Shown: positions 1 to 64,000 of the stretch, piece after piece
How positions within the stretch are numbered: the stretch's first letter is position 1
Layout of the letters: each line of letters starts with the position of its first letter
From: an uncultured Actinomycetes bacterium
Lineage (GTDB): Bacteria > Actinomycetota > Actinomycetes > Nanopelagicales > Nanopelagicaceae
Assembly (NCBI GenBank): GCA_903850565.1
Contig: CAINLV010000029.1
Location: forward strand, 1 to 64,000
DNA length: 64,000 bases
Direction of reading: 5' to 3'
The notes under the pieces: model-generated
What the model saw: the letters and a program-made list of their open reading frames with translations, nothing else
The model's database searches: none
Told to the model about the DNA's origin: nothing
Translations under genes and position numbers: made by a program

Positions 1-935
1 GCATTTAATATCGGTAAATAAGTGCCGAGTTCCAGAAAGTACTTGAGTGTCTTGCCCTGTGCATATTTACACATCAGTTGGCCGCTAGCCAATGGCACCA
101 CCACCGATAATTCACTACAGGAATCACCAGCCTTAGGTGGCACTGCAGTCGGAGTAGGCGTTGGGGTTGGAGTAGGCGTTGGGGTTGGAGTAGGCGTTGG
201 AGTTGGGGTAGGTGTTGGGGTTGGGGTTGGGGTTGGAGCTACGCCTTCGAACATTCCAAAGTAGGAGATATTGTCAAAGTAATAGGTCTGAGCGGTAGTT
301 GCACCGGCCCCGCCCCAATCGCAAGCGCTTCCTAATTGCCCATCAGGCTTGCCGCCGGCAAGACCGTTGAGGGGATCAAAGACAATAACGATTTCACGGA
401 AGACGCCTGTAGTTCCGATAACGGAAGCTTTTTCGGCTTGATAGGAAGGTAGGCCTTCGGTTTCTGGAGTATCAAAATCAAAGGTTACTTTGCTGGATCC
501 GGCAGGGGCGGTTACCTTCTTATAGAGAGACCAGCCATCTTTACCAGTGTCCGCTAACTTCATCATGATGTCCACGGATGCGGGGACATTTACATCCATT
601 GATATGGAGTGATGACCGGGAGTAAACATGGAACCCGCGGTCAAAGAAACGATTTTAGTTCCGGCAAAAGTGGCGGCCTTGGCGTCTTTAAACACTTTAA
701 CAGCGTTTCCGGTTGAACCCGAATATGTGCCAACAGATGAGGTAGCACCACAAAAGTCAGTGGCGTTCGCCTTCCCGATCTGGTTGTAGCTAGCGCTGCC
801 GGCATCAAAAGTCACGATGCTGTTAGTTTCAACTAACGCGGCATTGGCAGGTGATGTCGGGGTGATCGTAAAGCCAATTCCCAGCGCTACTGCGCCGGCC
901 ATGAGCCCTCTTCCTACCTTATTAATTCGCTTCAT
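1..935 (-). CDS. Secreted protein with Pro-Thr linker (3' end outside window)
   Basis: The frame is open from an ATG at 935 to the window edge without a stop, so the C-terminus is missing. AGGAAAAAGAG lies just upstream as ribosome binding site. The N-terminus is a classical signal peptide (basic MKRINKVGRG, hydrophobic stretch, SPANA cleavage region near residue 32). A beta-rich domain of about 195 residues follows, rich in Gly, Thr and Asp and resembling a carbohydrate-binding jelly-roll module; this resemblance is inference. Then comes a (Pro-Thr)n linker, and a short Cys-containing domain (GDSC ... LMCKYA) that is cut off. Such layouts are typical of exported polymer-binding or hydrolytic proteins. 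A perfect LacI-type palindrome 117 bp upstream suggests carbohydrate control. No enzymatic domain is visible in the part present. Confidence 0.85.
   Translation of the reverse strand, partial: MKRINKVGRGLMAGAVALGIGFTITPTSPANAALVETNSIVTFDAGSASYNQIGKANATDFCGATSSVGTYSGSTGNAVKVFKDAKAATFAGTKIVSLTAGSMFTPGHHSISMDVNVPASVDIMMKLADTGKDGWSLYKKVTAPAGSSKVTFDFDTPETEGLPSYQAEKASVIGTTGVFREIVIVFDPLNGLAGGKPDGQLGSACDWGGAGATTAQTYYFDNISYFGMFEGVAPTPTPTPTPTPTPTPTPTPTPTPTPTPTPTAVPPKAGDSCSELSVVVPLASGQLMCKYAQGKTLKYFLELGTYLPILN
151..240. repeat. Five 18-bp tandem repeats encoding the Pro-Thr linker
   Basis: Units of 18 bp (GGAGTAGGCGTTGGGGTT and variants) start at 151, 169, 187, 205 and 223. On the minus strand each encodes the hexapeptide PTPTPT. 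The first two units are identical and later ones diverge at one to a few bases, so copy number probably changes by slippage without breaking the frame. It is a coding minisatellite, not a CRISPR array. Confidence 0.9.
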
Positions 936-1051
936 TCGCTCTTTTTCCTTTCGCGGATAACTAAACGGTGCGATTTATCGTGCGGAAAGTTTGGTGACTG
1001 CACGGATACATACACACGAATACGAGGAGATTATCTAAAGGTCGAGATTTA

Positions 1052-1065
1052 TGAAAGCGCTTTCA
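1052..1065. promoter_or_regulatory. LacI/CcpA-type operator palindrome
   Basis: TGAAAGCGCTTTCA is a perfect 14-bp palindrome with the central CG typical of LacI/GalR-family operators. It lies 117 bp upstream of the secreted Pro-Thr protein on the minus strand and 128 bp upstream of the FAD oxidase on the plus strand. The first is the likelier target because the second has another operator at its promoter. No LacI-family gene is present in the window. Confidence 0.6.
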
Positions 1066-1149
1066 GCATTGTTATCAAACTGTTACAGAAATTAACGGGC
1101 ACCCCCATAATGGGCAAATGGGCCGATCCAGTCTCGGAGCGGCCATTTT

Positions 1150-1163
1150 TGTAAACAGTTTAC
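1150..1163. promoter_or_regulatory. Operator-like palindrome (TGTAAACA class)
   Basis: GTAAACAGTTTAC (1151-1163) is a perfect 13-bp palindrome preceded by T, giving the 8-mer TGTAAACA. It covers the expected -35 region of the leaderless promoter for the FAD oxidase at 1194, so a bound repressor would block polymerase. The same 8-mer recurs near 10357, 18521 and 19439. Confidence 0.6.
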
Positions 1164-1181
1164 GGCGGTAGCCCAGGTGCT

Positions 1182-1193
1182 TAGACTACGAGA
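1182..1193 (+). promoter_or_regulatory. Leaderless promoter -10 box of the FAD oxidase gene
   Basis: TAGACT (1182-1187) is followed by exactly 6 nt and then the ATG at 1194. No Shine-Dalgarno sequence is present. Transcription would start at or next to the A of ATG. Confidence 0.55.
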
Positions 1194-2594
1194 ATGAGAA
1201 TCGGCTCCCGTGTAAATCTCGCACCCGCAGAGATTTCGGCGCTCAGCCAGATAGTCGGAGATCGCCTTTCCACCAACGAATCCGTCTTGGAACAGCATGG
1301 CCGCGATGAATCTGCCTATCCGCCGGTAAAGCCATGGGCAGTTCTCTATCCTTTGGATACCCAGGAAGTTTCGCAGATCCTGGCCTTCTGCAATTCCGAA
1401 CGAATCCCTGTGATCGCCTTTGGGGCGGGGTCATCCTTGGAAGGACATGTACTTCCGATCCATGGCGGAATCAGCCTGGATATGACTCGGATGAACAAAA
1501 TATTGGAAGTTATGCCTGCAGATCTAATGGTGCGAGTTGAACCTGGTGTGCACCGAATGGAACTTAATGTCCGCTTGGCACATGAAGGGCTTTTCTTCTC
1601 GGTAGACCCGGGCGCCGATGCAACTTTAGGTGGCATGGCGGCAACTGGTGCTGCCGGAACCACCACGGTTCGTTATGGATCTATGAAAGATAACGTCTTG
1701 GCCATGACTGCCGTGTTGGCAGATGGAACGGTAATCAATGTTGGTCGCGGAACCAGAAAGCTTTCCGCCGGTTATGACTTGACCAGATTAATTGTTGGCT
1801 CCGAAGGCACCTTGGCGGTCATCACCGAACTCACTTTAAAAATTTATGGAATCCCAGAGAAGATGTCCGCAGCTGCAGTCCGCTTTGCCACGCTGGAACA
1901 AGGTGTTCGTGCCGCCGCGGCGATTGTGCAAATGGGCGTCAATGTCGCCAGATGCGAATATCTAGATCCACTTAATATCCGAAATGTTAATAAGAACAGT
2001 GGACTTACTTTGCCAGAACTTCCAACACTCTTTTTCGAATTTCATGGAAGTGCAGCAGGTGTGGCTGAAGATGCGCAAACCGTAGGTGAAATCGTGGAAG
2101 AGTTCGGCGGGTTTGATTTCGAATGGACTACTGATGAATCCGAACGTCGCAGGTTGTGGCAAGCCAGACACGATTCATATTGGTCGGCAATTCGCAACAA
2201 CCCCGGAAAGAGAATTGTTAGCACCGATATGGCCGTTCCACTTTCGGTGTTGGGAGATGCCGTTGCTGCTTGTAACGAAATCTTGGCGGCACATCGCTTC
2301 CCTTACGGAATCTTGGGACATGTAGCAGATGGCAACTTTCATTGCATGGTGATCACAGATCCAACGCAGCCGGATGAGTTAGAGGAAATACGAGAAATCA
2401 CATCTCAAATGACTTCGAAGATTATTTCCATGAAGGGAACCTGCACCGGAGAGCATGGGATTGGATTGGCAAAAATTTCAGCACTAGTGGAAGAAACCGG
2501 GGCCGCCGCGGTAAACGTGATGCGAATGATTAAGAAGGCGTTAGATCCAAACAATATTTTGAACCCAGGAAAAATCATGACTGAAGTGGAATGA
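1194..2594 (+). CDS. FAD-linked 2-hydroxyacid oxidase, D-lactate dehydrogenase (LDHD/GlcD) type
   Basis: The 466-residue protein has the usual length and layout of the GlcD/DLD family: an N-terminal FAD_binding_4 (PCMH) domain (GAGSSLEGHVLP near residue 77; PGADATLGGMAATGAAGTTTVRYG near 138-160) and a C-terminal FAD-oxidase_C domain ending in the family motifs HVADGNFHC, CTGEHGIGL and NPGKIM. Members oxidise D-2-hydroxy acids such as D-lactate or glycolate to 2-oxo acids, passing electrons to a quinone or electron-transfer protein. The GlcE and GlcF partners are absent, which favours the single-subunit D-lactate dehydrogenase type. It is the first gene of a four-gene operon with an ADC-like enzyme, an SDR and an MFS transporter, so its real substrate may be a less common hydroxy acid. 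The start follows a leaderless promoter. Confidence 0.9.
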   Translation: MRIGSRVNLAPAEISALSQIVGDRLSTNESVLEQHGRDESAYPPVKPWAVLYPLDTQEVSQILAFCNSERIPVIAFGAGSSLEGHVLPIHGGISLDMTRMNKILEVMPADLMVRVEPGVHRMELNVRLAHEGLFFSVDPGADATLGGMAATGAAGTTTVRYGSMKDNVLAMTAVLADGTVINVGRGTRKLSAGYDLTRLIVGSEGTLAVITELTLKIYGIPEKMSAAAVRFATLEQGVRAAAAIVQMGVNVARCEYLDPLNIRNVNKNSGLTLPELPTLFFEFHGSAAGVAEDAQTVGEIVEEFGGFDFEWTTDESERRRLWQARHDSYWSAIRNNPGKRIVSTDMAVPLSVLGDAVAACNEILAAHRFPYGILGHVADGNFHCMVITDPTQPDELEEIREITSQMTSKIISMKGTCTGEHGIGLAKISALVEETGAAAVNVMRMIKKALDPNNILNPGKIMTEVE

Positions 2595-2603
2595 GGAAAT
2601 CCA

Positions 2604-3362
2604 ATGGCACCTAACAACAATAAGGTTCAATGGTCCACGCCAAAATTGGCACCGCTCTACCCCAACTTTCCTATCGAATATAAAGATGTACAAATTCTTT
2701 CCACCGTTTACCGAACTGAGCCATCGGCCATCAGGGACCATCTGACCGCCCCTGTTGAAAGCACCTGCGATTTAGTCATGATCCATTGTTACTTCATGCC
2801 CGACGTTGCTGGAATGGGAATCGTTGAAGAATCCAATGTGATGATTGGTGTGAAAGTTGAAGCCAACGGCGAAATTCATGAGGGCGGATTTAGCACCAAC
2901 TTGATCATCAGCTCCGATGTCGGGTTGGCTCAAGGCCGAGAAATCCACGGACAACCAAAGAAGATGGGTCACACCTCTATTGAAATACGAGGTGACACCA
3001 TCGTGGCCGAAATTGAAAGAAGCGGAATCACGGTCGCGCGGATAACCACACCATATAAATATGAGAAAGCCCAGATTCAAGAATTGAGCGACTACTTCCC
3101 ATTCCGACAAAATATCAATCACAAAATTATTCGAAATATCGATGGAACCGAAGGAATCAATCAGATCACTGCCCGGACTTTGGCAGATGTTGTGGTGAAA
3201 GATTGCTGGAAAGGTCCAGCGACTTTGGTTTTGGAACCGCATATCAATGCAAATCTTTATCGCCTTCCAGTAATCGAAACTCTGGAAAGCTTTTATTGGA
3301 AAGCAGATTTCACTCTGGTTCCTGGTTCCATCCTTATCGATTTCCTTAATGGAGGTAAGTAA
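2604..3362 (+). CDS. Acetoacetate decarboxylase family protein
   Basis: The 252-residue protein matches the acetoacetate decarboxylase (ADC) fold family in length and motifs. GREIHGQPKKMG at residues 111-122 corresponds to the family's catalytic stretch, in which a lysine forms a Schiff base next to a second lysine that lowers its pKa (K119/K120 here). Relatives include true decarboxylases and ADC-like enzymes acting as aldolase-dehydratases or on other beta-keto compounds, so the substrate is not assigned. It starts 9 bp after the FAD oxidase with a GAGGAAAT ribosome binding site, and 3 bp separate it from the next SDR. The context suggests it processes a 2-oxo or 3-oxo acid made by its neighbours. 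Confidence 0.85.
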   Translation: MAPNNNKVQWSTPKLAPLYPNFPIEYKDVQILSTVYRTEPSAIRDHLTAPVESTCDLVMIHCYFMPDVAGMGIVEESNVMIGVKVEANGEIHEGGFSTNLIISSDVGLAQGREIHGQPKKMGHTSIEIRGDTIVAEIERSGITVARITTPYKYEKAQIQELSDYFPFRQNINHKIIRNIDGTEGINQITARTLADVVVKDCWKGPATLVLEPHINANLYRLPVIETLESFYWKADFTLVPGSILIDFLNGGK

Positions 3363-3365
3363 TAG

Positions 3366-4127
3366 ATGAAAAGTCGCGAAACCACAGATATATCCGGACA
3401 CATCATCATGGTTACCGGTGCGGCCAGCGGAATTGGTCGACGGATGGCTGCTCGACTGGCCGAAAAAGGTGTGATCGTGGCAGCTTGCGATAAGAACCTT
3501 GCGGCGCTGGATGCACTGAAGTTGGAAGTTGGGTTGGCAAACTTGCACACTTTCGAAATCGATTTTCTCAGTGACGATTCTATTTATTCTTGCGTTAATA
3601 GTATTGAAAGCAGTTTAGGTGATCTCCAAGCGGTGATGAATTGCGTTGGCATCTTGGGCAAGAACGGGATGAAAGTGGAAGAGATTGAACTCGATGACTT
3701 CGACTTGGTTTACCGAATAAATCTTCGAGGCGCGCTAGTTCTGACTAAGGCAACCATTAAAGGAATGGCCGACCGTGGTTATGGCCGTATCTTGCACATT
3801 GCCAGCATTTCTGGAAAAGAAGGTAACCCACTGCTGGTGGCCTATTCGGCGACAAAGGCGGGCTTGATCGGAATGGTGAAAAGCATCGGCAAGGAATATG
3901 CAACCAGCGGAGTCACAGTCAATGCCATGGCACCAGCCCTTATTCAATCCCCCATGACTGATAGTTTCTCCGAGGCACAATTAACATCCCTAAAGTCCAA
4001 AATTCCCATGGATAGACTTGGCAATACTGATGAAGTCGTAGATCTGGCAGCGTGGATTCTTTCACCAGCATGCAGCTTCACAACGGGGTTCGCATTTGAT
4101 TTAAGTGGAGGGCGAGCAACTTACTAA
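3366..4127 (+). CDS. Short-chain dehydrogenase/reductase (SDR 1)
   Basis: A classical 253-residue SDR: the nucleotide-binding motif TGAASGIG lies near residues 17-24 and the catalytic YSATK (Tyr/Lys) about two thirds along, preceded by the IASISG serine. It ends with a FDLSGGRATY tail. It uses NAD(P)H to interconvert an alcohol and a ketone or aldehyde; the substrate is unknown. The start is supported by GGAGG about 10 nt upstream. The stop TAA shares one base with the ATG of the MFS gene, so translation is coupled. It is one of six SDRs in the first 35 kb. Confidence 0.88.
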   Translation: MKSRETTDISGHIIMVTGAASGIGRRMAARLAEKGVIVAACDKNLAALDALKLEVGLANLHTFEIDFLSDDSIYSCVNSIESSLGDLQAVMNCVGILGKNGMKVEEIELDDFDLVYRINLRGALVLTKATIKGMADRGYGRILHIASISGKEGNPLLVAYSATKAGLIGMVKSIGKEYATSGVTVNAMAPALIQSPMTDSFSEAQLTSLKSKIPMDRLGNTDEVVDLAAWILSPACSFTTGFAFDLSGGRATY

Positions 4128-5689
4128 TGGGGAAGAAAAAATGGATTGGGCTTTTCTTTATATCCCTTGGTGTAGCCATGATCATTGTGGATGCAACCAT
4201 CGTCAATGTTGCAATCCCGAGCATTATTCATGATTTAGGAATTTCTTCTTCGCAAGCCCAATGGATCCAAGAAACTTACACACTAGTTTTTGCTTCAACG
4301 CTTTTAGTTTTCGGCCGGCTTGCTGATCGATTCGGTCGCCGCACTATGTTCTCCATTGGTGCTGCAATCTTTATGATTTCAAGCATTTTGGCTGCGGTAG
4401 CAAGTTCTGGTGACTTACTCATTGCCGCCCGACTCATTCAAGGTTTGGGTGGCGCGATGATGCTTCCTACATCCTTATCGTTACTTAATTCCACATTCTT
4501 TGGGAAGGAACGCGGCATCGCTTTTGCGATCTGGGGATCCACAATTGGTGGAACCGCCGCACTCGGTCCGCTTCTAGGTGGCTGGCTCACAACCGATTTC
4601 ACTTGGAGATGGGCTTTTGGAATAAATATTCCCATCGGAATCATGGTCATAATCGGAGTCGCTCTCTGTGTGAAGGAATCAAAAGGCGAGAACGAAAAAG
4701 GCGCAGATTACTTAGGTGCTCTGATTTCGATTATCGGAATGGGCGCAATTGTCTTCGGCTTAATAGAAGGAAGAAATGATGGTTGGTGGAAGACGCTTGG
4801 AAAGCCTTCGCTCTTTGGATTTAATTGGAGTTCAGGATTCTCTCCCATTCCGATCTCCTTTTTGATTGGAATCGTTGCTTTCATATTCTTTACAAAGATT
4901 GAACTAAAACGAAATCTCCAGAACAGATCAGTTCTGCTGGACCTCAACTTATTGAGAATTACCTCATTCCGAAACGCCAATATTGCTGCTGCCATTGTCA
5001 GCTTGGGTGAATTCGGGCTGATCTTTTCATTACCTCTGTGGCTGCAAAATGTCTTAGGTTATTCCGCCTTCGGCACGGGACTAATTCTGCTTGCCCTTGC
5101 GGTTGGTTCATTCTTTGCCAGTGGTGCAGGTGGTGCACTCGGCGCAAAGCGAGGTCCAATATTTGTAGTTCGTGCTGGAATTTTCTTAGAACTTATTGGC
5201 GTCCTTGGAATTGGAATCGTCATTTCTCCAACCACAAAAGCATGGGTCCTAATTATTCCGCTCTTCATCTATGGAATGGGAGTCGGTCTTGCAACCGCAC
5301 AATTGACCGGAGTAGTCCTGGCCGATGTCCCAGTAGAGCAAAGTGGCCAGGCTTCGGGCATGGCCAGCACCATGCGCCAACTTGGTTCGGCGCTGGGAAT
5401 TGCGATTCTGGGAACAGTTCTCTTTGGAACCTTGGGTTCCGGACTTAATGGAAAATTGGAATTGCAATCTCAATTACCGAAAGTTGCCCAGGAGAAAATT
5501 TCCCAAGGAGTCGTTTCCACTGCGGGAGCTTTAATTCCACAGTTGAGAAACAATCCCGCAACCGCTGCCGAAGGTAAAGCTGCTGCTGAATCCTTCTCCT
5601 CGTCGTCAAAGTGGGCCGCGGGAGTAGCAAGTCTTTTCTTACTCTTGGGACTTCTAGCAACCCGAAGATTGAAAGAGAAAGCGCGCTAA
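4127..5689 (+). CDS. MFS transporter, DHA2 (EmrB/QacA) family
   Basis: The 520-residue, strongly hydrophobic protein has the length and motifs of 14-helix DHA2 drug:H+ antiporters: DATIVNVAIPSI in helix 1, the motif-A loop GRLADRFGRR after helix 2, and RLIQGLGGAMMLP in helix 4. Such proteins export hydrophobic or amphipathic compounds using the proton gradient. It is the last gene of the FAD oxidase-ADC-SDR operon, where it may move a pathway substrate or by-product rather than a drug; that is inference. Its 3' end overlaps the convergent GT8 gene by 4 bp. Confidence 0.88.
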   Translation: MGKKKWIGLFFISLGVAMIIVDATIVNVAIPSIIHDLGISSSQAQWIQETYTLVFASTLLVFGRLADRFGRRTMFSIGAAIFMISSILAAVASSGDLLIAARLIQGLGGAMMLPTSLSLLNSTFFGKERGIAFAIWGSTIGGTAALGPLLGGWLTTDFTWRWAFGINIPIGIMVIIGVALCVKESKGENEKGADYLGALISIIGMGAIVFGLIEGRNDGWWKTLGKPSLFGFNWSSGFSPIPISFLIGIVAFIFFTKIELKRNLQNRSVLLDLNLLRITSFRNANIAAAIVSLGEFGLIFSLPLWLQNVLGYSAFGTGLILLALAVGSFFASGAGGALGAKRGPIFVVRAGIFLELIGVLGIGIVISPTTKAWVLIIPLFIYGMGVGLATAQLTGVVLADVPVEQSGQASGMASTMRQLGSALGIAILGTVLFGTLGSGLNGKLELQSQLPKVAQEKISQGVVSTAGALIPQLRNNPATAAEGKAAAESFSSSSKWAAGVASLFLLLGLLATRRLKEKAR

Positions 5690-6525
5690 GCCTGCGAACG
5701 CAATTGCTCTAACGTAATAACGTCGTTGTAGCGAAGTTCTGACATGGCTGCCAGGAAGTTTCGTTCACTTTCCAGGTATTTAGTTACTTTTTCTCGCTCG
5801 TGTGTGCTGTTCAATTCGACCAGCCACGGTTTAGCTCTTCCGGTGTAATGAAGAATAAAGTCTTGATCATCCACATTGATGGATTCGTTAATTGTCGTAC
5901 GATTGAATCCAGTAGAAATTTGCATGTAACTATCGCAGAGAAGAAAATTAAGAATGCATTGGTCGGCCCATTCAAAACCAAATTCCCGATAATTCCGCGC
6001 TAAGAAACGCCACTGAATTGGCATTCCTGCTTCCCGCCACATCCTGGGATTGAAAATCATTACTCCGGCATTGAAATACCTTGAGCCTGCTTTTTCGATG
6101 GCAAGGTTGCGTTGCTTATTCACTCCGCTCATATCTTCAGGACAAGCCAGCGCTATAAACCGTTGATAAAGCCCCGAAGACTCTGGCAACAACTGATCCC
6201 AACCAGGAAGACAGAGTAAGTCGCAGTCCAGGTAGAGAAATCTGTCGCTAATTCGGTCAGCAAGAAGGATTTTCGCGTAAGCCGCAGCCGTTATGTGAAA
6301 AACTACTGGGAGGTCTGCTGGGATTCGGAGAGGATAGAACTCCAGGTCAACTCGAAGGACATTGCAAACATCCATGATCAGGCGCAGCGAACCTTCATCC
6401 AACTTCTCTGGGTCATAAGCCACCGTCAAAACAAATTCTTTCTTCGATGACGTTTTCGCAGAGTAAATGGTGTGCAGGAGTGGGTACAGGTAATTCTGAT
6501 CGCAACTCATTACGACCCGGTTCAC
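5686..6525 (-). CDS. GT8-family glycosyltransferase
   Basis: The 279-residue protein has the marks of retaining GT8 (LgtC/glycogenin-like) transferases: an N-terminal strand RVVMSCDQNYLYPLL, the metal-binding DxD motif LYLDCDLLC near residue 100, FNAGVMIFNP near 150, and a C-terminal HYTGRAKPW that contributes the third metal ligand (His) and contacts the sugar-nucleotide phosphates. It would transfer a hexose from UDP-sugar to a surface glycan or similar acceptor. The GTG start at 6525 is needed to include the first beta strand, and a TTTAAT box lies 6 nt before it. It stands alone, convergent with the MFS gene. Confidence 0.85.
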   Translation of the reverse strand: MNRVVMSCDQNYLYPLLHTIYSAKTSSKKEFVLTVAYDPEKLDEGSLRLIMDVCNVLRVDLEFYPLRIPADLPVVFHITAAAYAKILLADRISDRFLYLDCDLLCLPGWDQLLPESSGLYQRFIALACPEDMSGVNKQRNLAIEKAGSRYFNAGVMIFNPRMWREAGMPIQWRFLARNYREFGFEWADQCILNFLLCDSYMQISTGFNRTTINESINVDDQDFILHYTGRAKPWLVELNSTHEREKVTKYLESERNFLAAMSELRYNDVITLEQLRSQA

Positions 6526-6599
6526 CAGGCTATTAAACCGCAGTTATCCAAATGTTGTCATAGGCATTTTCATCGGTCGCAGGTACTCCGGGATTCGCT

Positions 6600-6611
6600 T
6601 AGGCTGGCGCA
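6600..6611 (+). promoter_or_regulatory. Leaderless promoter -10 box of SDR 2
   Basis: TAGGCT (6600-6605) lies exactly 6 nt before the ATG at 6612. No ribosome binding site is visible, so the transcript probably starts at the start codon. Confidence 0.55.
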
Positions 6612-7367
6612 ATGGAAAATCGAAGAACGGTATTAATAACTGGTGGAGCCCGAGGAATCGGCGCCGAGATTGCCAAAGAGTTCGCCAATCAAGGAGATCA
6701 AGTAATTCTTCATTACGGCTCATCTCAAGCGAAAGCAGATGCCCTCGTGGCATCGTTAAGTGGAACTGGGCACGTAGCAGTTCGGGCCGATATTCGAAAT
6801 CCAGTTGAGATCCAGAAGATGGTAGAAAGCGTTGGGGCGCTCTTCGGAAAGATCGACGTTCTCGTTAATAATGCTGGGGTTTTTATCGACCACCCAATTG
6901 AAGCCACCACATATGAAGAGTGGCAATCTGCTTGGGACCAAGTCTTAGGTGTCAATTTAATTGGTGCAGCCAATATGACCTGGTGTGTCTTGCGTTTCAT
7001 GCCAAAAGGTGGCGCTTCAAGGATTGTGAACATCGGTTCGCGAGGTGCATTTAGAGGCGAGCCCGCATCTCCCGCATACGGAGCGTCGAAGGCAGCGATA
7101 ATCGCTTTCGGACAATCCATAGCAAAAGCCTTGGCTCCACAAGGTATTGCCGTCACGACCCTAGCCCCAGGCTTCGTGGATACCGAAATGGCAGCTCCAC
7201 GATTGCAGGGCGCCGAAGGCGATGAGATTCGTGGGCAGAGTCCATTCAATCGAGTGGCGCGTCCAGAAGAGTTGGCAAAGGCGGTTTACTTCCTAGCTTC
7301 ACCGGATTCTGAGTGGGCAAGTGGTGCGGTTCTGGACTTTAACGGTGCCTCGTACTTAACCATGTAA
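6612..7367 (+). CDS. Short-chain dehydrogenase/reductase (SDR 2)
   Basis: The 251-residue protein has TGGARGIG near residues 10-17, the structural VNNAGV motif near 85, and the active-site YGASKAA near 156-162 preceded by the NIGSRG serine. It has the usual length for oxidoreductases of the FabG/glucose-dehydrogenase group. It is followed after 76 bp by an aldose-mutarotase-like gene in the same direction. One plausible job is oxidising an aldose to its lactone, with the mutarotase supplying the right anomer. The exact substrate cannot be read from sequence. Confidence 0.87.
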   Translation: MENRRTVLITGGARGIGAEIAKEFANQGDQVILHYGSSQAKADALVASLSGTGHVAVRADIRNPVEIQKMVESVGALFGKIDVLVNNAGVFIDHPIEATTYEEWQSAWDQVLGVNLIGAANMTWCVLRFMPKGGASRIVNIGSRGAFRGEPASPAYGASKAAIIAFGQSIAKALAPQGIAVTTLAPGFVDTEMAAPRLQGAEGDEIRGQSPFNRVARPEELAKAVYFLASPDSEWASGAVLDFNGASYLTM

Positions 7368-7443
7368 TTTAAAGAAAGCACTAACCTTTCTCATTACTAG
7401 TACTTACTCATATGACTTCGTAAGACACTAACGGAAGGCTTTC

Positions 7444-8382
7444 ATGAGTTCACTCAATACTGTTGTACTCGAGAATGAGTTCTTGCGACTCACAATGCTT
7501 CCGGATATTGGGTGCAAGATCGTTTCGATTTACGACAAGGAAAATGGCTATGAATGGCTGTGGAGTGATCCACACCGACCTGTAAAAAAGCCAATCTTTG
7601 GCGATGCCTACGACCATTACGACATCAGTGGCTTCGACGAGTGTTTCCCCAACATTGGCGTTTCTTTGCACCCGTTGGCCACGGATTTGCTACTTCATGA
7701 CCATGGCGAGATTTGGGCCAGACCATGGAAAGTCGAACAATCTGAAGATAACGTGATTGCTGAAATCAGTGGCGAACAAATGAGTTTCGGATTTCGTCGA
7801 GCGATCTCATTGGTCGGGAGGAAAGTTAACTTTGACTATCAAGTAACCAACAGCGGCGAGGAAAATCTTGTTTACCTCTGGTCGGCGCACCCACTTTTTA
7901 AAGTGACCGGCGAAATGACGATCCAAAGTTCCAGCAACTACCCCATGACCAAGGAATTCGGATTCAGCGAACGAATGAGTCCCAATGGTTCTGATGGCGG
8001 CCAAGGCAGATTCAATTCTTATACCTGGCCGAAAGTCACTAATGGCGTTGGCCAGGAATTCGATATCAGCCAAATATCACTTGACCTGCCATTGACCGAC
8101 AAAGTTACCTTGGATATTGCAGATGGCGCTGATTTTGAATTATGCGACAAGGCAACATCTCGAGCAATGAAATTAATTATCCCGAAAGGCAACATCACCC
8201 ATATTGGCATCTGTTACAACTTGGGCGCATGGCCGTTCGGTGAACATCCTGCCAGTTGGGTTGCATTAGAACCTACTAACGGTTGCACGGACCGATTGGA
8301 TTATTCCTACGAAAAAGGGGTTTTCCGATCATTGCCAGCTAGCAAAAGTGAAGGTTGGATCTATCAAATGGAGTTCAACTAG
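7444..8382 (+). CDS. Aldose 1-epimerase-like (galactose mutarotase fold) protein
   Basis: The 312-residue, beta-rich protein has features of the galactose-mutarotase-like superfamily: VVLENEFLRLTMLPDIGCKIVSIYD at the N-terminus (the usual 'L..GG.I.S' entry strand), a central SGFDECFPNIG segment, WSAHPLF, and a late ALEPTNGCTDRL motif. Such enzymes interconvert anomers of aldoses or bind sugars. It starts with ATG behind GGAAGG. It lies downstream of SDR 2 and overlaps the convergent lactonase gene by 4 bp; mutarotase, dehydrogenase and lactonase form a consistent sugar-oxidation set. It could also act on a modified sugar acid. Confidence 0.78.
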   Translation: MSSLNTVVLENEFLRLTMLPDIGCKIVSIYDKENGYEWLWSDPHRPVKKPIFGDAYDHYDISGFDECFPNIGVSLHPLATDLLLHDHGEIWARPWKVEQSEDNVIAEISGEQMSFGFRRAISLVGRKVNFDYQVTNSGEENLVYLWSAHPLFKVTGEMTIQSSSNYPMTKEFGFSERMSPNGSDGGQGRFNSYTWPKVTNGVGQEFDISQISLDLPLTDKVTLDIADGADFELCDKATSRAMKLIIPKGNITHIGICYNLGAWPFGEHPASWVALEPTNGCTDRLDYSYEKGVFRSLPASKSEGWIYQMEFN

Positions 8383-9233
8383 AACTCGATCGTTACCTTT
8401 CCTTTAACCCCAGGAGTCGCCACAAAGGTCATACCTGATTGTGGAGAATCTTCATCAGTCAATTGGGCCGTCGTAATAATTAGCTGATCTAAATTTTCGC
8501 CTGCGAAAGTACATGATGTCGCATTCTTTACTGGCATCGGAAGAATCTGTGAAATTTTGCCATCTGCCGAATAACGGACAACTCGACTTCCACCAAAGAA
8601 TGCGACCCACATTCCATCTTCGGAATCGGAGCACATTCCATCGGGCATTCCTAGATCTGGATCAAAATTTATCAACGGTCTGCGATCTGTAATGAACCCG
8701 TTTTCATGGTCGAAGACATCTAACCGATAAGTTAGCGTGTCTATGTAATAGAAGAGATCGCCGGCAACGCTCCAATCCAAACCATTGCTAACAGATACCG
8801 GAGAGAGCAATTCAAAAACTTCTAGAGCTTTAGATATTCGATAAAGCTTTCCAGCGTTTGGGCTTCCGGTATCGGCCATACTTCCAGCAAAGAGATCGCC
8901 TGTCGGTGAAACTTTTGCATCATTCCAGCGAACCGAAGTTCCCGCTGGAACATCCAAGGTTTGTTGGCATTGAAAGATTTCTTCCTCGGCGCCATTAACC
9001 TCCCGAGACAACAAGGAGTTTCCTGAACCCAAAATATAGCCGCCTCCAGATTTGGGAACGGTGAAGCCGACATCTGCTGATGTTGAGAAACTTCCGGTTT
9101 CGTGGCTCAGTAGATCACGCCAATGAACTACTTTTCCCAAAATGTCTACCCAAGTAACAAGTGAATTGAATTCTCCCCTGGACGTTGGGCCCTCACCCAA
9201 CGTGCAACGGCGTTCATCTAATACCTGAAGCAT
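8379..9233 (-). CDS. SMP-30/gluconolactonase family lactonase
   Basis: The 284-residue six-bladed beta-propeller protein shows SMP-30/CGR1 motifs: LGEGPTSRGEFNSLVTWVDI at the N-terminus (metal ligand Glu in GEGP), VRWNDAKVSPTGDLFAGSM in the middle (Asn/Asp ligands) and VSNGLDWS further on (Asn ligand); PDGMCSDSEDGMWVAFFGGSRVVRY follows. Such enzymes open sugar lactones to aldonic acids with a divalent metal. It lies 41 bp downstream of an RbsC-like permease on the same strand, probably as one leftward unit, which ties it to imported sugar. Confidence 0.88.
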   Translation of the reverse strand: MLQVLDERRCTLGEGPTSRGEFNSLVTWVDILGKVVHWRDLLSHETGSFSTSADVGFTVPKSGGGYILGSGNSLLSREVNGAEEEIFQCQQTLDVPAGTSVRWNDAKVSPTGDLFAGSMADTGSPNAGKLYRISKALEVFELLSPVSVSNGLDWSVAGDLFYYIDTLTYRLDVFDHENGFITDRRPLINFDPDLGMPDGMCSDSEDGMWVAFFGGSRVVRYSADGKISQILPMPVKNATSCTFAGENLDQLIITTAQLTDEDSPQSGMTFVATPGVKGKVTIEF

Positions 9234-9274
9234 GGTCGGGTTCCCAATCTCTTCTTAACCAAAAGTAAATTCTG

Positions 9275-10231
9275 CTATTGAGTTTTCTTTCTAAAGGCAA
9301 TCCAGACTGCGGTAATCATCACGATACCAACTACTGCATCCAATAGGAACGGATCCAAGCCAAGCATTACTAAACCTTGCAAAATAACTTGAAGGAATAA
9401 CAAACCAATAAATGCTCCAGTCAGGCTACCGCCGCCGCCAGTCAACATAATTCCACCTACTGCCGCCGCCGAAATAACATTCAACTCCCAGCCCAGGCCA
9501 GTAACGGCATCAGAACGTTGAAGTTTGCTCATTAAAAGTATTCCGGCAAAGGATGAAAGAGCCCCGCTAAATATAAATAGTGAAATTTTAATTTTGGCAA
9601 CTTTAATTCCAGATAAGCGCGCAGCGACCTGGTTCCCGCCGATCAGATAAAGCTTTCGACCAGTTACGGTTTTGCGTAACCAAATATCAGCGATTCCAAA
9701 GAGAACTAGGAAAATCCAAACCGAAGAAGGTAGGCCAAGAATTTCAGTACGCGATAATTTTCCGGCACCTTGTGGAAGCGGATAGACAGGATCTCCACCG
9801 CTCAATACATAAGCAAGACCGCGAGCTAAAAACATAACGGACAACGTGGTAATAAATGCGGGGATACCAATTTTGACGGTTACATATCCATTTAGTAATC
9901 CCATAAGTGCTCCAACGCCAACACCAAGGATCACCGCCACAGGTAGAGAACACCCACCTTTAGTGAGAAATAAGCCAGTGGAGATAGACCCAAGGCTGGC
10001 AATTGCACCAACGGAGAGATCGATTTCGCCCACAATCATTAACATTGCTTCGCCTATGAGCACAACGCCGGTGTAGAGAACGGTAACTAAAATAACTTTG
10101 AAACTATCTACCGTAGCAAAATACGAATTAGTAAAAGAAAAGAAAACAACTGCGGCGCCTAAAACTAAAGTCAATCCCAATTCTGGAACTTTTTGGAATG
10201 GCTTAGTAATGACTGACTTCGTCATCTGCAT
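9275..10231 (-). CDS. Ribose-type ABC transporter permease (RbsC family), leftward unit
   Basis: About 318 residues with multiple hydrophobic helices and the BPD_transp_2 signature (GEIDLSVGAIASLGSI, NGYVTVKIGIPAFITTLSVMF, GTLGWEL-like GLGWELNVISAAAVGG). It forms the membrane channel of a CUT2-type sugar importer. The open frame extends to a TTG at 10237, but the ATG at 10231 has AAGGGA about 9 nt upstream and is the better start. A second RbsC-like permease is encoded rightward at 13105, so the two may form a heterodimeric channel with the ATPase at 11565. The region to the rightward binding-protein gene carries promoter and operator. Confidence 0.88.
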   Translation of the reverse strand: MQMTKSVITKPFQKVPELGLTLVLGAAVVFFSFTNSYFATVDSFKVILVTVLYTGVVLIGEAMLMIVGEIDLSVGAIASLGSISTGLFLTKGGCSLPVAVILGVGVGALMGLLNGYVTVKIGIPAFITTLSVMFLARGLAYVLSGGDPVYPLPQGAGKLSRTEILGLPSSVWIFLVLFGIADIWLRKTVTGRKLYLIGGNQVAARLSGIKVAKIKISLFIFSGALSSFAGILLMSKLQRSDAVTGLGWELNVISAAAVGGIMLTGGGGSLTGAFIGLLFLQVILQGLVMLGLDPFLLDAVVGIVMITAVWIAFRKKTQ

Positions 10232-10310
10232 CTTCAATTTCCCTTTCCCTTGGTTTTGCCGACTTCCACTTTTCCAGACAATTGGTTTAGAAAAAAACCT
10301 TCTTAAAACC

Positions 10311-10338
10311 TTGACACTCTTGTTGTTAAGAGTATGTT
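10311..10338 (+). promoter_or_regulatory. Promoter of the ribose-type ABC operon
   Basis: TTGACA (10311-10316) and TATGTT (10333-10338) are separated by 16 bp. The spacer holds a 5-bp inverted repeat (CTCTT ... AAGAG, 10317-10332). An operator-like palindrome follows about 20 bp after the -10 box. Confidence 0.65.
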
Positions 10339-10355
10339 AGCGATAATTAACTTTT

Positions 10356-10374
10356 TGTAAACAGTTATCTGTTT
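10356..10374. promoter_or_regulatory. Operator-like inverted repeat downstream of ABC promoter
   Basis: TGTAAACAGTTATC (TGTAAACA class) overlaps a perfect inverted repeat AAACAG-TTAT-CTGTTT (10359-10374). It is placed just downstream of the predicted transcription start, where a bound repressor would act as a roadblock. Confidence 0.55.
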
Positions 10375-10413
10375 GCGGATTGTTATCTAACCCAACGAAG
10401 GGAAGAGCTAGTA

Positions 10414-11445
10414 ATGCAAATACAATCAAGGGGGAAGTTAAAGAAATTTGCAGTAACAGGCCTGGCGCTTGTTACTTCATCGCTATTGATCATTTCGACA
10501 GCACCAAGCTCATCGGCAGTGGCCGTTAATTACAAGCCACTTGCTAAAGCTTCTTGCGATTTGAGTTCCAAGACAATCACATTCTTGTCCGTACTTAAAG
10601 GTCACCCAACTCTTCGCCTATGGCAGCAAGGCTTCCTAGATGAGGCAAAGCACCTAGGCTTCAAGACCGCAACAATCGCTGCTCCAGATGATGCAGACTG
10701 GACCAAAGCAATTGCTCTGGGTGAAGGAATCTTGGCTACCGGAACAGATGGTCTTGTTCTCGGATTCGTCGATCCTTCCGAAAAAGACTTGATCGCTAAG
10801 TTCGGCAAAGCAGGTGTTCCTGCCGCAATCGGACACGTTCAAGTAAAGCCAGGCGAGTATCCAGGCGTAATTGCCTATGCAGCATTTGACCCTGCCGTTT
10901 GGGGTACAGCTGCTGGACTTGCAATTGGTCGTAAGTTGAACGGCAAGGGCGGCGTAGCAATCACAGAGGGCGGATTCAACCCAGTTGAAGACGGTGTTGC
11001 TGCTGCAGTCAAGAAGGTTCTTAACGCCAAGTTCCCAAAGATCAAGGTATATGCACCAGTAGAAGAAGGATTCGATCCTCCTAAGGCAATTGCTAAGGCT
11101 GTTGCCATCCTGTTGGCACACCCTGATGTAAAGGCCGCCGTTTCAACAACTGGTGCAGGTCCTGTTACTTGGGCCGGCGCTGCCGATCAAACCGGTCGTA
11201 CCGTGTTTGCAATCGGACCAGATGCAACTCGTCCAAACTTGGATGCAGTTCGTGATGGAAAGATCTACGCCATCGCTGCTCAGCCAGGATACGAAGAACA
11301 CCAAATGGCAGTTGACATGGTTGCTCAGAAGATCTGCGGAAAGAATCCAAAGAACTTCGCAAATGACCTGCCAGCTCCAATTGTTACCGCCAGTGGATTG
11401 GCACCTTATTACAAGGTCGTAGATGCAGTAGACCTTCGTAAGTAG
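10414..11445 (+). CDS. Sugar ABC transporter substrate-binding protein (RbsB-like)
   Basis: The 343-residue exported protein has a signal peptide (basic MQIQSRGKLKK, hydrophobic stretch, APSSSAVA) but no lipobox cysteine, so how it is retained at the surface is unclear. The mature part follows the periplasmic-binding-protein type-1 pattern (ITFLSVLKGHPTLRLWQQGF, TDGLVLGFVDP, AAVSTTGAGPVTWAG, GYEEHQMAVDMVAQ). It would capture a sugar and deliver it to the membrane channel. Translation starts behind GAAGGGAAGAG. Two strong hairpins after its stop probably stabilise this part of the transcript and raise its level over the ATPase gene. Confidence 0.88.
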   Translation: MQIQSRGKLKKFAVTGLALVTSSLLIISTAPSSSAVAVNYKPLAKASCDLSSKTITFLSVLKGHPTLRLWQQGFLDEAKHLGFKTATIAAPDDADWTKAIALGEGILATGTDGLVLGFVDPSEKDLIAKFGKAGVPAAIGHVQVKPGEYPGVIAYAAFDPAVWGTAAGLAIGRKLNGKGGVAITEGGFNPVEDGVAAAVKKVLNAKFPKIKVYAPVEEGFDPPKAIAKAVAILLAHPDVKAAVSTTGAGPVTWAGAADQTGRTVFAIGPDATRPNLDAVRDGKIYAIAAQPGYEEHQMAVDMVAQKICGKNPKNFANDLPAPIVTASGLAPYYKVVDAVDLRK

Positions 11446-11448
11446 TAT

Positions 11449-11474
11449 CTAAGAAAAGTCCTCCACTTTCTTAG
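11449..11474 (+). terminator. Intercistronic hairpin 1
   Basis: CTAAGAAAAGT and ACTTTCTTAG form a stem with one bulged A around a 5-nt loop, directly after the binding-protein stop codon. No long T-tract follows, so it is more likely a stabilising or attenuating element than a full terminator. Confidence 0.5.
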
Positions 11475-11487
11475 TATGGTCAACGGG

Positions 11488-11527
11488 AAACATTGCGCCA
11501 CTTTCATCAGATAGTGGCGCAATGTTT
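11488..11527 (+). terminator. Intercistronic hairpin 2 (15-bp perfect stem)
   Basis: AAACATTGCGCCACT (11488-11502) and AGTGGCGCAATGTTT (11513-11527) are perfectly complementary around a 10-nt loop. The structure lies between the binding-protein gene and its ATPase gene. It probably terminates or protects most transcripts after the binding-protein gene, the usual way to make more binding protein than transporter. Confidence 0.75.
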
Positions 11528-11564
11528 CGCCTCAAGTAAAATGAGAATCGACGAAAGGCCATAA

Positions 11565-13103
11565 ATGTCCGAGAAGTCAGTTGGTCCATACGCGCTAGAA
11601 ATGTCGCATATAAGTAAAAACTTTGGACCAGTAATCGCATTACGCGACGTGGATTTGAAAATTCGAAATGGCTACATCCATGGATTGATCGGTCAGAATG
11701 GTGCCGGTAAGTCAACGCTGATGAAGATACTTAGCGGGTACTACCCTAATGGCACATTTGATGGCGAAATTATCGTCGCCGGAAATAAAGTAGAACTTAA
11801 ATCTCCTCGCGACGCACAGCAATCTGGAATTGCAATCGTTCCCCAAGAAATTACCGTGGCTGGAACTTTGACTGTCGCGGAAAACATATTGCTCTCCGAA
11901 TTTAATAATCGCGGACTTAAACTTTATTCAAAGCGAAATGAAGATAAGACAATTGAGACGTTCCTAGCTGATAATGGAATTCCACTGGTCAGTTCTCAAT
12001 TGGTTGACACTTTGACATTGCCACAAAAACAAATTTTGATGATCGCCAGTGCACTTTATATGAATCCAAAAGTTTTGGTTTTAGATGAGCCAACATCCAG
12101 CCTGACCAACGATGAAATTGGAACACTTTTCGCAATTGTCAGAAACTTGAAGGTCAAGGGATACACCACGGTCTTTATCACTCATAAAATTGCCGAAATC
12201 ATGGATCTTTGTGATTCGGTGTCAATCCTTCGTGATGGCCAGGTTGTGTACGAAACTGATCGTGCGGATTTTAATTCGGATACCTTGATCAGCAACATGA
12301 TCGGCCGTTCCATTGGCGAGCTTTATCCGCAGAAGAACATAGTCAATGCTGATGCACCTATTGTTTTGTCAGTAACCGACCTAATTGTTGAGAATCCACG
12401 AAAGCCTGGCGAGAAAATGCTCGACGCCATCTCCTTTGAATTGCGCGCCGGTGAAATTCTTGGTCTAGGTGGTCTGGTCGGTTCCGGGCGAACTGAAATA
12501 TTGAAGGCGCTATTTCGCGAGAATAATGTTCTTGCCGGCAAAATCCAGTTAGGCGATGGCAAGGTTTATGGCGACGCAATTCCAGATGCTTTGAATGCAG
12601 GCATCGCCTACATCACTGAAGATCGCAAGATTGAAGGCTTGCTCTTCAATATGACCATCCGCGGCAACTTAACTGCCAGCATTATGGAGACGCTAAGTGC
12701 TAAAGGAATTTTAAAGCGGAAGTCCGAAAAAGAGATCGCACACCAAACCTCGAAATCTCTTTCGGTAAAACCTGCCAATATCGAAGAAATGATCGGAAAC
12801 CTAAGTGGCGGCAATCAGCAGAAGGTACTGATTGGAAAGAGCCTTCTGGTTAAGCCATTGATTTTTATGTTGGATGAACCCACAAAGGGCGTTGATATCG
12901 CTTCTAAGGCCGAGATCTACCAGATCATCCACGACCTCGTTGAAAAAGGCGCTGGTGTTCTCTTGGTAAGTAGCGAGTTCCCCGAACTATTGGCAATCAG
13001 TCACCGAGTCATTGTCTTTGCGAACGGGAAGTACCAAGGTGAAATGGTCGGAGATATTGATAAAGAGCACGAACTCATGCTGATGGCGATAGGTGGAAAA
13101 TAA
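11565..13103 (+). CDS. Sugar ABC transporter ATP-binding protein (RbsA/MglA type)
   Basis: The 512-residue protein has two tandem ABC domains, as in CUT2 importers. Domain 1 has Walker A GQNGAGKSTL (about residue 43) and Walker B VLVLDEPTSSL; its signature motif is degenerate (LTLPQKQ). Domain 2 has a P-loop-like GLVGSGRTEIL, the signature LSGGNQQKV and Walker B FMLDEPTKGVD. This asymmetry is normal for the family. It powers sugar import through the RbsC-like permeases at 9275 and/or 13105. A ribosome binding site (GAAAGG) precedes the ATG. Confidence 0.93.
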   Translation: MSEKSVGPYALEMSHISKNFGPVIALRDVDLKIRNGYIHGLIGQNGAGKSTLMKILSGYYPNGTFDGEIIVAGNKVELKSPRDAQQSGIAIVPQEITVAGTLTVAENILLSEFNNRGLKLYSKRNEDKTIETFLADNGIPLVSSQLVDTLTLPQKQILMIASALYMNPKVLVLDEPTSSLTNDEIGTLFAIVRNLKVKGYTTVFITHKIAEIMDLCDSVSILRDGQVVYETDRADFNSDTLISNMIGRSIGELYPQKNIVNADAPIVLSVTDLIVENPRKPGEKMLDAISFELRAGEILGLGGLVGSGRTEILKALFRENNVLAGKIQLGDGKVYGDAIPDALNAGIAYITEDRKIEGLLFNMTIRGNLTASIMETLSAKGILKRKSEKEIAHQTSKSLSVKPANIEEMIGNLSGGNQQKVLIGKSLLVKPLIFMLDEPTKGVDIASKAEIYQIIHDLVEKGAGVLLVSSEFPELLAISHRVIVFANGKYQGEMVGDIDKEHELMLMAIGGK

Positions 13104-13104
13104 A

Positions 13105-14046
13105 ATGAAATCGCTGCGAATCTCACCTATTGGCAAAAGAGTCATCTTCGTATTCGTCATCTTCGGAGCTTTTGCTCTACTCAAGAACTCATTTGCAACC
13201 TACGACAGTATTCTCTCCATTGTTCAAGGAATTGCCTTTGTTGGTATTGCCTCCGCATTCCTAACCCTGCTCATCACGTCAGGCGAGTTCGATATCTCTA
13301 TCGGAGCCAACGCAGCATTAGCAGCGATCGTTGCGGGTGAGCTAGTAGCAAAATCCCATTTAAGTTTGGGGCTCAGTATCTTCCTGACTCTTCTGGTCGG
13401 TTTAGTCATCGGCGCAATAAATGGAGCAGTCGTACTAATAGCCAAGGTGCCATCCTTTATCGCCACAATCGCGATGCTCTTTATCGCTCGCAGTTTTTCG
13501 GTTTACATCTCGCAAGCAAAGGCAATTGAGAACTTTCCGGGGCTCTGGAAAGGCTTCAAAGAATCCTTTATGGGACAGTACTTCTCTATTTTCGTCATGC
13601 TCGTCGTCATTCTTATTGGTGAGTTCATCCTTAATCACACGACCTTCGGAAAGGTCATCGCAGCAATCGGTGCAAACAAGGAAGCAGCCCGAATTGCTGG
13701 TATCAACGTGATTCGTACCAAATTCATTCTCTTCATGTTGACCGGTGTTGGCGCCGCATTAGCGGGCATTGTGGCCGATATTCACTTCAGTAGCGCGCGC
13801 TCTAGTCTCGGGACAGGTTGGGAGCTCTACGCCATTGCAGGGTTGGTTATTGGTGGAACTAGCCTCTTCGGTGGCCGTGGAACCGTGGTCGGACTACTAA
13901 TTGGTTTACTCCTCATGCAAATCATTGCAAGCGGCATGGTCGCTGGCGGTATCGACCCATGGTGGCAAACAGTTATCACCGGCGTTATCGTTCTGATCTC
14001 ACTTGGAATCGATCGAAAGCGTAAGAAGGTATTCGTCAATGAATGA
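13105..14046 (+). CDS. Ribose-type ABC transporter permease (RbsC family), rightward unit
   Basis: About 313 residues with eight to ten hydrophobic segments and BPD_transp_2 motifs (GEFDISIGANAALAAIVAGEL, NGAVVLIAKVPSFIATIAMLF, GTGWELYAIAGLVIGGTSLFGGRG). The frame opens at a GTG at 13093, but the ATG at 13105 lies 8 nt after AGGTGG and just after the ATPase stop, so it is preferred. It would form the channel of the CUT2 importer. The last codons overlap the SDR 3 start. Confidence 0.9.
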   Translation: MKSLRISPIGKRVIFVFVIFGAFALLKNSFATYDSILSIVQGIAFVGIASAFLTLLITSGEFDISIGANAALAAIVAGELVAKSHLSLGLSIFLTLLVGLVIGAINGAVVLIAKVPSFIATIAMLFIARSFSVYISQAKAIENFPGLWKGFKESFMGQYFSIFVMLVVILIGEFILNHTTFGKVIAAIGANKEAARIAGINVIRTKFILFMLTGVGAALAGIVADIHFSSARSSLGTGWELYAIAGLVIGGTSLFGGRGTVVGLLIGLLLMQIIASGMVAGGIDPWWQTVITGVIVLISLGIDRKRKKVFVNE

Positions 14047-14827
14047 AAATAACTATTTCATACCGGACCGATTCAACGGGAAGGTTGTCATCGTTACTGG
14101 CGCCGAATCCGGGATTGGCAATGCAACCGCAACTCGTTTCGCGCGTGAGGGCGCCAGCGTTTACGGTTTCGGACTCAGAGATGAGTTAGGCCAATCCTGG
14201 GTTCAGCGAATGCATGATGCAGCAGGTAAGGCCACATTTTTTGTTTGCGACGTTACGAATATAAAGCAAGTTGAAGAATCCATTAATAAGGTGATTGCTG
14301 CCCACGGGCGAATCGATGTCTTAGTTAATAATGCCGCCCGATTCTTAGTTGGAGACGTCACAGACACTTCCGAAGAAGATTGGGATTCGGTTATGGCAGT
14401 TAACCTGAAAAGTATCTTCCTGACTTCTAAATTCACCATCCCAGTTATGAAGAAAACTGGCGGTGCAATAATCAACATCGCTTCAGTCCATGCATTTGCC
14501 TCGTATAACAAATATGCAGCGTATGCAGCCAGCAAGGGTGCGGTAGTTTCGTTAAGCCGACAGATGGCACTTGATCACACTGCAGATGGAATTCGTGTTA
14601 ATTCGGTCGTTGTGGGTGGAGTAAATACCGATATGTCCATTGGGTTGGCCTTGGCCGGTGGTGCAACAATGGATAATTTAGGTTTCATTGAAGATCCGAA
14701 GGTAGTCGGACGTACCGGACACCCAACTGAAATCGCAGCCGGAATAACGTTCCTGGCATCACCAGACGCCAGCTTTATTGTTGGTTCTCCTTTTTGGATT
14801 GATGGCGGATTAACTGCAGATCTTTAA
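14039..14827 (+). CDS. Short-chain dehydrogenase/reductase (SDR 3)
   Basis: A 262-residue SDR with TGAESGIG near residues 20-27, VNNAARF near 98 and active-site YAASKGA (Tyr/Lys) near 166. The ATG at 14039 overlaps the permease stop by 8 bp and has AAGAAGG upstream; a longer frame from 14003 exists but lies inside the permease and lacks a ribosome binding site. Being the last gene of the importer operon, it probably acts on the imported sugar or its first product, for example as a sugar dehydrogenase. The family does not fix the substrate. Confidence 0.87.
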   Translation: MNENNYFIPDRFNGKVVIVTGAESGIGNATATRFAREGASVYGFGLRDELGQSWVQRMHDAAGKATFFVCDVTNIKQVEESINKVIAAHGRIDVLVNNAARFLVGDVTDTSEEDWDSVMAVNLKSIFLTSKFTIPVMKKTGGAIINIASVHAFASYNKYAAYAASKGAVVSLSRQMALDHTADGIRVNSVVVGGVNTDMSIGLALAGGATMDNLGFIEDPKVVGRTGHPTEIAAGITFLASPDASFIVGSPFWIDGGLTADL

Positions 14828-14853
14828 TAGTTACCAGGTAGAAGCGCCGGTTT

Positions 14854-14876
14854 TTCGATTTAAATCGAACTCTTTT
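14854..14876 (+). terminator. Palindrome with T-run after SDR 3
   Basis: TTCGATTTAAATCGAA (14854-14869) is a perfect 16-bp palindrome followed by CTCTTTTT. A hairpin with a T-rich tail after the importer operon fits a weak intrinsic terminator. The palindrome could also be a protein site for the gene at 14915. Confidence 0.45.
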
Positions 14877-14902
14877 TAACCCTAGTTCGTTTCTACTGCT
14901 GA

Positions 14903-14914
14903 TACCTTTGCCGG
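14903..14914 (+). promoter_or_regulatory. Leaderless promoter -10 box of secreted protein gene
   Basis: TACCTT (14903-14908) is followed by 6 nt and the ATG at 14915, with no ribosome binding site. Confidence 0.5.
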
Positions 14915-15379
14915 ATGAAAAAATCCATTGCGGCCGTTTTGGCAATTTCAATTGCTTTCTCTTTTATTCCTGCAGTTGCTAATGGAGCCACGAAAGATAT
15001 TCAGGTGAAGTTGGATTACTCGAAATCGGCACCTCATTCGATGAAGTGCAGTGGATTATCCATACCGATCACCTATAGCTCGATTCCAGCCCTTACTAAA
15101 GGCAGCGCTGTGAATGTCTCAATTTACAATTCAAAAGGTTATGAACAATCCTTACGGATAAAGTTGGACAGCACTGGAACCTTGAAAAATATGAGTTTCG
15201 GTGGGCGAGACTGGGCTGGCACTTATGGCGGAAATCCAATGCCCCACGAATGGTACGTGTGGCCAATTGATAGCGACCCCCAAGAAGTTTGTACAGAATT
15301 TAAAACAGATGCAGCTTTCGCAAAGGCAAAGTATAAGGCGTATAAGAGCATCGTTGCGCTCTTCATTCCGCGCTCTTAA
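14915..15379 (+). CDS. Small secreted protein, function unknown
   Basis: The 154-residue protein has a clear signal peptide (MKKSIAAVLAISIAFSFIPAVANG, cleavage near residue 24). The mature part is Lys/Ser/Tyr-rich with two cysteines (MKCSGLSIP and QEVCTEF) that could form a disulfide, and a GGRDWAGTYGG turn region. No family is recognised. It has its own leaderless promoter and stands between the importer operon and the convergent glf gene. Confidence 0.7.
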   Translation: MKKSIAAVLAISIAFSFIPAVANGATKDIQVKLDYSKSAPHSMKCSGLSIPITYSSIPALTKGSAVNVSIYNSKGYEQSLRIKLDSTGTLKNMSFGGRDWAGTYGGNPMPHEWYVWPIDSDPQEVCTEFKTDAAFAKAKYKAYKSIVALFIPRS

Positions 15380-15380
15380 A

Positions 15381-16517
15381 TCAAGTTAGAAGCGGGATAA
15401 TCGTATTTCGATAAAGTGTGAGTGCCGCAGCAATAGCCACATCCATATCCATGTATTTGTAAGAACCCAGTCGGCCAGCGAAAATCGTGTTGCCGACTTT
15501 CTCATTCTTATACTTTGAGAGAATCTCTCTATCTATTCCGCGATTCATTGGATAGAACGGATCGTCTTCCCGCTCAGCAGCCCGCGAATACTCCCGCATA
15601 ATATGGGTGGCGCCATTAGAAATTCTTCGCTCCGGATAGAGTTTTTTGAATTCGTGGATTCGCGTGAATGCCACATCTAGATCTGGGTAATTAACCACCG
15701 CTGCCGATTGAAATGAATCAATCGGTAAGGCCTCATGTTCGAAGTCCAAAGTTCGCCAACCTAGGAGTCCATGTTTATAATCAAAATATCGATCGATCGG
15801 CCCGGTATAAACAATTGGAATATCTGGACTTAAATCTTTCTTGATGTCGAAATAATCCGTCTCTAGAAGAATTGTTATCTTTTTGTTAGCGGCCATGGAT
15901 TCAAACCATGAGCCGTATCCATCCAACGGCAGTCCCTGATGAATGTCATCAAAATATCTAGAATCGGAATTGAATCTAACGGGTATCCGATTGATGATGG
16001 TGCTTGGAAGATTTTTGGGATCTTCTTGCCACTGTTTTTGTGAGTAACCCTTAATGAAAGCTTCGTACAGGACCCTGCCTACTAGCTGTTTCGCTTTATC
16101 TTCTAAGTTTTCCGCTCGACCACCAGGATTTTCTTTCAGTGATTCCAGGAATGTTTTTGCTTCATTTTCATCCATAGATAGATCAAAAAAGGAATTCAAA
16201 GTATTTAGATTGATGGGAAAGTTAAAGAGTGTGCCCTTGTGGTTCGAGAGAACTTTATGCTGAAAGTTATTGAATTTTGTAAATCCGGAAACGTACTCAA
16301 AGACTTTTTCATTCGCGGTATGGAAAACGTGGGTTCCGTATTTGTGAATCTCAATCCCGGATTTTGGCTCAAAATAAGAGAACGCATTGCCCCCGATGTG
16401 GTTCCGAGTCTCATAAATAAGCACGCTCTTGCCTAGTTCGCTGGCAACTCGTTCGGCAATGGTCAGTCCAGTTAGCCCAGCGCCTACGACAATTAGGTCT
16501 GGTTGGGCTTTGGTCAC
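15381..16517 (-). CDS. glf: UDP-galactopyranose mutase
   Basis: The 378-residue flavoenzyme converts UDP-galactopyranose to UDP-galactofuranose, the donor for galactofuranose in cell-wall or surface glycans. It shows the N-terminal FAD-binding GAGLTGLTIAERVASELG near residues 12-29, the ETRNHIGGNA motif near 36-45, and family motifs HKYGTHVFHT, YSQKQW, RIPVRFNSDSRYFDD and the C-terminal GRLGSYKYMDMD. The start is GTG at 16517 with GAGG about 9 nt upstream. The length fits bacterial Glf. It is convergent with the secreted protein and upstream of tRNA-Lys on the same strand. Confidence 0.95.
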   Translation of the reverse strand: MTKAQPDLIVVGAGLTGLTIAERVASELGKSVLIYETRNHIGGNAFSYFEPKSGIEIHKYGTHVFHTANEKVFEYVSGFTKFNNFQHKVLSNHKGTLFNFPINLNTLNSFFDLSMDENEAKTFLESLKENPGGRAENLEDKAKQLVGRVLYEAFIKGYSQKQWQEDPKNLPSTIINRIPVRFNSDSRYFDDIHQGLPLDGYGSWFESMAANKKITILLETDYFDIKKDLSPDIPIVYTGPIDRYFDYKHGLLGWRTLDFEHEALPIDSFQSAAVVNYPDLDVAFTRIHEFKKLYPERRISNGATHIMREYSRAAEREDDPFYPMNRGIDREILSKYKNEKVGNTIFAGRLGSYKYMDMDVAIAAALTLYRNTIIPLLT

Positions 16518-16574
16518 GGGTTACGCCTCATTTGGAAGGAATCCTATTTACCCGGATAGCCAATTTAGGCGAAA

Positions 16575-16650
16575 TGGTGGGCCCCGTCGGGATCGAACCG
16601 ACGACCCACGGATTAAAAGTCCGTTGCTCTACCGACTGAGCTAGAGGCCC
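16575..16650 (-). tRNA. tRNA-Lys (anticodon UUU), CCA encoded
   Basis: On the minus strand a 76-nt cloverleaf runs from GGGCCTC to a matching GGGGCCC, discriminator A and encoded CCA. The anticodon loop CTTTTAA gives UUU (Lys) inside an ACGGA/TCCGT stem; the T-arm is GTCGG-TTCGATC-CCGAC. It lies 14 bp after the sua5 stop on the same strand. Confidence 0.97.
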
Positions 16651-16664
16651 CAAGAGGGGAAAGT

Positions 16665-17666
16665 CTAGGGCATTGCCTCAGGTGAAAAATCCAGCCCATT
16701 ATGTGCTGCTTTCTTCAATCTATCCCGAATGGCTTCGGCCAGACCAGAGCCTTGGGGCTGAATCACGGCAATTTTCGAAAGTCCCTGCTCATCTGCACTT
16801 CGTAGTGCGGCATATAAATCGCGAGCATATTGCTCAACGGTTGCGGGAGATGCAAGACGAATTGCCCCATTAGGTGTCTTCATAGTATTCATCGCTATGA
16901 AGCCATCTCCGGGTTCGGCGAGCGCATCTAAAATAACCGTGGCCTTTGGTGAGTAATGAGATTCCAGCGCACCGGAGACTCGAATTGCATTCCCTTTTGA
17001 ATTTTGATCCACTTCAAGTCCGGTACTTTCTTCAATCATCTCTTGAGTAATCGCGCCCGGACGAAGAATTTGTGGTGTCTTACCAGTGCAATCAATGATG
17101 GTTGATTCCACTCCAACTAAACATGGCCCGCCATCTAAAATTAGATCTTGGGTTTCATCCAAATATTGGCCGATCTCTTCATTGACTGCTTGCGCCGTGG
17201 TCGGCGACACTGCTCCGAATCGATTGGCACTAGGAGCTGCCACGCCGCTTCCACCAAGATCGTGAAATGCTTTAAGAAGTGCCAACGCCAAAGGTTGAGC
17301 TGGAACTCGAAGTCCTACTGTGTCTTGACCACCCGTTACGAAGTTAGCGGCTAAGGGGCTTCGTTCTAAGATCAAAGTCATAGGTCCTGGCCAAAAGTCT
17401 CGAGCCAATTGAATGGCATAGTCGGAAATATTTTCGGCCCATTCACCCATCGCTTCTAAGGAATGGATATGAACAATCAGAGGATGATCTTGGGGGCGAT
17501 TCTTGGTGACATATATCCGAGAAACGGCACTTTCATTTGTCGCGTCGGCACCTAGTCCATAGACAGTTTCAGTTGGGAAAGCCACCAATGCGCCCTTTTG
17601 TAACGATTGCGCTGCGCTAGTTATGGTCTCTGTAGTACAAACCGAAAGCAGTGACATAGTCAGCAT
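16665..17666 (-). CDS. L-threonylcarbamoyladenylate synthase (Sua5)
   Basis: This 333-residue Sua5-type enzyme makes threonylcarbamoyl-AMP from threonine, bicarbonate and ATP for the universal t6A37 tRNA modification. The YrdC domain is intact: PTETVYGLGADA near residue 32, the KNRP (KxR) motif, FWPGPMTL, and APSANRFG (SxN). A linker (IRVSGALESHYSPKA) leads to the extra C-terminal Sua5 domain. The ATG at 17666 is preceded by AAGTGAGAG. This intact copy matters because a second, degenerate YrdC protein is encoded at 23476. Confidence 0.93.
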   Translation of the reverse strand: MLTMSLLSVCTTETITSAAQSLQKGALVAFPTETVYGLGADATNESAVSRIYVTKNRPQDHPLIVHIHSLEAMGEWAENISDYAIQLARDFWPGPMTLILERSPLAANFVTGGQDTVGLRVPAQPLALALLKAFHDLGGSGVAAPSANRFGAVSPTTAQAVNEEIGQYLDETQDLILDGGPCLVGVESTIIDCTGKTPQILRPGAITQEMIEESTGLEVDQNSKGNAIRVSGALESHYSPKATVILDALAEPGDGFIAMNTMKTPNGAIRLASPATVEQYARDLYAALRSADEQGLSKIAVIQPQGSGLAEAIRDRLKKAAHNGLDFSPEAMP

Positions 17667-17719
17667 TCTCTCACTTATTTCCAGCCTAAACCGCAGGAAT
17701 AATATGAGAGGCTAGAGGT

Positions 17720-18457
17720 ATGAAACTCACCCCTCGTAAGAAGATCGGCTTGACTCTCGTTGGAATCATTGGCTTAGGAGCATCACTCCTAGGATCAACT
17801 TCTGCAGATGCCGCCACTTCCAAAAATACCCCGACCCGCTACATCAGCCTTTCCTCCACTGGAACCGTCAAGGTTCTTCCAGATGCGGTTCGATTGAATG
17901 CATCCGTTTCACTGGTAGGCGCATCAAACAAAGAGGCGCTGAGCACAGCTTCCACTGCTTCAGCTGCAGTTCGGGCCGCGTTGTTAGCCAATGGAATTGT
18001 CACCAAGTACATCAAGACCACATCTTTGACGGTCTATCCAGAATATAACTACACCCAAGACAAGGGCTCAGTTCTCATTGGATACCGGGCTTCGCAAAGC
18101 TTTGACGTCACTATTGTGAATGCTCAAAATGCTGGCACCATCGTGGATGCCGTAGTTGCTGCCGGAACTGATGCACTTCGGATTGATGGCGTCACTCCCT
18201 TTGTGCTTGATAATGCCGCTGCAACCGAAAGCGCCCGAGTCGATGCCGTAAAGCGTGCTCGTTCTCGTGCTGCTTCATATGCCAAATTGATGGGTGTAAA
18301 GCTCGGTCCAGTCATTTACATGGAAGAAACCAGCACTCCAACTTCATATCCAATCATGTACGCAGCAGTTGCCAAGAGCGATGCTGGTGCAACCCAGGTA
18401 GATCTTGGCCAACAAGATGTTTCTGTTTCCATCAACATCCGGTTCTATATCAACTAA
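17720..18457 (+). CDS. Exported SIMPL-domain (DUF541) protein
   Basis: The 245-residue protein has a signal peptide (MKLTPRKKIGLTLVGIIGLGASLLGSTSADAA) and a SIMPL/DUF541 domain over most of the mature part (RYISLSSTGTVKVLPDAVRLNASVS, GYRASQSFDVTI, ARSRAASYAKLMGVKLGPVIYMEE). The family forms oligomeric periplasmic or surface proteins of uncertain function, linked to stress in some bacteria. It is divergent from sua5 with 53 bp between starts, and ends in a strong terminator. Confidence 0.88.
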   Translation: MKLTPRKKIGLTLVGIIGLGASLLGSTSADAATSKNTPTRYISLSSTGTVKVLPDAVRLNASVSLVGASNKEALSTASTASAAVRAALLANGIVTKYIKTTSLTVYPEYNYTQDKGSVLIGYRASQSFDVTIVNAQNAGTIVDAVVAAGTDALRIDGVTPFVLDNAAATESARVDAVKRARSRAASYAKLMGVKLGPVIYMEETSTPTSYPIMYAAVAKSDAGATQVDLGQQDVSVSINIRFYIN

Positions 18458-18469
18458 ATACAAGTCACT

Positions 18470-18509
18470 AAAACCCCTTCGAAACTGTTCTTCTTCGAAG
18501 GGGTTTTTT
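18470..18509 (+). terminator. Rho-independent terminator after SIMPL gene
   Basis: AAAACCCCTTCGAA (18470-18483) pairs perfectly with TTCGAAGGGGTTTT (18494-18507) around a 10-nt loop, with a TTTTTT run at the end. It is a textbook intrinsic terminator and can work in both directions. Confidence 0.93.
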
Positions 18510-18519
18510 CTTTTCGAAA

Positions 18520-18534
18520 TTGTAAACAGATGAC
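18520..18534. promoter_or_regulatory. Operator-like site (TGTAAACA class) upstream of SDR 4
   Basis: TTGTAAACAGATGAC shares TTGTAAACAG with the sites at 1150 and 10356; the right half is less symmetrical. It lies 55-69 bp upstream of the SDR 4 start, in the promoter region after the terminator. Confidence 0.45.
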
Positions 18535-18588
18535 AAAAGACTAAAAGTTCGTCACTATTAACCCCTCATAGGAGAAGGTGGGAGTGAC

Positions 18589-19353
18589 ATGATCAACGAA
18601 GATTTATTCGACCTCAGTGGAAAGACAGCGCTAGTAACTGGCGGGCGAAAGGGAATCGGCTTAGGGATCGCCAGCGGCTTGGCCCGGCAAGGTGCCGACA
18701 TTATTTCGGTCAGCTCTCAACAAAGTGAAACTGGGGATGAGCTGGAAAGCATTGTTAAAAGCTTCGGTCGAAAGTTCACGGGGATCAAATGTGACCTGAC
18801 CCAGCGGGCCGAACTCGGCGCCCTCTGCAATCAAATATCCGAGACCCAGATTGATATTTTGGTCAACAACTCCGGCTTTTCCAAGCGAAACAAAGTGCTG
18901 GACCATACCTACGAAAACTGGGATCAGACGCTGGAAATCGACCTAACCGCGCCTTTCTTCTTGTCTCAGGAGATCGCCAAAGGCATGGCAAAACGTGGCT
19001 ACGGCAAGATCATCTTCATCGCCTCTATGTGGAGTTTTCAGGGGGGCTTAAATGTCATTTCCTACACCGCCGCCAAGACCGGCATCGTCGGATTGACCCG
19101 GGGAATGTCCAACGAATTGATCGGCTCAGGGATCAATGTCAACGGGATTGCCCCTGGATTTATCGCCACCGATATCACCGCTCCGGTTCGAAATGACCCA
19201 AAACGGATGGAGCAAATCTCCAGTCGAATCCCAATTGGCCGTTGGGGAAATCCAGATGATTTGGCGGGCGCGGCCATATTTTTAGCCTCAAAAGCCTCGG
19301 ATTATGTAAGTGGAGTTGTACTTCCGGTCGACGGTGGCTTCCTCGCAAATTAA
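18589..19353 (+). CDS. Short-chain dehydrogenase/reductase (SDR 4)
   Basis: A 254-residue SDR with TGGRKGIG near residues 17-24, VNNSGF in place of NNAG, active-site YTAAKTG near 160, and the VLPVDGG C-terminal motif of sugar and gluconate 5-dehydrogenases (Ga5DH/KduD-like). A strong ribosome binding site (AGGAGAAGGTGGGAG) precedes the ATG. It lies 140 bp before a CUT1 sugar importer with its own promoter, so it probably handles the same imported sugar or a sugar acid made from it. NAD(P) preference is not assigned. Confidence 0.87.
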   Translation: MINEDLFDLSGKTALVTGGRKGIGLGIASGLARQGADIISVSSQQSETGDELESIVKSFGRKFTGIKCDLTQRAELGALCNQISETQIDILVNNSGFSKRNKVLDHTYENWDQTLEIDLTAPFFLSQEIAKGMAKRGYGKIIFIASMWSFQGGLNVISYTAAKTGIVGLTRGMSNELIGSGINVNGIAPGFIATDITAPVRNDPKRMEQISSRIPIGRWGNPDDLAGAAIFLASKASDYVSGVVLPVDGGFLAN

Positions 19354-19426
19354 CAATTCTGTTATGTAAATGTTGTGACCAGACCCTTGACTTAGCGGGG
19401 AAAGCACTCCACCATTACGCTAACCG

Positions 19427-19455
19427 TTGACTACATACTGTAAACAATTTAATGC
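19427..19455 (+). promoter_or_regulatory. Promoter with embedded operator, CUT1 importer operon
   Basis: TTGACT (19427-19432) and TAATGC (19450-19455) are 17 bp apart. Between them and overlapping the -10 lies TGTAAACAATTTAA (19439-19452), which matches the symmetrical GTAAACAGTTTAC of the FAD-oxidase promoter at 11 of 13 positions. Binding there would compete with RNA polymerase. Confidence 0.6.
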
Positions 19456-19493
19456 AGGTGTGGCCGCACTCACAGGGAAGGAAAGTGGAATAG

Positions 19494-20843
19494 GTGACAA
19501 AGAAGACATCGAAAGAATCCTCCGCTTCAACAGCCAGCGAAGTGGCTCTTCAACCATCTCGTCGTTCATTCGTTAAAGGTGTTGGTGCAGTTGGAGGCGC
19601 AGCTCTTGCCGCCCCTCTCATTACTGGCGCTCCTGCAGCTCGTGCCGCAGATAAAGTAAAGATCAACATCACCACCTGGATGGGCTTTGAACCAGGACGT
19701 CACGAAGCATGGCAAGCGATGTGCGATGCATTCAATGCTCAAAGCGATACAACCGAAGTTGCATTGTCGGGTTGGCCATTCGCCCAATATGTAAACCAGG
19801 TTTTGACTGGTTTGGAATCAGGTTCACTCACTGATGATCTGATCATGTCAACACCAGACCTTGCAGTTCGTCTATTCAGAAATGGATACTTCCTTCCACT
19901 TACTGAGCAAATCAAGGCTGCCGGCGTAACTCCAAACCCAAAGATTCACGCATACTTGACCAACGCCGCCGGCGCTGTTCATGGCGTGAGCATCGTTACT
20001 GTTAACTTCGGATTGCTGTACAACAGCGACCTGTTAGCAAAAGCAAAGGTAAAGCCAGCTACCACCCCAGAGACTTTGCTCTCCAGCGCAAAGAAACTGA
20101 CAAAGAAGCCAAATCAATATGGTTTCTGGCACCCAAATATCATGGCTGAAGAAGGCGACTTCTGGTTCAATCTACAGAACTGGGTCAACATGTATGACGG
20201 CGTATGGGCAAAGGGTAAGACCCCTCTTGCTAACTCCCCTGCTGTTGTAAAGGCGTTGCAACTCTGGCTTGATCTTTACAATTCTGCAATTCCAAAGGGC
20301 ATCAACAACGCTGCTGCAACTCAACTTGCAGCTAACGGACGTATTGCTCAGGGCTTCTGGGTTTCTGCCGCTGTTAACGTATTGAAGAGCACAAACCCTG
20401 CGGTTTATGCCAAGTTGCGTTCAGTTGCACTTCCTCACGCAAGCAAGAAGGCCGCATCCCGCGTTCACCCAATCTCATTAAACAAGTTGGGTAAGAACAA
20501 GGCTAATGCTGATGAATTCTTGACCTGGTTGTTCAAGCCAGAGAACATGGCCGACTTGACCATGAAGTGTCTTGACTTCATCCCACCATTCCCAGAAATG
20601 ACCAAGGTTCCTGCATTCCAGGCATACCTCAAGGACTTGACTTGGATTGATGGCTTCTTAACCCCTCCAAGCGTTCCAATCACTCCAATGGACATGATGG
20701 GCTCATTCATCACCAAGAGCGATGAGTACGGTCATATTGTCCTTACCAACTTGCAAGCAGCGATCAACAAGAAGGTCACTGTTCAACAAGCTATGGACAA
20801 AGCTCAAACTCAACTCGTAGCCTTGGCTGCGAAGGGTCTCTAG
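19494..20843 (+). CDS. CUT1 sugar ABC transporter substrate-binding protein, Tat-exported
   Basis: The 449-residue protein begins with a twin-arginine signal (PSRRSFVKG, hydrophobic stretch, APAARA near residue 50), so it is exported folded. The mature part follows SBP_bac_1 (MalE/UgpB-like) proteins: ITTWMGFEPGRHEAWQAMCDAFN, a central HGVSIVTVNFGLLYN, YGFWHPN and a C-terminal NADEFLTWLF-PEN segment. It binds a sugar or sugar derivative. Start is GTG at 19494. Two permease genes follow 40 bp later, but no ATPase gene. Confidence 0.9.
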   Translation: MTKKTSKESSASTASEVALQPSRRSFVKGVGAVGGAALAAPLITGAPAARAADKVKINITTWMGFEPGRHEAWQAMCDAFNAQSDTTEVALSGWPFAQYVNQVLTGLESGSLTDDLIMSTPDLAVRLFRNGYFLPLTEQIKAAGVTPNPKIHAYLTNAAGAVHGVSIVTVNFGLLYNSDLLAKAKVKPATTPETLLSSAKKLTKKPNQYGFWHPNIMAEEGDFWFNLQNWVNMYDGVWAKGKTPLANSPAVVKALQLWLDLYNSAIPKGINNAAATQLAANGRIAQGFWVSAAVNVLKSTNPAVYAKLRSVALPHASKKAASRVHPISLNKLGKNKANADEFLTWLFKPENMADLTMKCLDFIPPFPEMTKVPAFQAYLKDLTWIDGFLTPPSVPITPMDMMGSFITKSDEYGHIVLTNLQAAINKKVTVQQAMDKAQTQLVALAAKGL

Positions 20844-20883
20844 AAGGTAAACCTGCATTAGTGAAACTCGAGATGGTGTAATA

Positions 20884-21789
20884 ATGAAAAAAGTTAAGTC
20901 ATCTCGAGTTTCGCGATCTCGGCTCCCGTATCTGCTGGCGTTGCCGATCATCGCGCTATCTTTCTTTTTGGTCCTTTACCCAATCATCCAAGGTATTTAT
21001 ATAAGTCTGACAGATAAGACCTTGGGTGCAGCAACCGGAAAGAAAGTTAGCTTTGTAGGACTTCGAAATTACAACGAACTGCTTCATAGTTCGGCTTTCC
21101 TTAATTCACTTCGCTTGACGGTTATCTACGCAATCATGAATGTGATTTTTTCAGTCGGGGCAGGTTTGATCACTGCGTTAACCGTCAATAAGAAGTTTCG
21201 TGGCCGGGGTGGCGTAAGAGCACTTCTTACGGCACCCTGGGCATTTCCCGACATTGCTTCGGTAATTATTTTCATTTGGATCCTTAACTCCGCATTCGGA
21301 GTCATCGGCATTATCAATGTTCATCTCCCCTTCGACACATCAGGTGGTTGGCTGACTTCAAGCCCTTATGCCTTTATTTCGGTCGTTGGTATTTCCATGT
21401 GGAAGACATTTCCTTTTTACAGCATCGTTATCCTCTCGGCGCTCCAGGGTGTTCCAGAAGACCTGTTAGAAGCGGCAACGGTAGATGGTGCTGGACCAAT
21501 TCAAAGATTTAGGACGGTAATTCTTCCAAGTATCCGGCCAACCGTACTGCTTCTTTCGTTGCTGGCTTTTATCTTTGCCTTCCGCCAATTCAGCATGATT
21601 TATCTAACTACTGGCGGCGGACCGGAACGTGACACCGAAACTCTGGTTCTTATGGTTTACAACACCGCATTTAAATATTTTGATTATGCATTCTCTTCAG
21701 CCATTGGAGTTGCCGGTTTGATAGTTACCGTTGCGGTTGCCTCAACCTACCTGTTGCTCACCGGAAGATCAGAAAAGGGTGCACGCTAA
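20884..21789 (+). CDS. CUT1 sugar ABC transporter permease (MalF/UgpA type)
   Basis: The 301-residue protein has about six transmembrane helices and the binding-protein-dependent transport signature EAATVDGAGPIQRFRTVILPSIRPT (EAA loop), which docks on the ATPase. The N-terminal basic segment precedes the first helix (LPYLLALPIIALSFFLVLYPIIQ). It pairs with the permease at 21789, which overlaps its stop by one base. GATGGTG lies close upstream of the ATG. Confidence 0.92.
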   Translation: MKKVKSSRVSRSRLPYLLALPIIALSFFLVLYPIIQGIYISLTDKTLGAATGKKVSFVGLRNYNELLHSSAFLNSLRLTVIYAIMNVIFSVGAGLITALTVNKKFRGRGGVRALLTAPWAFPDIASVIIFIWILNSAFGVIGIINVHLPFDTSGGWLTSSPYAFISVVGISMWKTFPFYSIVILSALQGVPEDLLEAATVDGAGPIQRFRTVILPSIRPTVLLLSLLAFIFAFRQFSMIYLTTGGGPERDTETLVLMVYNTAFKYFDYAFSSAIGVAGLIVTVAVASTYLLLTGRSEKGAR

Positions 21790-22640
21790 TGGCCGTCGTT
21801 AGAGGTTCGCGCAAAAAAGTTTTTGTCATGAATTCGGCGCGCTATATTTTCGTTGGCATTATTTGTACCTTGGTAATCTTCCCGCTCTATTGGATGGTGG
21901 TCACGGCGATCCAACCGCCAAATGTGACCCTTCAATATCCGCCAGTGCTCTATCCAGTTCACCCTAATTTGCTGGGCTTTAAACAACTCTTCCATGGCAA
22001 TCCAATGGGACGTTGGTTACTCAACTCTGGCTTTGTAGCTTCCATAACCACGATTATCACCGTCTCCTTTTCCATTCTGGGCGCATATTCGATTTCCTAC
22101 TTCAAATGGCGCGGTCGCGCGGCCTTTGCTTTCTTGCTTCTCTTCACACAAATGATGCCGGAAGCGTTGATCGTAATTCCGATCTTTAAGATTTATGACA
22201 GGTTGCACCTGCTCAATCAGTTACCCGCACTCTCACTTATCCATGCGGCATTCGTGATTCCCGTTGGTGTTTGGATTTTGCGCCCTGCTTTCGAATCAAT
22301 TCCTAAAGAAGTAAATGAGGCGGCATCCATTGATGGATGTACGGATATGGCAATCCTTCGCAAGATTGTTCTTCCGCTTACTTCACCTGCAATCATCGCC
22401 GTCGGTGTTGTTTCCTTCTTTGCCAGTTGGGGCGACTACTTAATGGCAGTCACCATGATCTCCAAGAAAGAGCTCTATCCGGCTTCAGTTGGCTTGGCAT
22501 CCACCATGTCGCAGTTAGATACTCCGATCCAAACATTGCTCTCCGGCGCGCTTCTTTATGGCCTGCCACCTGTCATTCTTTATATGTTCATCCAAAGATT
22601 TGTTATTTCCGGACTTACGGCTGGTGCTATTAAAGGTTAA
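21789..22640 (+). CDS. CUT1 sugar ABC transporter permease (MalG/UgpE type)
   Basis: The 283-residue permease has six predicted helices and the EAA-loop motif NEAASIDGCTDMAILRKIVLPLTSPA. The ATG overlaps the upstream permease stop (TAATG). The cognate ATPase is not encoded nearby; CUT1 systems often share one MsmK/UgpC-type ATPase encoded elsewhere. The downstream gene is an UlaG-like lactonase 20 bp away. Confidence 0.92.
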   Translation: MAVVRGSRKKVFVMNSARYIFVGIICTLVIFPLYWMVVTAIQPPNVTLQYPPVLYPVHPNLLGFKQLFHGNPMGRWLLNSGFVASITTIITVSFSILGAYSISYFKWRGRAAFAFLLLFTQMMPEALIVIPIFKIYDRLHLLNQLPALSLIHAAFVIPVGVWILRPAFESIPKEVNEAASIDGCTDMAILRKIVLPLTSPAIIAVGVVSFFASWGDYLMAVTMISKKELYPASVGLASTMSQLDTPIQTLLSGALLYGLPPVILYMFIQRFVISGLTAGAIKG

Positions 22641-22660
22641 ATCTAGGAACAGGAGCTCTC

Positions 22661-23473
22661 ATGACATTCGATGCTGCTAACGGAAACTCATTATGGCCAT
22701 TGATTCGCGACACAAAAGTTCCCGAGGGTGGAGTGCACATCTGGTGGCTTCTACAAGCTGGTTTTGTCATCAAGAGTCCTGGTGGCTTTATGGTGTCCAT
22801 CGACCCCTACCTAACGGATTCGGTAATTACTTCCTATAGCCAAGCCCGAGAAAACCCGGCCCCGGTTCTTCCGGAAGAGTGCGAATTCGATGCGGTGATG
22901 GCAACCCACCCTCATGATGATCACCAAGATCCAGAATGCATCATCCCTTTCTCTAAACATAAGAAGATGCGTTACCTAGGACCTTTTTCGGTGGTGAAGC
23001 AAGCCAGATGTGGTGGGTTCTATGGCGACCGAACCACGATTTTAAATCGTAAAGAATCCACGATGGTTGGCGATATTCAGGTCGAAGCAGTTTACGCTCG
23101 TCACAATTTTGAACTCGAAGATACTCCCGACGCTTGCGGCTATTTAATAACTGTGGGCAAATGGCGGATCTACCACTCCGGTGATACTGAATACGATGCC
23201 CGAATCGTGGACGACACCGAAGGTCGAGTCGATGTCTCTTTGATCTGCATCAATGGCGTGACCGGAAATATGGATACCAAAGAAGCTGGTTTCCTCGCTT
23301 GGCGACAACAATGCAAATTAGCAGTTCCAATGCATTTTGGTCTGTGGGATGGCGCTGCTGCTGCAGGAGGTGCGACTTTGGACCTTCAAGAGTTCATTGA
23401 CACCTATATGGCGCTAGAACCCAATGGAAAGTATGAAATACCGGTCCTAGGTGTTCCTATTGAAATGAAGTAA
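22661..23473 (+). CDS. UlaG-like metallo-beta-lactamase-fold hydrolase (putative lactonase)
   Basis: The 270-residue protein carries the metal-binding HxHxDH motif as THPHDDHQD near residue 87, followed by HNFELED, the HSGDTEYD aspartate ligand and a late MHFGLWDG histidine. The layout resembles UlaG, which hydrolyses L-ascorbate-6-phosphate lactone to 3-keto-L-gulonate-6-phosphate with Mn2+. It is the last gene of the CUT1 importer operon, so it may open a lactone of the imported compound. Substrate identity beyond 'lactone or phosphodiester-like' is not supported. Convergent with the YrdC-like gene. Confidence 0.82.
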   Translation: MTFDAANGNSLWPLIRDTKVPEGGVHIWWLLQAGFVIKSPGGFMVSIDPYLTDSVITSYSQARENPAPVLPEECEFDAVMATHPHDDHQDPECIIPFSKHKKMRYLGPFSVVKQARCGGFYGDRTTILNRKESTMVGDIQVEAVYARHNFELEDTPDACGYLITVGKWRIYHSGDTEYDARIVDDTEGRVDVSLICINGVTGNMDTKEAGFLAWRQQCKLAVPMHFGLWDGAAAAGGATLDLQEFIDTYMALEPNGKYEIPVLGVPIEMK

Positions 23474-23475
23474 TT

Positions 23476-24135
23476 TTATTTTTGTCGAAGATTTGGCAAG
23501 ACTTTATTCATATCGAAAAAGGTAATGGAACCTTCTCGAACCATCTTTGGGTTGTCGGTCTGAAAATTAACGGTCGAGGCGATTCCTTCCAGTGTGCATG
23601 GTCCGCTGTCGACAATCACGGCAACTTCTTCGGTGATGGCTGATGAAATATCTGCGACTTTTCTGGGCGCTTTTTCACCCACGGCTGCAGCTGGTGAGTA
23701 CATCAATGGACCGGAAAGCTCTAGTACGCCTCGAAGGAATTTGCTGGAGGGAGATCTGGCAATCAAGACACTGGGCTCATTAACCGCTCCCAAAGTCCAG
23801 GGCAGACCGGTTCTGGCTTGCACTTCCAAGTTCAGTGGGCCGGGCCAAAACTCCAGCCCAATCAGGCGTAAGGAGGGGGTAACGCTAGGACTGAAATCCT
23901 TTAACGCATCCACATTGGCCACCAGCAACGGGAAATAGGTATCTTCTTGAATACCTTTCACTTCCTTCAATTTGGCAACGGCATCCTCTGAAGTTGGATC
24001 GGCGATCAAGACATATGCATTTTCTAGGGCAGCACAGATCAACGAACCACTTCGCAGTATTTCTAAAGTTTCGAAAAGTTGAGTCTCAAAATCCAACTTC
24101 TTTTTCAATTGGTCATTGGTTAAAACGATAGTCAT
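23476..24135 (-). CDS. Degenerate YrdC/Sua5-domain protein in a sugar-acid operon
   Basis: The 219-residue protein aligns by eye with the YrdC domain of the intact Sua5 at 16665 over about 190 residues: GSLICAALENAYVL against GALVAFPTETVYGL, FWPGPLNL against FWPGPMTL, DSGPCTLEGIASTV against DGGPCLVGVESTI, and REGSI against RPGAI. The residues that bind ATP and threonine are changed: PTETVYGL is ALENAYVL, the KxR motif is lost (KGIQ), and SxN is SPA. t6A-precursor synthesis is therefore unlikely. It is the third gene of a leftward operon with a sugar-acid dehydratase and an FGGY kinase (15 bp gap; GGTGTGAGG ribosome binding site). A binding or repurposed role is inference. Confidence 0.75.
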   Translation of the reverse strand: MTIVLTNDQLKKKLDFETQLFETLEILRSGSLICAALENAYVLIADPTSEDAVAKLKEVKGIQEDTYFPLLVANVDALKDFSPSVTPSLRLIGLEFWPGPLNLEVQARTGLPWTLGAVNEPSVLIARSPSSKFLRGVLELSGPLMYSPAAAVGEKAPRKVADISSAITEEVAVIVDSGPCTLEGIASTVNFQTDNPKMVREGSITFFDMNKVLPNLRQK

Positions 24136-24150
24136 TTTTTCGCCTCACAC

Positions 24151-25632
24151 CTAGAGCTTTGAATCCGCAAAAGTAGCAGTTAATCGGCTAGCCAATAAGA
24201 AGCGCGGATAGTTTTTACCCGAATACTCAATCTGCTCCAAATTAGGGGCGGAGAGTTGGTTAGGTGCCTGCAGGGCGCTAACCGCTTCGCCGAGGGAATA
24301 ACCCACCAAAGTTGCTGCCAACATGGCCGCACCCCTAGTCGTGGTTTCCTCGTCGTTATATCTGCGCAGATTGGTACCCAAGGTCCGAAGTCGAACAACA
24401 TCCCATCGTGGATCTTTTCCGGCATGACCTCCCAATTTAATAAGGGAAACACTCTGATTTAAACCTAACATAGCTACTTCGAGCACATGGCGTTCGCCAA
24501 AAGAGATCCCTTCTAAAACAGATCTGGCTAGATCGCAGTTTGTGTCTTCGGCATCTAGTCCGAAGAAGGATGCTCTGATATCGCTTCGCCAGATCGGAGC
24601 GCGCTCTCCGCTGAGGTAGGGGGTAAATACTGGAACGCTACTTTTTGTGGATTTCACCGCTTCATCAATAACCTGATCGGGGGTTAATCCATGTCGTTGA
24701 CCAAACCACGAAATTGCCGAACCGCTGGATTGCGTGGGTCCGTATAGAACGCTCAGTGGAGCACAGGACTTTGGAATTATGTAGAGATTCTTTCCATCCT
24801 GCGGAGGCGTTGGCGTGGAAATTCCAACGATTGCCGATGTTCCGGTAAATATGAAAGCCGACGGTTCAGTAAATACTCCTAGCGAAAGCATTCCGGACAT
24901 AGCATCCGACCACCCAGTACTTACTGGAATTCCAGTGTTGGGCAATCCGAATTGGAACGCTGCATATGGAGTTAATTTCCCACGCGAAACAAAGCCATCC
25001 AAAAGTTTAGGCATTTTCTCTGCTCCCCAGCCGACAAATTTCATCAGCGGAGTTATCACTTTCAAGCTTTCAACATTGCAAATGCCTTTAGTGGACCATG
25101 GATCGGAGATGGCTTCCCCGGTTAAATGAAATCCAATAAAGTCCTTCGGCTGTAGTAACCACCTGGTCTTGCGAATAATTTCGGGACGATGCCGACTCAA
25201 CCACAACAACTTTGCCGGACAAGCACTTGCTGACCAAGGAAGTGATGTACCAACTACATCCATGGGATTTCCAAATTTTTCTTCAAGATCTTTTGCTTCC
25301 TGAACCGGTCGATTATCTTGCCAAGTAAGAACTGGCGTCGTTGGTTCACCTTTCTCATCGATACAGACCAAAGAAGGAGTTTGCCCCGATAGACCAATGG
25401 ATACAACCCGCGACAACAAGCGTTGTTTCTTGGCTAGGACCTTCTTTAAGCCGTCCAGGTAATCCATTGCATTTTGTTCGGCTTTCCCACCCGGTCCATA
25501 TTCAGTGGATAACTTCGCTTCTGCCTTATCCACGACATTGCCATCGAGGGATAAGAAAAGCACCTTGAGGGAAGTGGTGCCGACATCGACACCTAACAAA
25601 AGTGAATCTGAAGAATGTGTTGAACTAGTCAA
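24151..25632 (-). CDS. FGGY-family carbohydrate kinase (xylulokinase-like)
   Basis: About 493 residues with both FGGY domains: the N-terminal ATPase motif GVDVGTTSLKVLF, LTWQDNRP (sugar-binding loop), the catalytic aspartate in TGWSDAMSG near 240, FTGTSAIVGI, and a C-terminal LGGHAGKDPRWDVVRLRTLGTNL adenine-binding region. It phosphorylates a ketose, polyol or similar compound with ATP. The frame opens at an ATG at 25656 without a ribosome binding site; the TTG at 25632 has GATGGAG 6 nt upstream and overlaps the dehydratase stop by 8 bp, so I prefer it. Xylulose is the best-known substrate of the nearest subgroup but is not proven here. Confidence 0.87.
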   Translation of the reverse strand: MTSSTHSSDSLLLGVDVGTTSLKVLFLSLDGNVVDKAEAKLSTEYGPGGKAEQNAMDYLDGLKKVLAKKQRLLSRVVSIGLSGQTPSLVCIDEKGEPTTPVLTWQDNRPVQEAKDLEEKFGNPMDVVGTSLPWSASACPAKLLWLSRHRPEIIRKTRWLLQPKDFIGFHLTGEAISDPWSTKGICNVESLKVITPLMKFVGWGAEKMPKLLDGFVSRGKLTPYAAFQFGLPNTGIPVSTGWSDAMSGMLSLGVFTEPSAFIFTGTSAIVGISTPTPPQDGKNLYIIPKSCAPLSVLYGPTQSSGSAISWFGQRHGLTPDQVIDEAVKSTKSSVPVFTPYLSGERAPIWRSDIRASFFGLDAEDTNCDLARSVLEGISFGERHVLEVAMLGLNQSVSLIKLGGHAGKDPRWDVVRLRTLGTNLRRYNDEETTTRGAAMLAATLVGYSLGEAVSALQAPNQLSAPNLEQIEYSGKNYPRFLLASRLTATFADSKL

Positions 25633-26833
25633 GCCGACTCCATCTGACAATCGCATCGCTACGCAATGGAACTTCTTTTCGCAATGAAATTCCTAATCCA
25701 GGTTTTTCGGTTGCCCAAATTTTGCCATCTTTATATGGCGGAAGTTCGGTAACAATTTCCTGATACCAACCGAAATAGTAAGCACGAACCATTTCCTGCA
25801 ATTCAATATTGGGTTGAGACATTCCTAGATGCACGCCCGCTGTAAGTACAACTGGACCGGTGCAATCGTGCGGTGCGACCGGCACCCCGTAAGTTGAGGC
25901 TAAAGCGGTCACTTTCACTGCCTCGGTTATTCCACCCACCCAACCGGGATCTAACATCAAGTGATCCACCGCGCCAGTTGATAGCAATCGCCAGTGATCC
26001 CAACGGGTGCCAGTCGTTTCACCAACCGTGAGAGGCGAATTTATCGATGCTTTAAATCGTTTTAAGGCTTCCGAACTTTCATGTTTGATCGGATCTTCCA
26101 CCCAGAATGGTTTGTATTGCTCCACTGCATTGGCAATTATCGTTGCAGCTGGCGTTGACCACAGGGCATGCAGTTCCAACATAATGTCGAAGTCAGGACC
26201 CGCAGCTGCGCGAGCGCGAGCAAAAAGTTCCACCGCTTCCCGTAAATCTGCGCCGGCGATTGTTTGACCACCAGATCTCATAGCGGCTTCATCAAAAGGC
26301 CAGATCTTCATGGCGGTAAAGCCCATATCTTTCAAACTAGCCACGAGTTCTTCGGGGGTATTCAAAAATCCAACTAAGTCTTCAAAATGCGCTCCGACAT
26401 GTTCGCCAATTTGCGCCTTACGGTTTCGATCAATATTGGAAGAACCTTTGCCATAACCGGGACCGGCACAAGTGTTATATGCGCGAATGGAATCGCGTAC
26501 CTTGCCACCAAGTAATTGATAAATAGGTTGCCCAGTCACCTGACCCAAGATGTCCCAGAGGGCAATATCGATGCTGGAAGCCGCCCGCACAGCCACAGCG
26601 GAGCCGGAAAAACCAATAAAGTCTTGGTGCAAGGTTTCATGTAGTGCGGTAATTTCTAACGGATTCTTTCCCAATAACCGCGGCGCAACGGTTTCGTGTA
26701 GAAAAGTTTCTACGGTTTCTACCCCGATGCAGTTTTCGCCTAAACCAATAATCCCTTCATCGGTATGGATCTGCAGAAATAGGATTGCTGGAAATTCCTT
26801 CAACCTAATGGTTTCAAGCCCAGTAACTTTCAT
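25625..26833 (-). CDS. Enolase-superfamily sugar-acid dehydratase (mandelate racemase group)
   Basis: The 402-residue protein has the MR/MLE layout: N-terminal capping domain (GIIGLGENCIGVETVETFLHE, SSIDIALWDILGQVTGQPIYQLLGG) and a barrel with KIWPFD near 200, metal ligands in MLELHALW, WVEDP and VGETTG, and the catalytic histidine in APHDCTGP. Members of this group dehydrate aldonic acids (galactonate, rhamnonate, fuconate and others) to 2-keto-3-deoxy acids using Mg2+. First gene of the operon with the FGGY kinase and YrdC-like protein. It is divergent from an Ldh_2 dehydrogenase across a 20-bp near-perfect palindrome. Confidence 0.88.
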   Translation of the reverse strand: MKVTGLETIRLKEFPAILFLQIHTDEGIIGLGENCIGVETVETFLHETVAPRLLGKNPLEITALHETLHQDFIGFSGSAVAVRAASSIDIALWDILGQVTGQPIYQLLGGKVRDSIRAYNTCAGPGYGKGSSNIDRNRKAQIGEHVGAHFEDLVGFLNTPEELVASLKDMGFTAMKIWPFDEAAMRSGGQTIAGADLREAVELFARARAAAGPDFDIMLELHALWSTPAATIIANAVEQYKPFWVEDPIKHESSEALKRFKASINSPLTVGETTGTRWDHWRLLSTGAVDHLMLDPGWVGGITEAVKVTALASTYGVPVAPHDCTGPVVLTAGVHLGMSQPNIELQEMVRAYYFGWYQEIVTELPPYKDGKIWATEKPGLGISLRKEVPLRSDAIVRWSRLD

Positions 26834-26885
26834 TTCTCACTCTCCAAATCCCATGACCGCAAAACCCTTGAATAAGTGGATTACC

Positions 26886-26896
26886 CCGTATACCCT
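26886..26896. promoter_or_regulatory. CCGTATACCCT element, copy 1
   Basis: The 11-mer CCGTATACCCT occurs here and again at 32897-32907, each time in a divergent intergenic region of the catabolic block. It holds the palindrome GTATAC. On the plus strand TATACC may act as a -10 box for the gene at 26945. Confidence 0.4.
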
Positions 26897-26901
26897 AACC
26901 T

Positions 26902-26921
26902 GTAAATTGTTAACTATTTAC
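26902..26921. promoter_or_regulatory. Near-perfect 20-bp palindrome, putative GntR operator
   Basis: GTAAATTGTTAACTATTTAC reads the same on both strands except for one base pair in each arm. The core GTTAAC matches the site in front of gntR. It lies between the divergent dehydratase and Ldh_2 genes, 23 bp before the latter's ATG, and could control both directions. Confidence 0.65.
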
Positions 26922-26944
26922 TGAATTTGGTCAAGAGGGAGCCC

Positions 26945-27973
26945 ATGACTTCGCCATCTGTTTTAAAAATTGCTCGCGCAGAGGTGGTTGCAGAAGCCAC
27001 CACAATTTTGGAGTTGAACGGCACACCTCACCATCTTGCAACAGAAGTTGCGGAGTCATTGGTGGGTGCTCAGGAAGTGGGCCATGCATCCCACGGGTTG
27101 ATCCGGCTTTTGGAATACACCAAATTTGTCGAACGTGGGCAGGTCATACCCAATGCCGAACCAACGATAGTTACTGACAATGCCAGCGCAATCGTTATTG
27201 ATGGCAATTGGGGCTGGGGCCAAATCGCCTGCAAATTGGCGGTGCAGTTGGCGGTAGAGCGGGCACAATCTCATGGCGTAATGGGAATAACCATTCGCTC
27301 CTGCAATCACATTGGCCGATTGGGTGAATATGTGGAACTGCTCGCAGAGCAAAAATTAGTTTCTTTAATGTGGTGCAATGCCGATCCTGCGGTAGCTGCC
27401 TTTGGTGGAACTCAACGATTACTGGGCACCAATCCTTTTGCCTCTGGCATACCCACCGATGAAAAGCCACTTGTTTTAGATTTCGCAACGTCCGCGAGCG
27501 CCGAAGGCAAGATCCGAGTTGCACGCGCCAATGGCCAGCAGGTAAAGCCTGGACAGATCATTGATAAAGAAGGTAAGCCCAGCACCAATCCCAATGATTT
27601 CTACGAAGGTGGAGCGCTCCTGCCCTTTGGTGAGCACAAAGGCTATGGAATGAGTTTGATGATCGAACTCTTGGGTGGTGCCCTTTCAGGCAATCACCCA
27701 TCCATCAACGACAATTATGTTGTTGGCAACGGTGCAGTTTTGCTGGTTATTAATCCCGCCAAATTTGTTCCATATGGTGAATTTCTTAGCGATGTGGTTC
27801 AAGCCTCCAGTCGAATTCGCCAATCCCCACCTTCGGATCCAGCATTTCCAGTGATGATGCCCGGGGATTTAGAAAACTCAATCAAAGCCAAGAATGGCGG
27901 GATGGTATTTGTAGACGAACCCATCTGGGCATCCATCATGTCATTGAAAGCCGAATTGCAAAGCTCCCACTAG
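26945..27973 (+). CDS. Malate/L-lactate dehydrogenase family (Ldh_2) oxidoreductase
   Basis: About 342 residues of the Ldh_2 family, which reduces 2-oxo acids or oxidises 2-hydroxy acids with NAD(P) using a fold unrelated to classical lactate dehydrogenase. Visible family features: VGAQEVGHASHGLIRL, the substrate-binding histidine in SCNHIGRLGEYV, GTNPFASGIPT, LDFATSASAEGKIRVAR, and FGEHKGYGMSLMIELLGG. Relatives include ureidoglycolate, 2,3-diketogulonate and sulfolactate dehydrogenases. A TTG at 26927 opens the frame, but the ATG at 26945 lies behind GAGGGAG and is chosen. Divergent from the dehydratase, shared operator. Confidence 0.87.
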   Translation: MTSPSVLKIARAEVVAEATTILELNGTPHHLATEVAESLVGAQEVGHASHGLIRLLEYTKFVERGQVIPNAEPTIVTDNASAIVIDGNWGWGQIACKLAVQLAVERAQSHGVMGITIRSCNHIGRLGEYVELLAEQKLVSLMWCNADPAVAAFGGTQRLLGTNPFASGIPTDEKPLVLDFATSASAEGKIRVARANGQQVKPGQIIDKEGKPSTNPNDFYEGGALLPFGEHKGYGMSLMIELLGGALSGNHPSINDNYVVGNGAVLLVINPAKFVPYGEFLSDVVQASSRIRQSPPSDPAFPVMMPGDLENSIKAKNGGMVFVDEPIWASIMSLKAELQSSH

Positions 27974-27981
27974 AAAGAGCG

Positions 27982-28701
27982 TTAAGACTTTTTCTTGAGT
28001 ACCAATGCAGCAGGCTCTGGAAAGTGCTTAGAAACTCTCTGGAAGCCGCGTTCGACGTGCTCATGAACAGATTTCTTGGCGTCCTCAACTTTTCCGCTCT
28101 TTATGACAGTGACCATTTTTTCGTGATCAGGTCCCCACTTAGGTAAGAAAACTTTATTTTCGGCATCGTTATCAGACCAGGTATAAATCAAGAATGCGTG
28201 AATTTGGGAACGCAGGATCTCCCATGATTTAAAGAGGCGCTCATGATGGGCAGACATGAAGAGTGCAGAATGGAATTCCAGGTCAATGCGACTTACCTCT
28301 TTGGGAGTTCGTTGCTTATTGGTCAATTTGGAATAATCTTTGAGGACTTTTTCCATCGCTGCGATATCTGCGCTAGTTGCGTTTCGGCAAGCCCATTCGA
28401 TTGCTAACTCTTCCAAAACGCGGCGCATTGAGTAAATTTCCTCAATGTCGTGGCGATCCCACGATGCAACCCGAGCACCACGATGGCGCTCAATTGTGAT
28501 TAAACCTTCGCGCTCCAGGCGCATCAAGGCTTCACGAACTGGGCCCCGACTGACGCCTAATTGGGCGGCTAATTCATCTTCAGCTAACCGGCGACCAGGT
28601 TCCAATTCGTGGCTAACAATGGCTTCGCGCAGATCATCCGTTACTTCATCGGCTAAAACGCGGCGCTTAGCCATTCCAAGTTTTGGCAATGCATCAGACA
28701 T
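27982..28701 (-). CDS. GntR-family transcriptional regulator, FCD (FadR) subfamily
   Basis: A 239-residue regulator. The N-terminal winged helix (about residues 15-80) shows LRRxI-type DDLREAIVSHELEPGRRLAEDELAAQLGVSRGPVREALMRLEREGL. The C-terminal FCD domain has metal-binding residues in IDLEFHSALF, PDHEKM and VHEHVERG, typical of regulators that sense organic acids. The ATG at 28701 follows GAGGTAGGAAAG; the longer frame from 28740 would run through the operator. TTGTTAACAA lies 26 bp upstream, indicating autoregulation. It is the last gene of the E1/lipoyl operon and the natural candidate to bind similar sites across the block. Confidence 0.9.
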   Translation of the reverse strand: MSDALPKLGMAKRRVLADEVTDDLREAIVSHELEPGRRLAEDELAAQLGVSRGPVREALMRLEREGLITIERHRGARVASWDRHDIEEIYSMRRVLEELAIEWACRNATSADIAAMEKVLKDYSKLTNKQRTPKEVSRIDLEFHSALFMSAHHERLFKSWEILRSQIHAFLIYTWSDNDAENKVFLPKWGPDHEKMVTVIKSGKVEDAKKSVHEHVERGFQRVSKHFPEPAALVLKKKS

Positions 28702-28726
28702 GGGCTTTCCTACCTCTGTTGGTTTG

Positions 28727-28736
28727 TTGTTAACAA
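28727..28736. promoter_or_regulatory. Operator-like palindrome in front of gntR
   Basis: TTGTTAACAA is a perfect 10-bp palindrome of the TTGTnnACAA type bound by many FCD-type GntR proteins. It sits between SDR 5 and the gntR start, suggesting autoregulation. Confidence 0.6.
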
Positions 28737-28766
28737 ACAACAGTACTCCTCAGCAAGCCCTGGCGC

Positions 28767-29576
28767 CTAGTAAGACCCGAGGGTACCTCCAGCGTTAAAC
28801 GCAAGGTTTCCACCATCTATGGGCAAGATCACACCAGTCACCATGGCAGCAGCATCGCTGGCTAAGAAGTGAACTCCGGCAGCAATATCTTCTGGTTCTG
28901 CGACTCGACCCAATGGAATTCCAGTCAGCAACTTGGCCAAGAGTTTGGCGCTAGCTTCTGGTTCTGACTCCACCCATTTACGCCAACCTGGTGTATTGAC
29001 CGAACAAGGTTGAATTGCATTAACGCGAATCCCGGCAGTTGCCCATTCAATCGCCAACTCCTTGGTCATCTGGATGACGCCACCTTTAGCCACGCTATAG
29101 GCGAAATTGCCGCGACCGATAGCAGAACTTCCAGCAATCGATGCAATATTTACAATGACACCTGGTTTGTTAGCAGCCATAACTGCTCTGGCGAAAGATC
29201 TGGCATTTAGGAAGTATCCAGTCAATGAAGTTTCGATGACGCCGTTCCACTCTTCCAGGCTGGTGTCTTGAGGTGGAACGTGAATTCCCGAAGCAGCATT
29301 ATTGATCAGAATATCTGGGGCCCCGACTTGGGAAACTATTTGGCTGAAAGTTGCCAGGACTTGGGATTCTTGGCTGGTGTCGCAGAGGAAACCAACTGCT
29401 GAAATGCCCATTCCTTCTAACTCTTTGACCGCGGTGTTGATTCCATCTTGATTGAAATCCGTCAAGACAATCTTCGCGCCAAAGCTTCCCAACAATCTAC
29501 AGACCGCCATACCAATTCCGCCGGCGCCACCTGTAACAACGACTGTCTTGTTATCGAGGTTATAAATATTCTTCAT
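28767..29576 (-). CDS. Short-chain dehydrogenase/reductase (SDR 5)
   Basis: A 269-residue SDR with TGGAGGIG near residues 15-22, INNAASG, the catalytic serine in NIASIAGSS, active-site YSVAKGG near 165, and VILPIDGGNLAFN at the end. It is 27 bp downstream of the E1 beta gene and 65 bp upstream of gntR on the same strand, in the operon starting with the D-2-hydroxyacid dehydrogenase. It probably interconverts a hydroxy and keto group in the same pathway; the substrate is unknown. Confidence 0.87.
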   Translation of the reverse strand: MKNIYNLDNKTVVVTGGAGGIGMAVCRLLGSFGAKIVLTDFNQDGINTAVKELEGMGISAVGFLCDTSQESQVLATFSQIVSQVGAPDILINNAASGIHVPPQDTSLEEWNGVIETSLTGYFLNARSFARAVMAANKPGVIVNIASIAGSSAIGRGNFAYSVAKGGVIQMTKELAIEWATAGIRVNAIQPCSVNTPGWRKWVESEPEASAKLLAKLLTGIPLGRVAEPEDIAAGVHFLASDAAAMVTGVILPIDGGNLAFNAGGTLGSY

Positions 29577-29603
29577 TGAACTTCCCCCTTGGTTTAGAAA
29601 TTT

Positions 29604-30602
29604 CTAATATTTCATGACCTTATGTACTGCTTCGATCATTCCAGCAACGGTTGGAATCGCGGCATCTGAGTGACGTGGGTTAGCGCTGATTGGCGCACGA
29701 ACTCCACCGACGCGAACGATTGGTCCTTTTAGATCAGAGTTGCAACGCTCGGTTGCAGAGGCGGCAATTTCGGCCGTCAGGGAACCGAACTTAGGTGCCT
29801 CATCGGCGATGACGACTCGGCCATACTTCTTGATTGCCGCATCAACGGCATCCTCATCCAATGGCCAGAGAGTCCGTAAATCAATAACTTCTACTTCGAT
29901 ACCTTCTTTAGCTAATTCATCAGCAGCTTTAAGCGCGGTAAAGAGCGTATAACTCCAGGTGATGATTGCAGCATCTTTTCCAGGGCGGACTGAATTAGCT
30001 TTGCCGAATGGAATTGGCTGGTGCCCAGTTGTAATTTCACTTCTGACACCCGAGAGTTTCTTATGCATTAAAAAGATAACTGGATCCGGGACTCGTAGCG
30101 CTGTTTTAATTAAACCTTTCACATCATTGGCACATGAAGGAATTGCTAAGGAGAGTCCTGGAGTGGATGCAAAGAAGGCTTCTAGCGCATTGGTGTGGTG
30201 TGCTCCGCCAAGTGCTACTCCAGAGGTTGCCCGAATTACCAGCGGTACTGGTTGCCCAAACATGAATCGAATCTTCGCTGCTTGATTGATGATTTCATCC
30301 ATGGCTCCGAAAGAGAAGTCGATGAAGTTCAAATCAATGATTGGGTGAAGTCCGTACATGGCAGCGCCGAGGCCGGCTGCGACCATGGCGGCTTCGGAGA
30401 TTGGCGAATCTTTAACTCTACTTTCGCCAAATTCCTGAGCGATGCCTTTGACTTGTGCAAAGTGCCCCCCTCTTTCCACCAAGTCAGTTCCCAGAATAAA
30501 AATATCTGGGTTGGTGGTCATTTCTTCGCGAACGCCTTGTTGGAAGGCTTCGGAATAACTTGGATGAGAAACGCGTGTAGGTGTATCGGTAGTAGTGCTC
30601 AT
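29604..30602 (-). CDS. 2-oxoacid dehydrogenase E1 component, beta subunit (AcoB/PdhB-like)
   Basis: The 332-residue protein has the E1-beta layout: an N-terminal pyrimidine-binding domain (EAFQQGVREEMTTNPDIFILGTDL, DSPISEAAMVAAGLGAAMYGLHPI) and a C-terminal transketolase domain (AAIITWSYTLFTALKAADELAKEGIEVEVIDLRTLWPLD). It pairs with E1 alpha encoded 2 bp upstream to decarboxylate a 2-oxo acid with thiamine diphosphate and transfer the acyl or hydroxyalkyl group to a lipoyl domain. The conserved glutamate that activates the cofactor lies in DSPISEAAM. Confidence 0.92.
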   Translation of the reverse strand: MSTTTDTPTRVSHPSYSEAFQQGVREEMTTNPDIFILGTDLVERGGHFAQVKGIAQEFGESRVKDSPISEAAMVAAGLGAAMYGLHPIIDLNFIDFSFGAMDEIINQAAKIRFMFGQPVPLVIRATSGVALGGAHHTNALEAFFASTPGLSLAIPSCANDVKGLIKTALRVPDPVIFLMHKKLSGVRSEITTGHQPIPFGKANSVRPGKDAAIITWSYTLFTALKAADELAKEGIEVEVIDLRTLWPLDEDAVDAAIKKYGRVVIADEAPKFGSLTAEIAASATERCNSDLKGPIVRVGGVRAPISANPRHSDAAIPTVAGMIEAVHKVMKY

Positions 30603-30604
30603 AA

Positions 30605-31579
30605 TTATTTAGCCCCCAATAGCCCAGAATCGACACCATCTGTCAGAGTAGAAAGATCCGGTTCCGGTGAACTTTCCGCGAATGCCACCGCAGCTTCGAT
30701 TTCTGCATGAACTGAGGCTTTCATCGAATCTAGATCTGCTTGGGACATATCTCCCGTGGACAGTAGATAGGCGGTGAAACGATCAATTGGATCTTTGTGT
30801 TCGCGCCAATCTGCGATCTCCTCTTGGGTTCGATATTGGCCACGCTCGCCGACGTTGTGTCCGTTGTAGCGGTAAGTAAGTGCATTAATAAAGGTTGGAC
30901 CTTCACCGGCCACTGCTCGTTCTCGGGCTTCGGCGGTGTACTTCTGAACTTCGAGCACATCATTTCCATCGATATTAAAGGAAGGCAAACCAAAGCCCGA
31001 TGCTCGTTTCGCAGGATCATTTCCGCCAGTTACCCGGCCAACAAATGTCTCCACTGCATACTGATTGTTATCAACTACCAAAATAAATGGGAGCTTGTAG
31101 ATCACGGCCATATTGAGGGATTCCCAAGTTCGGCCGGTGTTTAAGCCGCCATCGCCAACAAAGCCGACTGAAACATTCTTGTCGCCGCGTTGATGAATAC
31201 CCATTGCTGCACCCATGGCGATGCCAACGCCAGCGCCTACGATTCCGTTTCCACCAAAGTGGCCTCGTTTGAAATCTCCTAAGTGCATAGAGGCACCGCG
31301 ACCTTTGGAGACACCTGTTGCCTTCGTGAACAACTCCGCCATGATTTCGTTAGGCGTGAATCCCTTTGCCAAAGTGTGGTGATGAGAACGGTGAGTGGTA
31401 GCAATAACGTCATCAGCAGCGAGTGCCGACATCACGCCAACTGCCACCGCTTCTTGTCCAGAAGAGTTATGCATTCCACCGGGAACTTTTCCGCGAAGGG
31501 TTAGTTTGTCGGCGGTCTCTTCGAATTCGCGAATAACCAACATCTCGCGAAGCAGGGACTGTAGATCGGTATAGGCCAT
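30605..31579 (-). CDS. 2-oxoacid dehydrogenase E1 component, alpha subunit (AcoA/PdhA-like)
   Basis: The 324-residue protein has the thiamine-diphosphate motif GDGGLNTG (residues 142-149) running to VVDNN at 168-172, the GGMHNSSGQEAVAVG entry and the THRSHHHTLAKG stretch of acetoin/pyruvate dehydrogenase E1 alpha. The length matches AcoA-type subunits better than PDH E1 alpha from classical complexes. The gene lies between the lipoyl protein (3 bp) and E1 beta (2 bp), so all three are probably made together. No E2 acyltransferase or E3 is encoded nearby. Confidence 0.92.
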   Translation of the reverse strand: MAYTDLQSLLREMLVIREFEETADKLTLRGKVPGGMHNSSGQEAVAVGVMSALAADDVIATTHRSHHHTLAKGFTPNEIMAELFTKATGVSKGRGASMHLGDFKRGHFGGNGIVGAGVGIAMGAAMGIHQRGDKNVSVGFVGDGGLNTGRTWESLNMAVIYKLPFILVVDNNQYAVETFVGRVTGGNDPAKRASGFGLPSFNIDGNDVLEVQKYTAEARERAVAGEGPTFINALTYRYNGHNVGERGQYRTQEEIADWREHKDPIDRFTAYLLSTGDMSQADLDSMKASVHAEIEAAVAFAESSPEPDLSTLTDGVDSGLLGAK

Positions 31580-31582
31580 CTG

Positions 31583-31831
31583 TTACTCCACCTCTCCTGG
31601 TGCCAGGACAACAGAGATCGTGTTGCCGACTGGCACTTCATCATTGGGTTGATAGCGATGCTTTCCGAGAACGCCACCAGTTTCTGCCGTCAAATCCAAC
31701 GTGGTTTTATCTGTTTCGATGACAGCAATAACATCCCCGGCGGCTACAGGGTCGCCGGGATTCTTTAACCATTCCAATAAAACTGCATTGTCCATTGCCA
31801 TTCCCAGTGCCGGGACAAAAACTTCTTCCAT
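31583..31831 (-). CDS. Stand-alone lipoyl-domain protein
   Basis: An 82-residue protein that is only a biotinyl/lipoyl domain: FVPALGMAMDNAVLLEWL, GDPVAAGDVIAVIETDKTTLD and a symmetrical second half. K42 in the ETDKTT turn is the expected lipoylation site; the DK context marks lipoyl rather than biotin (which has MKM). In standard complexes this domain is fused to a 2-oxoacid acyltransferase (E2); here nothing follows it. It may serve as a mobile acyl or aldehyde carrier for the neighbouring E1, borrowing E2/E3 encoded elsewhere. The ATG lies behind GAGGAAAG. Confidence 0.88.
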   Translation of the reverse strand: MEEVFVPALGMAMDNAVLLEWLKNPGDPVAAGDVIAVIETDKTTLDLTAETGGVLGKHRYQPNDEVPVGNTISVVLAPGEVE

Positions 31832-31870
31832 GAAATACCTTTCCTCGTAGTGACAATTCTTCCTGCAGTT

Positions 31871-32842
31871 TTAAAACGGTCCAGCCGCAAAATTTCCGTG
31901 GTTTATTCCATTGCTATTTACATAAGTGAAAACATCCCGAATAGTCCACTCGATCAAGCGAGGTCCAGAACTTTCCGAATACCAAGCCATATGTGGCGAG
32001 AGAATTAGGTTGGGAACATTTCGAAGAGGTGAATCACTTGGAAGAGGTTCGGCTTGAAACACATCTAATCCGGCGCCCGAGATCTGTCCGCTGGTTAATC
32101 CATCGGCAAGAGCTGCTTCATCGATCAAACCACCTCTGGAAACATTCACGATGATCGAGCCCTTAGGCATCTTCGCAATCTGCGCCGCACCAATCATGTG
32201 GTGTGTTGATGGAAGGTATGGAGCGTGCAAAGTGATCATCTGGCATTGTTCTAATAATTCATCCAGCGTGTCAACCATTTCAATCCCATAAAGATTTACT
32301 GCGGCTGCAGGATCAAATCCGACAACTTTTTTGGCAAAGGGAAGCAATTTTGAAATTGCAGATTGACCGATACGACCACAACCAATTACGCCAATGGTGC
32401 AATCTTGGATCGAGTGCACCTTGGTCATATCTGTTGCGCCGCCCCAGCCCTTCTCCCTCGTCCAGGTATTGGCGGCGAACAGTCCACGGTGCAATGCCAG
32501 CATCATGGCAACGGCGTGATTGGAAACTTCATGAATTGCATAGAGTGGCTGATTAACAACGGCGATATTGCGACTCTTGGCATATTCGACATCGATGGTA
32601 TCTAAACCCACGCCAGCTCTTCCGATAATTTTTACGGTCGGAGCAAAAGCATCGATGATTGCTGGAGTCATTCGGTGCAAGGAAATCATTATTGCCGAAC
32701 AACCTTGCGTTAACTTTGAAACCTCTTCGGGAGTACCTGCTGGGCCTTCGACTAGTTCTACGCCGAGCTCTTTGGCCACTGGATATATCCAGGAGCCATC
32801 AGCCACGGTCCCATTCACCAATGCAATTCGCGTCGAATTCAC
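31871..32842 (-). CDS. D-isomer-specific 2-hydroxyacid dehydrogenase
   Basis: The 323-residue NAD(P)-dependent enzyme shows GRAGVGLDTIDVEYA near 78-92, the Rossmann motif GVIGCGRIGQSAISKLLPF near 155, the NVSRGGLIDEAALADGL stretch with the catalytic arginine, the glutamate in GLDVFQAEPL and the catalytic histidine in LSPHMAWYS. It reduces 2-oxo acids to D-2-hydroxy acids or the reverse. First gene of the operon leading through lipoyl, E1 alpha/beta and SDR 5 to gntR. It has an AGGGAAAGGGATC ribosome binding site and an operator-like palindrome just upstream. Confidence 0.9.
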   Translation of the reverse strand: MNSTRIALVNGTVADGSWIYPVAKELGVELVEGPAGTPEEVSKLTQGCSAIMISLHRMTPAIIDAFAPTVKIIGRAGVGLDTIDVEYAKSRNIAVVNQPLYAIHEVSNHAVAMMLALHRGLFAANTWTREKGWGGATDMTKVHSIQDCTIGVIGCGRIGQSAISKLLPFAKKVVGFDPAAAVNLYGIEMVDTLDELLEQCQMITLHAPYLPSTHHMIGAAQIAKMPKGSIIVNVSRGGLIDEAALADGLTSGQISGAGLDVFQAEPLPSDSPLRNVPNLILSPHMAWYSESSGPRLIEWTIRDVFTYVNSNGINHGNFAAGPF

Positions 32843-32875
32843 ATGATCCCTTTCCCTGGGTTTTGAATGGGTTTA

Positions 32876-32885
32876 CTGTATACAA
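32876..32885. promoter_or_regulatory. Operator-like site CTGTATACAA
   Basis: CTGTATACAA differs by one base from the perfect palindrome TTGTATACAA, a common FCD-type GntR target. It lies between the divergent D-2-hydroxyacid dehydrogenase (34 bp away) and FAH hydrolase genes, about 12 bp from the second CCGTATACCCT element. Confidence 0.5.
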
Positions 32886-32896
32886 TTCACAACATT

Positions 32897-32907
32897 CCGT
32901 ATACCCT
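32897..32907. promoter_or_regulatory. CCGTATACCCT element, copy 2
   Basis: Exact second copy of the 11-mer at 26886-26896, again in a divergent intergenic region next to a GntR-type palindrome. TATACC may serve as -10 box for the rightward operon starting at 32947. Confidence 0.4.
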
Positions 32908-32946
32908 TTCAGATATATTTTTTTAGCGCCCCAAGGAGGCCCATTT

Positions 32947-33606
32947 ATGCCGCAAAATCTGCCATTGCCTAGGCCTGGGAAAGTTATCGCCGTTGGTTTG
33001 AACTACAAAGATCACGCTGCTGAAGCTGGAGTTCCACTGCCACTTGCTCCGGTCTTGTTCACTAAATTCACCACCAGTCTGACCCACCATGAAGCCCCCA
33101 TCGTCATCCCTCACGGAATAACTCAGGTCGACTGGGAGGCCGAATTAGCGGTAGTTATTGGAAAGACGGCCAGTCGAGTAAACATTGAAGACGCTATGGA
33201 TTACGTCGCTGGCTACACCTGTATGAACGATGTAACTGACCGAGAGGCCCAGGGCAAAGATGGCCAATGGGTGCGCTCCAAGTCCTATGACACCTTTGGC
33301 CCGATTGGCCCAGTAGTAATTCCAGCATCTGCCATTGGCGATCCGCACGCACTCAAGATTGAGGCTCGCCTTAACGGCAAGACCATGCAATCTAGTAACA
33401 CCAGCAATCTGATTTTCCGGGTTGACTACTTAATTGCTTACATCAGCCGAACTATTACCTTGGAGGCCGGTGACGTCATTACTACTGGTACACCTCACGG
33501 AGTCGGTACCTTCTGGAATCCGCCGATTTTCATGAAGCCTGGCGATGTAATTGAAGTGGAAATCGAAAAGATCGGAATCCTTCGTAATCATGTTGTGGCG
33601 GAGTAG
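32947..33606 (+). CDS. Fumarylacetoacetate hydrolase (FAH) family protein
   Basis: The 219-residue protein has the FAH-family core: VGLNYKDHAAEAG at residues 18-30, metal ligands in VDWEAELAVVIGK, YTCMNDVTDRE, KSYDTFGPIGP and TGTPHGVG. Such enzymes cleave or rearrange diketo acids (for example 2,4-diketo-3-deoxy-L-rhamnonate or acylpyruvates) with Mg2+ or Mn2+. A perfect AAGGAGG lies 7 nt before the ATG; a longer frame from 32659 lies antisense to the neighbouring gene and is not used. First gene of a tight operon with SDR 6, aldolase, LldD-like enzyme and ABM protein, matching the hydrolytic end of the non-phosphorylating rhamnonate/fuconate route. Confidence 0.9.
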   Translation: MPQNLPLPRPGKVIAVGLNYKDHAAEAGVPLPLAPVLFTKFTTSLTHHEAPIVIPHGITQVDWEAELAVVIGKTASRVNIEDAMDYVAGYTCMNDVTDREAQGKDGQWVRSKSYDTFGPIGPVVIPASAIGDPHALKIEARLNGKTMQSSNTSNLIFRVDYLIAYISRTITLEAGDVITTGTPHGVGTFWNPPIFMKPGDVIEVEIEKIGILRNHVVAE

Positions 33607-33608
33607 TT

Positions 33609-34376
33609 ATGGCCTTTCCAGGATCTGACCGAAAGTTAGTACTGCTCACTGGAGCAGCCTCTGGGATTGGTCGGGCAACCTGCCTTCGACTGGTCGCCGA
33701 AGGATGCGATCTTTTTATTATTGACCGAGATGGTCCTGGTTTGGAAGAGACGAAAAAACGCGCGGAAGCGTTAGGCGCCACTGTAAAAACTCATCAGATT
33801 GATCTTTCTGAACCAGCTGCAGTGTTGGAAGAGATGCAGCCAATCATTGACCAATTCGAAATCGACTATTTAGTCAACGATGCTGGGCTTGGATTCGCTC
33901 GGACCACGGAACAAACCACCTTGGCTGAATGGGATCTGACCTTCAACGTCAATATCACCGCCACTTTCCTCTTCTGCAAAATGGTCTTGCCGCAAATGTT
34001 GGCCCGTGGCGCAGGTGCCATTGTTAACGTCGCTTCGGCTGGTGCCATTGTTGGTTTGAAAAACCGCGTGGCATATTGCGCATCGAAGGCAGCAGTCGTT
34101 GGCCTCACCCGTTGTATTGCGGCCGACCATGCGACTCAAGGCATTCGGATTAACGCCATTGCCCCGGGAACAGTCGGCTCAGAGTGGATTGAGAAGATTC
34201 TTTCCGATGTTCCAGATCCAGTAGCCACCAGAAAGATGATGGAAGCCCGCCAGTTGGATGGCAAAATGGGAACCCCAGAGGAAATTGCCGAAGGAATTAA
34301 TTTCTTGCTCAGTCCTGCGGCTCGTTTTGTGAATGGATCGGTCTTCGTCATGGATGGTGGGTTAACTGCTGTATGA
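33609..34376 (+). CDS. Short-chain dehydrogenase/reductase (SDR 6)
   Basis: A 255-residue SDR with TGAASGIG near residues 15-22, VNDAGLG in the usual NNAG place, active-site YCASKAAVVGL near 156, and FVMDGGLTAV at the end. It starts 3 bp after the FAH gene and its stop overlaps the aldolase start (ATGA). In the L-rhamnonate and L-fuconate routes an SDR oxidises the 2-keto-3-deoxy acid to the 2,4-diketo acid cut by a FAH-family hydrolase, so this pairing is suggestive. The Asn-to-Asp change in NNAG is worth noting. Confidence 0.88.
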   Translation: MAFPGSDRKLVLLTGAASGIGRATCLRLVAEGCDLFIIDRDGPGLEETKKRAEALGATVKTHQIDLSEPAAVLEEMQPIIDQFEIDYLVNDAGLGFARTTEQTTLAEWDLTFNVNITATFLFCKMVLPQMLARGAGAIVNVASAGAIVGLKNRVAYCASKAAVVGLTRCIAADHATQGIRINAIAPGTVGSEWIEKILSDVPDPVATRKMMEARQLDGKMGTPEEIAEGINFLLSPAARFVNGSVFVMDGGLTAV

Positions 34377-34984
34377 GTGAGTCAAAATACAATTCTGGAG
34401 TAGTCGCCGTTATCCGCACGGAGAACCCACAACATGCATTAAACCTAGGCCGGGCATTTGCCGACACTGCCATTTCGGCCATTGAAGTCACCATGACTGT
34501 TCCGGATGCGTTGCGCGTCATTCAGACTTTGGTGGATGAAGGAATCGAAAGAGTGGGTGCGGGAACCGTTCGAACTATTGAACAAGTCAAAGAACTTAAG
34601 CGCATAGGTGGAACTTTTGTTGTCTCTCCGCATCTGGAAGAAGCAATCGTGAAGACCGCTGTAGACCTAGGTTTAGCAGTTACTCCCGGGACTATGACTC
34701 CTTCGGAAATTGTCCAGGCGATAAATTGGGGAGCCACCTCACAAAAGGTTTTTCCTGTTTCACTTGTTGGTGGTCAAGCATTCGTGAAAGCGGTCTTAGA
34801 GCCATTGCCCGATGCCCGATTAGTAGTTTCTGGTGGCGTCCAACCTGAAGAAGTCCAAGATTATCTAAAACTAGGCTGCGTCGGCGTCTGCATGGGCGGA
34901 GCATTATGGACTCCTGAAATCGCGGACACTGGAGATATCGCTGCGATTCGTGCCTACGCATTAACTGCTCTATCTAGAATGTAA
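34373..34984 (+). CDS. KDPG/KHG-type aldolase (Eda family)
   Basis: The 203-residue class I aldolase has the full Eda active site: E38 in IEVTMTVP, T65 in GAGTV and the Schiff-base K125 in SQKVFP. It also has PGTMTPSEIVQA and the phosphate-site region VVSGGVQPE ... GVCMGGALW. It cleaves 2-keto-3-deoxy-(phospho)aldonates or 4-hydroxy-2-oxoglutarate to pyruvate and an aldehyde. Placed between SDR 6 (4-bp overlap) and the LldD-like gene (2-bp gap), it offers a second exit for the same keto-deoxy acid. Whether it needs a phosphorylated substrate cannot be read here. Confidence 0.9.
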   Translation: MSESKYNSGVVAVIRTENPQHALNLGRAFADTAISAIEVTMTVPDALRVIQTLVDEGIERVGAGTVRTIEQVKELKRIGGTFVVSPHLEEAIVKTAVDLGLAVTPGTMTPSEIVQAINWGATSQKVFPVSLVGGQAFVKAVLEPLPDARLVVSGGVQPEEVQDYLKLGCVGVCMGGALWTPEIADTGDIAAIRAYALTALSRM

Positions 34985-34986
34985 CC

Positions 34987-36201
34987 ATGCAACGACGATT
35001 CCCCAGGCCATGGGAAATTCGGCGTCTGGTTAAATTTCGCAAATTTATTTGGAATGGCAAGGTCCGCCGGTTATCGCGGGCCATGACTATTGAAGACCTT
35101 CGCAAGCTAGCAAAAAAGCGCACTCCCAAAGGTCAATTCGATTATGTCGAGGGCGGTTCCGAAGCCGAAATTACCTTGCAGCGAAATTTAGATTATTTTC
35201 AAAAAGTTCAATTTAGTCCACACGTTCTAAGAGATATCTCCGCAATTGATCTCTCTTCCCAATTATTAGGAGAAGCAACCGACCTTCCCTTTGGCTTTGC
35301 CCCTACTGGTTACACCCGAATGATGCATGTAGCCGGAGAAGTTGCAGTCAGCAGCGCAGCCGCCAAAGCCAAAATCCCATATGTGCTTTCCACGATGGGC
35401 ACCACTTCCATGTCAGAACTTGCCAACGAAGTGAAGCATGGAAACAACTGGTTTCAACTTTATCTTTGGAAAGATCGTGAGAAAAGTCTTAAGTTCTTGG
35501 CAGATGCCAGAAGTGCAGGAGTAGAAACTTTAGTGCTTACGGTTGATGTCCCCCGCACCAGCCGGCGACTTCGCGATGTCCGCAACGGTCTAACCATTCC
35601 TCCAACAATCACATTGAAGACTTTCCTTAATACCTTAACGAGATTTGGTTGGCTTAAAGATTTTCTCTCTACTGAGCCGCTGACCTTTGCTTCCTTCGCT
35701 GACTATCACGGCACAATCGCCGACCTTTCCAATTCCATGTTCGACCCCACTAACACATTTGAAGATCTGAAGTGGCTTCGAAATGAGTGGAGTGGCAATC
35801 TCGTCATTAAGGGAGTGCAACGCTCCGACGATGTTCGAAAAGCTATTGATGCCGGCGTTAACGCAGTCTGGCTTTCCAATCACGGTGGTCGTCAATTAGA
35901 TCGTTCGCCCTCTCCTATGGAACTTCTTCCCGAAATGATTTCGCGTTTCGGAGAAGAGATAGATTTCTATGTAGATGGTGGCATTACCTCTGGCGCCGAT
36001 ATCGTCACCGCGATTGCACTTGGGGCCAAATACGCATTCGTAGGGCGTGCCTATTTATATGGCTTAATGGCGGGCGGAGAAGCCGGCGTGGATCGCGCCA
36101 TTGAAATCTTAAGAACGGAAATGATGCAAACCATGATTTTCCTGGGGGCATCGAGCCTTCAAGAACTTACTCCAGACCTCATTCATCCACGATCACACTA
36201 A
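34987..36201 (+). CDS. FMN-dependent alpha-hydroxyacid dehydrogenase (L-lactate dehydrogenase-like)
   Basis: The 404-residue TIM-barrel flavoenzyme has APTGYTRMMH and LSTMGTTSM (FMN binding), FQLYLWKDRE, LTVDVPRTSRRLRDVRNG, the FMN lysine in LVIKGVQ, and the catalytic SNHGGRQLD histidine and arginine. It oxidises L-lactate or similar L-2-hydroxy acids to 2-oxo acids. The N-terminal RFPRPWEIRRLVKFRK extension is also found in actinobacterial LldD/MftD-type members and supports the ATG at 34987, which lies 2 bp after the aldolase stop without a clear ribosome binding site (coupled translation). L-lactate is the product expected from a 2,4-diketo deoxysugar acid, which would explain its place. 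Confidence 0.9.
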   Translation: MQRRFPRPWEIRRLVKFRKFIWNGKVRRLSRAMTIEDLRKLAKKRTPKGQFDYVEGGSEAEITLQRNLDYFQKVQFSPHVLRDISAIDLSSQLLGEATDLPFGFAPTGYTRMMHVAGEVAVSSAAAKAKIPYVLSTMGTTSMSELANEVKHGNNWFQLYLWKDREKSLKFLADARSAGVETLVLTVDVPRTSRRLRDVRNGLTIPPTITLKTFLNTLTRFGWLKDFLSTEPLTFASFADYHGTIADLSNSMFDPTNTFEDLKWLRNEWSGNLVIKGVQRSDDVRKAIDAGVNAVWLSNHGGRQLDRSPSPMELLPEMISRFGEEIDFYVDGGITSGADIVTAIALGAKYAFVGRAYLYGLMAGGEAGVDRAIEILRTEMMQTMIFLGASSLQELTPDLIHPRSH

Positions 36202-36216
36202 CCTGAAGGAAGCGCT

Positions 36217-36513
36217 ATGTCTGCTGAAAATATCTATTTGATCATGACCTACGAAGTCGCTCCAGAAAACCACAGCGCCTTCGTTACCGCCTTTAATAAG
36301 TTGATCGTCAAGAGTCTCACCGAAGACGATGGCTGCATGTGGTACTCCATGACAAAGAGCACCGAAACTGAAAACACTTTTAAGTTGATTGAACGATGGC
36401 GCGATCAAGCATCCTTGGATGCTCACTCAACTTCGCCTTCTATGGATCCCTATCGCGCCGAAATCGGTCCACTGGTTGGCACTGCCCATAAAGAAGTTCT
36501 TACTGCGGTTTAG
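36217..36513 (+). CDS. ABM-domain (YgiN-like) small protein
   Basis: A 98-residue ferredoxin-fold protein of the antibiotic-biosynthesis-monooxygenase (ABM) superfamily: IYLIMTYEVAPENHSAFVTAFNKL, EDDGCMWYSM, FKLIERWRDQASLDAHSTSPSM. YgiN-type relatives are quinol monooxygenases, and related folds act as sugar mutarotases, so the function is open. It is the last gene of the FAH-SDR-aldolase-LldD operon (15-bp gap, GAAGGA ribosome binding site) and overlaps the convergent YitT-like gene by 4 bp. Confidence 0.82.
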   Translation: MSAENIYLIMTYEVAPENHSAFVTAFNKLIVKSLTEDDGCMWYSMTKSTETENTFKLIERWRDQASLDAHSTSPSMDPYRAEIGPLVGTAHKEVLTAV

Positions 36514-37193
36514 TTTCCCAAGATCCCGATCATATTTAGCCAGATCGCTAATGATCCGCCGACAAACAACGAAACCAAGATTGTTCCGATTCCAAATTTG
36601 CCACCCAACAAAATACCCACGGCTAAAACCGTGACTTCAATGCTTAGGCGAATTCGGCTGATACTCACGCCGTATTTTTCATTCACTCCAATGGCTAAGC
36701 CATCGCGAGGACCCAATCCAAGTCGACAGGTAATGTAAAGGGCCCCGCCGCCACCGCCTAGAAGGATTGCGCAGAAGATATAGAGCCCTTGAAGAAACGG
36801 TTTGCCATTAACATCTGGAAAGATGGCATAGCCAACATCCACGGCCACAGCGGTCACCACGATATTAAGAATCGTCCCGATGCCTGGCCTCTGTTTGATA
36901 GGAATCCAGAGCAGAAAGACGACAGTGCTAATGAGAAAAGTTGCACTTCCCACCGTGATATCTAGATGGCGCGAAAGCCCATCGGCAAAAACCGTCCAAG
37001 ACGAGGATCCCAGGTGTGCGTGCAGTAATAGTGAGTTCGCAAAGCCCATCATGAGCAGACCAGCCATCAAGATGCAGAACCTGGAGAAGTTCATTGACCA
37101 GCGATTTGGAGCCGCCCAGATGGTAGCTGGCACTGAATGCGAGGGTCGGATGTACTTTCGAAAGAAATCCAAAACTAGTCGGGGCCTCTCCAT
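36510..37193 (-). CDS. YitT/YczE-family membrane protein
   Basis: The 227-residue protein has about five hydrophobic segments and Gly-rich loops characteristic of the YczE/YitT (DUF161-like) family: LMMGFANSLLLHAHLGSSSWTVFADGLS, VDVGYAIFPD, GGGGALYITCRLGLGPRDGLAIG. The substrate is unknown. A CTGTTAACAA operator-like site lies 34 bp upstream of the start, as in the GntR-type sites of the catabolic genes, which hints at a transporter of the same pathway. The ribosome binding site is weak, so the exact start is uncertain. Confidence 0.75.
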   Translation of the reverse strand: MERPRLVLDFFRKYIRPSHSVPATIWAAPNRWSMNFSRFCILMAGLLMMGFANSLLLHAHLGSSSWTVFADGLSRHLDITVGSATFLISTVVFLLWIPIKQRPGIGTILNIVVTAVAVDVGYAIFPDVNGKPFLQGLYIFCAILLGGGGGALYITCRLGLGPRDGLAIGVNEKYGVSISRIRLSIEVTVLAVGILLGGKFGIGTILVSLFVGGSLAIWLNMIGILGN

Positions 37194-37226
37194 TGGGAAG
37201 GTGCCAGCCTAGCCGATTTCAGATTA

Positions 37227-37236
37227 CTGTTAACAA
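37227..37236. promoter_or_regulatory. Operator-like palindrome upstream of the YitT-like gene
   Basis: CTGTTAACAA contains the perfect palindrome TGTTAACA and differs by one base from the site in front of gntR. It lies between the YitT-like gene and tRNA-Glu, in the promoter position of the former. Confidence 0.5.
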
Positions 37237-37312
37237 TTCAAGGATGTCCGGTCCCGATCAAAGTGGTTTTACCTTGGCCCCGCTCTCCGATACCCTTACC
37301 CTCTGTTCTTAC

Positions 37313-37385
37313 GTCCCCATCGTCTAGAGGCCTAGGACATCGCCCTTTCACGGCGGTAACACGGGTTCGAACCCCGTTGGGGGCA
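37313..37385 (+). tRNA. tRNA-Glu (anticodon UUC)
   Basis: A 73-nt cloverleaf starts GTCCCCA and ends TGGGGGC plus discriminator A. The anticodon loop CTTTCAC lies in a TCGCC/GGCGG stem, giving UUC (Glu). The T-arm is ACGGG-TTCGAAC-CCCGT. CCA is not encoded. Confidence 0.97.
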
Positions 37386-37387
37386 CG

Positions 37388-37414
37388 AAAACCAAGCGGT
37401 TTTCCGTTGGTTTT
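37388..37414 (+). terminator. Hairpin after tRNA-Glu
   Basis: AAAACCAA (37388-37395) and TTGGTTTT (37407-37414) are perfectly complementary around an 11-nt loop directly after the tRNA. A second hairpin, GAAGGG-TTTA-CCCTTC, follows at 37427-37442. Together they fit a transcription end or processing site. Confidence 0.6.
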
Positions 37415-37426
37415 AAGGCATTGCAT

Positions 37427-37442
37427 GAAGGGTTTACCCTTC
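37427..37442. repeat. Small inverted repeat between tRNA-Glu and tRNA-Asp
   Basis: GAAGGGTTTACCCTTC is a perfect 6-bp stem with a TTTA loop. No T-run follows, so it may be a processing element rather than a terminator. Confidence 0.4.
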
Positions 37443-37490
37443 GTGTTAGAGGAAACTGTAGGTAGAGCAATCTGCCGGAAACCTCGGTTA

Positions 37491-37564
37491 GGCCCAGTAG
37501 CGCAGTTGGTTAGCGCGCCGCCCTGTCACGGCGGAGGTCGCGAGTTCAAGTCTCGTCTGGGTCG
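37491..37564 (+). tRNA. tRNA-Asp (anticodon GUC)
   Basis: A 74-nt cloverleaf starts GGCCCAG and ends CTGGGTC plus discriminator G. The anticodon loop CTGTCAC in a CCGCC/GGCGG stem gives GUC (Asp). The T-arm is CGCGAG-TTCAAGT-CTCGT. CCA is not encoded. Confidence 0.96.
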
Positions 37565-37565
37565 C

Positions 37566-37599
37566 AAAAAGAAAACCCCCGAAAGGGGGACTTCTTTTT
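37566..37599. terminator. Hairpin between tRNA-Asp and tRNA-Phe
   Basis: AAAAAGAA-aa-CCCCC and GGGGG-ac-TTCTTTTT pair through a GAAA tetraloop, a long stem interrupted only by a 2-nt mismatch and ending in TTTTT. It is a good intrinsic terminator for tRNA-Asp. Confidence 0.75.
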
Positions 37600-37602
37600 G
37601 TT

Positions 37603-37676
37603 GGCTGGGTAGCTCAGTTGGTACGAGCGCGCGACTGAAAATCGTGAGGTCGACGGTTCGATCCCGTCCCCAGCCA
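37603..37676 (+). tRNA. tRNA-Phe (anticodon GAA)
   Basis: A 74-nt cloverleaf starts GGCTGGG and ends CCCAGCC plus discriminator A. The anticodon loop CTGAAAA in a CGCGA/TCGTG stem gives GAA (Phe). The T-arm is GACGG-TTCGATC-CCGTC. CCA is not encoded. Confidence 0.96.
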
Positions 37677-37718
37677 CTTAGTTTCCCTACATACTTTTTT
37701 TCCAGCAACCTTCAAGAT

Positions 37719-37730
37719 TAGGCTCGGTGC
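37719..37730 (+). promoter_or_regulatory. Leaderless promoter -10 box of the DUF3352 gene
   Basis: TAGGCT (37719-37724) lies exactly 6 nt before the ATG at 37731. No ribosome binding site is present. Confidence 0.55.
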
Positions 37731-39230
37731 ATGAGCCCAACTGAAGAGAACTTCTCCGATAGTGAAAATGTTGAAGGCAACCCTGATTCGACCTTGCTCG
37801 AGGATGGTCAACTAGCTGAAATAGCGCCTTCGAAGTCGCATCGAAATAAAATCATCGCAGTTCTTGCTGGGTTGGCGCTTGTCGTCGTAATCGCAGGTGC
37901 GTGGGCATTCACACAACTATCTGGTGGCGGAAAGCAACCAGAAGAATTCCTCCCCTATGACACTGTTGCCTTTGCAAAAGTGGATTTGAATCCAAGTGCG
38001 GCGCAGAAAATTGATTTCATTCGTTTTATCTCTCAGTTCCATCATTCATTTAAGAATTTTAATTCTGGCGACCCTGTCGGTTCCATCGTTAAATCGTTAA
38101 ACGTCAAAGGAACTACTAATTGGGATCAGATAAAGCCGTGGATTGGAAATAGATTTGCTGTTGCCGGAGTTGATGGCCCAGATGGAGTAGCACCCGTTGG
38201 AATCTTGGCGGTTTCAAATCAATCGGAGATGGCTTACTACTTTGCTAAACATGCCACTGGCATCAAATACATCTATAAATCTGGGTATGTGCTAATTGCA
38301 GATAGCCAAGGAGTCCTAGACATACTTGCTGCTGCCCCCAAACATCTTTCCGAAAACCAAACTTTTACGGCCGATGTAAAAGCACTTGGTATTTCTCCGG
38401 TTGTTCTCGCGTGGGCCGACGTAAAACAGCTAGCTAAATCGGGAACTGCCGCTTTGGATTCTCTGACACAAGATGCCGGTATTAGCTCGCTTAATGGAGC
38501 CATTGATAAGTTACAAGGACGTCTGGTTTTTGGAGTTCATTTCACTCCCAAATCTGTTTCGGCGGTATTTCTGACTCGGGATAGTGGACTCTCCGCTAAT
38601 ACATTCACCTCTAAGAGAACTGACCTTAGCAATCTGCCGTTAGATACTTTGGCTGGAATCAGCATTGCCGGACTTGGCGAGTCCATTGCCAAAGCCCTAG
38701 TGGATAATGGTCAATCCTCAACACTTTCCGATTTTGGTCTTTCTGTCGCAGAACTCAAGCAAATACTCAGTGGGCCGCTAACCATTGTGGTATTGCCCGG
38801 TGCTACTTCAAAGGAAACCCCATTGTTGGCGGTGAAATTGTCGCCTACACAGCCGGCCCAAGCAATCAAAATAGTTCGCAATTTAATCGATGGGAACTTC
38901 CTTCTCTCTGGCTTGGCATCGCAGATTAAGTTAGTTGGAAACGATATCTACATCGGGACTGATGCCAAGGCACTTGCAGCTGTCATCAAGTCAGTGAATG
39001 ACAGTAAGCAACATCTAAGTGACTCTGGTTCCTTCAAATCAGTAATACCTTCTCCTGGATTCTTTCAAGGATTCCTTAACATCAAAGACATACTTACCTA
39101 CATCAATTCCACTGGAAGTTTTAATGACCTAGGAGATCTGACGAATTTCTCATTCCTAGGTCTCAGTACTAGCGCTGACTCTTCTACGCCGGGCGGAACG
39201 AAAACTTTACTTAGTCTTTCGTTGAAGTAG
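37731..39230 (+). CDS. DUF3352-type membrane-anchored protein
   Basis: The 499-residue protein has a short acidic cytoplasmic N-terminus, one transmembrane helix (KIIAVLAGLALVVVIAGAWAF, about 45-65) and a large extracytoplasmic domain of the DUF3352 type (LPYDTVAFAKVDLNPSAAQKIDFIRF, repeated beta-rich segments, late FQGFLNIKDILTYI). The family is widespread in Actinobacteria and of unknown function. It starts a new unit after the tRNA cluster; the next gene follows after 50 bp with its own promoter. Confidence 0.8.
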   Translation: MSPTEENFSDSENVEGNPDSTLLEDGQLAEIAPSKSHRNKIIAVLAGLALVVVIAGAWAFTQLSGGGKQPEEFLPYDTVAFAKVDLNPSAAQKIDFIRFISQFHHSFKNFNSGDPVGSIVKSLNVKGTTNWDQIKPWIGNRFAVAGVDGPDGVAPVGILAVSNQSEMAYYFAKHATGIKYIYKSGYVLIADSQGVLDILAAAPKHLSENQTFTADVKALGISPVVLAWADVKQLAKSGTAALDSLTQDAGISSLNGAIDKLQGRLVFGVHFTPKSVSAVFLTRDSGLSANTFTSKRTDLSNLPLDTLAGISIAGLGESIAKALVDNGQSSTLSDFGLSVAELKQILSGPLTIVVLPGATSKETPLLAVKLSPTQPAQAIKIVRNLIDGNFLLSGLASQIKLVGNDIYIGTDAKALAAVIKSVNDSKQHLSDSGSFKSVIPSPGFFQGFLNIKDILTYINSTGSFNDLGDLTNFSFLGLSTSADSSTPGGTKTLLSLSLK

Positions 39231-39267
39231 GTTAATTACACGGATTGAAATTGCGTTGTTACTCGCC

Positions 39268-39280
39268 TAAAGTGTCGAGA
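39268..39280 (+). promoter_or_regulatory. Probable leaderless promoter of the AGE-family gene
   Basis: TAAAGT (39268-39273) is 7 nt before the ATG at 39281 and no ribosome binding site is visible, so this ATG is preferred over the upstream TTG at 39245. Confidence 0.4.
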
Positions 39281-40540
39281 ATGAGAACCAATAGCGATCT
39301 GGATGCAAGTGGCAGGACTATTTATGGCGAGGAATTTCTACTTGCCCAAGCACACTCTTTGCTCAACTTTGCTAAGGGTTCGGTCGCGGTCAATGGTGGT
39401 TTTGGATATCTAGATTCGGATGGTTCGGTAAATTCGGATATGCCCCGTGAGGCCTATGTTCAATGTCGGATGACCCAAATTTTTGGACTTGCGCATCTGC
39501 TGGGTTTGTCGGATTCCAAAGATTTAGTTGATTACGGGGTTCAATCCTTGCTCCAACTTTTTCAGGATACTTCCAGTGGTGGATTTTTCAATGCAATTGC
39601 TAATGATGGTCAAGCAGTTCCTGGAGACAAACTGGCTTACGATCACATGTTCGTTTTGTTGGCGGCGGCTACAGCCAAGGGAATTGGAAGTCCACGCGCG
39701 AACGAACTTTTCACTCTGATTGATGGAATTATTGAGAAGTACTTTTGGGACGAAGAATATTCACTCATGAAGAATGGATGGAGCCAGGACTTCTCTCGCC
39801 TGAATGGATACCGAGGAATAAATGCAAATATGCATGCAGTGGAAGCGCTGAGCGCTGCATACGATGTAACTGGAGATGAAAAGTTTCGAGATCGTGCCTA
39901 CCGAATCTGCAAGCGAGCTGTCGATGAATTCGCTCGCAATAACAACTGGTTCTTGCCAGAACACTTCAATGAGAAGTGGGTTCCAGATCCAGAATTTAAC
40001 GTCGACAATCCGGCAGATAAGTTCTGTCCATATGGCGTGACCATCGGGCACTTACTGGAGTGGTCTCGGTTGACGCTTCAAGTTGAAATTCAAATGGCAG
40101 GTTCTGGTGAAGATCTTTCGTGGATGAGGCAGGCAGCGATTGATTTGTATGCCACTGCCCGAAAATGCGGTTGGGCGATTGATGGCACCGACGGCTTTGT
40201 GTACACAATCGGCTGGGATGGAAAACCCCTCGTTAGGTCTCGAATGCACTGGGTGGTGGCCGAAGCCGCTATGACTGCTTACACGCTTTGGAAGATCACC
40301 GGCGATGATGCATACCTGTCAGATCACAACCAATATTGGCAATTTATTAGTAATCATCACATCGATAAAGGCGCTGGTTCTTGGCACCATGAAATTTCGC
40401 CAGATTTCCAGGTTGGCGAAGGTACTTGGTCCGGCAAGCCCGACGTCTACCATGCCTTCAATGCATGCGTGCTTCCGCTCTACTCCTTGGATGCAACATT
40501 CATTGGCACAGCGCTAAAGATCAACTCCGCAAACGATTAA
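39281..40540 (+). CDS. AGE-family sugar epimerase/isomerase
   Basis: About 419 residues of the N-acylglucosamine 2-epimerase (AGE) superfamily, an (alpha/alpha)6 barrel: MPREAYVQCRMTQIFGLAHLLG, YDHMFVLLAAATAKGIG, NANMHAVEALSAAYDVTGD with the first active-site histidine, CPYGVTIGHLLEWSRL with the second, and WVVAEAAMTAYTLWKITGDD. Members interconvert mannose and fructose, N-acylhexosamines or sulfoquinovose forms. Without the binding-site alignment, mannose isomerase is only a reasonable guess. It overlaps the convergent metY by 4 bp. Confidence 0.85.
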   Translation: MRTNSDLDASGRTIYGEEFLLAQAHSLLNFAKGSVAVNGGFGYLDSDGSVNSDMPREAYVQCRMTQIFGLAHLLGLSDSKDLVDYGVQSLLQLFQDTSSGGFFNAIANDGQAVPGDKLAYDHMFVLLAAATAKGIGSPRANELFTLIDGIIEKYFWDEEYSLMKNGWSQDFSRLNGYRGINANMHAVEALSAAYDVTGDEKFRDRAYRICKRAVDEFARNNNWFLPEHFNEKWVPDPEFNVDNPADKFCPYGVTIGHLLEWSRLTLQVEIQMAGSGEDLSWMRQAAIDLYATARKCGWAIDGTDGFVYTIGWDGKPLVRSRMHWVVAEAAMTAYTLWKITGDDAYLSDHNQYWQFISNHHIDKGAGSWHHEISPDFQVGEGTWSGKPDVYHAFNACVLPLYSLDATFIGTALKINSAND

Positions 40541-41853
40541 TGTGCAGCGGTAAATCCCAATTCCAGATCGGACTTGATGTCATCTAGATCTTCTAGTCCG
40601 ATGCTCAATCGAACCATTCCTGGAGTTATGCCTGCCTTCAGCTGTTCCTCTGGATTCAATTGGGAGTGAGTCGTAGAAGCTGGATGAATAACCAATGAAC
40701 GAACATCACCGATATTCGCTACATGGCTAAATAACTTCAGGGCCTCTACAAATTTCTTTCCCGCTTCGGCCCCACCAGAAACTTCGAACGACATAACTGC
40801 TCCCGCACCTTTCGGGGCATATTTTCTGGCTTGGGCGTACCAATGCGAACTTGGTAGTCCGGCATAACTGACGTGGTCCACCCCCGCATGAGATTCGAGC
40901 CATTCGGCAACCGCTTGCGCATTCTCAATGTGCTTTTGCATGCGAAGACTGAGGGTTTCTAATCCCTGCGCCAAGAGCCAGGCGTTAAAGGGCGAAACCG
41001 ATGCGCCAATGTCTCGAAGTAATTGCAACCGCGCTTTGAAGATGTAAGCCAAGTTGGCGCCAAAGGCGCTACCTACGCCCAAAGTCTTTGCGTACACCAA
41101 TCCGTTATAGCTTGGGTCTGGCTCATTAAATCCTTTGAATTTTTCTGGGTTTTTTGCGAAATCAAAATTACCTGAATCAATGATTGCGCCAACCATCGCG
41201 TTCCCGTGGCCCGAAAGAAACTTGGTAGCGGAATGAGTGACAATATCTGCACCATATTCAATTGGTTTTGTTAGATATGGAGTAGCAATGGTGTTATCTA
41301 CAATCCACGGCACTCCGGCTTCATGTGCAATCTTTCCAATGCCCTCAATATCCAAAACTGCACCCAGCGGGTTTGAAATGCCTTCGCCAAAGAAAGCTTT
41401 AGTGTTGGGCCGAACTGCTGCGCGCCAGGCATCAAGATCACTTGCATCTTCGACGAAAGTAAATTGGAGCCCAAATTTGGGAAGGGTGTAATTGAATAAG
41501 TTATAAGTGCCACCATAAACATTTCGGCTTACAACAACGTGATCACCGGCTTCGGCAACATTCATCACGGCATAAGCGGTAGCCGCCATTCCAGATGCAA
41601 CTAAAAGGGAAGCGACACCACCTTCCAGAGTTGCTAAGCGTTGTTCAACCGCATCTTGGGTCGGGTTATTTATGCGCGTGTATACATTTCCGGCTTCGGC
41701 AATTCCGAAGAGATTAGCTGCATGCTGCGTATCTCGAAACTGATATGCCGTTGTTTGGTAAATTGGCAGAGATCGAGATCCTGTTGTTGGGTCAGGAAAT
41801 TGTCCGGCATGAATTTGCTGAGTATCGAATGACCAATCTTCTCTTTCAACCAT
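40537..41853 (-). CDS. O-acetylhomoserine sulfhydrylase (MetY type)
   Basis: The 438-residue PLP enzyme of the Cys/Met metabolism family has YQTTAYQFRDTQHAANLFGIAEAGNVYTRINNPTQDAVEQR, the PLP lysine in THSATKFLSGHGN near 207, and a late LVIHPASTTHSQL. The inserted segment KGFNEPDPSYNGLVYA distinguishes O-acetylhomoserine sulfhydrylases from MetB/MetC. It makes homocysteine from O-acetylhomoserine and sulfide in methionine synthesis. Confidence 0.92.
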   Translation of the reverse strand: MVEREDWSFDTQQIHAGQFPDPTTGSRSLPIYQTTAYQFRDTQHAANLFGIAEAGNVYTRINNPTQDAVEQRLATLEGGVASLLVASGMAATAYAVMNVAEAGDHVVVSRNVYGGTYNLFNYTLPKFGLQFTFVEDASDLDAWRAAVRPNTKAFFGEGISNPLGAVLDIEGIGKIAHEAGVPWIVDNTIATPYLTKPIEYGADIVTHSATKFLSGHGNAMVGAIIDSGNFDFAKNPEKFKGFNEPDPSYNGLVYAKTLGVGSAFGANLAYIFKARLQLLRDIGASVSPFNAWLLAQGLETLSLRMQKHIENAQAVAEWLESHAGVDHVSYAGLPSSHWYAQARKYAPKGAGAVMSFEVSGGAEAGKKFVEALKLFSHVANIGDVRSLVIHPASTTHSQLNPEEQLKAGITPGMVRLSIGLEDLDDIKSDLELGFTAAH

Positions 41854-41914
41854 GCGCTCTACTGTTGTCTTCTTTTACCTATTTTTCAATAGCAAATAAG
41901 AGCATCAACCAAGA

Positions 41915-42100
41915 TCAGGCAGAACCAGATTTTCTTCGAAACATTTTGGGTGCGTTAGCGCCGGCTTCGCTTCCAATTTTCGAACTGGTCGAAGGACCGC
42001 CAGCTTTAGCAGTATTGCTTCCCTTTTGCTTTTTTGCGAGCGCTTCTAGCATCCGCGCCTTCGCATCTTGGTTCGTAGAATCTTTGTGACCTTCAGCCAT
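41915..42100 (-). CDS. DUF5302 small basic protein
   Basis: A 61-residue basic protein: DAKARMLEALAKKQ near the N-terminus, a Ser/Gly/Ala-rich middle and KMFRRKSGSA at the end. This matches the DUF5302 family found in Actinobacteria. Function unknown. It starts 2 bp after bldC with AAAGGAAAATA as ribosome binding site, so the two are cotranscribed. Confidence 0.8.
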   Translation of the reverse strand: MAEGHKDSTNQDAKARMLEALAKKQKGSNTAKAGGPSTSSKIGSEAGANAPKMFRRKSGSA

Positions 42101-42102
42101 GC

Positions 42103-42297
42103 TTATTTTCCTTTTATTTGAACCGCCGCTAATAGAGACTTCACTTCAGATTCTTTGTAGCGACGGTGGCCACCCAAAGTTCTGATGGAGGTCAGTTTGC
42201 CAGCCTTTGCCCATCTGGTCACAGTTTTGGGATCAACCCTGAACAATTTGGCAACTTCCGAGGGAGTTAAGAGCACTTCCTGATCCTGAATCGTCAC
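42103..42297 (-). CDS. bldC: BldC-like MerR-type DNA-binding protein
   Basis: A 64-residue single winged-helix protein: LLTPSEVAKLFRVDPKTVTRWAKAGKLTSIRTLGGHRRYKESEVKSLL. This is the MerR-like HTH of BldC, a small developmental regulator conserved across Actinobacteria that binds DNA as head-to-tail arrays. The start is GTG at 42297 with CAGGAG 6 nt upstream. A perfect 16-bp palindrome lies in its leader. It sits near DUF3073 and the pur operon, a common actinobacterial arrangement. Confidence 0.92.
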   Translation of the reverse strand: MTIQDQEVLLTPSEVAKLFRVDPKTVTRWAKAGKLTSIRTLGGHRRYKESEVKSLLAAVQIKGK

Positions 42298-42318
42298 TGG
42301 ATTCTCCTGTCAGATAGG

Positions 42319-42334
42319 GATCGCCATGGCGATC
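42319..42334. promoter_or_regulatory. Perfect palindrome in the bldC leader
   Basis: GATCGCCATGGCGATC is a perfect 16-bp palindrome, 22-37 nt upstream of the bldC start. It may be a regulator site or a small RNA hairpin. The rest of the 199-bp gap up to 42496 shows nothing else I can name. Confidence 0.4.
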
Positions 42335-42496
42335 TTTAGGATTAAGGCACTCGGCGCCGCACAGCACTTAGTACGAATGGCATTTGCTATTGGCACATAA
42401 TAAGTAACAATTCTCGCAATTCATACAATTGGCTGACATTTATTTTGCAATTGACTGGTCAGGCGAGTAAAACAAAAGTCTAGTATGAAAAGAAAA

Positions 42497-43312
42497 TTAC
42501 ATCGCTGATTCCATGGCGGCAACGCGACGCCACCTGGAGATCAATCGTTCATAACCTTGTCCAGCCATCAAGCCATCGCCGCTGGTTAATCCCGCCAACG
42601 AATTGTGAAGATCTTCCACTGATGTGTCATCTTCGATTCCAGCTTCGCCATTTTCAATCATGGTTTTTTCTAGATAGTTGGCCAATCCGCCGTAATCTAA
42701 TTCAACAATTGACTCCGGATGAAAAAGATTTAACCAGGCAAGGAGATCTGCAATTTCTTGCTCGATCGGACCATTTCCGAAAGAACCCACAACCGCTTGA
42801 TGGGTATACATACAACGTTGTTTCGCTTGCAAAATACTGGTTCTCAAAAAAGTATAAGCGCCTTCATCGCCATGACCACGAATACGATCAGAGACTTGAA
42901 AGAGAGAGAACCATCGCGGCGGAATCATCCATGTTTCAGTGATGATGTGTGCGATCTTGTCTTCAACCAGTTCTGAATTGATTGTGATCGCTTCTTCCAT
43001 ATTTTCTGGAATCATAAAACGAACGACTGGTAATGGCATTGAGCCTTTGAAATTTTCAAGCGCTGCCCAACACCTAGCTGCGGTGGACCACGGCGAAACA
43101 AAACGTTGACCATCTAGTTCCAGGATATGCGCACCATCTGGTCGAAGTGCTGGAGGCTCCGTCACAATTATTCTGCGAAGTGCTCGTTCTTGCTCTTCTT
43201 TTTCCGTCGCATCAGAGGCAGGAATACTCTCCCACCGCAATTGCTCCGAGGGAGCAAATGCGGATAAAGGTTCGTAAACGCGAAGTGATGCTACATACGG
43301 AGTAGGACGCAT
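42497..43312 (-). CDS. Conserved actinobacterial protein of unknown function
   Basis: The 271-residue protein is soluble, with no signal peptide or membrane segment. It begins VASLRVYEPLSAFAPSEQLRWESI, has a Trp-rich LDGQRFVSPWSTAARCWAALENF segment and ends in ISRWRRVAAMESAM. I do not recognise a named domain. The neighbourhood (after DUF3073, before bldC, same strand) is one kept in several actinobacterial lineages, so a core cellular role is possible, but no function is assigned. Confidence 0.75.
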   Translation of the reverse strand: MRPTPYVASLRVYEPLSAFAPSEQLRWESIPASDATEKEEQERALRRIIVTEPPALRPDGAHILELDGQRFVSPWSTAARCWAALENFKGSMPLPVVRFMIPENMEEAITINSELVEDKIAHIITETWMIPPRWFSLFQVSDRIRGHGDEGAYTFLRTSILQAKQRCMYTHQAVVGSFGNGPIEQEIADLLAWLNLFHPESIVELDYGGLANYLEKTMIENGEAGIEDDTSVEDLHNSLAGLTSGDGLMAGQGYERLISRWRRVAAMESAM

Positions 43313-43316
43313 CTAT

Positions 43317-43493
43317 TTATGCACGACGAATGTAATTGCCCTCTGCGAACGGGTCATCGTCGTTCTCTTCTTCATCGCTTTTAATCTCGCCATGAAGTTC
43401 CTTTGACAGACGCTCCAGATCCATGTCTTGAGATGAGTACTTTAAATCGCGAGCTACTTTGGTTGCTTTTGCTTTTTGCCGGCCGCGCCCCAT
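43317..43493 (-). CDS. DUF3073 protein
   Basis: A 58-residue protein starting MGRGRQKAKATKVARDLKYSS, with a central DLERLSKEL helix, an acidic EEENDDDPFAEG stretch and the C-terminal YIRRA. This is the DUF3073 family, nearly confined to Actinobacteria, of unknown function. AAGGGGG lies 8 nt upstream of the ATG. It ends 4 bp before the next gene and follows purM by about 50 bp. Confidence 0.93.
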   Translation of the reverse strand: MGRGRQKAKATKVARDLKYSSQDMDLERLSKELHGEIKSDEEENDDDPFAEGNYIRRA

Positions 43494-43545
43494 ACGCGTG
43501 ACCCCCTTACCAATACTTGGTTTGTTAATTCTTCAGAGGCGTAGG

Positions 43546-44595
43546 CTATCGCTCTTGGTACGCGCCTTCCAACGCAGACCCTCCGTTACCCACAGAAACC
43601 ACCCCGCAAGCCCAAGATTTCATGCCTCTGGCGGCCAATGAGCGGATAGTTAGGTCGGCAGCCTCAGCCGACACGATCGCCACCATCCCAACCCCACAGT
43701 TCCAAGTTCGCTCCATATCTGCCTGGGGAACGCTGCCCATTTCGGCCAAAAACTCCATTTCGAAGGGCAAAGACCAGGTGGAGCGATCGTAAATTGCGCT
43801 CAAATGGGGTGGAATCACCCGAGCAGTATTGGCGGCAAGACCTCCGCCCGTGATGTGTGAAAAGGCGTGCAACTGCTCCTTAAGCCCTTTGATCAGCGCA
43901 AGCGCGTCCAGGGCATAGATCTCGGTTGGGGTCAGGAGGACCTGACCTAAGGTCATACCGAGGTCATCTAGGTGGCGGTCGAGCTTGAGGACCTGGCTTT
44001 TGAGAATATGTCGAATCAGGGAGTAACCGTTGGCATGAAAGCCACTGGCCGGCATCGCGATCAGGGTATCCCCTGCTTGGACGCGATCGGCTCCTAGGAG
44101 GTTGGCAGCCTCTACTGCTCCGGTTGCCGCGCCAGCGATATCAAATTCATCTTCGCCAAGTAGGCCTGGATGTTCGGCGGTTTCGCCCCCAATTAAGGCG
44201 GTTCCTGCTTTCACACATCCTTTGGCAATTCCAGAAACTATTTCAGCAATTCGGTCGGGAAAGACTTTTCCAACGGCAATGTAATCAGTCATAAAAAGTG
44301 GCTCAGCGCCACAGACAACTAAGTCGTCAACGACCATGGCGACGAGATCTTCACCGATGGTGTCGTACTTGCCCATTGCTCGAGCTATTTCGGTTTTAGT
44401 TCCGACTCCATCAGTTGAAGTTGCTAGCAATGGCTTCTTAAATTTCTTAAGCGCGGAAACATCAAATAAACCGGCAAATCCACCGATGTCTCCAACAACC
44501 TCGGAGCGACGAGCCTTCGCAAGATGAATCTTCATTAGTTCAACTGCGGTGTCGCCGGCTTCAATATCTACCCCGGCTTGCGAATATGTACTCAT
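43546..44595 (-). CDS. purM: Phosphoribosylformylglycinamidine cyclo-ligase
   Basis: The 349-residue enzyme (AIR synthetase) closes the imidazole ring of FGAM with ATP, step five of purine synthesis. It shows YSQAGVDIEAGDTAVELMK at the N-terminus, the TSTDGVGTKTEIA metal/ATP region near 60, VVDDLVVCGAEPLFMTDYIAVG and GGETAEHPG. Its ATG overlaps the purF stop (4 bp). It is the last purine gene of the leftward operon. Confidence 0.96.
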   Translation of the reverse strand: MSTYSQAGVDIEAGDTAVELMKIHLAKARRSEVVGDIGGFAGLFDVSALKKFKKPLLATSTDGVGTKTEIARAMGKYDTIGEDLVAMVVDDLVVCGAEPLFMTDYIAVGKVFPDRIAEIVSGIAKGCVKAGTALIGGETAEHPGLLGEDEFDIAGAATGAVEAANLLGADRVQAGDTLIAMPASGFHANGYSLIRHILKSQVLKLDRHLDDLGMTLGQVLLTPTEIYALDALALIKGLKEQLHAFSHITGGGLAANTARVIPPHLSAIYDRSTWSLPFEMEFLAEMGSVPQADMERTWNCGVGMVAIVSAEAADLTIRSLAARGMKSWACGVVSVGNGGSALEGAYQER

Positions 44596-46064
44596 TCGTG
44601 ACGGTTCACAATCTCTAATAAATTTTTGCCTGCGGAAAGATCGGCAGGAATTTCAATCGGGTACTCACCAGTGAAGCAAGCCGAACAGAGATTTTCGGCA
44701 GCAATGGTGGTCGCTTCAATTAAGCCTTCGAGGGAAACATAACCTAAAGAATCTGCACCGATAGATCGGCGAATTTCCTCAACTTCAAGACCTGCGGCGA
44801 CTAATTCTGCACGTGATGCAAAATCAATTCCGTAGTAGCACGGCCATTTCACTGGTGGTGAAGAAATGCGAACATGGATTTCTAAAGCCCCAGCCTCGCG
44901 CAACATTCTGATCAAAGCGCGTTGGGTATTTCCACGAACGATGGAATCATCAACCACGATGATCCGTTTGCCTTCAATGATTTCCCGAAGTGGATTTAAT
45001 TTAAGGCGAATTCCCAATTGCCGAATCGTCTGGCTGGGTTGAATAAATGTCCTGCCAACGTAGGAGTTCTTTACTAGCCCGGCGCCATACGGGATTCCAG
45101 AAGCTTTTGCATAACCCACAGCAGCAGGAGTACCTGACTCTGGAACCGGAATAACCAGATCAGCATCTACTGGATGTTCTTTCGCGAGCCGTTCGCCTAC
45201 AGCAACTCTGGTGGCGTGAACATTTCTGCCTGAAATAGAAGTATCTGGACGAGCTAGGTATACATATTCAAAAATACAACCCTTGGGTTCGGCAGGAGCC
45301 CAACGCTGTGAACGAAGACCATTTTGATCGATGGCTACGAATTCGCCGGGTTCCATTTCACGAACAAAGGCGGCACCGACAATATCCAAAGCGGCAGATT
45401 CTGAAGCAACAACCCAACCGTGATCTAATTTCCCAATTACAAGTGGTCGGACGCCATGGCGATCTCGTGCGGCATACAAGGTGTGTTCATCCATAAAGAC
45501 CATAGAGAACGCACCTTTGAGCATCGGCAGCACGGCAAGAGCCGAACTTTCGAAATTCTTTCCCTCTTGGGCGGCAATCAAAGCGGTGATGATTTCAGTA
45601 TCTGTTGTCGAATGAAAACCAGAATCGGCGGCATCTTTAACATTCTTAGATAGATACTCGGCCAAGTCGCCGGTGTTGGTCAGGTTGCCATTGTGAGCAA
45701 GCGCCAAAGTTCCATGGTTGGTTGCGCGAAGAGTTGGTTGCGCATTGGCCCACGTGGAGGAACCGGTGGTGCTGTACCGACAATGACCAATAGCAAGCGA
45801 TCCAGTAAGTGTGGCTAGGTCGTTTTCAGTAAATACCTGAGAAACCAATCCCATATCTTTATAAACAAAGATTCGCTCGCCATCGCTAGTTGCAATTCCG
45901 GCCGATTCTTGGCCTCGATGTTGTAACGCATAAAGTCCATAAAAAGTTAATTTCGCTACTTCTTCTCCTGGTGCCCACACGCCGAAGACGCCGCACTCAT
46001 CCTGAGGCATTCGATCTTCAGGAAATAGTTCATACGTTAAATTTCCATCGGGGCGCCGGCTCAT
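44592..46064 (-). CDS. purF: Amidophosphoribosyltransferase
   Basis: The 490-residue enzyme makes phosphoribosylamine from PRPP and glutamine, the first committed purine step. It starts with a short propeptide before the nucleophile C24 in DECGVFGVW, then the glutaminase domain (GLYALQHRGQESAGIA, GHCRYSTTGSS) and the phosphoribosyltransferase domain with IIVVDDSIVRGNT. C-terminal cysteines (ENLCSACFTGEYP) match iron-sulfur-type PurF. It overlaps the SCP gene by 4 bp. Confidence 0.96.
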   Translation of the reverse strand: MSRRPDGNLTYELFPEDRMPQDECGVFGVWAPGEEVAKLTFYGLYALQHRGQESAGIATSDGERIFVYKDMGLVSQVFTENDLATLTGSLAIGHCRYSTTGSSTWANAQPTLRATNHGTLALAHNGNLTNTGDLAEYLSKNVKDAADSGFHSTTDTEIITALIAAQEGKNFESSALAVLPMLKGAFSMVFMDEHTLYAARDRHGVRPLVIGKLDHGWVVASESAALDIVGAAFVREMEPGEFVAIDQNGLRSQRWAPAEPKGCIFEYVYLARPDTSISGRNVHATRVAVGERLAKEHPVDADLVIPVPESGTPAAVGYAKASGIPYGAGLVKNSYVGRTFIQPSQTIRQLGIRLKLNPLREIIEGKRIIVVDDSIVRGNTQRALIRMLREAGALEIHVRISSPPVKWPCYYGIDFASRAELVAAGLEVEEIRRSIGADSLGYVSLEGLIEATTIAAENLCSACFTGEYPIEIPADLSAGKNLLEIVNRHE

Positions 46065-46372
46065 GGTCTGATCCTAATTGTTTGTGCCAACTGCACGAAA
46101 AGTTCGGATAAATCCGCGCGATCCCCGCTGGCTTGGACAGCGCCAGACGCAACTGCGCTGGACCAATCAATTTTATTGGAGATTAAATCCAACAAAGTTT
46201 CTCGGCTCATCTCTACAACATTGGGTGGTGTGCCTCTACGGTGCTTGGATCCGGCGACACATTGAATCGCCGAATAAGGCGGGATTCGCACTTCAACCGA
46301 ATTTCCCGGTGCCAGTTCAGAGAGTTTGGACAAAATCTCTTTCACCTCCTGAAGTAGAACGGGATCTCGCAT
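46061..46372 (-). CDS. Sterol-carrier-family (SCP2-like) protein in the purine operon
   Basis: A 103-residue protein with VEVRIPPYSAIQCVAGSKHRRGTPPNVVEMSRETLLDLISNKIDWSSAVASGAVQASGDRADLSELF, matching the small sterol-carrier-like proteins often found between purL and purF in Actinobacteria. Its biochemical role is unknown. It overlaps purF by 4 bp and follows purL after 3 bp, so it is made together with purine enzymes. Confidence 0.85.
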   Translation of the reverse strand: MRDPVLLQEVKEILSKLSELAPGNSVEVRIPPYSAIQCVAGSKHRRGTPPNVVEMSRETLLDLISNKIDWSSAVASGAVQASGDRADLSELFVQLAQTIRIRP

Positions 46373-46375
46373 GGC

Positions 46376-48601
46376 CTATCCAAATAGCTTCGGAAAAGTT
46401 TCTTCAAAAGCTGCACGAAGTTCAAGAATCGGAATCACCGAATCATTGATACACAAGGCATCGCCACCGGTTGATCCAAGTGAAGATATTTCCACGCCAT
46501 GGGTTTGAGCCAGTTCAACCACAGCTTCTGCATTGGCGGTATTCACGGCAACAATTACTCGGCCAGGCGTTTCCACAAAAAGTTGTATCCCAGCGCTTTC
46601 AACGGTGATCTTGGCGCCAATTCCGTGGCGGAGAACCATCTCTGAAATTGCAGCCGCAAGACCACCATTACTTAAATCATGGGCTGCATCAAAGAGAGAT
46701 TGTCCGGCAAGCAAGAAATTAATCAGACTTTTTTCTTGGGCTAGATCCAAGACCGGAGAACTATCTCCGATTTCCCCAAAAAGATGTGCCCATTCACTTC
46801 CCGAAAGGTTGTCATCAAATTTTCCGAGAATAAATAGTTCTAGACCTTCGCGAGAAATTCCCATTGGGGTTCGTTCGCGAACATCTTGAATGACCCCTAA
46901 GACCCCAATTACCGGAGTCGGCAAGATAGCGACGGAACCAGTTTGGTTATAGAAAGAAACATTGCCACCGGTTACAGGTAGCCCAAGTTCTAAGCAGATA
47001 TCGGCAAGGCCACGAACCGTTTCGGCGAATTGCCACATGACACCGGGGTCTTCGGGCGAGCCAAAGTTCAAGCAGTTAGTCACTGCTAATGGTTTTGCCC
47101 CTGCCACGGCAATATTTCGGCAACTTTCAGCCAATGCTAATTTGGCACCTTCGTACGGATCTAAATACGACCAGCGGGCATTCGCGTCGGTGGAGATTGC
47201 CACACCAAGATTTGTGACTTCGTCAAGGCGAATTACGCCTGCATCTTCGGGTTGAGCTAAGACGGTATTTCCTTGAACATATTTGTCGTATTGGGAAGTA
47301 ACCCACGATTTATCGGCCAAGTTAGGCGAACTCATTAACTTCAAAATTGCCGACTTAATTTCTTCTGGCGAAGTTGGTCTTGGTACTGCGGAGGAAATTG
47401 GTTGAAGGCTCTTTCGATACTCCGGTTCAGCGATCGGGCGGTTATAAACCGGACCTTCGTGGGCAACGGTTCGTGGCGGAACATCCACAATCAATTGACC
47501 ATTAAAAGTGATATTTAATTGAAGACCGTCGGTGACTTCACCAATCACGGTGGCAGTCACATCCCACTTCTTGCAGATAGCCATAAATCGCTTGATTTTT
47601 TCTGGTTCGACAATTGCACACATTCGCTCTTGCGATTCACTCATCAAAATCTCTTCTGGCGAAAGCGATGGATCTCGAAGTGGAACCTTTTCCAATTGAA
47701 TATTCATACCACCTGAGCCGGCAGATGCTAATTCTGAAGTGGCACAAGATAAGCCAGCGCCACCTAAATCTTGGATTCCCACAACTAAATCTTCATGGAA
47801 AATTTCTAGACAACATTCAATCAAGACTTTTTCGGCAAATGGATCGCCTACTTGAACACTAGGACGCTTTGTTGGTTTAGCGGCATTGAAAGTTTCCGAG
47901 GCCAGGACTGAGACTCCACCAATTCCATCACCGCCGGTTTTAGCACCAAAGAGAACGACAAGATTTCCGGTGCCATGGGCCTTAGCTAACTTGATATCTT
48001 CATGACGCATTACACCGACGCAAAGGGCATTAACTAATGGGTTTCCAGCATAAGTTTCATCAAAGACTATTTCGCCGCCAATGTTGGGCAATCCCAAACA
48101 ATTCCCGTAACCACCGATACCGGCAATGACGCCTGGCAGGACGCGATGAGTATCAGGTGCATCTGCTAAACCGAATCGAAGTGGATCCATCACCGCAATG
48201 GGACGGGCGCCCATGGTCAAAATATCTCGAACGATTCCGCCCACGCCAGTGGCCGCACCTTGATAGGGCTCGATGAATGAGGGGTGATTGTGCGATTCAA
48301 TTTTGAAGGTAACTGCGTAGCCTTGACCAACATCGACGACGCCAGCATTTTCACCGATTCCGACCAAAAGAGCATCTGAATGTGGGGCTTTCTCGCCAAA
48401 TTGCTTTAAGTGCACTTTGGAAGATTTATATGAGCAATGCTCGGACCACATGACCGAATACATAGCTAATTCAGATGATGTTGGACGTCTTCCTAAAATT
48501 GATTTGATTCGAAGATACTCATCATCTTTAAGACCTAATTCTTTATACGGTTGCGCCGTATCCGGAGTCTCCTGCGCGATGGAAACGGTATCTAAAGCCA
48601 T
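46376..48601 (-). CDS. purL: Phosphoribosylformylglycinamidine synthase subunit PurL
   Basis: The 741-residue small-type PurL uses ATP and ammonia to convert FGAR to FGAM. It has two AIRS-type halves; visible motifs include the [16 protein letters not shown] entry, [51 protein letters not shown] and a late [19 protein letters not shown]. It needs PurQ (glutaminase) and PurS, both encoded just upstream. The stop of purQ and the ATG of purL overlap by one base. Confidence 0.97.
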
Positions 48602-49272
48602 TAGCGACCTACCAATTGGTGAAGGATTGAAGTGAAAAATGGGAGGCCATCTTCGGAAGGGCCGGTGAGCGTTTCAACAGCATGCTCTGGATGTGGCATT
48701 AAACCAACAACATTTCCGCGTTCATTGGTGATGCCAGCGATAAGGTTTCGCGAACCATTTGGATCCTGGCCTAAATATCGAGCCACTACGCGTCCTTCGG
48801 ATTCCAAAATATTTAAGGTCGCATCATCGCACTGATAAGAGCCTTCGCCATTCTTTAATGGGATGATAACTTCCTGGTTCATCTGGAAGCCACTGGTCCA
48901 CATAGTGTTGTTGTTTTCAATTCGAAGCGGCTGGTCCTTACATAAAAAGTGAAGTTCGTGATTTCGGGTTAACGCTCCTGGGAGCAAGTGAGCTTCGGCT
49001 AATACCTGAAACCCGTTGCATATTCCTAGCACTGGAAAACCATGTTCTGCGGCAATGATGATCGAAGACATGATCGGTGCGAATCGAGCAATAGCTCCGC
49101 AACGAAGATAATCACCGTAAGAAAAACCTCCGGGCAAGATAACTGCTTGTACCTCTTTGAGATTGTCGCTGCCGTGCCAGAGCGAGACGCCTTGACCACC
49201 AGCCATCTCAATGGCGCGTAACGCATCTCGATCATCTAGCGAACCCGGAAAAGTAACGACGCCAATCTTCAT
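48601..49272 (-). CDS. purQ: Phosphoribosylformylglycinamidine synthase subunit PurQ
   Basis: A 223-residue class I glutaminase with the nucleophile cysteine in [27 protein letters not shown] upstream and the His/Glu pair in MPHPEHAVE. It supplies ammonia to PurL. It lies directly after purS (one-base overlap) and directly before purL. Confidence 0.97.
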
Positions 49273-49517
49273 TAGTTTTCTACCTTAATCAGGTAAGTCT
49301 CAATCACTGGATTGGAGAGCAAAGTTTCGGCTGCCTTATGAATGTCGGCCATTTGCGCATCTGTTGGCTGGCCAACCATCTCAATTTCAAATCTCTTTCC
49401 TTGCCGAACCGAGGTCGCAAATGTAAATCCCAACCGAGGAAGAGCATTTCCTACCGCCTGACCCTGTGGGTCCAAAATTTCTGGTTTCAACATTACTTCC
49501 ACAATAATCTTTGCCAT
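49272..49517 (-). CDS. purS: Phosphoribosylformylglycinamidine synthase subunit PurS
   Basis: The 81-residue bridging subunit: MAKIIVEVMLKPEILDPQG, VGNALPRLGF and GKRFEIEMVG, with VIETYLIKVEN at the end. It assembles PurL with PurQ. A longer open frame reaches 49709 inside purC, but the ATG at 49517 has GAAGGAAT upstream and begins exactly at the family's conserved N-terminus. Confidence 0.95.
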   Translation of the reverse strand: MAKIIVEVMLKPEILDPQGQAVGNALPRLGFTFATSVRQGKRFEIEMVGQPTDAQMADIHKAAETLLSNPVIETYLIKVEN

Positions 49518-49519
49518 CG

Positions 49520-50371
49520 CTAGATATTCCTTCCGGTCAGAACTGAGTAGGCCGTTTCGTAACGCTCTTGAGTTTTTCGAACTATCTCCGCAGGTAGCTC
49601 TGGTGGTGAACTCTTTCGATCCCAATCGGTTGAAAGCAACCAGTCCCGAACAAATTGTTTGTCGTAGGAAGGTTGTGCGCCACCCGGTTTCCAACTTTCC
49701 GCAGACCAAAACCGCGATGAGTCGGGAGTAAGCACTTCATCGCCGAGGCAGATTGTTCCGGTGGAATCCGTTCCAAATTCAAATTTGGTATCCGCCAGGA
49801 TGATTCCTTTTGTCGCTGCGTAATCATGCGCGCGAGAATAAAGTTGAAGAGTTAGATCTCGGAGTGTGGTTGCATCGTTGATACCAATCATTTCGATGGT
49901 CCGTTCAAAATCAATATTCTCATCATGATCGCCGATGTCAGCTTTACGAGCCGGAGTGAATATTGGCTCAGGTAACTTGGAACCATCCATAAGGCCAGAA
50001 GGAAGCAGGATTCCGCAGACACTTTGAGTTTGCTGATATTCCAACCATCCGGATCCAGTCAGATACCCACGTGCCACGCATTCAACGGGAAACATATTCA
50101 ACGGTTTCACAATTACAGCCCGCCCAGCAACTTCTGCCGGTACTTCGGTGGTGATCAAATGATTTGGCACAACATCTTTAAGTAATTCAAACCAAAAGAG
50201 TGAAAGTTGTGTGAGCACCTGGCCCTTATTTGGAATTGCAGTTGGTAGGACATAATCAAATGCCGATATCCGATCAGAGGCGACTAAGAGAAGTTCACCG
50301 GAGTTATTTGTGTAGAGATCTCGTACTTTTCCGCTGCGCAGATGGGTCCACCCGCTAAGCACCAGCGTCAC
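49520..50371 (-). CDS. purC: Phosphoribosylaminoimidazole-succinocarboxamide synthase
   Basis: The 283-residue SAICAR synthetase joins aspartate to CAIR with ATP. It shows SGKVRDLYTNNSGELLLVASDRISAFDYVLPTAIPNKG, VARGYLTGSGWLEYQ, ADTKFEFG and GDEVLTPDSSRFW. The start overlaps the purB stop (4 bp). The C-terminus ends at an ATG-proximal 2-bp gap to purS. Confidence 0.96.
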   Translation of the reverse strand: MTLVLSGWTHLRSGKVRDLYTNNSGELLLVASDRISAFDYVLPTAIPNKGQVLTQLSLFWFELLKDVVPNHLITTEVPAEVAGRAVIVKPLNMFPVECVARGYLTGSGWLEYQQTQSVCGILLPSGLMDGSKLPEPIFTPARKADIGDHDENIDFERTIEMIGINDATTLRDLTLQLYSRAHDYAATKGIILADTKFEFGTDSTGTICLGDEVLTPDSSRFWSAESWKPGGAQPSYDKQFVRDWLLSTDWDRKSSPPELPAEIVRKTQERYETAYSVLTGRNI

Positions 50372-51789
50372 CGAATAGAACCTGGTCGATACTGCGCTGC
50401 GGCAGGATGCGCCGAAGTTATCGCTTCAATGCGATTAATGACTCTTTCGGTTTGTGCAAAAGCATCACCCGTAAACTCCAAAGGTTGTGAAAGGAGCTTC
50501 TCTAACTGGGTTTTATCCAATGGGATGCGTTGATCTGCAGCGATTGCATCCAACATGGTGTTGGGTTTGCCCGCACGAATTCCAAGCGCGGCGCCAACTG
50601 CATGCTCCTTAATTACCTCATGTGCGATTTCTCGGCCAACGCCAGCCTTAACCGAGGCCATCAAAATCTTTGTTGTTCCTAAGAACGGCAAGTAACGTGC
50701 TAATTCTGCGGCGATAACTTCTGGGAAGGCGCCGAACTCCATCAACACCGTCAAGAAAGTTTCGATCAAACCATCGAAGGCGTAGAACGCATCTGGAATC
50801 GCAATTCTGCGAACCACACTGCAAGATACGTCGCCTTCATTCCATTGATCTCCGGCAAGTTCTCCGATCATTGATGAATATCCGCGCAAAATTACTGCCA
50901 ATCCATTGACTCGTTCACACGAACGCGTATTCATTTTATGTGGCATTGCCGAAGAACCTACTTGGCCGGCTTTAAAGCCTTCGGTAACCAATTCCGCCCC
51001 GGCCATCAATCGAACCGATGTAGCAAATGAAGATGGTGCCGCAGCTAACTGAACCAATGTAGTGATCACGTCGTAGTCGAAAGAGCGAGGATAAATCTGT
51101 CCGGTGGAATCCAGAACATTTTCAAAATCTAAATACTGGGCGATCATTTTTTCTAGTGATGCATGGGCTTCTGACGAGCCAAGAAGATCCAGGGAATCTT
51201 GCGCAGTTCCAACCGGGCCTTTGATGCCGCGAATTGGGTAGCGAGAAATCAAATGAGAAAGTCGCTCGTAGGAAAAAAGTAATTCTTCGGCGGCGGATGC
51301 AAAACGCTTGCCCAAAGTTGTAATTTGTGCTGGAACATTGTGAGAACGACCAGCAATCGGTTGATCTATGTATTGCGTTGCTCTGGCGCCAAGTAGCGCA
51401 AGGACTGCGATCACGCGGTCTCGAACTAAGACCAGCCCATCCCGAATCTGCATCGCTTCAACATTTTCGGTTAAATCGCGAGAGGTCATTCCAGCATGGA
51501 TAGCTTCGTGGCCAGCGAGCGCATTAAATTCTTCAATCCGAGCCTTGACATCGTGTCGGGTCGCTCGCTCGCGAGCATCGATGGATGCTAAATCAACGTG
51601 GTCGATAACTTTTTCATAGTCGGCAATTACTTCTTCGGAAATGGAATGACCCAAAACAGTTTGGGCACGCATGACTGCAATCCACAATTTGCGTTCGGAA
51701 ATAATCTTGGATTCCGGCGAAAAAATTGCTCGCATCTGGGCCGATGCATATCGGTTAGCCAGAAGGTTCACGGGAGCATTCTCTCGCAT
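50368..51789 (-). CDS. purB: Adenylosuccinate lyase
   Basis: The 473-residue enzyme of the fumarase/aspartase superfamily removes fumarate from SAICAR and adenylosuccinate. It has the signature SSAMPHKMNTRSCERVNGL near 285, the HDVKARIEEF and AGRSHNVPAQ segments, and TSRDLTEN. The ATG is 15 nt after GAGAAGGG and directly follows the purD stop. Confidence 0.95.
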   Translation of the reverse strand: MRENAPVNLLANRYASAQMRAIFSPESKIISERKLWIAVMRAQTVLGHSISEEVIADYEKVIDHVDLASIDARERATRHDVKARIEEFNALAGHEAIHAGMTSRDLTENVEAMQIRDGLVLVRDRVIAVLALLGARATQYIDQPIAGRSHNVPAQITTLGKRFASAAEELLFSYERLSHLISRYPIRGIKGPVGTAQDSLDLLGSSEAHASLEKMIAQYLDFENVLDSTGQIYPRSFDYDVITTLVQLAAAPSSFATSVRLMAGAELVTEGFKAGQVGSSAMPHKMNTRSCERVNGLAVILRGYSSMIGELAGDQWNEGDVSCSVVRRIAIPDAFYAFDGLIETFLTVLMEFGAFPEVIAAELARYLPFLGTTKILMASVKAGVGREIAHEVIKEHAVGAALGIRAGKPNTMLDAIAADQRIPLDKTQLEKLLSQPLEFTGDAFAQTERVINRIEAITSAHPAAAQYRPGSIR

Positions 51790-54329
<2,540 letters not shown>

Positions 54330-54354
54330 TTATTAGTTGACGGCTTGAAATGGA

Positions 54355-55389
54355 TTAGGAGACGAGCGAAGTGCCAGTAGAACGTAGATCTTCACATGCT
54401 TCAACAACGCGCTTTGCAATTCCAGCTTCGCCAGCTTTACCCCAAGCGCGTGGATCGTAGGCCTTCTTATTTCCGACTTCGCCATCAATCTTCAAGACGC
54501 CGTCGTAATTTTTCAGCATGTGATCAGCGATTGGACGGGTAAATGCATATTGGGTATCGGTATCGATGTTCATCTTTACAACACCGTAATCCAAGGCTTC
54601 GCGAATCTCTGAAAGCAATGAACCAGAACCACCGTGGAAAACCAAATCCATTGGCTTAGAACCAGCAGGCAGGCCCTTAGTAGCGGCTACTGCATCTTGC
54701 AGAGTCTTCAGAATTTTTGGCTGAAGGACGACATTGCCTGGCTTGTAAACGCCGTGGACGTTTCCGAATGTTGCAGCAACCATGTATCGACCGCGCTCAC
54801 CCCAACCTAATGTTTCAATGGTGAGAAGTGCATCTTCTGGCGTGGAATACAACTTTGCGTCGTGCTTTGCTTCAATTCCATCTTCTTCGCCACCAACAAC
54901 TCCAATTTCAATTTCCAGGAGAGTCCGGGCGGCTAATGACTTATCAATGAGTTCACTAGCAATGGTCATGTTTTCTGGCATAGAAACTGCCGAGCCATCC
55001 CACATGTGGGAATTAAATAAAGGTGCCTTGCCAGATTTGATGCGATCTGCACCGAAGGCCAGAAGTGGGCGCATGAAACCATCCAACTTTTCGGCTGGGC
55101 AGTGATCGGTGTGGATTGCAATATTGATTCCATAATTCTTTGCAACGATATGTGCGTACTCGGCCAATGCCACTGCACCATCGACCATATTTTTTACGGT
55201 TGAGCCGGAGAGATATTCCGCGCCGCCCCAAGAGATTTGAATAATGCCATCTGATTTTGCTTCTGCGAAGCCGCGTAGTGCACCAATCAAAGTCTGTGAA
55301 GAGGAGACGTTGATGGCCGGATAAGCGAAGGCACCAGCCTTTGCCTTGTCCAACATTTCGGCGTAAATCTCAGGGGTTGCAATAGGCAT
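54355..55389 (-). CDS. fba: Fructose-bisphosphate aldolase, class II
   Basis: The 344-residue zinc aldolase cleaves fructose-1,6-bisphosphate in glycolysis and makes it in gluconeogenesis. Visible: AYPAINVSSSQTLIGAL at the N-terminus, the zinc ligands in IAIHTDHCPAEKL, VFHGGSGSLLSEIREALDYGVVKMNIDTDTQYAFTRP (phosphate binding), and KAYDPRAWGKAGEAGIAKRV. GGGAGATG precedes the ATG. It is of the yeast/E. coli (type A) length. Confidence 0.95.
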   Translation of the reverse strand: MPIATPEIYAEMLDKAKAGAFAYPAINVSSSQTLIGALRGFAEAKSDGIIQISWGGAEYLSGSTVKNMVDGAVALAEYAHIVAKNYGINIAIHTDHCPAEKLDGFMRPLLAFGADRIKSGKAPLFNSHMWDGSAVSMPENMTIASELIDKSLAARTLLEIEIGVVGGEEDGIEAKHDAKLYSTPEDALLTIETLGWGERGRYMVAATFGNVHGVYKPGNVVLQPKILKTLQDAVAATKGLPAGSKPMDLVFHGGSGSLLSEIREALDYGVVKMNIDTDTQYAFTRPIADHMLKNYDGVLKIDGEVGNKKAYDPRAWGKAGEAGIAKRVVEACEDLRSTGTSLVS

Positions 55390-55705
55390 TTTTCATCTCC
55401 CAAATAATGATGTGGAATTCTCGGTGTAATTCTCAGACCGAAGGCACGCCATTGGGTCAGACGGTGAGGCTTACGCCCTATCCCACCACATTTTGGGGCG
55501 GATTGGAAAAAATCGGCCGGTTTGCCAGCTTTTGGGCTAAAAATCGGCCCCGTCGCCGACTAGTTCAGGCCCAAGAAGGTGAAAATCCGATCCAGCCCAA
55601 AAAAGCCCAAATTGGAGTGGAGTAACCCCTTCCCCACTTTCATAGCCACCTTGCCAACGGTGGACACGATCGAGGTCACAAAGTGAACCCGAGAAAGAAG
55701 ATTCA
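55390..55705. other. fba upstream region with short direct repeats
   Basis: This stretch of about 316 bp has no gene I can defend. The fba promoter should lie at its left end on the minus strand. AAAAATCGGCC occurs twice (55508-55518 and 55539-55549), with a weaker third variant near 55579. Two short open frames (55407-55625 plus, 55560-55853 minus) show no family features and no good start sites. Confidence 0.4.
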
Positions 55706-55858
55706 ATGCAAAGCCCATTTCTATTCCTTTCGGTTGATGAAGAACTGATGTACCGAAAGTACGCAGATAAGAAAGGTCATTTTTATTGGCTAGGAGATAG
55801 TGGGGAAAACTTTGCGCTGGTAATCTCCACAAATGACTTCCGAGAACCTGCACGGTGA
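55706..55858 (+). CDS. Possible 50-residue protein upstream of acsA
   Basis: An ATG frame with GAGAAAGAAGA upstream encodes 50 residues: an acidic start ([21 protein letters not shown]) and an end ([12 protein letters not shown]) that overlaps the acsA start region by 26 bp in another frame. The composition looks protein-like, but there is no recognised family, and the acsA -10 box lies inside it. It may be a real small protein, a leader or chance. Confidence 0.3.
55821..55832 (+). promoter_or_regulatory. Leaderless promoter -10 box of acsA
   Basis: TAATCT (55821-55826) is followed by exactly 6 nt and the ATG at 55833, without a ribosome binding site. Confidence 0.55.
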
Positions 55859-57806
55859 TGCTGTAGAAAATCTTTCCGCCGAAAATCGCACCTTTCCCCC
55901 GTCTTCAGAATTTATCGCTCAAGCCAATGGGACGGCGGCGCTTTACACCGAAGCAGCTAATGACCGGTTGGCCTTCTGGGAGAAGCAGGCGAGAAATTTG
56001 CATTGGGCAAAGCCTTGGGATCAAACCTTGGAATGGAACCTTCCATATTCAAAATGGTTCATCGGTGGAAAGATCAACGCTTCCTACAACTGCTTAGACC
56101 GACATGTCCTAGAAGGCCGCGGGGAACGCGTTGCCTTTCATTTTGAGGGCGAACCCGGCGACACACGAAAAATCACCTATTCGCAGATGCTTACTGAAGT
56201 TAAGAAGACAACAAATGCATTGATCGAACTTGGCATCAAAGCCGGAGATCGCGTCGCAATTTATATGCCGATGATTCCTGAAGCTGCGATTGCAATGCTT
56301 GCCTGCGCTCGACTCGGTGCCGCGCACTCGGTCGTGTTCGGTGGGTTTTCTGCAGACTCACTTCTTTCGCGAATTCAAGATGCCGATGCTTCGCTCGTCA
56401 TCACTTCTGACGGCGGTTATCGCCGTGGTGCACCGTTTGCGCTCAAACCTGCCGTCGATGAGGCGCTCAAAGGTGAGCACAATGTACGGAATGTTTTAGT
56501 CGTGCAGCGAACCGGCCAAGACACAGAATGGGTGGAAGGTCGGGATGTCTGGTGGCATGAAATTGTTGGACGCCAATCGGAAGAACATGAAGCCGAATTT
56601 TTCGACAGCGAGCATGTTCTCTTCATTCTGTACACATCCGGAACCACTGCAAAGCCAAAGGGTATTTTTCACTCTACTGGTGGTTACTTAACCCAAGCCG
56701 CCTACACCCACAAAATGGTCTTTGATTTGAAGGCCGAAACCGATGTGTATTGGTGTACCGCAGATATTGGATGGATTACCGGCCACTCTTACGTGGTTTA
56801 TGGACCCATGATTAACGGCGCCACTCAGGTGATGTACGAAGGCACTCCAGATACACCAACTAAATCAAGAATTTTCGAACTTATTCAAAAATATAAAGTA
56901 TCGATTCTTTACACCGCGCCAACCTTGATTCGTACCTGGATGAAGTGGGGCGATGAATTTCCAAATTCGTGCGATCTAACTTCACTTCGAGTTCTAGGTT
57001 CGGTCGGCGAACCAATCAACCCAGAAGCTTGGATGTGGTACCGCGACGTGATTGGCGGAAATCGCTGTCCGATCGTCGATACGTGGTGGCAAACCGAAAC
57101 TGGTGGAATCATGATTTCGCCACTGCCAGGTGTTACTGCAACAAAACCGGGTTCGGCAATGGGGGGGATCCCTGGAATCAGCATTGCTGTTATTGATGAT
57201 GACGCCAACATTATGGGCAATGGCCACGGTGGCTATTTAGTCTTAACAGAACCATGGCCGGCAATGTTGCGCGGAATCTGGGGTGAGCCTGAGCGCTACA
57301 AGGAGAATTACTGGTCTCGTTTTGATGGCATGTATTTCGCTGGTGACGGTGCCAAGCTCGACGACGACGGAGCAATCTGGTTACTTGGCCGCGTGGACGA
57401 TGTTATGAACGTTTCGGGCCACCGAATCTCTACCACTGAAGTTGAATCGGCATTGGTTTCCCACGAAGCAGTTGCCGAAGCTGCCGTCGTTGGAGCTAAG
57501 GATGAAATGACTGGGCAAGGAATTGTTGCTTTCGTTATTTTGCGTGGTGGCATTGACCATGCTGAAGGTGAAATTTTGGTCAAGCAACTTCGCGATCATG
57601 TTGCCAAGGAAATTGGACCCATCGCAAAGCCACGACAAATAATGGTGGTCAACGAACTTCCAAAAACTCGAAGCGGAAAAATTATGCGTCGATTACTTCG
57701 CGACGTTGCCGAACATCGAGCAGTTGGCGATTCAACTACATTGGCAGACCCAAATGTCATGAAACTGATCCAAGAGGGTTTGAAAACTGGTAAATCAGAA
57801 GATTAA
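55833..57806 (+). CDS. acsA: Acetyl-CoA synthetase
   Basis: The 657-residue AMP-forming enzyme activates acetate to acetyl-CoA. It has [18 protein letters not shown], the AMP-binding loop [14 protein letters not shown] near 266, [61 protein letters not shown] and the C-terminal [11 protein letters not shown], whose lysine is the usual acetylation switch. The length matches Acs. It stands alone, convergent with cvpA-like across an AT-rich hairpin. Confidence 0.96.
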
Positions 57807-57808
57807 TA

Positions 57809-57829
57809 AATTTAGCAATTAGCTAAATT
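57809..57829. terminator. Hairpin between convergent acsA and CvpA gene
   Basis: AATTTAGC (57809-57816) and GCTAAATT (57822-57829) form a perfect 8-bp stem with a 5-nt loop. It is AT-rich without a long T-run, so it is a weak two-way terminator at best. Confidence 0.5.
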
Positions 57830-58332
57830 CACTTACCTTTCTTTGTCAGCGTGCTCTCAATTTGAGTGGTTATTTTGGTGATCACTTCTGGGGCATATTT
57901 ATGAATCTGGGTATAAATCTGGCTGGTTGGTACATTCTTCTGTGCCCATACCCATGGCGAAAAAATCAGCAGCGCGCTTACTAAATAAAAAATTATCAGC
58001 GAGCGCAGTACTGAAAAAATCCCACCAGCCAATGAGTCCAGCCACTTAAAGGGACCGAAGAGAATTTTCGAATGAAAGAATTTTGCAACTCTTCGAAATA
58101 AATATTCCCCAATTGCAGCAGCGAAAAATATGGCAGTCAGAATTAGACCAATCTTGCTCCAGACCTGAAGCCAACCCTTAACAAAATGCATCGAAAGGAT
58201 TAACCCCGTGAGCCCGCCCAACACATATCCAACCGCCGAAAGTAAGGTGGCTATTAATCCGGCGTGATAACCGCGGAAAAATGCGGCAATAATCAACAAC
58301 CCGGCGATCACATCAACCCAGTTATAGGTCAT
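57829..58332 (-). CDS. CvpA-family membrane protein
   Basis: The 167-residue protein starts NWVDVIAGLLIIAAFFRGYHAGLIATLLSAVGYVLGGLTG and has four hydrophobic helices, the CvpA family pattern. In many Actinobacteria the CvpA domain at this place (next to nth and a thioredoxin-like gene) is fused to a trypsin-like protease (MarP). Here the protein ends with ITTQIESTLTKKGK and has no protease domain. It overlaps the upstream TlpA-like gene by 4 bp. Confidence 0.85.
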   Translation of the reverse strand: MTYNWVDVIAGLLIIAAFFRGYHAGLIATLLSAVGYVLGGLTGLILSMHFVKGWLQVWSKIGLILTAIFFAAAIGEYLFRRVAKFFHSKILFGPFKWLDSLAGGIFSVLRSLIIFYLVSALLIFSPWVWAQKNVPTSQIYTQIHKYAPEVITKITTQIESTLTKKGK

Positions 58333-58862
58333 AACGAAACCTTCAAGTATTTCCGAACCAAATCAAAGAGCGCTTTATCAGAATGGATCGTTCCAATTTG
58401 GCGATACTTCACTTTTCCCGCACTATCTATAAACCAAGTGACAGGAACTCCCAAGCCAAAGATCCCTTTAGTCCGGCCGTCGGGATCAAAGAGAATGGGC
58501 CAGGTCATGCCATGGCTCAGAACAAACTTTCTGCCCGACTGCATATTCTTTTCTTCCACATCGATACCTGCGATCGCAATTTTCTTTGTTGCGGCAAGTG
58601 CTCGGAAATGTGGGATCTCCTCAATACATGGCGCGCACCAGGAGCCCCATACATTAACCACGATCGGTCCACGCAAGGATTGAAAGGTTGCTCCAGCGCC
58701 ACCATCCAAACACGGTAATGAGGTATCAGATTTTTTGACGGCGCTATGAACCAAATTTGTGCAGGCGACCACTTTCCCAGCAGAGGCTTGGACCTGATTG
58801 GGCAGAACCAATGGCGCGAAAAGTGCAAGCAATCCGATTCCGGCTCTGGTTGATAATTTCAT
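58329..58862 (-). CDS. TlpA/ResA-like exported thioredoxin-fold protein
   Basis: The 177-residue protein has an N-terminal signal or anchor (LLALFAPLVLPNQVQAS) and a thioredoxin fold with the redox motif WGSWCAPCIEEIPHF, plus VPVTWFIDSAGKV with the cis-proline region. Such proteins reduce disulfides outside the membrane, for example in cytochrome c maturation. Its ATG overlaps the nth stop (4 bp) and its stop overlaps cvpA. Confidence 0.88.
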   Translation of the reverse strand: MKLSTRAGIGLLALFAPLVLPNQVQASAGKVVACTNLVHSAVKKSDTSLPCLDGGAGATFQSLRGPIVVNVWGSWCAPCIEEIPHFRALAATKKIAIAGIDVEEKNMQSGRKFVLSHGMTWPILFDPDGRTKGIFGLGVPVTWFIDSAGKVKYRQIGTIHSDKALFDLVRKYLKVSL

Positions 58863-59560
58863 CGGAAGTCCGCATCGCTCTTGACCATCGCCATGGCTTT
58901 AACTTTATCCATTTCGCCCATGCCATAAGAAGGGCATAAGTTGGCCAAAGGGCAGGCCGCGCAGGCTGGCTTTCGGGAATGACAGATTCTTCGGCCGTGC
59001 CAAATCATCCGTTGGGAAAGGTTGGTCCATTCCTTTTCTGGGATTAGCAGGGCGACGGCAAACTCCACTTTCACCGGGTCTTCCGCTTCGGTCCAACCAA
59101 AACGGCGACTGAGCCGGCCGAAATGGGTATCCACGGTAATTCCAGGAATACCAAAGGCGTGGCCTAAGACCACATTGGCAGTCTTTCGCCCCACCCCATC
59201 CAGGGTGATTAATTCTTCCAAGCTTGCTGGAACTTCGCCTTGGAAATCGTTCATGATCCGCTCGCTGAGAGATTTAATATTTCGCGCTTTCACCCGAAAA
59301 AATCCGGTGGAACGGATTAAATCTTCAATCTCGGCAATGGGAGCTCCAGCCATTCGTTTGGCAGTGGGAAACTTTCGAAAAAGTGCGGGGGTAACCTGGT
59401 TGACCCGCTTGTCAGTGCACTGAGCCGACATCACCACTGCAACCAAGAGTTGAAACGGAGAGCCGAAATCCAACTCGCACCGAACTTCGGGATAGCGCTT
59501 GGTGAGCACTCGATACATCGCCCGAGCGCGGTTGCGGCGTTCGGAGGTGCTTTCCATCAT
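58859..59560 (-). CDS. nth: Endonuclease III
   Basis: The 233-residue DNA glycosylase/AP lyase removes oxidised pyrimidines. It has the helix-hairpin-helix LDGVGRKTANVVLGHAFG with the catalytic lysine, the catalytic aspartate in TVDTHFGRLSRR, and the 4Fe-4S ligands C-x6-C-x2-C-x5-C in ICHSRKPACAACPLANLC. Two ATGs stand in tandem; TAGCCT lies 6 nt before the first, so a leaderless start at 59560 is likely. It is divergent from the crp-like gene. Confidence 0.94.
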   Translation of the reverse strand: MMESTSERRNRARAMYRVLTKRYPEVRCELDFGSPFQLLVAVVMSAQCTDKRVNQVTPALFRKFPTAKRMAGAPIAEIEDLIRSTGFFRVKARNIKSLSERIMNDFQGEVPASLEELITLDGVGRKTANVVLGHAFGIPGITVDTHFGRLSRRFGWTEAEDPVKVEFAVALLIPEKEWTNLSQRMIWHGRRICHSRKPACAACPLANLCPSYGMGEMDKVKAMAMVKSDADFR

Positions 59561-59602
59561 CGGGAAAGGCTACGCCGTTTGGAACTGCTCGACCAAAGGG
59601 CA

Positions 59603-59614
59603 TAAACTCTTTTT
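59603..59614 (+). promoter_or_regulatory. Leaderless promoter -10 box of the crp/glxR gene
   Basis: TAAACT (59603-59608) lies exactly 6 nt before the GTG at 59615. The mirror promoter for nth (TAGCCT, minus strand 59572-59567) has the same spacing. Confidence 0.55.
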
Positions 59615-60304
59615 GTGACTAATCTGACAGATGAAGCCGGAGTAAGAACCGCCCCGCTATTTAGTGCATTGGATGATGCTGATGCTTCCTCCTTGCGCTC
59701 CTCCATGGTGGAAATCAGAATAAACCGTGGTGATACCTTGTTTAAAGAAGGCGACGAAGGCGATCGGCTCTACGTAGTTGTCGAGGGCAAACTGAAGTTA
59801 GGTACCTCCAGCACTGATGGTCGCGAAAACTTATTATCAATCCTTGGACCTGGTGAAATGTTTGGGGAACTTTCCCTCTTCGATCCAGGGCCACGCACTG
59901 CAACAGCGACAGCGGTCACCGATACCAGACTTTTGGCGCTCTCCCATGACCAGGTTATTGGTTTGGTCACACGCTCACCACAAGTTGCACTTCAACTTTT
60001 GGAACGGTTAGCTCAACGGTTACGTCGAACCAATGAAGTTCTTGCAGACTTGGTGTTCTCGGACGTACCTGGCCGAGTCGCTAAAGCGCTGATGGATCTT
60101 GGCAGTCGCTTCGGAGTTCAACAAGATGATGGCCTGCACGTAAACCATGAACTCACTCAAGAGGAATTGGCTCAACTAGTTGGCGCATCTCGTGAAACCG
60201 TAAATAAAGCGCTTGCCGATTTTGCTAGCCGTGGCTGGGTTCGCTTAGAACCTCGAGCAGTAGTCGTGTTGGATTTTGAACGATTGAGCAAACGCGGGCG
60301 TTAG
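59615..60304 (+). CDS. CRP/FNR-family regulator, GlxR type
   Basis: The 229-residue protein has an N-terminal cyclic-nucleotide-binding domain (FKEGDEGDRLYVVVEGKLKLG, GPGEMFGELSLFDPGPRTATATAVT) and a C-terminal HTH_CRP (LTQEELAQLVGASRETVNKALADFASRGWVRLEPRAVVVLD) closely resembling actinobacterial GlxR/Crp. It is a global regulator of carbon metabolism in relatives. Start is GTG behind a leaderless promoter. Its place next to nth is conserved in Actinobacteria. Confidence 0.92.
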   Translation: MTNLTDEAGVRTAPLFSALDDADASSLRSSMVEIRINRGDTLFKEGDEGDRLYVVVEGKLKLGTSSTDGRENLLSILGPGEMFGELSLFDPGPRTATATAVTDTRLLALSHDQVIGLVTRSPQVALQLLERLAQRLRRTNEVLADLVFSDVPGRVAKALMDLGSRFGVQQDDGLHVNHELTQEELAQLVGASRETVNKALADFASRGWVRLEPRAVVVLDFERLSKRGR

Positions 60305-60323
60305 TTTTAACTTAGTTTAAAAC
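60304..60323. terminator. AT-rich inverted repeat between crp and acyltransferase genes
   Basis: GTTTTAA (60304-60310) and TTAAAAC (60317-60323) pair around a 6-nt loop at the junction of two convergent genes. It can work weakly in both directions. Confidence 0.4.
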
Positions 60324-62154
60324 GCTTGAGCGCGGCCAAAAGTTGGTTGCTCTTGCTCTTCACTGCAGTGACACTTAAGTGACTGCCATCTCGATAAACA
60401 TTTACGCCGCCGCTGATTGCTGGGCATTTGGTCGTTGTGCAGAACCACGGGACTGGATTGAGAAAATAAATATGAAGTTGTGTGGCAAGTGTAGGAGCGC
60501 TCATAGAAGTTGAAGTTAAGAGATTCACGAAGTCACAAGCGGTCCGCTTGTTCGCATTTGCTTTCAAAGTTAAACATTCGGGAATGTTTGCAGTCGGTCT
60601 TGGAGTATCACCAAAGAGTACGATTTTCGAATGATCAATGGTTAGCGCACTGACAAAATTTGTTAGCCCGTTATTCCAAGCACTTGTGTAATCCGATGCA
60701 TTGTTTACTAGTCCATATCGATTTTGACTGTAATTAGCAATGAACAACATTGCCGGCTGGATTTTATTTATCTCTACCACCAGAAGTTGTTGCCATTTGC
60801 CACATGACTTATCCGGTGCACCGAAGCGGAGAGTTTCAAGAATCAGTGCCGGACATGATGACTTTGTTCGAGCAATTAATTTCCAATGATGTTCGGTAGC
60901 CAATTGCTCCAAAACGGGAAACCATTGAGCGGCATGTGAATCCCCGGCTAGAACAATTGTCGTTGAGCTGGTTAAGTCCCCAAATGCACAATCGCCCTTG
61001 GGCCAATCAATATTAAAATCTAGATGACAACCATTTGCATAAATCGCAGGAGAGGACGTATCAATGATTACATTTTTTAGATTGAGGCTTGCTTGAGATG
61101 CAGCAACATTGACTCCAGTGAAACTTCCTCCAGCAATAATGGCAACGACTAGTGCCCACCGCGGAATTGAGAGTGACAATTTCTTATTGAACCTAAATGG
61201 ATTTTCAATAAACTTGTATGAGAGCACAGCAATCAAGAGCGACAACGAGAGAACTAGAATTTGCTTCACGATTCCGGGTCTCACTCCTTGCGAATAAAGG
61301 AAAACAATTATTGGCCAATGAACTAAATAGAGTGAGAAAGATATATCACCGAGCCAAACTAACGGTGAATACCTTCGAAATTCCCAGGCGGACCAAATCA
61401 CCAGAGCGGCGCCAAGAACTGGAATCACCGTGGTAACACCAGGAGTGGCATTATGAGTCGAGAGTAAGAAGATCGAAGCAACCATCGCAATCCAACCCAA
61501 TGAACCCAGTACCTTTCGAGATCTTGCCGAAAGTTGCGCGGGGGCAATTGTCGCAATTGTCGCTCCAGCTAAAAACTCCCAAAACCTTGAAAAGGGTAGG
61601 TAGAAGGAATTGAGTGAATTAACGCCAGTCAGCCACAGCGCGAAGATGAGCGAGAGCAGGAAGAATCCAGGAATCCACTTCTTCTTCTTTTTAAAGAAAA
61701 AGAAGAAGGCCAGCGGCCAGATTAGGTAGAACTGTTCTTCAACTCCCAGCGACCAGTAGTGAAGAAAAGGCGAGGCATTTGAAGTTGCCGCCAAATAGTC
61801 GCTCTGTTGAAAGAGGAAACCGATGTTGGCCGAGAAGAGCGATGAATTGAGCGCATCATGAGCAACTGATTTAAGTTGTAGTGGGGAGATGAAATAGATA
61901 CTGGCCACTGCCGTCAAAATTACAACAGCCAAACTGGCGGGCAAGATTCGTTTTAATCGTTTTTGATAAAAGGCAACAATTTCTTTGCCGATCGCACCAT
62001 CGCCGCGATCCAATCGAGCAGTGATAACAAAGCCAGAGATCACAAAGAAAATATCAACACCTAGAAACCCGCCTTTTACTTGCGAAAATTCCAGATGATA
62101 AAAAAGAACCGAAACAATAGCCAGGCCTCGCAGGGCCTGGATATCTCTTCTCAT
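60307..62154 (-). CDS. Membrane O-acyltransferase with C-terminal SGNH domain (OafA type)
   Basis: The 615-residue protein has an N-terminal acyltransferase-3 domain of about ten membrane helices (RDIQALRGLAIVSVLFYHLEFS with the catalytic histidine region, FLGVDIFFVISGFVIT) and an extracytoplasmic SGNH domain (from about 375) with VLAGDSHAAQWFPVL and the late DGSHLS Asp/His pair. Such fusions acetylate surface polysaccharide or peptidoglycan. It lies 16 bp downstream of ridA on the same strand. Confidence 0.9.
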   Translation of the reverse strand: MRRDIQALRGLAIVSVLFYHLEFSQVKGGFLGVDIFFVISGFVITARLDRGDGAIGKEIVAFYQKRLKRILPASLAVVILTAVASIYFISPLQLKSVAHDALNSSLFSANIGFLFQQSDYLAATSNASPFLHYWSLGVEEQFYLIWPLAFFFFFKKKKKWIPGFFLLSLIFALWLTGVNSLNSFYLPFSRFWEFLAGATIATIAPAQLSARSRKVLGSLGWIAMVASIFLLSTHNATPGVTTVIPVLGAALVIWSAWEFRRYSPLVWLGDISFSLYLVHWPIIVFLYSQGVRPGIVKQILVLSLSLLIAVLSYKFIENPFRFNKKLSLSIPRWALVVAIIAGGSFTGVNVAASQASLNLKNVIIDTSSPAIYANGCHLDFNIDWPKGDCAFGDLTSSTTIVLAGDSHAAQWFPVLEQLATEHHWKLIARTKSSCPALILETLRFGAPDKSCGKWQQLLVVEINKIQPAMLFIANYSQNRYGLVNNASDYTSAWNNGLTNFVSALTIDHSKIVLFGDTPRPTANIPECLTLKANANKRTACDFVNLLTSTSMSAPTLATQLHIYFLNPVPWFCTTTKCPAISGGVNVYRDGSHLSVTAVKSKSNQLLAALKRFKLS

Positions 62155-62170
62155 TACTTAATGACGACTT

Positions 62171-62632
62171 TTATGACTTGAGTTCAACTGTTAATTCAAT
62201 TTCAACTGGTGCATCCAATGGAAGTTCGGCAACGCCGATGGCAGATCTAGCGTGCTTGCCATTGGTGTCTCCCCACAACTTTATAAGGAGTTCTGATGCG
62301 CCGTTCACAACAAAGGGACAGTTGATGAAACCCGATACGCCATTTACATATCCAACAACTCGGACAACCCGGACGATGTCATCCACATTTGCAACGGTAT
62401 TGATTGCAGCCAGGGCGTTGAGAAGGCAAACCTGGGCCATCTCTTTTGCTTGTTCCGGAGTAACTCCGCCATCGACCTTTCCGATATGAGGAATTTTTCC
62501 ATCAATAAGTGGCAGTTGACCCGCAGTGAAAACTAAGTTCCCCGTCTTTACCGCTGGGATGTAAGCGGCGACAGGAAGAGATGCCACCGGTAGGACTAAT
62601 CCAAGTTCAGCAAGTTTGGCTGCGACATCCAT
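62171..62632 (-). CDS. RidA-family (YjgF/UK114) protein
   Basis: A 153-residue RidA-like protein with YIPAVKTGNLVFTAGQLPLIDG, NALAAINTVANVDDIVRVVRVVGYVN and the HARSAIGVAELPLDAPVEIELTVEL end containing the family arginine. RidA proteins hydrolyse reactive enamine/imine intermediates from PLP enzymes. It starts immediately after the DUF4177 stop (TAAATG), so both are cotranscribed. Confidence 0.88.
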   Translation of the reverse strand: MDVAAKLAELGLVLPVASLPVAAYIPAVKTGNLVFTAGQLPLIDGKIPHIGKVDGGVTPEQAKEMAQVCLLNALAAINTVANVDDIVRVVRVVGYVNGVSGFINCPFVVNGASELLIKLWGDTNGKHARSAIGVAELPLDAPVEIELTVELKS

Positions 62633-62788
62633 TTATTTTGCCTCGCGCTTCATGTAAGCAACCAACTGCTCGCCAGTTCCAGGAGCGGGAACGACCTGAA
62701 CCAGCTCCCAACCCTCCGAGCCCCAAGTATCGAGGATTTGCTTGGTTGCGTGTGAAAGCAAGGGCACCGTTACATATTCAAACTTCAT
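62633..62788 (-). CDS. DUF4177-like small protein
   Basis: A 51-residue protein: MKFEYVTVPLLSHATKQILD, WGSEGWELVQVVP and LVAYMKREAK. The EYVTVPL start and WGxxGWELVxVV motif fit DUF4177, small proteins of unknown function. GAAGGAGAAATA lies just upstream of the ATG, and the gene abuts ridA, an arrangement common in Actinobacteria. Confidence 0.88.
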   Translation of the reverse strand: MKFEYVTVPLLSHATKQILDTWGSEGWELVQVVPAPGTGEQLVAYMKREAK

Positions 62789-62811
62789 TATTTCTCCTTC
62801 TCGCGATTTCA

Positions 62812-63264
62812 TTAACCAGCAAGTGCTGCTTTAACCAAAGTTGAAACTAATCCGCCATCTGCTTTGCCAGCGATTTGAGGGGAAACTATTTTCATAACCA
62901 GTCCCATGCCTGCCGGTCCAGTGGCGCCAGACTGGGCAATAGCTGCGGCGATGATTTCTTGGATTTGCACCTCGGATAACTGCTCCGGCAGGTACAGGGC
63001 GATGACTTCACCTTCGGCTCGCTCTTGAGCAGCACGGTCGGGGCGGTTGGCCGCAGTAAAAGCCTCCGCTGACTCGCGACGCTTCTTTGCTTCCCGGGAG
63101 AGAACGGTGATGATCTCGGCCTCGGTCAAGGTGCGAGCACTCTTTCCAGAGACTTCCTCGTTGGTAATTGCGGTGAGAACCATTCGGATTGTGCCTGAAT
63201 TGACCTCACTTCGGGAGCGAATCGCTTCAGTCAGATCCGCCTGGAGTCGTTCTTTTAGTCCCAT
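62812..63264 (-). CDS. GatB/YqeY-domain protein
   Basis: The 150-residue YqeY-type protein has LKERLQADLTEAIRSRSEVNSGTIRMVLTAI, AEIITVLSREAKKRRESAEAF, EVIALYLPEQLSE and GLVMKIVSPQIAGKADGGLVSTLVKAAL. YqeY shares the tRNA-binding domain of GatB but its role is not settled. It is divergent from the metallophosphoesterase with 14 bp between starts. Confidence 0.92.
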   Translation of the reverse strand: MGLKERLQADLTEAIRSRSEVNSGTIRMVLTAITNEEVSGKSARTLTEAEIITVLSREAKKRRESAEAFTAANRPDRAAQERAEGEVIALYLPEQLSEVQIQEIIAAAIAQSGATGPAGMGLVMKIVSPQIAGKADGGLVSTLVKAALAG

Positions 63265-63278
63265 AGGGGTATCTTCTC

Positions 63279-64000
63279 ATGTCTATGGCTTATCAGGTGC
63301 GAAGAGAATCGGTCCCCATCTTGTCCTTGGGCGCCCGAGACATTCGCGTGCTTCATATATCCGACCTTCACCTGACACCCTCCAGCCATTCTGAAATTGG
63401 CGATATAAAAAGTTTGAAAGACCTAAATCCCGACCTGGTGATTGTCACTGGTGATTTCCTGGCTCACATGAAGGCAGTACCTGTTGTCCTGGATGCGCTT
63501 TCCAATTTACTTTCATTGCCTGGGGTATTTGTTTTCGGGTCTAACGATTATTACGCACCGAAATTTAAAAACCCACTGGCCTACCTCAGAAGCGATCATG
63601 GGGGGAGAAAGTTGGGCCGAGAACTACCTTGGCAAGAACTAGATGCAGGGCTTCAATCCAAAGGATGGGTTAACGTCAATCATCAGCGCGCTTTGTTGAA
63701 AATTAACGGAAGTAACCTTGAATTTCGTGGCACCGACGACGCCCATTTGAATTTGGATAAATATGGCGAAGTTGCAGGTGAGCCCAGTCCGCAGGCCGAT
63801 GTTGCAATCGGAGTCACGCATGCTCCATATTTGCGAATTCTGGAATCTATGTCGGAAGATCAACTGGATATGATTTTTGCCGGTCATACACATGGTGGTC
63901 AAGTGCGACTCCCTTGGCCTGGCGGAAGTAAAGCTCTAACGACCAATTGTGATTTACCAACCTGGCGCGCCCGTGGTTTAACAAAAGTGCAAGACGAACC
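63279..64000 (+). CDS. Calcineurin-like metallophosphoesterase (3' end outside window)
   Basis: About 240 residues are visible before the window ends. The metallophosphoesterase motifs are in order: LHISDLHLTP (DxH), VIVTGDF (GD), VFGSNDYY (GN-type), GVTHAPY and FAGHTHGGQVRLPW (GHTH). This matches YkuE-like, membrane-associated phosphoesterases next to yqeY in Actinobacteria. Two ATGs compete (63279 and 63285); the TATCTT at 63270-63275 suggests a very short or absent leader. No stop is seen. Confidence 0.88.
   Translation, partial: MSMAYQVRRESVPILSLGARDIRVLHISDLHLTPSSHSEIGDIKSLKDLNPDLVIVTGDFLAHMKAVPVVLDALSNLLSLPGVFVFGSNDYYAPKFKNPLAYLRSDHGGRKLGRELPWQELDAGLQSKGWVNVNHQRALLKINGSNLEFRGTDDAHLNLDKYGEVAGEPSPQADVAIGVTHAPYLRILESMSEDQLDMIFAGHTHGGQVRLPWPGGSKALTTNCDLPTWRARGLTKVQDE

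Follow-up and report, generated by a model that had tools for sequence, protein, structure and literature searches.

A conserved E1 gene pair with a free-standing lipoyl protein and no linked E2 in an actinobacterial gene cluster

The window, meaning the whole 64,000-nucleotide stretch of DNA analysed here, covers the initial 64 kb of contig C29 in genome G000 (2.03 Mb, 115 contigs, 94.7% complete). It carries a gene pair for the alpha and beta subunits of a ThDP-dependent E1, preceded by a gene for a small lipoyl-domain protein (LIP). According to the window ORFs and Pfam, the minus-strand transcription order is D-2-hydroxyacid dehydrogenase (2HDH), LIP, E1alpha, E1beta, SDR oxidoreductase and GntR/FCD regulator. 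The features of the cluster are:

25625..26833, minus strand: enolase-superfamily (MR/MLE) sugar-acid dehydratase (Pfam MR_MLE_C, 185.8 bits; conserved in orthologous loci)
26927..27973, plus strand: Ldh_2, malate/L-lactate dehydrogenase type (Pfam Ldh_2, 322 bits; conserved in most orthologous loci)
27982..28740, minus strand: GntR/FCD regulator, last gene of the unit (Pfam GntR 71.2 bits, FCD 77.9 bits; position conserved)
28767..29576, minus strand: SDR oxidoreductase after E1beta (Pfam adh_short_C2; position conserved)
29604..30602, minus strand: E1beta, 332 aa (Pfam Transket_pyr 110.7 bits, Transketolase_C 115 bits)
30605..31579, minus strand: E1alpha, ThDP-binding subunit, 324 aa (Pfam E1_dh, 255.6 bits)
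31583..31831, minus strand: LIP, free-standing lipoyl-domain protein, 82 aa (Pfam Biotin_lipoyl; PDB lipoyl domains; orthologues)
31706..31708, minus strand: codon of K42, the predicted lipoylated lysine, in an ETDK motif (invariant in free-standing LIPs)
31871..32842, minus strand: 2HDH, first gene of the unit (Pfam 2-Hacid_dh_C, 183.7 bits; place kept in orthologous loci)
32871..32886, plus strand: candidate operator GTTTACTGTATACAAT, palindrome TGTATACA, in the divergent 2HDH/FAH promoter region (recurrence in orthologous loci)
32947..33606, plus strand: FAH-family hydrolase, in the divergent half of the cluster (Pfam FAA_hydrolase, 256.6 bits)
33609..34376, plus strand: SDR oxidoreductase 2 (ORF; conserved beside FAH)
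34373..34984, plus strand: KDPG/KHG-type aldolase (ORF, named by sequence; conserved in orthologous loci)

The intergenic gaps are short, with 39 bp between 2HDH and LIP, 3 bp between LIP and E1alpha, 2 bp between E1alpha and E1beta, and then 27 and 26 bp. A sequence-only reading of the window had described both E1 subunits with an 82-residue protein consisting of a lipoyl domain alone, in an operon lacking E2 and E3. The ORFs are real, their coordinates are exact and their Pfam families are confirmed, and neither an E2 nor an E3 gene was found among the ORFs and Pfam matches of the window cluster. The 16-bp candidate operator occurs at the same place in seven of ten orthologous loci, where its flanks have diverged; this recurrence in a divergent promoter region suggests a regulated unit.

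The Biotin_lipoyl match covers LIP residues 3-73 (51.7 bits against a cut-off of 22.1) and is the sole Pfam match of the protein, which has no recognisable subunit-binding or acyltransferase domain. LIP also matches lipoyl domains in the PDB (E 4e-14). A modifiable lysine is present at the sequence level, as K42 within ETDK is predicted to be lipoylated and is invariant in 23 free-standing LIPs from several lineages. In a structure model built from a shallow alignment (mean pLDDT 62, low-to-moderate confidence), which served only to examine the turn holding K42, this lysine lies between two predicted strands. The two E1 subunits are equally recognisable: E1alpha matches human PDH E1alpha in the PDB (E 6e-55) and E1beta a Thermus 2-oxoacid dehydrogenase beta subunit (E 2e-66). 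The GDG-(26)-NN motif of E1alpha (G142-G144, N171-N172), its R64 and H241, and E70 and H136 of E1beta are invariant among orthologues, and the cofactor residues of both subunits align to those of human and bacterial PDH E1. Judged by these residues, the proteins of the window unit look functional.

Twelve orthologous loci (L018-L029), all from actinobacterial MAGs, were obtained by scanning genome contigs with LIP. LIP-E1alpha-E1beta is retained without an E2 in all twelve (the E1alpha of L024 is read in two pieces), and the fixed three-gene unit that the sequence-only reading had proposed looking for in relatives is thus present. The loci that extend far enough also retain 2HDH, the SDR, the GntR regulator, the divergent FAH/SDR/KDPG-aldolase arm, the MR/MLE dehydratase and, except in L022, Ldh_2. 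The twelve LIP orthologues are 82-83 aa long and share 79-84% protein identity with the window LIP, with dN of 0.11-0.18 and saturated synonymous sites. By this measure, LIP is under purifying selection. The arrangement is not a product of chance, because twelve independent MAG loci keep the gene order at this level of protein identity and synonymous saturation. A dedicated E2 acyltransferase core, including an AcoC-type E2 in the operon, is absent from the unit in the window and in all twelve orthologous loci, and across these loci Pfam identified neither a conserved acyltransferase nor a conserved thioesterase in the unit.

A further gene was observed in some of these genomes. It encodes an AceE-like protein of ~800 aa (L021:503-2869; G036:C33:16358-18664; G000:C64:3960-6305) that scores 204 bits to aceE, far below the cut-off. 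The gene adjoins the KDPG aldolase in three relatives and lies elsewhere in the host genome; its product is perhaps a second ThDP enzyme tied to the window pathway.

The dehydratase, FAH hydrolase, KDPG aldolase and SDRs of the window cluster suggest sugar-acid catabolism yielding pyruvate. Pyruvate is a product of KDPG aldolase and also of the FAH-type hydrolysis of diketo-deoxy acids. The best NCBIfam match of the FAH hydrolase is 2,4-didehydro-3-deoxy-L-rhamnonate hydrolase (234 bits, below the cut-off of 500) and that of the MR/MLE dehydratase is galactonate dehydratase, also below cut-off. Both scores fall short of the curated thresholds and so point to a sugar acid in general rather than to a particular one. 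One orthologous locus, L028, additionally encodes a glycerate kinase. Locus L178, which belongs to a different family, combines KDPG aldolase, KDG kinase, D-2-hydroxyacid dehydrogenase, SDR, E1alpha/beta and LIP genes whose products share only 29-43% identity with the window set; the window aldolase is 35% identical to the Pfam-confirmed aldolase of this locus. A phosphate acetyltransferase gene comes after LIP in L159 and points to acetyl-CoA, and in loci of the L154/L156 type a free LIP occurs with a CitE-like lyase, MR/MLE enzymes and SDRs. The conversion of pyruvate to acetyl-CoA is favoured because pyruvate and acyl-CoA are the common denominators of these free-LIP contexts. Pyruvate is only a tentative choice of E1 substrate, with a likelihood somewhat short of even; the D-2-hydroxyacid dehydrogenase in first place counts against it, as this enzyme also fits another 2-oxo acid such as hydroxypyruvate. 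Hydroxypyruvate or an acyloin is a possible substrate.

Free-standing LIPs occur well beyond the window type. Among 113 E1alpha matches, from loci sampled mainly by similarity to window proteins and hence with a query bias, 55 have an E2 within 4.2 kb, 36 a free LIP, 4 a lipoyl domain on a larger chain and 18 neither. There are 30 distinct free-LIP loci besides the window among E1alpha relatives in Actinomycetota, a count that excludes duplicates (L139-L141), double counts (L024, L178) and L075, which scored as free LIP but whose ORF runs to the contig end. Apart from the twelve orthologous loci, about 18 actinobacterial loci pair E1alpha/beta with a free LIP in other contexts. The E2-less unit is real, as the sequence-only reading held, and in view of these counts less exceptional than it implied. 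In the E1alpha tree, the window clade (12 rows) consists of free-LIP loci with full support. The free-LIP label requires 11 changes on this tree, at least three of them forced by well-supported branches, and six on a concatenated E1alpha+E1beta tree, at least four of them forced, of which one may stem from the discarded L075. The concatenated tree groups the window clade with L178 (support 95) and with a wider set of 11 rows, all with free LIP (support 89). Both are quick trees in which the window clade has a long stem. On this phylogenetic evidence, free LIP beside E1 arose several times. L218 represents a further type, a sugar ABC/FGGY/SIS operon in which LIP adjoins a fused E1 of 820 aa.

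E2-type acyltransferase domains are encoded at four places in the host genome G000:

C107: PDH-type E2p, 565 aa, two lipoyl domains, adjoining the lipoamide dehydrogenase (LPD) gene
C29, 123 kb: E2, 417 aa, adjoining a fused E1
C52: Kgd fusion
C59, 30943-32037 (L096:8943-10037): pseudo-E2, 364 aa, beside an E1 pair

Two of the G000 E2s have an intact HRxxDG. The C59 pseudo-E2 carries DLRYCDF in place of DHRxxDG, a His to Leu change, and, like its relatives, lacks segments of the catalytic domain. An E2 elsewhere in the genome that belongs to the window E1 was considered and rejected, since the candidates are a PDH-type E2 beside LPD, an E2 beside a fused E1, a Kgd fusion and a pseudo-E2 beside its own E1 pair, and none is unpaired. 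G000 also has a second free-LIP unit (C106:5432-7742; L095), with E1alpha/beta and a 92-aa lipoyl protein. Three E1alpha/beta sets of this genome thus lack an intact E2 of their own, as the window and C106 sets have a free LIP and the C59 set a pseudo-E2. In G000, an LPD gene lies beside E2p. LipA is present with LipB adjoining, the latter an ORF read by eye, as was done for LipB in two genomes. Three other genomes with the window-type unit (G011, G025, G036) each encode exactly one lipoyl-bearing E2 (435-439 aa) beside the sole LPD, together with one OdhA/Kgd-type fusion, LipA and a housekeeping AceE. E3 is therefore available in the cell, outside the unit, in all four genomes. In the nine tested free-LIP genomes outside the window family, E2 was found in nine and a lipoamide-dehydrogenase-family match also in nine, over the cut-off in eight. 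No genome with a free LIP was found to lack E2 or E3, and E2 was present in all 20 other genomes searched for it, which include G016, where the free LIP lies away from E1, and G002, which has only the pseudo-E2 type.

Some features of these genomes stand apart from the window unit. The neighbours of the C106 unit are amidohydrolases, SDRs, an MR/MLE enzyme and a taurine/nitrate-type ABC transporter. The pseudo-E2 is conserved in relatives L144, L145 and L146 as a 360-379 aa protein that combines a lipoyl domain with a shortened catalytic domain, and it adjoins an E1alpha/beta pair and PTS EI/glucitol-type PTS genes; the rhizobial plasmid relatives L101 and L104 have a full E2. The housekeeping AceE of G000 is divided between C72 and C30, with profile residues 5-444 on one contig and 450-881 on the other; a break in the assembly seems a better account of this than a defective gene.

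We propose that the window encodes a pathway-dedicated E1 with a diffusible lipoyl carrier that would unload on the housekeeping E2p and E3, an explanation to which we give about an even chance. The E1alpha/beta would decarboxylate a 2-oxo acid from the sugar-acid pathway, most likely pyruvate, and reductively acylate LIP on K42. Acyl-LIP would then diffuse to the housekeeping PDH core, where CoA would receive the acyl group from the E2p acyltransferase, and reoxidation of the carrier would fall to the single lipoamide dehydrogenase. LIP would thereby act as the H protein does in glycine cleavage, as a swinging arm without a tether. The observed basis consists of gene content, conservation, intact cofactor motifs and the lack of a linked E2 or E3, together with the finding that the tested genomes encode E2p, E3 and LipA. 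From it we infer LIP lipoylation, the use of E2p and E3 and an acyl-CoA product; E2p/E3 as the partner would be a choice by elimination, since no E2 is linked to the unit. A free lipoyl domain can sustain turnover between E1, an E2 catalytic domain and E3 in vitro without a covalent link (PMC5986005). Its kcat/Km is 0.124e6 M-1 s-1 as against 1.07e6 M-1 s-1 for tethered E2o (PMC5986005), so that the trans reaction is ~9-fold less efficient, which counts against borrowing. E2p may also prefer its own lipoyl domains, to which the window LIP is only 28-29% identical. The actinobacterial OdhA takes lipoyl groups of E2p in trans, and the actinobacterial E2p is reduced to a trimer (PMC10415282). As free lipoyl domains work in trans and OdhA uses those of E2p in the same manner, a detached carrier would be mechanistically reasonable by analogy, above all in Actinomycetota. 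Gene content is compatible with a sharing hub of the PDH-ODH type, with acyl and electron transfer via a shared E2p/E3. More speculatively, and at less than even odds, Actinomycetota might run a distributed, plug-in 2-oxoacid dehydrogenase system, in which several pathway-specific E1s, each with a detached lipoyl carrier or a lipoyl-bearing pseudo-E2, discharge on one small E2p/E3 hub by diffusion and not by tethered channelling.

Other explanations of the unit need to be weighed against a carrier that borrows E2p and E3. That LIP is the truncated remnant of a lost E2 would agree with its sequence, which is that of a bare N-terminal lipoyl domain, but its length is constant in twelve loci, dN is far below dS, only 3 bp separate it from E1alpha and no E2 debris is found. 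Because its length is always 82-83 aa, its lipoyl lysine is invariant and it is under purifying selection, LIP is not regarded as a decaying E2, and the remnant explanation is hardly credible. The sequence-only reading had named such a remnant, or an E2/E3 pair belonging to the window E1, as evidence that would speak against it, and neither was found. An unmodified or merely auxiliary LIP, with E1alpha/beta docking on E2p, or on the 417-aa E2 at 123 kb of C29, and using the lipoyl domains of that E2, is improbable. The two G000 E2s with intact motifs could accommodate such docking, whereas LIP always adjoins E1, neither K42 nor its turn varies, a free LIP has evolved next to E1 on several occasions, and the second E2 is absent from G011, G025 and G036.

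The E1 may instead be of the acyloin- or ketose-cleaving, acetoin-dehydrogenase type, splitting an alpha-hydroxyketone so that LIP would take only the two-electron oxidation and the acyl group. Its E1alpha has the motif THRSHHH, presumably associated with AcoA, where the two other non-fused E1alpha of the genome have THRGHGH; the best NCBIfam match of LIP is the acetoin-dehydrogenase E2 (59 bits), and other free-LIP units occur with an FGGY kinase, a SIS domain and sugar ABC transporters (L218, L107). Against these points, the window cluster is built on the conversion of sugar acids to 2-oxo acids, not on ketoses, and E1alpha scores best against PDH E1alpha, both in the PDB and with TIGR03182 (below cut-off), so that this type is unlikely, if worth keeping in view. 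Rather less likely still is a transfer of the acyl group from LIP to an acceptor other than CoA and E2, or hydrolysis of the thioester, so that the unit would make a free acid or some other acyl conjugate with no E2 involved. A linked E2 is indeed absent from all ~30 free-LIP loci, and a lipoyl protein outside dehydrogenase complexes is known in LbpA of sulfur oxidation (PMC6067878), but the unit holds no recognised conserved acyltransferase or thioesterase, every genome tested has E2 and E3, and phosphate acetyltransferase follows LIP in L159. The interpretation of the sequence-only reading is partly supported: it had offered a different acceptor or a borrowed general E2/E3 as possibilities, and genome content favours borrowing, as one or more E2s and an E3-type enzyme occur in every tested free-LIP genome.

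The window unit shares homologous ThDP-dependent E1alpha/beta subunits, a homologous lipoyl domain and adjoining genes with the pyruvate, acetoin and branched-chain 2-oxoacid dehydrogenase complexes, but it is without an E2 acyltransferase, subunit-binding domain and E3, and its lipoyl domain is a separate protein. As the dedicated acyltransferase core is missing, we do not count the unit among the PDH or acetoin dehydrogenase complexes despite its homology to 2-oxoacid dehydrogenases. What the window encodes is a genuine and conserved E1 module that lacks E2 and has a putative carrier of its own. The actinobacterial hybrid PDH-ODH likewise involves a lipoyl group in trans and a shared E2p/E3 hub (PMC10415282), a sharing that would apply to the window unit by inference; OdhA contains an E2o domain of its own and lacks a carrier, whereas the window E1 has its own carrier and no acyltransferase. 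GcvH, too, is a small soluble lipoyl carrier between enzymes and is reoxidised by a shared lipoamide dehydrogenase, as proposed for LIP. LIP differs in belonging to the E2-type Biotin_lipoyl family and in having E1 as partner instead of the P and T proteins; it has no GcvH family match in Pfam, and no P or T protein gene occurs in the window cluster. LbpA of sHdr sulfur oxidation is similarly a single-lipoyl-domain protein with a dedicated enzyme partner, but it resembles GcvH and accompanies hdr genes (PMC6067878). LIP does neither, and no linked hdr genes were found among the cluster genes of the window and orthologous loci. In the split E2 of roseobacter plasmids (Phaeobacter L103, Rhodobacteraceae L108), the lipoyl protein and acyltransferase are also separate chains beside E1alpha/beta, with the acyltransferase encoded in the same operon, unlike in the window unit. 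In these two loci (L103 being a Phaeobacter inhibens plasmid), the lipoyl-bearing chain measures 428-431 aa and the acyltransferase, which has no lipoyl domain, 295-337 aa; their neighbours are E1alpha/beta and succinate-semialdehyde dehydrogenase. In the open-licence literature, the only literature searched, no description of an E1alpha/beta pair with a free lipoyl protein turned up, which is weak evidence of absence.

2-Oxoacid dehydrogenases are a textbook case of tethered swinging arms and substrate channelling in giant cores. If the proposed carrier function is correct, a conserved natural arm carried by its own protein would demonstrate that the tether can be dispensed with in vivo, and a detached arm would fit the small trimeric E2p reported for actinobacteria. 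How the E2p lipoyl domains serve several sites has been called an open question (PMC10415282), and how one lipoyl set serves several enzymes would become directly testable with a few small purified proteins. Recognition of the unit would also help to correct the annotation of many actinobacterial 'acetoin/pyruvate dehydrogenase' gene pairs.

Other arrangements of E1 and lipoyl genes were also observed. Family f33 loci, among them L192, L195, L199 and L202, encode E1alpha/beta without a lipoyl gene within ~4 kb, and four loci of this family have two E1beta genes per E1alpha; these units are possibly carboligases or users of a distant carrier. A free 79-aa lipoyl protein with no adjoining E1 is encoded in L219 (4642-4881) and L220 (4892-5131), in the former beside an SDR, a 2-methylfumaryl-CoA isomerase-like CoA transferase, and MaoC-like and CitE-like genes.
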